From a virus: DNA of 24,612 bases. Location: the IMG/VR virus record IMGVR_UViG_3300032246_000344, positions 1 to 24,612 of that record. The stretch is one strand, 5' to 3'. The position numbers and the translations under genes are program-made. Each line of letters begins with the position of its first letter. The stretch's first letter is position 1. This document shows positions 1-24,612 of this stretch, piece after piece. The notes below the pieces were generated by a model that saw nothing but the letters and a program-made list of their open reading frames with translations, ran no database searches and was not told the DNA's origin.

Positions 1-525
1 AACCGTGAATACCTAGAAGGCACTACAAAAGCCAGCCGAGTATGGCGTGAACAAAAAGATGAATGGTGGAGTAATCGTTTGGGAATGGATATTACCCCAA
101 GGTGGATACTACAATACTGGGGAACAGATGTATGTCGCAATCACTTTCATAATGATATCTGGGTGGCAAGCGTTGAACATAAACTATTAAACTCCAATGA
201 AGATATTGTAATTACTGACTGTAGATTTGCCAATGAAGTAAATGCTATTAGAAACATAGGTGGAATAGCAATTAGAGTAAGCCGGGGTCCTGATCCTGAG
301 TGGTATGATTCGGCAGTGTCTTTCAACAGAGGTCCAAATGGTAACTCAGCTTGGGCTTTAAGCAAGAGGAAGTTAGACAAGTTAAAAATTCATGCTAGTG
401 AATACAGTAGTGTAGGATTAGACTATGACCATATGGTAGATAACAACGGTACCATTGATGAATTGCACACCACCGTGTATAGTATTATTAATAGTCAATC
501 TGTAGATCACCCCGACGCCAAGTAA
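1..525 (+). CDS. 1: Deoxynucleoside monophosphate kinase (T4 gp1-like), 5' end outside window
   Basis: The frame is open from base 1 to the TAA at 523-525, so 174 codons are visible and the N-terminus with the P-loop lies upstream of the window. The visible part has the features of T4 gp1-type dNMP kinases: the stretch DITPRWILQYWGTDVCR (bases 85-135), then a beta strand ending in VITDCRFANEVNAIRNIGG and a conserved IRV segment. The family phosphorylates dGMP, dTMP and hydroxymethyl-dCMP to diphosphates for phage DNA synthesis in the cytoplasm. The methionine at base 79 is internal: the homology-like sequence continues upstream without a break. The 3' end overlaps the convergent minus-strand gene by 38 bases. 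Family identity is from motif recognition; substrate range cannot be judged from this fragment. Confidence 0.85.
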   Translation, partial: NREYLEGTTKASRVWREQKDEWWSNRLGMDITPRWILQYWGTDVCRNHFHNDIWVASVEHKLLNSNEDIVITDCRFANEVNAIRNIGGIAIRVSRGPDPEWYDSAVSFNRGPNGNSAWALSKRKLDKLKIHASEYSSVGLDYDHMVDNNGTIDELHTTVYSIINSQSVDHPDAK

Positions 526-841
526 CTTCTTTCTTTTTAACAACTTCTATACAGTTTAGACAAATGCTGCGTAGATTAGTTTGTTCAATATGTTCTAAAT
601 TTCCGTCAACGTGAAACACAGTTATCTGTGTTGAGAATAGGCTTTTAAAGCCACATAAATCACATGTGGTTTTTTTCTTATATCCACTTTTAGTCCAGTT
701 AGCCTTCCTAGGCTTTAGCTTATTTTTTTTTCTACCGCACTCATCACATGTACTTCTGTAATGTGTAACACCGTCACGCTTATAATTTATAGCGGTATGA
801 TTTTTGTTACATTGTTTACAGATTGGACGTTGTAATAGCAT
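488..841 (-). CDS. Small zinc-ribbon / HNH-endonuclease-like protein
   Basis: This 117-aa basic protein has four CxxC pairs (C8/C11, C32/C35, C60/C63, C94/C97), which implies two zinc-binding sites. Between the last two pairs lies an HNH-like core: FHVDGN at residues 76-81 (H77, D79, N81), then TNLRSICLNC (N89 to C97). This resembles the beta-beta-alpha metal fold of small phage HNH proteins and of unannotated proteins in T4-like cyanophages. A nicking or DNA-binding role is inference. It is the only minus-strand gene in the window, and its 3' end overlaps the dNMP kinase stop region. A perfect TATAAATA late-promoter octamer sits 4 bases before its ATG, so the transcript may be leaderless. 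No Shine-Dalgarno sequence is visible. It could be a free-standing homing-type nuclease or a late DNA-binding protein. Confidence 0.75.
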   Translation of the reverse strand: MLLQRPICKQCNKNHTAINYKRDGVTHYRSTCDECGRKKNKLKPRKANWTKSGYKKKTTCDLCGFKSLFSTQITVFHVDGNLEHIEQTNLRSICLNCIEVVKKKEVTWRRGDLQIDY

Positions 842-845
842 ATTG

Positions 846-853
846 TATTTATA
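846..853 (-). promoter_or_regulatory. T4-type late promoter for the HNH-like gene
   Basis: On the minus strand this reads TATAAATA, an exact match to the T4 late-promoter octamer recognised by the gp55 sigma factor. Only 4 bases separate it from the ATG at 841. A T4-like start about 6 bases past the octamer would fall within the start codon. Confidence 0.6.
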
Positions 854-865
854 GTGTAACCTTCG

Positions 866-890
866 AAGGTACGGTTATACCGTGTTTTTT
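866..890 (+). terminator. Rho-independent-type terminator upstream of the sheath promoter
   Basis: ACGGT (871-875) pairs with ACCGT (879-883) around a TAT loop. The stem can be extended outward by G-U and A-U pairs, and a run of six T follows at 885-890. It overlaps the end of a perfect palindrome CCTTCGAAGG (860-869). It would stop rightward transcription crossing the HNH-like gene before the sheath promoter. Confidence 0.5.
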
Positions 891-899
891 CATTTTATT

Positions 900-907
900 C
901 ATAAATA
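900..907 (+). promoter_or_regulatory. T4-type late promoter for the tail sheath gene
   Basis: CATAAATA matches the NATAAATA late-promoter form used by T4-like cyanophages. It lies 52 bases before the ATG at 960, giving an expected leader of about 47 bases with an AAAGG ribosome-binding site at 946-950. Confidence 0.65.
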
Positions 908-959
908 ATAGTATGCAATTAGGTTGTAAACCTCAAAATTTTACTAAAGGAAAAATAAA

Positions 960-3900
960 ATGGCATTAACATCACCCGGCGTAGAAGTCACAATCATTGA
1001 CCAAAGCCAATACTTACCAGCTCCAGGCGGCACTGTACCGCTTATTGTTTTCGCAACAGCACAGAATAAAGCTAATCCGTCTGGTACAGGCGTTGCTGCC
1101 GGTACTACTGCGGCTAATGCAGGTAAATTATATCAAATTACAAGTCAAAAAGACTTGGTAGATTTCTATGGTGTACCATTCTTCTACACAACAACTGCTG
1201 GAACACCTATCCAGGGTTACGAATTAAACGAGTATGGCTTATTAGCAGCTTACTCAGCATTGGGTATTACCAATCGTGTTTATACATTACGTGCTGATAT
1301 CAATTTAGCTTCATTAGTGGGTCAAGTTGGTCGTCCATCTGGTGCACCTGCAAACAATGATTGGTGGCTAGATACAACTAAAACTACATGGGGTATTTTT
1401 ACATTCAATGCAGTAACAGGTACATTCTCAGCAGTAACTCCACTAGTTATAACTGATGCCGCGTATCTAAATAACGGTGCTCCAATAAATAGTTTAGGTA
1501 ATATTGGTGATTATGCTATCAATGCTACTGTGCAAGCAAATTCTGAGTATCAACAATACTATTACAAAACAACAAGTAATGTTTGGACAGTTTTAGGAAG
1601 TAGTACTTGGCAAAAACAATGGCCTACTGTGCAAGGTACTGAATCTAATCCTGCATTAACTGCCGGTGACACATTTAATCTTAGTTTAAATGGTCAATGG
1701 TCTGTTACTATCACAGTTCCAGATGCTGGCGGTGGCGTTGGTTCTGTTTCTGGTGTAGCAAACACAATTAATGCATTAGGTTTTACTTGGGTTACGGCTT
1801 CAGTAACGTCAGGCAAATTAAATATTTTATCTAGTCAACCATCCGTTTCTGGCAATCAATATATAGGTCTTACTGAGGGAAGTGGTAGTACAGCGTTAGC
1901 TGATATGGGAATAACCGCAGGTAATTACTATCAGCCTCAAGTTGTATATGGTACTTCAGCAGAAATGCCACTATGGACAAGTAGTCAATTATATCCTCAC
2001 CCAACTGGGTCAGTATGGATTAAAGCAAGCAATGCCGGTCTTGGATTAAACCCAGTAGTATCACAATACAATTCAATTACTGGTTCATGGAAAACAAAAA
2101 ATGTCACATTGGCAACAAATGATTGGGGTGCAAGTAGTCAAATAGATTCAACCGGCGGTCAAGCAATAGCAGTTGACACCGTATATGCAGAATATGACAG
2201 TGAAAATAATTACGTAAATAGAACTAATCCTGTATATTTATGGACAAGAGAAGTAAGTGGTCCAACAGTAGCTACTGGTACAACAACTGATTTTTCTATT
2301 AATTTGAATTTTAGTTTATCAACTGCATCTTTATATGTTCAAACAAGTTTACCAAATAGTTCTTCATTATCAAGTACTTACACCGTAACAATTGTTGATA
2401 ATTGCACTCCTACGCAGTTTGTTACTGCTTGGTTAGCAGCAGGTATACCTTATACTAATGCTTTAGTAACTACTGACGGTGCCGTTCAATTAATCAACAC
2501 TGTAGGCGGAGAAATTGTAATGAACGACTTTATTACTACAGCTGGTGCAAATCAAGGATTCTCTAGTGGTATTTTAACACAAGCTGGTTTTATTAAAAAT
2601 TCTACTGATTTTGTTAAGTATGGCTCTGCTCTTGGCGGTGGAGTATGTGACTTTTATGGAATAACTACTACTAATGTTACTGGTACTGGATCTGGATTAA
2701 CTGTTGAAGTTAGTATTGAAGGTAATAGTATATATGCTATTACCGGTGATGGTGCAACTATTGGTGGAACAGGTTATGCTGTAGGTAATCAAGTAAAAGT
2801 AAGCGGTGCTAAATTAGGCGGAACTACTCCTGCTAATGATCTTGTTCTAAGAGTAGTTTCAGTAAATGGAAGTGGTACAGTTGGTGCAGTAACTTTTGTT
2901 AGTGGTTTTTCTAATACACTGTACAATACACAAATTAGTAATTGGCTTCCGATACCATTTACTGCAAATCAAGGTGCTCCAGTAGCAGCTCCTGCAAACG
3001 GTACAAATTGGTTCTGGAGTGTTGTTGATCAAGTAGACATCATGGTTCAAGCTGATGGAATGTGGAACGGTTACAAAAATGTAAATTATGATAATCAGGG
3101 TTTCCCAACACCATCTGGTGTAAATGCAACAAATCCAACAGGTCCAATTATTGCTGCAACTGAGCCAACTACTCAAACTGACGGTACAGCTTTAGTATAC
3201 GGCGACTTGTGGATTGACACTAGTGATTTAGAAATGTATCCAATGATTAGTCGTTGGCAATATGATTCTGCTAGTATGATGGATATGTGGGTAAGACTTG
3301 ATATTACTGACCAAACAAGTAGTAAAGGTGTATTGTTTGCTGATGCACGTTGGGCAACTAATGGTGACGTAAACGTAGTTGATGATCCTATTCCAAGCAT
3401 CACAAGTTTGTTAACTAGTGATTACTTAGACTTAGATGCTCCTAGTCCAACACTATACCCAACAGGTATGTTGTTATTCAACACACGCCGTTCAGGTTAC
3501 AATGTTAAAGAGTATCAAGCAAATTATTTCAGTGGTACTAATTTCCCTGACGAGCCAAGCTACCCAAATCAAACAGCTACTTGGTTAAGCGTTAGTGGAT
3601 TGAAAGCAAATGGTAGTCCATATATGGGTCGCCAAGCACAACGTAACATGGTTGTAAAATCATTACGTTCAGCAATTGACACTAACTATGACATTCGTGA
3701 TGAAGATAACTTCTTTAACTTGATGGCTACTCCTGGTTATCCAGAGGCTCAACCTAACATGGTTGTATTGAATGCTGATCGCGGCGAGACAGGTTATATC
3801 TTGGGTGATACTCCAATGAGATTACCATCAGATGCTACAGCAATTCAAGCATGGGCAACTAATGCAGCAGGTGCAACAGCAACTGGCGAAGAAGGTTTAG

Positions 3901-4568
3901 TAACACGTAATACATACTTAGGCTTGTTCTATCCAAGTGGTATCACAAGTGACCTAAGCGGTAACTTAGTTGCTGTCCCTCCAAGTCACATGATGTTACG
4001 TACATTCATCAGAAATGATAACATTGCTTATCCTTGGTTAGCAGCAGCAGGTACACGTAGAGGTAACATTGACAATGCTACAAACATTGGTTATATTGAT
4101 AATACAACCGGTGAGTTCATAACTACCAAAACACGTATTGGTATTCGTGATGTATTGTATATCAACTTCATCAATCCTTTAGTATTCTTTACTGGCATTG
4201 GCTTGTTGAATTATGGTAACAAAACAAGTTACAACAGTTCAAGTGCATTAGATAGAGTTAACGTTGCACGACTAATTGCTTACGTTCGTAGACAATTAAC
4301 ATTGGCAGCAAGACCGTTTGTATTTGAACCTAACGATGCGTTGACACGTAATCAAATTCAAGGTGTAATTCAAACATTGATGGTGGATTTAGTTGCTAAA
4401 CGCGGTATCTATGACTATTTGGTAATCTGTGACGAAAGTAACAACACACCAGCTAGAATAGATAGAAACGAACTTTGGGTTGACGTTGCACTTGAACCAG
4501 TGAAAGCTGCTGAATTTATTTACGTCCCGGTTCGTGTTCTAAACACAGGTGAGATAGCAGCATTATAA
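960..4568 (+). CDS. 18: Contractile tail sheath protein (T4 gp18-like), unusually long
   Basis: This 1202-aa protein begins MALTSPGVEVTIIDQSQY, the typical sheath N-terminus. It ends in a conserved C-terminal domain (about residues 800-1202) with NVARLIAYVRRQLTLAARPF, FEPND and a final PVRVLNTGEI strand, as in T4 gp18. Sheath subunits form the outer contractile tube that drives injection. T4 gp18 is 659 aa; the extra length here is an insertion of roughly residues 120-790 made of Ser/Thr/Gly-rich beta modules. One (about 235-325) ends in an ALADMGITAG motif, and another (about 575-650) has the GTGSGLTVEV and GYAVGNQVKVSG pattern seen in phage fibre repeats. Tryptophan motifs WWLDTT and LWIDTSD flank the insert. 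The start has an AAAGG site 9 bases upstream. The gene ends in tandem in-frame stops TAA-TAG. It sits alone between two terminators. Confidence 0.93.
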   Translation: MALTSPGVEVTIIDQSQYLPAPGGTVPLIVFATAQNKANPSGTGVAAGTTAANAGKLYQITSQKDLVDFYGVPFFYTTTAGTPIQGYELNEYGLLAAYSALGITNRVYTLRADINLASLVGQVGRPSGAPANNDWWLDTTKTTWGIFTFNAVTGTFSAVTPLVITDAAYLNNGAPINSLGNIGDYAINATVQANSEYQQYYYKTTSNVWTVLGSSTWQKQWPTVQGTESNPALTAGDTFNLSLNGQWSVTITVPDAGGGVGSVSGVANTINALGFTWVTASVTSGKLNILSSQPSVSGNQYIGLTEGSGSTALADMGITAGNYYQPQVVYGTSAEMPLWTSSQLYPHPTGSVWIKASNAGLGLNPVVSQYNSITGSWKTKNVTLATNDWGASSQIDSTGGQAIAVDTVYAEYDSENNYVNRTNPVYLWTREVSGPTVATGTTTDFSINLNFSLSTASLYVQTSLPNSSSLSSTYTVTIVDNCTPTQFVTAWLAAGIPYTNALVTTDGAVQLINTVGGEIVMNDFITTAGANQGFSSGILTQAGFIKNSTDFVKYGSALGGGVCDFYGITTTNVTGTGSGLTVEVSIEGNSIYAITGDGATIGGTGYAVGNQVKVSGAKLGGTTPANDLVLRVVSVNGSGTVGAVTFVSGFSNTLYNTQISNWLPIPFTANQGAPVAAPANGTNWFWSVVDQVDIMVQADGMWNGYKNVNYDNQGFPTPSGVNATNPTGPIIAATEPTTQTDGTALVYGDLWIDTSDLEMYPMISRWQYDSASMMDMWVRLDITDQTSSKGVLFADARWATNGDVNVVDDPIPSITSLLTSDYLDLDAPSPTLYPTGMLLFNTRRSGYNVKEYQANYFSGTNFPDEPSYPNQTATWLSVSGLKANGSPYMGRQAQRNMVVKSLRSAIDTNYDIRDEDNFFNLMATPGYPEAQPNMVVLNADRGETGYILGDTPMRLPSDATAIQAWATNAAGATATGEEGLVTRNTYLGLFYPSGITSDLSGNLVAVPPSHMMLRTFIRNDNIAYPWLAAAGTRRGNIDNATNIGYIDNTTGEFITTKTRIGIRDVLYINFINPLVFFTGIGLLNYGNKTSYNSSSALDRVNVARLIAYVRRQLTLAARPFVFEPNDALTRNQIQGVIQTLMVDLVAKRGIYDYLVICDESNNTPARIDRNELWVDVALEPVKAAEFIYVPVRVLNTGEIAAL

Positions 4569-4575
4569 TAGATTA

Positions 4576-4604
4576 AGATAACCCCTTAGGGGGTTATCTG
4601 TTTA
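4576..4604 (+). terminator. Rho-independent-type terminator after the sheath gene
   Basis: AGATAACCCC (4576-4585) and GGGGTTATCT (4590-4599) form a perfect 10-bp stem with a TTAG loop. It is followed by a weak T-rich tail, GTTTATT. It begins 7 bases after the sheath stop codon and is followed by the tube-gene late promoter. Confidence 0.85.
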
Positions 4605-4609
4605 TTAAA

Positions 4610-4617
4610 GATAAATA
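4610..4617 (+). promoter_or_regulatory. T4-type late promoter for the tail tube gene
   Basis: GATAAATA lies 22 bases before the ATG at 4640. The predicted start near 4623 leaves a short leader of about 17 bases that contains the AGGAG ribosome-binding site at 4627-4631. Confidence 0.7.
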
Positions 4618-4639
4618 AGATTAACAGGAGAAACATAAA

Positions 4640-5272
4640 ATGGCAACAGCCTCACAATCATTGTTCAACATGACAGTAGCATCTGATAATGCCGGTGGCA
4701 ATCAGGGCTTACTAATGCCAAAACTACAATTTAGATTTAGAGTAAACTTTTTGAATTTTGGAACAAACACAAGTACAGTAGAATTAACTAAACAAGTTAT
4801 TGATTGTTCTAGACCAAACGTTCAGTTTCAAGAAATTACACTACCAATATACAACTCAACAATGTATTTGGCAGGAAAAGCAACATGGCAAACAATGACA
4901 GTTAACATTCGTGATGATGCATCAAATACTGTATCTAGTCTAGTTGGACAACAATTACAGAAACAAATGGACTTTGTTGAACAAGCAAGTGCTGCTTCAG
5001 GTCAAGACTACAAGTTTCAAACTAATATTGAAATATTAGACGGTGGAAATGGCGTCAATGCTCCTATCGTTTTAGAAACCTGGGAATGTTATGGTTGCTT
5101 CTTGCAAACTGCCAACTACAATACATTGAATTATGCTACAAACGAAGCAGTAACAATCGCATTGACAATTCGCTTTGATAACGCAATTCAATCACCAATT
5201 GGATCTGGTGTTGGTGCTACTATCGGAAGAACAGCTGGTTCAATTGCTACTGGTATCGGTGGTTCGTTATAA
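4640..5272 (+). CDS. 19: Tail tube protein (T4 gp19-like)
   Basis: This 210-aa protein forms the inner, non-contractile tube through which DNA leaves the head. The sequence shows the gp19 pattern: LQFRFRVNFL near the N-terminus, a strand-turn-strand segment VQFQEITLPIYNSTMYLAGK, WQTMTVNIRDDASN, then LETWECYGCFLQTANYN and a final VTIALTIRFDNAI strand. The length is slightly above T4 gp19 (163 aa), owing mainly to a Gly-rich C-terminal tail of about 25 residues. It follows the sheath gene as in T4, but here a terminator and a dedicated late promoter separate the two, so tube and sheath are transcribed independently. A strong AGGAG site supports the start. Confidence 0.92.
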   Translation: MATASQSLFNMTVASDNAGGNQGLLMPKLQFRFRVNFLNFGTNTSTVELTKQVIDCSRPNVQFQEITLPIYNSTMYLAGKATWQTMTVNIRDDASNTVSSLVGQQLQKQMDFVEQASAASGQDYKFQTNIEILDGGNGVNAPIVLETWECYGCFLQTANYNTLNYATNEAVTIALTIRFDNAIQSPIGSGVGATIGRTAGSIATGIGGSL

Positions 5273-5288
5273 TCATCCGTAACCTTAA

Positions 5289-5296
5289 CTAAATAA
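5289..5296 (+). promoter_or_regulatory. Possible weak late promoter before the second tube-domain gene
   Basis: CTAAATAA differs from the late octamer at one core position (TAAATA kept, preceding A replaced by C-T). It lies 9 bases before the ATG at 5306, which lacks a clear Shine-Dalgarno sequence. It may instead be chance in AT-rich spacer. Confidence 0.35.
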
Positions 5297-5305
5297 ATCT
5301 AGACT

Positions 5306-6481
5306 ATGGCTGGATTTTTTCAGGACTTACTACAAGGCGCTGCCGGAACATTTTTCGGCAGCGATTTCCTTCGTGATTATACCCATGCTAGTAAGACATT
5401 TAGACCCAATGCATATCAAAATGCACCTAAACTAAAATTTTTATTTCATGTTTATTTTCAATTAAACCCAACCGGATTGCCAGAAGCTAATTATGGATTG
5501 TTAGTTAAAACAGTAAAACTTCCTAGCTTCAATTTTGAAACTAGTCAAATGAATCAGTATAATCGTAAACGTATTATACAAACTAAAATTAAATATGACA
5601 CAGTTAATATTACCTTCCATGACGATAATGGAAACACAATCAGAAGATTGTGGAAAGGTTATTATAACTATTACTATGCTGACGGAACAAAACCTGAAGT
5701 AATATTTGCCGGTGCAAGAGGTGGTAAAACTCCTCTACAACAAACAGGTGGCGGTGGAACTTCTGGAACAACTGATGCTACATATAATAATAGAACACTA
5801 TATCAACCTTCTATAACAGGTAATGATAATTGGGGCTATCAAGGTGGAACAAGTGATCCAACTGGTGTAAAAATTCCATTCTTTAAAAACATAACCGTGT
5901 TTGGTTTTAACCAACACAATTTTGTAGCTTATACCCTAATCAATCCAGTAATAACAAGTTTCAGTCATGATACATATGATTATGCTCAGGGTGCTGGTAC
6001 TATGGAACATCAAATGACATTAGATTATGAAACAGTAGTTTACAATGAAGGTGCAATTGACGGCAAGAGTCCTGGAAATATTGTAACTGGATTTGGAGAT
6101 GATGCTAACTACGACAGGACATTAAGTCCGATAGCAAGACCCGGCGCTAATAAAAATATATTAGGCCAAGGTGGCTTAGTTGACGGTGTGGGCGGTGCAA
6201 TAGGTGCATTATCTCAGGGAAATATTTTAGGTGCTGTTCAAGCTGCCGGCACAACTTATAATACATTTAAAAATACAAATATATTAAATATTGCTAAATC
6301 TGAAGTTGTTGCAGGTATAACTAACTCAGTAGCACAAACTCCAAACAGAAATGTAAATGTAGCAACCCCTATATTTGGTGCTATTCAAAGTGGTATAGGA
6401 ACTGCTGCGGCAAAGTTATCGGGCGCACAATCATCACCCCAACAAATAGGTAGAAATGTAGCAGGAAAACAAGTCCCGTAA
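5306..6481 (+). CDS. Tail-tube-domain protein, possibly baseplate tube cap/initiator (gp48/gp54 class)
   Basis: This 391-aa protein has an N-terminal tail-tube-like domain (about residues 40-130): PKLKFLFHVYFQLNP, VKTVKLPSFNFETSQMNQYN, then VNITFHDDNGNTIRRLWKGY, the same order of elements as in the gp19 protein just upstream. A Gly/Thr-rich loop follows (about 148-175), then a second half with FKNITVFGFNQHNFVAYTLI and FSHDTYDYAQG, and a C-terminal Ala/Gly-rich tail. In T4, gp48 and gp54 are tube-fold proteins that start tube assembly on the baseplate and are of similar size (364 and 320 aa). The position directly after the tube gene and the fold signature support such a role, but which of the two it represents cannot be decided. 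A tube-associated minor structural protein is the alternative. Confidence 0.6.
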   Translation: MAGFFQDLLQGAAGTFFGSDFLRDYTHASKTFRPNAYQNAPKLKFLFHVYFQLNPTGLPEANYGLLVKTVKLPSFNFETSQMNQYNRKRIIQTKIKYDTVNITFHDDNGNTIRRLWKGYYNYYYADGTKPEVIFAGARGGKTPLQQTGGGGTSGTTDATYNNRTLYQPSITGNDNWGYQGGTSDPTGVKIPFFKNITVFGFNQHNFVAYTLINPVITSFSHDTYDYAQGAGTMEHQMTLDYETVVYNEGAIDGKSPGNIVTGFGDDANYDRTLSPIARPGANKNILGQGGLVDGVGGAIGALSQGNILGAVQAAGTTYNTFKNTNILNIAKSEVVAGITNSVAQTPNRNVNVATPIFGAIQSGIGTAAAKLSGAQSSPQQIGRNVAGKQVP

Positions 6482-6492
6482 GAAAGAATATT

Positions 6493-6852
6493 ATGCCACA
6501 AATTTTAGATAAACGTACCGCATTAGATCAAACCGTTAGAATTTATGATGCGTTTTATTCATTTAACACAATCATTAACTCAAGTGAATATGACATTGTG
6601 CATTCATATTTTGTTTCAGTGTGTGCAACTAAAAATATTGCAAATAATTTTACCGCAGTATTTTTTAGAATAGCACAAGCAACTCAAATTCCTGTACTTG
6701 ATTTATTGGATCAAATCAAAGGCAAAAAGAAAATGGAAATGAATCAAATTATTGCTTACTATCTTAATAGTTTTAAAAGCAAAACTTCATTGTATGGTAT
6801 ATCTATTATACCGAGATCAAATCAACCAGTAGCACGTAATATCGTGCAGTAA
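6493..6852 (+). CDS. Small conserved virion-associated protein of unknown function
   Basis: This 119-aa protein is mostly helical in appearance: a first block with VRIYDAFYSFNTIINSSEYD and FVSVCATKNIANNFTAVFFR, then LDLLDQIKGKKKMEMNQIIA and YYLNSFKSKTSLYGISIIPR. Similar small proteins, annotated only as structural or hypothetical, occur in T4-like cyanophages (from memory, not checked). It lies 11 bases after the tube-domain gene and 2 bases before gp4. This points to co-translation with the head/tail completion genes. The ribosome-binding site is weak (AAGAAAG at 6481-6487). No membrane segment or signal peptide is seen. A neck or tail-completion role is guesswork from position. Confidence 0.7.
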   Translation: MPQILDKRTALDQTVRIYDAFYSFNTIINSSEYDIVHSYFVSVCATKNIANNFTAVFFRIAQATQIPVLDLLDQIKGKKKMEMNQIIAYYLNSFKSKTSLYGISIIPRSNQPVARNIVQ

Positions 6853-6854
6853 AT

Positions 6855-7292
6855 ATGGCTAATTGGGCACAAGGTATATATACTCCCAAAAACCCACACA
6901 AATATGTAGGGAAGCACAAGCCTAAATATCGTTCAGGTTGGGAACTAACATTCATGACCTTCTGTGATACACATAATAACGTAACACATTGGGCTAGTGA
7001 ATCAATGTCAATACCCTATCGCAGCCCACTAGATGGTAAAGTACATAACTACATTCCAGACTTCTTTGTTGTTTATCAAAATAAGTACGGTAAAGCGATT
7101 GCAGAAGTTGTAGAGATTAAACCAAAAAAACAAAGTTTGATAGAAAGTCGTGCAGCTAGTGCAAGGGATAGAGCAGTGGTTGCTGTTAATCATGCTAAAT
7201 GGGCTGCTGCTACAGCATATTGCAAAATGCAAGGTTTTGCTTTTAGAGTCATAACTGAAGATGACCTTTTTAGAAACGGGTCACGAAAGTAA
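6855..7292 (+). CDS. 4: Head completion protein with nuclease-like fold (T4 gp4/gp50/65-like)
   Basis: This 145-aa protein matches the T4 gp4 pattern along its length: GIYTPKNPHKYVGK near the start, YRSGWE, WASE, IPYRSPLDGKVHNYIPDFF and EIKPKK. The spacing of E30, D69 (in PDFF) and the E87-I-K89 motif is that of a PD-(D/E)xK/TnsA-like nuclease core, so the metal-binding residues appear intact. In T4, gp4 acts late on packaged heads and is needed before tail joining; it may trim or seal the DNA end. The gene starts two bases after the preceding stop (TAAATATG), implying translational coupling, and lacks its own clear Shine-Dalgarno site. Confidence 0.88.
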   Translation: MANWAQGIYTPKNPHKYVGKHKPKYRSGWELTFMTFCDTHNNVTHWASESMSIPYRSPLDGKVHNYIPDFFVVYQNKYGKAIAEVVEIKPKKQSLIESRAASARDRAVVAVNHAKWAAATAYCKMQGFAFRVITEDDLFRNGSRK

Positions 7293-7300
7293 CTAAATAC
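7293..7300 (+). promoter_or_regulatory. Late-promoter-like element abutting the small terminase gene
   Basis: CTAAATAC keeps the TAAATA core. Aligned as ACTAAATA (7292-7299), the expected start lies about 6 bases on, at 7305, exactly the A of the ATG. The gene has no Shine-Dalgarno site (TACTTTT precedes the ATG). This is one of three such arrangements in the window. Confidence 0.4.
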
Positions 7301-7304
7301 TTTT

Positions 7305-7781
7305 ATGACAAAAAAACTAGAAGAATTATTTGAACTTGACCAAAATGAAATAGACACTTTGGCAAAACCAACGCCAGACAATGCACAAGAAATCACCACC
7401 GAAGCACTAGATAGTCTATCAAAAATAGAACAAGCATTACCACAAGTACGTGGATTAGAAGCCGCTGATGATGAGATGGATAGTCTTGCTACATTAGCAC
7501 AAGATAGCTATAAAGATTTAATGGACTTGGGAATGCAAGTTGATAGTAGATATGCTAGTGAGATATTTAACGTTGCAGGAACTATGCTTGGTCATGCAAT
7601 CACAGCAAAGACTGCTAAACTAAATAAGAAGTTAAAGATGATTGATTTACAATTGAAAAAAGCACAATTGGATCAAAAAGCAGCATCAAAAGAAGAACAG
7701 ATTGAAGCTACCCCATTGGGTGAAGGTAGGGCTCTTGACAGAAACGAACTGCTTAAGATGTTGGCAGCAAAATCCGACTAA
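7305..7781 (+). CDS. 16: Probable terminase small subunit (T4 gp16-like)
   Basis: This is a 158-aa acidic-to-mixed protein with an N-terminal acidic arm (about 1-65), then a helical core: DSYKDLMDLGMQVDSRYASE, then the segment at about 104-120 (residues IFNVAGTMLGHAITAKT) and a coiled-coil-like helix LNKKLKMIDLQLKKAQLDQK (about 124-143). The length and the layout of an acidic arm plus a central pair of antiparallel long helices match T4 gp16 (164 aa), which recognises phage DNA and stimulates the gp17 packaging motor. No gp17 gene lies in this window, unlike the adjacent 16-17 order of T4. The call rests on pattern and length only. A head-scaffold helper is the main alternative. Confidence 0.6.
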   Translation: MTKKLEELFELDQNEIDTLAKPTPDNAQEITTEALDSLSKIEQALPQVRGLEAADDEMDSLATLAQDSYKDLMDLGMQVDSRYASEIFNVAGTMLGHAITAKTAKLNKKLKMIDLQLKKAQLDQKAASKEEQIEATPLGEGRALDRNELLKMLAAKSD

Positions 7782-7784
7782 AAA

Positions 7785-7792
7785 GATAAATA
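7785..7792 (+). promoter_or_regulatory. T4-type late promoter for the 209-aa gene and prohead-core-like gene
   Basis: GATAAATA lies 19 bases before the ATG at 7812. The predicted start near 7798 gives a leader of about 14 bases, beginning at the AGGA ribosome-binding site (7801-7804). Confidence 0.65.
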
Positions 7793-7811
7793 ATATATAC
7801 AGGAATAAAAA

Positions 7812-8441
7812 ATGCGAAGCCTTAAACAACATATTATGGAAAGTATACATACTTACAAGTATACTATCAAAATTGCCGGCACCATTGACAAGAATTTTTT
7901 AGATATGTTTAAGTACAATCTAAACAAGTTTGACCCAGTGGAAATCAGTGAACCAAAAAGCACGCCAATACAAAAGTCACCATATGGATTTCCTAATTTA
8001 GAGAATGAAAGTGTTACATTGATTAAAGTTGAGTTTAGATACCCAGCTACAGAACCAATGATACAGCAACTTGCTCAGTTATGTGGTTATAATGTTAACA
8101 TGGTACGTATGGTATCAACACACTTTGATGATAGCATTGATAGTGAACAGGAGGGATATGAAAATGAGATGAGTCATAGCCCGTTGTTGAATCATGGTGA
8201 ATTAGAAGAACAGCCAGATGCTAAAAAAGCAAGCAAGGCATATGGAGATTCATATTTAACTTCAATCAAAGACCAAGCTAAAGAGTCTAAGATTGATATT
8301 CCATATGCAGGAACAAAAACAAAAGATTCGTTTGATCCGTTCAAACCATACTTAGATGATAAAAAGTTGGGTGATAAGAGCCCAATGAGTACTATAAAGA
8401 TGCCACCAAAGCCAAAGACTGGCGCAGCATATAACCGTTAA
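7812..8441 (+). CDS. Conserved phage protein of unknown function, probably virion-assembly related
   Basis: This 209-aa protein has a compact N-terminal domain (about 1-110) with alternating strands and helices: YKYTIKIAGTIDKNFLDMFK, PVEISEPKSTPIQKSPYGFP, VTLIKVEFRYPATEPMIQQL and LCGYNVNMVRMVSTHFDDS. A charged, probably disordered C-terminal half follows, ending in a Pro/Lys-rich tail. The opening MRSLKQHIMES resembles short N-terminal leaders of T4-like head proteins that end in a prohead-protease-like motif. The domain looks familiar from T4-like cyanophage structural proteins, but no function is known to me. It has its own late promoter and AGGA site, and is followed after 10 bases by the 1079-aa gene, so the two are likely co-expressed. 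Confidence 0.7.
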   Translation: MRSLKQHIMESIHTYKYTIKIAGTIDKNFLDMFKYNLNKFDPVEISEPKSTPIQKSPYGFPNLENESVTLIKVEFRYPATEPMIQQLAQLCGYNVNMVRMVSTHFDDSIDSEQEGYENEMSHSPLLNHGELEEQPDAKKASKAYGDSYLTSIKDQAKESKIDIPYAGTKTKDSFDPFKPYLDDKKLGDKSPMSTIKMPPKPKTGAAYNR

Positions 8442-8451
8442 GGAAAAGAAA

Positions 8452-11400
8452 ATGGATATCAGAGATATATTAAAATCATTCGACCAATTATCAGAAGCAA
8501 CAACAACTACTGATAAAGGTACAGTTCACAAATCAGGCCCGGGTGGATACGGAAATAGACATGGTTCAGAAGAAGTAACTGATCAATATGGCAAGCCTAA
8601 AGGTAAAGTTAGTTTATCTAAAATGAACACTGCTCCACCAGTAAAGCGTGGCAAAGGTCGTCCACCAAATCCTGACAAAGCAAAATCATATGATAGCACA
8701 GCACTAAGCAAAGCAATGGGTGTTGGTAAAGCACCTAAGCCAACAGGCAAGCCAAGTGTTAAGCACAGCTTGAAAGAATACTTTGACCATATGGATGAAG
8801 CGTTAAATGAAGCAGGGTTAGCAGTACAGCCTATGCCAGCCACACCTCAACAAAAGCAACAACAACAGATGGCAGCAAAACCATCGTTTATGATTAAAGA
8901 TCCTTCTGATCCTCAATCATCAGCGATTACAACTAGCGATCCAGCAGTAGTTGATGCTGCAAAGAAGGGTACTATGACAATGCAGGAGCCAGGCGATGCT
9001 CCTACAGCACCTGGTGCTACACCAGCAGCAGGCGCAGGCTCACAAGTTGCTCCAATGAAAGAAGAAGAATTAGATGAGATCAGTGATGAGTTAGCAAACA
9101 GAGCATACAATCAAAGACTGAATAATTATCGTGATGCTCAAAAATCTTCTGAAATGGTTCGATATAATCAAGCACAAAAAAATAAACCAGAAAATGATGA
9201 ACGAGCCCGTGCAGTTGCAGCAGCAGCTAAAGGGGGAATAGTCTTGGGTCGCACTGAAACTGGTGATTTTGAAGATCCAGAAAAACAAAAGCAGTATCAA
9301 ATTCAACAAAGCCAACAGCAGCGTAGTAGAGATCGAGTTGACCAAAAAACAGAAAATGATAGAGTTAACTATTTAAGGAATCAAGGATTACAACAAAATA
9401 GATTGAGGAAAGCCGGAGTAGCTAACCATCAAGACCTGGGTAATGTTAAGACTGGCGCACAGCCACCAGTAGATCCATCTAGAAACCAATACAACTACGA
9501 GAGCAAAATGGAAGAAGATGGTGAGAATTGGATTAAAGGTGCTATCAAGCATCCAGGTGCTTTCACTAATAAAGCATCATCACATGGCATGACACCAAAA
9601 GAATTTGCTAATAAAGTATTAGCACATAAAAAAAATTATCCTGCTAAGACAGAAAAGCAAGCACAACTTGCTAAGACATTAGGCAAGATGCACGAAGCAG
9701 AAGCCCCGCCAACCGCTTTTCAATCAAGCCCACTAAGCACAGCTAATCGCAGTGTATTAGAAGGCGGTGTTGCTAAACAAGGATTTGTAATTTTAGATCC
9801 TAAACTAATGGCACAAATAGAACCAATGGATGGTACTGAAGTAGAAAATGATGTTGTTTTTAGTACCAATCCTAATATCACTGCCAAGTTAATGGCATTT
9901 GCTCAAAAGAATCCTCAAAGATTAAAAATATCATCAAGTATGTCAGATACAGGAGGAGCAAGACCTGCAGGTAATCAATTTAGTCAAGCATCCGGACCTG
10001 ACTTAGTTGAAGGCAAGAAAGGTGTTAATCCTTTCGCTAAGAAAGATACTAAGAAAAAGCCAGATGATAACAACAACAATATCCCTGACTATGCTGAAGA
10101 TGGTAAAGGTCCACACGATACAAAGAAGAAAGGTGCAGCACCTAAGAAGGGTGTAAATCCTTTTGCTAAGAAAACTGAGAAAAAGAAAGTGAAAGAAGGT
10201 ATGGAACATTATTTACAAGCAGCAAGACTTGAAGGTAAGAGTCACGCACTAAGAAAAATGCCATACAACTGCACACATGATAACATGGAAGAAGCACGTT
10301 GCTACCATGAAGGCTTTAAAGAAGGCTTAGATGAGTGCTATGGTCAAATGCCAATACTAGGTCGTACAAGAGTTGGTGAAAATGAAGTAGGTACAATGGC
10401 TAGCTATGGCGCAGTAGATGAAGGTATGGGAGACGATATTCAATATGGTCAATATTGCTCTGCAAGAGATGAAGGCAAGACCCATGAACAAGCAGTGGCA
10501 CAAATTGCTCAACGATACGGGCGCACTCCTAAAAGTGTAGAATACGCACTAAACGGCTACCCAGAATATACCCCGGGTATTTTTCATGGCCGACGAGACC
10601 ACGGTGCTGGCCCAGAGGTTAAACCAAGTCTTGGTAGTCGTATTAAATCAGCATTTGGAATGGGTGAAGGTGAATTAGATGAAATGAATAAAACCGCTTA
10701 CATGATCCACCAAGCAATTGAAACACCAGGTAAGTCATTCAATGCGTTTGGTCAAACAATGAGTGATAAGGATGTACTAGATAAATTAGCCTTTGAAGCA
10801 TTGGACAAGCAATTGAATGCTATACTTGAAGGTAAAGAAGTATCAGAAGGTATGACTGTTTCAATTAGTAAAGGTCAGCAAGGTTCTCCTGATTCAGTAA
10901 GTGTATCAGCACAAGATGGTGAAGCCGATCAATTGTTATCTATCATTAAATCAGCAGGCATGGGCTTGTTTGGTGGTGATGAACATAATGGTTATGGTGC
11001 ACCGCAAGGTTCAACACAAGCACCAGGTGGAATTGAAGTAGTTGATGACCATGACGGCATGATGGCGTTGATGAAGAAATTGACCGGTGGCGGTGACATG
11101 CAAGGTGGCGGTGACTATGAAGATGAAGAAGGTCATGAAGGTCACAGTGAAGAAGGACATATGCACGGTGAAGAAGAACCTTGTAACGAATGCGGTTACA
11201 TGGAAAGTAAATGTCAATGTGATCACGGTGATGAGCCAATCGTTGATGAAACAGAATCAAGAGATCAAATGGCTTATGAAGTAGCTGAAGCAAATGCTCC
11301 TAATTCTGGTGCTGACAATACTAATGCTGATGTTGCAGGTAATGCAGCAACTAATAGTGCATTAGCAACAGCAGATGCAGGTGAAGATGCAGAAGAAGGT

Positions 11401-11691
11401 GAAGAAGAATGTGAACATTGTCATTCTAATCCATGCAAATGTGATGATGAAAAAGTAGAAGAAGGTATCTACGAATCATATGCTAATAGTGCCGATGATA
11501 CATTTGAAGCTGACATTGACTTTATGACTAAAGTTATCAGTGGTGGATTGAATAAACAAAAATCTACTGGTCAAACAACTATCCCAGTTATTGCAGGTCA
11601 AAAGAATCGCATGGGTGCTGATGGTTTAGGCAAGCCAATGAAAGAGTCTACAGATTTGTTAAAAGACTATAGAAAATTAAGCGGTCTATAA
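8452..11691 (+). CDS. Large acidic low-complexity protein, probable prohead core / internal virion protein
   Basis: This 1079-aa protein is rich in Glu, Lys, Gln, Gly and Ala, has long regions of predicted disorder and no membrane segment. Short ordered blocks are separated by linkers, many ending in LxE/VxE-type motifs: QLSEA near residue 15, ALNEAG, KMHEAEA, VKEGM, VDEGM, ILEGK, VEEGIYES. T4 prohead protease gp21 cleaves after (L/I)xE, so these could be processing sites (inference). Two copies of GVNPFAKK occur at residues 524 and 567. Two cysteine knuckles, CNECGYMESKCQC (911-923) and CEHCHSNPCKC (987-997), lie in a Glu/His/Gly-rich zone and may bind metal. An AAGGA site supports the start. 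It is the last gene before a strong terminator. Alternatives are a scaffold or an injected internal protein. Confidence 0.7.
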   Translation: MDIRDILKSFDQLSEATTTTDKGTVHKSGPGGYGNRHGSEEVTDQYGKPKGKVSLSKMNTAPPVKRGKGRPPNPDKAKSYDSTALSKAMGVGKAPKPTGKPSVKHSLKEYFDHMDEALNEAGLAVQPMPATPQQKQQQQMAAKPSFMIKDPSDPQSSAITTSDPAVVDAAKKGTMTMQEPGDAPTAPGATPAAGAGSQVAPMKEEELDEISDELANRAYNQRLNNYRDAQKSSEMVRYNQAQKNKPENDERARAVAAAAKGGIVLGRTETGDFEDPEKQKQYQIQQSQQQRSRDRVDQKTENDRVNYLRNQGLQQNRLRKAGVANHQDLGNVKTGAQPPVDPSRNQYNYESKMEEDGENWIKGAIKHPGAFTNKASSHGMTPKEFANKVLAHKKNYPAKTEKQAQLAKTLGKMHEAEAPPTAFQSSPLSTANRSVLEGGVAKQGFVILDPKLMAQIEPMDGTEVENDVVFSTNPNITAKLMAFAQKNPQRLKISSSMSDTGGARPAGNQFSQASGPDLVEGKKGVNPFAKKDTKKKPDDNNNNIPDYAEDGKGPHDTKKKGAAPKKGVNPFAKKTEKKKVKEGMEHYLQAARLEGKSHALRKMPYNCTHDNMEEARCYHEGFKEGLDECYGQMPILGRTRVGENEVGTMASYGAVDEGMGDDIQYGQYCSARDEGKTHEQAVAQIAQRYGRTPKSVEYALNGYPEYTPGIFHGRRDHGAGPEVKPSLGSRIKSAFGMGEGELDEMNKTAYMIHQAIETPGKSFNAFGQTMSDKDVLDKLAFEALDKQLNAILEGKEVSEGMTVSISKGQQGSPDSVSVSAQDGEADQLLSIIKSAGMGLFGGDEHNGYGAPQGSTQAPGGIEVVDDHDGMMALMKKLTGGGDMQGGGDYEDEEGHEGHSEEGHMHGEEEPCNECGYMESKCQCDHGDEPIVDETESRDQMAYEVAEANAPNSGADNTNADVAGNAATNSALATADAGEDAEEGEEECEHCHSNPCKCDDEKVEEGIYESYANSADDTFEADIDFMTKVISGGLNKQKSTGQTTIPVIAGQKNRMGADGLGKPMKESTDLLKDYRKLSGL

Positions 11692-11705
11692 AAGAATCGT
11701 ACTTT

Positions 11706-11737
11706 AAAATACCCGACAAATGTCGGGTATTTTTTTG
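11706..11737 (+). terminator. Strong rho-independent terminator after the head/tube unit
   Basis: ACCCGACA (11711-11718) pairs with TGTCGGGT (11721-11728), in practice a CCCGAC/GTCGGG stem with an AAAT loop. The flanking A-run and T-run extend the pairing, and eight T follow the ATA at the foot of the stem. It begins 14 bases after the stop of the 1079-aa gene. Confidence 0.92.
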
Positions 11738-11758
11738 GGTCACCGTTTCTTAAATAAC

Positions 11759-11777
11759 GATAAATACATTATAAATA
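11759..11777 (+). promoter_or_regulatory. Tandem late promoters for the collagen-like fibre gene
   Basis: Two octamers, GATAAATA (11759-11766) and TATAAATA (11770-11777), lie 11 bases apart. A third TAAATA core is at 11751-11756, so the cores are spaced 10 and 11 bases, about one helical turn. The downstream copy is the exact T4 consensus and would give a leader of about 7 bases; the upstream copy would give about 18 bases including TAGG. Confidence 0.7.
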
Positions 11778-11789
11778 GGTAACACTAAC

Positions 11790-17780
<5,991 letters not shown>

Positions 17781-17791
17781 TAGGATAATTT

Positions 17792-18412
17792 ATGGTAACA
17801 CTAGATTTATTAACACACATGTGTCCCCAAACAAAATCAAGTATTCTTGAGGGATACTTAGAACCACTAAACACAGTGGCAGAATACTATGACATGAATG
17901 TTAATCCAGCAAGATTAGCAGGCTTTCTAGCACAAACAGCACATGAAAGCAATGGATATACTGCTATCAAAGAAAATCTAAACTATAGTACTAAGGGATT
18001 ACGTGTTACATTTGGTAAGTATTTCCCCAATGATGAACTAGCAAATCAGTATGCTAAAAAGCCAGAACGTATTGCTAATCGTGTCTATGCTAATCGTATG
18101 AGTAACGGGCCAGAAGAATCAGGTGATGGATATCGTTTCTGCGGCCGTGGACTAATTCAATTGACCGGTCGTGCTAACTATACTAAATTTGCAAATGATT
18201 TAGGTATGAGTTTAGAAGATACAGTCGCTTACCTAGAAACACCCAACGGAGCTGTAGCAAGTGCTGGATGGTTTTGGGATAATAACAAACTAAATCAATA
18301 CTGTGATAGTGGTGATTTTGTAACATTAACTAAGCGTATCAATGGTGGTACAATTGGATTAGAAGATAGAAAGCATCACTACGAATTAGCGATGCATTAC
18401 TTGACAAGTTAA
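17792..18412 (+). CDS. Endolysin, glycoside hydrolase family 19 (chitinase/lysozyme-like)
   Basis: This 206-aa single-domain protein has the GH19 lysin hallmarks: LAGFLAQTAHESNGY with the likely catalytic Glu52, KENLNYSTKGLR with Glu61, and CGRGLIQLTGRANY at residues 117-130, the substrate-cleft segment. C-terminal motifs GWFWDNNKLNQYCD and KRINGGTIGLEDR are typical of phage GH19 enzymes, which cut the glycan strand of peptidoglycan. There is no signal peptide, transmembrane helix or separate wall-binding domain, so a holin would be needed for access if it is the lysis enzyme. No holin is seen in the window. It lies 11 bases after the fibre gene, with AGGA at 17782-17785, and one base before the next gene. 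This places it in a tail-fibre operon; a virion-associated role is therefore possible. Confidence 0.92.
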   Translation: MVTLDLLTHMCPQTKSSILEGYLEPLNTVAEYYDMNVNPARLAGFLAQTAHESNGYTAIKENLNYSTKGLRVTFGKYFPNDELANQYAKKPERIANRVYANRMSNGPEESGDGYRFCGRGLIQLTGRANYTKFANDLGMSLEDTVAYLETPNGAVASAGWFWDNNKLNQYCDSGDFVTLTKRINGGTIGLEDRKHHYELAMHYLTS

Positions 18413-18413
18413 T

Positions 18414-20897
18414 ATGGCACAACCAACTTGGATTACCCCGGCAGGCTCTATAGGTAGTTTCCCCTATGGATACTCAATGTCATTTTTATTAATAGCTAGT
18501 CCTGTATCTCCTGCTACCAGTGTCACATATCAAGTATTAGCAGGCACATTGCCTGATAACGTAGTATTGAATACAAACAATGGTGCATTAACTGGCATAC
18601 CTGCGTTGGTAACCAAAGATACTACTACAACTTTTACAATTAGAGCAACTGATAACTTGAACAACATACGTGATAGAACATTTAGTATGTTAGTTACTGG
18701 AACAGCTACCCCGCAGTTTACAACACAAAGTGGGGTATTATTGTCTACACAAGATAGTGTTTGGACTCAATTACAAATTGAATACTCTAATCCAGCAGCA
18801 ACTAATGAAGTAATCATAGAGTTACAACAAGGATCGTTGCCGCCTGGTCTTGAAATATCACCAACTGGATTGATTCAAGGATATCCAACTCCACCTACAA
18901 CTTTAGTTACGTTGCCTTTAATAACAACAGTAGGATTATCCACTGAAGCATCAACTGCATTAATTTATTGTTTATCAGTTACCGGGGTGACAATTGGACG
19001 TCCAGTAACATTCACTAATACAATAGGTAGTATTAATGCAGGTCAAACATATTACGTTAACTCAATTAATACTAGTGAGAACGCATTTTCAATTTCTACT
19101 ACTCAAAATGGAAGTATATTTCCATTAACAGATGATACTGGTGGAATGAGTATAACTTTCCCACCAGTATCAAGTGGACAACCTACTATCAGAACATATA
19201 ATTTTGTATTAAGATTGCTAAGTAATTTAGGCAATGATACATCTTCATATTCAATTACCGTTATAAATCAAAATGCTCCAATTGCACAAGGTGGACCAGG
19301 TAATCCTCCTAATACTAGACGCCCTACTATATTAAATACAAGGCCATTAACAATCACAGTTAATGATAGTGATTCGTTTTTTGGTTATTATTTATTACCA
19401 CCTGTTGCAACAACAGTCAATGCACAATTGGGTACGTTTTTAAGTGATAATTATTTTGCTTTTAAATTAATTGGACACGATTTTGATGGCAGTGGTTTAA
19501 CATATATATGTTCTGATTTACCTTTAGGGATAACGTATGATCCAACTACAGGGTGGTTAACAGGAACACCTGTAATATCATCACCGGGTATCAATAATTA
19601 TAGATTTACAGGGCAAGTAATTAAAACAGGAAACCCTTCAATTGCTTCTCCTGTATTTAATTTTGCATTTAACCTAAGTTTAGACATTACTGGTAATATA
19701 GTTTGGGTTACCCCATCAGATTTAGGTACAATATTTAATGAAACTCTTAGTACACTAAAAGTAACAGCCGTATCTGATACTGGATTACAATACAGAGTAA
19801 CTGGAGGTGCATTACCTCCTAACTTAGAATTATTACCAAATGGAGAGATAACAGGTATTGTAGCAAGTCAACCAAATGCTAATTACTTCTTAAATGTAGG
19901 AGAGAACACTTCATTCAGTTTTACTGTGCAAGCATACTCACCAAACTATACTATAGTAAAGTCTAGTAAAACATTTACTATAAACGTATACCAAGAATAT
20001 GGACAACCTACTGACATACTTTACATTCAAGCAACCCCCAGCCTAAACAATAGAGATATATTAGCAACATTGTTAGATAATGAAACATTAATACCAACTG
20101 ATGCATTATACAGAGCAGATGATGTGAATTTTGGTAAAGCAACTAGTGTTATATATGAACACGCTTATGGAATATATGCAAGTGATATACAAGATTACAT
20201 TGTGGCTGTAACTAGAAATCATTATTGGAGAAACATAGTATTAGGTGAGTTAAAAACTGCGGTGGCTAGAGATAGTAACAATAATATTATTTATGAAGTG
20301 GTGTATAGCGAAGTAATAGATAATTTAGTCAATCCGCAAGGAGTTAGTGTTCCTAGTACTATATATTGGCCAAGATTTATTGATTTAAATTTAGGGCCAT
20401 GGTATACTAGCGTTACTGATATTTACACTAGTTATGTGGATTTATTAAATCAACAGTACTATACTAGCTTGTCCCCTGGATATGCTAGAACATTGTATCC
20501 AAACAGTTTGTACAATATGCGTAATCGTGTTGCTGATGTATTAGGTCAAGTTCTTAATAGTACATTATTACCGTTATGGATGACAAGTCAGCAACTAAAT
20601 GGTAGTACATTGGGTTATACTCAAGCATGGGTACTCTGTTATACGAAACCGGGATATGCTGAAACAGTCAAAACAAATATAGAAACTAATTGGCCATATA
20701 CACTTAACCAAATTAACTTTAATATAGATAGATTTACAGTAGATAAAAGCACTACTTATAATTGGGAGAACAATTTAAATCCTCCTGCTTGGGCTAGCTT
20801 ACCTAGTGCTACTCCAGTGCCCGATCCACTAGATAGTCAAAATTTCTACGTATTGTTCCCGCGACAAACTATTTTGCCGGACAAATCACAATACTAA
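18414..20897 (+). CDS. Virion protein with Ig-like (He_PIG) repeats and a baseplate-type C-terminus
   Basis: This is an 827-aa protein. Four putative-Ig (He_PIG) signatures are visible: GTLPDNVVLNTNNGALTGIP (44-63), GSLPPGLEISPTGLIQGYP (140-158), SDLPLGITYDPTTGWLTGTP (about 367-386) and GALPPNLELLPNGEITGIV (about 465-483). Between them, near 186-249, is a beta module with GQTYYVNSINTSENAFSIS that also occurs in the next gene. From about 534 the protein changes to an ordered helical/beta region with RNHYWRNIVLGELKTAV, VLNSTLLPLWMTSQQLNGST, AWVLCYTKPGYAETVK and a conserved ending near DPLDSQNFYVLFPRQTIL. That C-terminal type is familiar from large structural proteins of T4-like cyanophages. It is likely a baseplate or fibre-attachment protein, with Ig domains mediating host or sugar binding (inference). 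Start TAATATG follows the endolysin stop. Confidence 0.75.
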   Translation: MAQPTWITPAGSIGSFPYGYSMSFLLIASPVSPATSVTYQVLAGTLPDNVVLNTNNGALTGIPALVTKDTTTTFTIRATDNLNNIRDRTFSMLVTGTATPQFTTQSGVLLSTQDSVWTQLQIEYSNPAATNEVIIELQQGSLPPGLEISPTGLIQGYPTPPTTLVTLPLITTVGLSTEASTALIYCLSVTGVTIGRPVTFTNTIGSINAGQTYYVNSINTSENAFSISTTQNGSIFPLTDDTGGMSITFPPVSSGQPTIRTYNFVLRLLSNLGNDTSSYSITVINQNAPIAQGGPGNPPNTRRPTILNTRPLTITVNDSDSFFGYYLLPPVATTVNAQLGTFLSDNYFAFKLIGHDFDGSGLTYICSDLPLGITYDPTTGWLTGTPVISSPGINNYRFTGQVIKTGNPSIASPVFNFAFNLSLDITGNIVWVTPSDLGTIFNETLSTLKVTAVSDTGLQYRVTGGALPPNLELLPNGEITGIVASQPNANYFLNVGENTSFSFTVQAYSPNYTIVKSSKTFTINVYQEYGQPTDILYIQATPSLNNRDILATLLDNETLIPTDALYRADDVNFGKATSVIYEHAYGIYASDIQDYIVAVTRNHYWRNIVLGELKTAVARDSNNNIIYEVVYSEVIDNLVNPQGVSVPSTIYWPRFIDLNLGPWYTSVTDIYTSYVDLLNQQYYTSLSPGYARTLYPNSLYNMRNRVADVLGQVLNSTLLPLWMTSQQLNGSTLGYTQAWVLCYTKPGYAETVKTNIETNWPYTLNQINFNIDRFTVDKSTTYNWENNLNPPAWASLPSATPVPDPLDSQNFYVLFPRQTILPDKSQY

Positions 20898-20901
20898 ATA
20901 T
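20894..20901 (+). promoter_or_regulatory. Possible weak late promoter before the 421-aa fibre-like gene
   Basis: CTAAATAT keeps the TAAATA core and overlaps the stop codon of the previous gene. It lies 18 bases before the ATG at 20920; a start near 20906 would leave a 14-base leader with CGGAA. Confidence 0.35.
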
Positions 20902-20919
20902 ATATAACGGAATACAAAC

Positions 20920-22185
20920 ATGAGTACAATCAATACAAACGCAATTAATGTAAATTATCCTGTCCCGGGTGTAAACAATAACAGTCAGGGATTTAGAGAT
21001 AATTTTGCATCTATTGTAACTAATCTAAATGCTGCTGGAACTGAGATTACCGACCTTCAAAATAAAGTTGTAGTTAAACAGGCATTATTGGGTACTACTA
21101 TTAACAACGATATGGCTAATACCCTTATCAGTAACGCAAGTACACGTAGCTTTAGAGCAACTACATATAATTTGGGTAACGCATTAGCAGGCACTGTGTT
21201 AGTGAACGCTTCATTAGGTGATGTTCAATACGGTACAATTGCAGGGGATACTACTATTAATTTTGGTAGCTGGGCACCAACTGGTACTCAAAGTAATGTA
21301 CAAATTAATCTATCAATATCTAATACACTTTCAACTATTACTTTTCCGTCAAGTGCAACATTATCACCTGATACAGGTGCAACTACACTTGAAAATTACT
21401 CAAATGTAGGTGGTAATTTAGCAGTAACAATACCAAATGGTGTAACGCAACTTAATTACTTAATAAGCACTACTGATTGCGGAAACTCATTATACATTAC
21501 ACCAATCAATAGACCAAGAATATCAACTCAAATACAACAACGTATTGTTCCTCCAACCGGGCTACAAGGAGATGTTACCGGTGATATAGCGACTGGTTCA
21601 TCGTTTAATCAATTAACCATAACAACTACAAACGCGGCTGATTACTTTAGTACAAGTGATACTACTCAATTATATACTGATTTACCAGTCGTGTTTACTG
21701 GTAATAGTATTGAGGCTAATATTACTAGTGGTACTACTTATTATGTTAGAAATATATCTACAAATACATATTTCACAGTATCATCAACAATCGGTGGTGC
21801 TAATGTAAACTTAGCAGGGGGTAGTGGTTTAATGTATGCTAATCCGGTTGGGTATATATATGTTGCTACAGATACTTACAATTCAACTGCATACTCAAGA
21901 AATGTTATATCAACTACTGTAACTACTAACGTAGTTACCTTGAATTCTACAAGTAGTTTATTAGTTAATGCTCCTATTATTTTTGCTGCTAATATAGGTG
22001 GATTGTATGCTAATACTGTTTACTACATTAAGTCAATATCTAGCCCAAACATTACAGTTAGCCAATCCAGAGCAAACGGTGTAGCTAGTACAGTAGTTAC
22101 ATTAAGTTCCAATACAACTGCTACTACTGCTAATATCTATATTGGCAACGATATTTGGAAAAGAATCCCACTCACTTCTTGGTGA
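20920..22185 (+). CDS. Fibre-like virion structural protein
   Basis: This 421-aa protein has an N-terminal segment similar in plan to T4-like cyanophage structural proteins: INVNYPVPGVNNNSQGFRDN then ASIVTNLNAAGTEITDLQNK (about residues 8-48), a short helix that probably attaches or trimerises. A beta-rich middle part follows. Two copies of a module with TTYYVRNISTNTYFTVSS (bases about 21650-21850) and TVYYIKSISSPNITVSQS (about 21915-22135) come next. The end, GNDIWKRIPLTSW, is a frequent closing motif of such proteins. A role as a fibre or baseplate accessory protein is inference. It shares its beta module with the Ig-repeat protein upstream, which suggests a common structural assembly. Confidence 0.72.
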   Translation: MSTINTNAINVNYPVPGVNNNSQGFRDNFASIVTNLNAAGTEITDLQNKVVVKQALLGTTINNDMANTLISNASTRSFRATTYNLGNALAGTVLVNASLGDVQYGTIAGDTTINFGSWAPTGTQSNVQINLSISNTLSTITFPSSATLSPDTGATTLENYSNVGGNLAVTIPNGVTQLNYLISTTDCGNSLYITPINRPRISTQIQQRIVPPTGLQGDVTGDIATGSSFNQLTITTTNAADYFSTSDTTQLYTDLPVVFTGNSIEANITSGTTYYVRNISTNTYFTVSSTIGGANVNLAGGSGLMYANPVGYIYVATDTYNSTAYSRNVISTTVTTNVVTLNSTSSLLVNAPIIFAANIGGLYANTVYYIKSISSPNITVSQSRANGVASTVVTLSSNTTATTANIYIGNDIWKRIPLTSW

Positions 22186-22191
22186 TAAATA
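22184..22191 (+). promoter_or_regulatory. T4-type late promoter abutting the 87-aa gene
   Basis: GATAAATA overlaps the stop codon of the preceding gene and lies 5 bases before the ATG at 22197. A T4-like start about 6 bases past the octamer falls exactly on the A of that ATG, so the transcript is predicted to be leaderless. Confidence 0.6.
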
Positions 22192-22196
22192 TTTGA

Positions 22197-22460
22197 ATGG
22201 AACATCCATTCTTAGACAAGAAGAAACTGTCCGAAAAGACATTAGAAGAAATTCAAACCAGTTTAACTGATTTGATGAATAAACTAACCTTTGCCAGTCG
22301 CACAGGCAACAGACCATTAATCAATCAACTTCATATGGTAATTGAAACTTATCGCAACGAAGCTAGCAAAAAACTTGACGAGGTAATGAAAAAACAAAAC
22401 CTTCAAGGTCAAGTATCAATACAAAAAGAGGATCAAATTGGCAACAAAAATAGAACGTGA
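22197..22460 (+). CDS. Small helical protein of unknown function
   Basis: This 87-aa charged protein is almost entirely helical: KKLSEKTLEEIQTSLTDLMN, then LTFASRTGNRPLINQLHMVI and ETYRNEASKKLDEVMKKQ, ending in a polar tail. This is the plan of a small coiled-coil or helical hairpin. Short proteins of similar plan occur near structural genes of T4-like cyanophages (from memory). There is no Shine-Dalgarno site; the ATG follows a late-promoter octamer by 5 bases. Its last 23 bases overlap the next gene in another frame, suggesting coupled translation. Function is unknown. Confidence 0.7.
   Translation: MEHPFLDKKKLSEKTLEEIQTSLTDLMNKLTFASRTGNRPLINQLHMVIETYRNEASKKLDEVMKKQNLQGQVSIQKEDQIGNKNRT
22427..22440 (+). 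promoter_or_regulatory. Ribosome-binding site and TTG start of the 200-aa gene
   Basis: AGAGG (22427-22431) stands 6 bases before TTG (22438-22440), a good Shine-Dalgarno distance. The next in-frame ATG (22504) is 22 codons downstream, inside a conserved-looking segment, so TTG is the better start. Confidence 0.65.
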
Positions 22461-23040
22461 ATTTGCATTTCAAGCTGCTGTTTATTTTGAAGGTGAATTT
22501 TTAATGACCGTGTATGAACTTGCATTAAAAATGGAAGTTGACACAGCATCTATTAAAGAACAAAATATAGCAATGGACAGGATACATTATTTCTTACATG
22601 AATGTTTGGGTAATAGTATCTTTGTACAAGAAACTGAAAAGAAAGCTATAGAAAAATATATGCAGGCTGATATTAAAGTCTGCACATTGCCAGATGAGCC
22701 ATACGATCAAATCATAACCATATTGTTATTACTTAAACTAAACGCAATAACAGAAGGCAAACTGCATATCACTGACATTTCACTTATGTCTGGATTAAGT
22801 GATGATGTTAAATTTGTATATGATGTAGAAACTGTAGCTAGTCACCCATTTGGTAATAAGGGATGGTGGGCTGAGTCATCTACTAATATATCAGACATAA
22901 CCAAATCTAATAAAAAGGATAAAATTGTTAGATTGGTAAAACAACATAGTGATTGGTCAAGTGTTGGATTAGATTGGGAACAAAAAGAATATGCCACTAC
23001 TGAAATTATTTTTAGTAATGACCATGAAAAACAACCATAA
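22438..23040 (+). CDS. Conserved T4-like phage protein of unknown function
   Basis: This 200-aa protein, starting at TTG, begins with a strand-rich region (IEREFAFQAAVYFEGEFLMT, VYELALKM), then helices QNIAMDRIHYFLHECLGNSI and EKKAIEKYMQADIKV. A central segment, TLPDEPYDQIITILLLLKLN, is followed by a second half with GLSDDVKFVYDVE, GNKGWWAES and HSDWSSVGLDWEQKE. The LPDEPYDQI plus KLNAI block and the GWW motif resemble a family of unannotated proteins in marine T4-like phages (from memory). No catalytic motif, membrane helix or signal peptide is clear; the LLLLKL run is an amphipathic helix in context rather than a membrane span. The gene overlaps the preceding one by 23 bases and is followed by a 38-base gap holding a sigma70-like promoter. 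Confidence 0.75.
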   Translation: MATKIEREFAFQAAVYFEGEFLMTVYELALKMEVDTASIKEQNIAMDRIHYFLHECLGNSIFVQETEKKAIEKYMQADIKVCTLPDEPYDQIITILLLLKLNAITEGKLHITDISLMSGLSDDVKFVYDVETVASHPFGNKGWWAESSTNISDITKSNKKDKIVRLVKQHSDWSSVGLDWEQKEYATTEIIFSNDHEKQP

Positions 23041-23043
23041 TTG

Positions 23044-23072
23044 TTGATTTACATAAAAATCTATGTTAGAAT
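23044..23072 (+). promoter_or_regulatory. Sigma70-like (early-type) promoter before the polymerase-like gene
   Basis: TTGATT (23044-23049) and TAGAAT (23067-23072) are separated by exactly 17 bases, the optimal host sigma70 arrangement. Transcription would start near 23079, the A of the ATG, predicting a leaderless mRNA. No late octamer is present here, unlike most other promoters in the window. Confidence 0.55.
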
Positions 23073-23080
23073 ACATAGAT
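23059..23080. promoter_or_regulatory. Inverted repeat around the -10 box, possible operator
   Basis: ATCTATGT (23059-23066) and ACATAGAT (23073-23080) are perfect 8-base inverted repeats. The 6-base spacer is exactly the putative -10 hexamer TAGAAT, and the right arm enters the start codon. It may be a repressor or activator site. Confidence 0.5.
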
Positions 23081-23588
23081 GAAAACTGACAATTACGGAC
23101 AAATCATTCTCACAGAAAATGACCTCTGTGATTTATATATGCGTGACCCGTCACGTACAATCAAAAACTGTCTAGTTGATAAACAAATAAGTTTGGACAA
23201 CATCTTTTTATCAGATGAGAATCTGCCCACATTAGTAGAATATGTTGATAACAAAATGTCAACACAAGAGTTTGATGAACACAATCAATCACAATGGCAA
23301 ATGCCCGTAGAATATTATGAGATGGACATTGCTAAATGGGTATTAGACCAATGTAAGAATGAAGAAGAATTACAACGTGCAGGCGATGAACTATTAAAAT
23401 TTCATGATAGGAACATGTTCCCGTTATTAAAGTATTTAAAGTATCTTGTTGATACTATGCGTAGAAATAATATAGTATGGGGTGTTGGTCGTGGTAGTAG
23501 TGTAGCAAGCTATGTATTGTATTTGATTGGAATTCATCGTATAAATAGTTTGTACTATCAATTATCGGTAGACGAATTCTTAAAATAA
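23079..23588 (+). CDS. Orphan DNA polymerase III alpha (family C) palm-like fragment
   Basis: In this 169-aa protein the last 70 or so residues follow the family C polymerase palm: a helix LLKFHDRNMFPLLKYLKYLV, then DTMRRNNIVWGVGRGSSVAS and YVLYLIGIHRINSLYYQLS, closing at VDEFLK. These correspond to the GRGSAAGS, LGIT and FERFLN motifs of bacterial DnaE/PolC. In the full enzymes the catalytic aspartates (PDIDxDF) come just after FERFLN; here the gene stops at that point, so no polymerase activity is expected. The first 100 residues include DLYMRDPSRTIKNCLV and QWQMPVEYYEMDIAKW and are not recognised as polymerase. It might modulate or mimic the host replicase (inference). It has its own sigma70-like promoter, and the stop overlaps the next ribosome-binding site. 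Confidence 0.7.
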   Translation: MKTDNYGQIILTENDLCDLYMRDPSRTIKNCLVDKQISLDNIFLSDENLPTLVEYVDNKMSTQEFDEHNQSQWQMPVEYYEMDIAKWVLDQCKNEEELQRAGDELLKFHDRNMFPLLKYLKYLVDTMRRNNIVWGVGRGSSVASYVLYLIGIHRINSLYYQLSVDEFLK

Positions 23589-23598
23589 GGAGAACAAA

Positions 23599-23973
23599 AT
23601 GAGCGTATATAGATCCGCAATGGGAAAAAGTGTTGATATGGGTGCTATTGTAGCAAAAAATGAAAAAACTAGGGCTGTCGGGAATGTAAAAAATCTCAAT
23701 GCTCGTGGTGATACAATTGATGCACTGGGTAGAGTTGTCAAGCCCGTAACTGAAAAAGTAAATAAAGCATACAGTAAAACAGTAGGCAATCGTTCAGCAC
23801 AAGTTGTTAAAAAACCACCACAACAAATACAACCTGACATTCCAGTAGCACCTAAGGTTGATGTATCTGAACTATTGCCAGAAGAATTAGAACTAGAAGA
23901 ATCATTAGAAGATGATTTGGAAATTGAAAAAATCAAACAAGAAGAATTACAGAAAGCCTCAAAGAAGAAATAA
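23599..23973 (+). CDS. Small conserved T4-like phage protein of unknown function
   Basis: This is a 124-aa protein. The first 70 residues are basic and look conserved: MSVYRSAMGKSVDMGAIVAK, KTRAVGNVKNLNARGDTID, VVKPVTEKVNKAY and VGNRSAQVVKK. The last 40 form an acidic, probably disordered tail with ELLPEELELEESLEDD and a Lys-rich end. The N-terminal pattern is familiar from unannotated proteins of T4-like cyanophages (from memory). The strong AAGGAG (23587-23592), 6 bases before the ATG, is the best ribosome-binding site in this part of the window, so good expression is likely. It lies one base before the cochaperonin gene. Function is unknown; the bipolar charge would suit a DNA- or capsid-associated protein. 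Confidence 0.72.
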   Translation: MSVYRSAMGKSVDMGAIVAKNEKTRAVGNVKNLNARGDTIDALGRVVKPVTEKVNKAYSKTVGNRSAQVVKKPPQQIQPDIPVAPKVDVSELLPEELELEESLEDDLEIEKIKQEELQKASKKK

Positions 23974-23974
23974 T

Positions 23975-24355
23975 ATGGAAGAAAAGAAATTAGCATTTGA
24001 ACCGCATCGTTTTAACAAAAGCCAATTCAAGCCAATTGGCGCCCATATCATAGTATGTGATATGGATTTTGATGTTAGAATATTGAGTAGCGGTATTCTA
24101 TTACCTAATGATGATATGAAAAGTGCAGGTATTCGCCCTCGCTGGGGGAAGATTTATGCTATCGGTTCTGCTAACACGGACCCAGAATATCAGATTGGTA
24201 AATGGATTATGATTAGTCATGGTCGTTGGACTCGCGGTATAGATATCGAGGACGAAGAAGGACCAAAGACTATTCGTAGAGTGGATCCAGCAGATATTTT
24301 ACTTATATCTGATGAGAAATTAAATGATGAGACATTTAGTGATAAGGTATATTAA
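23975..24355 (+). CDS. 31: GroES-like cochaperonin (T4 gp31-like)
   Basis: This 126-aa protein has a GroES fold signature: an initial strand FKPIGAHIIVCDMD (18-31), a mobile-loop region VRILSSGILLPNDDMKSAGI (34-53), then PRWGKIYAIG (55-64), GKWIMISHGRWTRGIDIE and a final RRVDPADILLISDE strand. T4 gp31 (111 aa) replaces GroES on the host GroEL to fold the major capsid protein; the SSGILLPND loop is the GroEL-binding segment. The ATG at 23975 is chosen because an upstream in-frame ATG (23912) lies in the coding region of the previous gene and would add a basic extension foreign to the family. The start follows the previous stop by one base (TAATATG). It is expected to act in cytoplasmic head assembly. 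Confidence 0.83.
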   Translation: MEEKKLAFEPHRFNKSQFKPIGAHIIVCDMDFDVRILSSGILLPNDDMKSAGIRPRWGKIYAIGSANTDPEYQIGKWIMISHGRWTRGIDIEDEEGPKTIRRVDPADILLISDEKLNDETFSDKVY

Positions 24356-24612
24356 ATGATAAATTGGTTTAAGCAAAAAGTTATTAGCTGGGTTAGAGAA
24401 GATTGGAATAAAGTCCGTTCTGGCAATGATGCAATCGTGCCTTCAAATAGTATTGGTATTAGTCCTATTAATAAAGGGCGTAGACTAGATCATAATGGTA
24501 TGAACTTTACTATACATTCAGCGAACGGTGGATTTATAATGGAGTATAATACATATGATCCTAGAACAGATGAACGAAATAATGCTCTACACATCATTAC
24601 TAGTGACCAAGA
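24356..24612 (+). CDS. Unknown phage protein, 3' end outside window
   Basis: An open frame starts at the ATG immediately after the cochaperonin stop (TAAATG) and runs without a stop to the window edge, giving 85 codons. It begins with a Trp-rich amphipathic stretch, MINWFKQKVISWVREDWNKV, followed by GMNFTIHSANGGFIMEYNTY and DPRTDERNNALHIIT, a strand-turn-strand pattern with a charged loop. Similar N-termini occur in small unannotated proteins of T4-like phages (from memory). Adjacent placement suggests translational coupling with the cochaperonin gene. Function is unknown. Confidence 0.65.
   Translation, partial: MINWFKQKVISWVREDWNKVRSGNDAIVPSNSIGISPINKGRRLDHNGMNFTIHSANGGFIMEYNTYDPRTDERNNALHIITSDQ

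What the first reader, a model, noticed from the sequence alone, without database searches (positions are those of the whole stretch)
23079..23588. Orphan DNA polymerase III alpha palm fragment that stops before the catalytic aspartates
The C-terminal third has the GRGSS, LIGI and DEFLK order of the bacterial family C palm, then ends where the catalytic PDIDxDF motif would begin. T4-like phages use a family B polymerase, so a family C fragment has no obvious enzymatic use. It could compete for a replicase partner, or be a relic that gained a new role. It has its own early-type promoter in an otherwise late region.
Basis: partly seen in the sequence, partly recalled or inferred. Interest (0 to 1): 0.62.

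Follow-up and report, generated by a model that had tools for sequence, protein, structure and literature searches.

The report
Half of a split phage polymerase
This small gene is one half of a bacterial-type DNA polymerase core that large T4-like phages carry as two separate genes far apart; the half with the catalytic aspartates was found elsewhere in relatives, so the 'orphan' very probably works as a two-piece enzyme, an arrangement already proposed in 2021 but, as far as I found, never tested.

Summary
Window 23079-23588 (+) encodes a 169-residue family C (DnaE/PolC) palm fragment (PF07733, E 1.5e-8, over cut-off) ending just before the catalytic PDIDxDF motif. It is not an orphan, relic or simple truncation. 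All 103 environmental homologues checked end at the same place (EFLK*); dN/dS is about 0.06-0.09. Relatives carry a second gene, tens of kb away, that begins with the missing motif (SDIDIDF) and runs to the end of the fingers. Of 60 phage records listed for each half, 58 are shared; the exceptions are mostly explained. Predicted structures tile E. coli alpha: N-half residues 73-169 match 278-393, the C-half matches 397-791, with the thumb missing. All nine related genomes tested also carry a family B polymerase. Iyer et al. 2021 (PMC7824862) already described this split minimal Pol III alpha in group 2.2 jumbo phages, so the window holds a new member of a known kind. Added here: the exact cut site, clamp-loader and exonuclease gene neighbourhoods, occurrence in a 141-kb phage, and a conserved promoter with the ATG 6 nt after the -10 box, implying a leaderless mRNA. 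Assembly and activity are inferred.

The parts
23079..23588 (+). N-half of the split Pol III alpha-like polymerase (169 aa): own N-terminal part (about residues 1-72), then the family C palm segment with the GRGSS loop, ending EFLK*
23487..23501 (+). GRGSS codons (residues 137-141), the dNTP-side loop of the palm, invariant in 68 aligned homologues
   Evidence: coordinates counted from residue numbers
23044..23072 (+). sigma70-type extended -10 promoter (TTGATT-17-TAGAAT, TG before -10), 6 nt before the ATG, so the transcript is probably leaderless
22438..23040 (+). upstream neighbour, about 200 aa, no family match (start codon uncertain)
23599..23973 (+). downstream neighbour, 124 aa, phrog_14844 (unknown function), part of the conserved gene order
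23975..24355 (+). GroES-like head-morphogenesis co-chaperonin (phrog_931), conserved neighbour
24356..24610 (+). start of the next gene, cut by the window end; in the close relative L004 an AAA+ clamp-loader gene follows it

Best explanation
The gene encodes the N-terminal, dNTP-binding half of a minimal family C DNA polymerase that is made as two separate proteins. The N-half supplies the first palm helices and the GRGSS loop; a second gene, tens of kilobases away in relatives, supplies the DxDxD strand, the third catalytic aspartate (KxD) and the fingers. The halves should bind each other without covalent joining, because no intein or intron is seen and the cut runs through the palm core. 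Together they would form a polymerase active site beside the phage's family B replicase, possibly with the 3'-5' exonuclease encoded next to the C-half, in repair, gap filling or synthesis of one strand. Shown here: homology, tiling of the two halves on DnaE, co-occurrence, fixed cut site, purifying selection, gene neighbourhoods. Inferred: physical assembly, polymerase activity and biological role.
For: N-half residues 73-169 superpose on E. coli alpha 278-393 (4jom, Z 10.8, rmsd 2.6, 94 aligned) and on M. tuberculosis 307-413 (5lew, Z 11.8). C-half residues 1-203 superpose on E. coli 397-791 (2hnh, Z 7.5, rmsd 4.2, 195 aligned), Taq 458-848 (3e0d, Z 9.3), Mtb 417-818 and PolC 967-1312. Foldseek gives only DnaE/PolC as its best matches: 17 for N, 11 for C. 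Of 60 records listed for each half, 58 are shared. Of those listed for one half only, Slicko01 has its C-half, CM1 has its N-half, Slickus01 is the near twin of Slicko01, and PP728206 is a 109-kb record not followed up. C-half found in the window's relatives G001, G002, G003, G005. All 103 N-halves end 35-36 residues after the start of GxGRGS. C-half positions D6, D8, D10, H37, G40, K69, D71, R139, K142, F167, H171 are invariant. dN 0.04-0.07 against dS 0.6-1.1 for N, 0.06 against 0.6 for C. Gene order N-half, small gene, GroES-like, clamp loader recurs in distant phages. C-half lies immediately behind a PF16473 exonuclease gene in 30 of 67 loci and a little further behind it in 16 more. Same proposal in PMC7824862.
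Against: No experiment was found. The thumb, PHP, clamp-binding and OB parts of DnaE are missing, so DNA binding and processivity are unexplained. The complex was not modelled: the folding tool takes one chain. The C-half reaches family C only weakly by sequence (PF17657, E 0.007-0.045, below cut-off), so its assignment rests on motifs and predicted structure. C-half was not found in G004, G006 and G008 (212-289 kb), which may be fragments. The window's own C-half was not seen because the contig is 24.6 kb.
Confidence: 0.8

Rival explanations
1. The two halves assemble into a non-polymerising complex: a regulatory or structural dNTP-binding subunit of the family B replisome (for instance near the clamp loader) that keeps the family C fold but not DNA synthesis.
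For: Thumb and clamp-binding parts are absent; a family B polymerase is present in 9 of 9 records; the N-half sits in a clamp-loader gene neighbourhood.
Against: All three catalytic carboxylates and the palm lysine of the C-half are invariant across 63 sequences, which a merely structural role would not demand.
Confidence: 0.15
2. The N-half acts alone, competing for a host or phage replicase partner.
For: It folds confidently alone (pLDDT 88) and has its own promoter.
Against: Co-occurrence with the C-half in the same phages, and a cut that matches the C-half's start to within a few residues.
Confidence: 0.03
3. It is a decaying relic of a captured dnaE gene.
For: It is short and lacks the catalytic aspartates.
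Against: dN/dS about 0.06-0.09, at least 583 matching loci, same end point in 103 of 103, conserved promoter.
Confidence: 0.01

Closest known systems
Split minimal Pol III alpha of group 2.2 jumbo phages (Iyer et al. 2021, PMC7824862; phrog_11127 N-unit, phrog_11778 C-unit)
   Same: [quoted passage not shown] same phage group (Atu_ph07 is named there as a member).
   Different: Nothing essential. The window's lineage is environmental, its relatives' C-half gene overlaps or abuts a PF16473 exonuclease gene in many loci, and a 141-kb (non-jumbo) phage also has both halves.
Bacterial DnaE / PolC (Pol III alpha)
   Same: Palm and fingers fold and catalytic motifs, covered jointly by the two halves.
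   Different: Two chains; no PHP, thumb, clamp-binding or OB/C-terminal parts.
Cyanobacterial DnaE split by a trans-splicing intein (from general knowledge)
   Same: Family C polymerase encoded by two genes.
   Different: Different cut site, and here no intein pieces: the N-half ends EFLK* and the C-half starts a few residues before DIDIDF.

Membership tests
Split minimal Pol III alpha of jumbo phages | Stand-alone N-unit with the family C NTP-binding palm segment | tested here: met
Split minimal Pol III alpha of jumbo phages | Separate, distant C-unit gene with metal-binding aspartates and fingers in the same genome | tested here: met
   Met in relatives; the window is a 24.6-kb fragment and holds none
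Split minimal Pol III alpha of jumbo phages | Family B polymerase in the same genome | tested here: met
   9 of 9 related records; the window fragment itself cannot show it
Split minimal Pol III alpha of jumbo phages | The two units form one enzyme | not testable with these tools
   Needs complex modelling or biochemistry
Full-length DnaE/PolC | Catalytic aspartates in the same chain as GRGSS | tested here: not met
   103 of 103 N-halves stop before them; no fusion seen
Full-length DnaE/PolC | Thumb between the DxDxD and HxxG motifs | tested here: not met
   About 30 residues separate these motifs in the C-half, and 203 residues cover a DnaE span of about 395
Trans-splicing (split intein) DnaE | Intein sequence at the junction ends | tested here: not met
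   N-half ends at EFLK*, C-half begins about 5 residues before DIDID

The most novel reading that the evidence does not exclude
A working two-chain DNA polymerase whose single active site is divided between two unlinked genes, with no thumb, serving with an adjacently encoded exonuclease as a second, proofreading-capable polymerase beside a family B replicase.
Probability: 0.45. Interest if true: 0.75.

Novelty: new member of a known kind. Interest (0 to 1): 0.45.

Why it matters
If the halves assemble, this is a polymerase active site built from two separately encoded proteins, the smallest family C core known to me, and a direct test case for the idea in PMC7824862 that minimal split forms resemble an early stage of the bacterial replicase. 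It would also mean that hundreds of environmental T4-like phages carry two unrelated kinds of DNA polymerase.

Tried and rejected
Whole-domain PF07733 search in ten relatives found only the N-half; the C-half surfaced through a weak PF17657 hit. Fused or neighbouring N- and C-halves were looked for and not seen. Intein or intron split: no sign at the junctions. phmmer against the PDB gave only E 0.83, so structure comparison was needed. A clamp-binding reading of C-half tails (Paride ends DPFKLFS) was dropped: 121Q and others lack such a tail. A first regular-expression count of the upstream exonuclease (13 of 70) missed many; the BLAST count (30 of 67) replaces it. A search for papers on leaderless genes in these phages gave nothing relevant (one search failed on a term). 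Residues 1-72 of the N-half were not covered by the structural matches, which is inconclusive.

Full report
What is there. Window 23079-23588 (+) is an intact 169-codon ORF. Its C-terminal half is family C DNA polymerase: PF07733 positions 16-94, E 1.5e-8, above the curated cut-off, and full-length phrog_11127, E 2.5e-39. The protein ends at DEFLK, just before the PDIDxDF motif of DnaE.

It is not a simple truncation. tblastn finds homologues in 63 phage records, among them Atu_ph07, SCTP-2, PA5oct-like, RaK2-like and 121Q-like phages. IMG/VR holds at least 583 matching loci. In all 103 loci checked the protein ends 35-36 residues after the start of GxGRGS. Between the window and close relatives dN is 0.04-0.07 and dS 0.6-1.1.

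The other half. PF07733 alone finds only the N-half in ten related genomes, but a weak fingers-domain hit (PF17657) led to Escherichia phage 121Q gp16, which begins ...RTDIDIDFKDS and carries HNSGVH, KVDIL and IRPGK. Its homologues are in 63 phage records and in the window's relatives G001, G002, G003 and G005, with at least 549 loci in IMG/VR. Across 63 aligned C-halves D6, D8, D10, H37, G40, K69, D71, R139, K142, F167 and H171 are invariant. The C-half ends with FKKSHAxAYA and a helix, the counterpart of the DnaE FNKSHA motif (motif identity from general knowledge). The stretch between DxDxD and HxxG is about 30 residues, so the thumb is missing.

Co-occurrence. Comparing the 60 records listed for each half, 58 are shared. 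The rest: Slicko01 has a C-half, Slickus01 is its near twin in the N-half, CM1 has an N-half, and PP728206 is a 109-kb record that was not followed up. Slicko01 is a 141-kb circular genome, so the pair is not confined to genomes above 200 kb. Three IMG/VR records, G004, G006 and G008, show no C-half and may be incomplete. In 121Q the halves are about 30 kb apart, in Slicko01 about 11 kb, in G005 about 53 kb. No fetched locus held both halves or a fusion.

Structures. The N-half model (pLDDT 88.3) and the C-half model of relative L166 (pLDDT 90.5) both have DnaE/PolC as their only leading Foldseek matches. VIA-align places N-half residues 73-169 on E. coli alpha 278-393 and the C-half on 397-791; on M. 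tuberculosis 307-413 and 417-818; on Taq up to 455 and from 458. The two proteins tile the polymerase with a gap of about three residues. The Z-scores of the C-half (6-9) are moderate, but unrelated chains in the same list score about 3 or less.

Setting. In distant phages the N-half is followed by a small gene, a GroES-like gene and, a little further on, the gp44-type clamp loader; in L004, close to the window, the same order holds and the AAA+ protein and a DnaJ protein were identified. The C-half lies near primase and helicase genes. In 30 of 67 environmental loci it starts directly after, often overlapping, a PF16473 3'-5' exonuclease gene, and in 16 more that gene is a little further upstream. 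All nine related records tested have a family B polymerase.

Promoter. TTGATT-17-TAGAAT with an extended -10 lies at 23044-23072, 6 nt before the ATG. Its position and spacing are kept across the 19 sequences aligned. In about 2.6 Mb of related loci the same motif shows a sharp peak at 6 nt before the ATG of longer ORFs on the coding strand (139 cases, 29 at 5 nt, 26 at 7 nt, against none at these distances on the other strand). Many of these loci are related, so they are not independent events. The usual start-site distance implies leaderless transcripts; no RNA data were seen. The motif recurs before a DnaJ gene, a 166-residue protein and a gene downstream of the C-half.

Known or new. Iyer et al. 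2021 (PMC7824862) described a phage-specific minimal Pol III alpha, split into two proteins from distant genes, in group 2.2 jumbo phages with a family B polymerase, and suggested that they reconstitute an enzyme. The CBB paper had called the N-half a truncated alpha subunit (PMC5259590). The window is a new member of that kind. I found no experimental study in the library searched.

Judgement. That the gene is the N-half of a split family C core is well supported. That the halves assemble and polymerise is an inference from the conserved residues, the tiling and the co-occurrence. The missing thumb and clamp-binding parts leave processivity, and so the role beside the family B enzyme, open.

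Noticed in passing
window 23044-23079 and related loci (L001-L028, L091-L245): A promoter class with extended -10 and the ATG mostly 6 nt after the -10 hexamer, so apparently leaderless, recurs before the N-half, a DnaJ gene, a 166-residue protein and a ~325-residue protein with a CC-H motif downstream of the C-half.
   Followed up: partly
L088:1450-2618 (-) and 30 of 67 C-half loci: The C-half gene directly follows, often overlapping, a PF16473 3'-5' exonuclease gene, suggesting translational coupling of polymerase and proofreading parts.
   Followed up: yes
Atu_ph07 (W01:212336-213688), Slicko01 (W05:3529-5033), Paride (W02:88906-92683): Family B polymerase matches fall in two separate open frames, so the main replicase also appears split in these phages; cause not examined.
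   Followed up: no
Alishewanella phage Slicko01 (OQ508956, 141 kb circular): A non-jumbo phage carries both halves, about 11 kb apart.
   Followed up: partly
window 23079-23294 (N-half residues 1-72): N-terminal part outside the DnaE match, with no family or fold match; could stand in for a missing DnaE part.
   Followed up: no
window 960-4568: Very long tail sheath gene (1202 aa, phrog_10581; Pfam sheath C-terminal domain only at its end).
   Followed up: no
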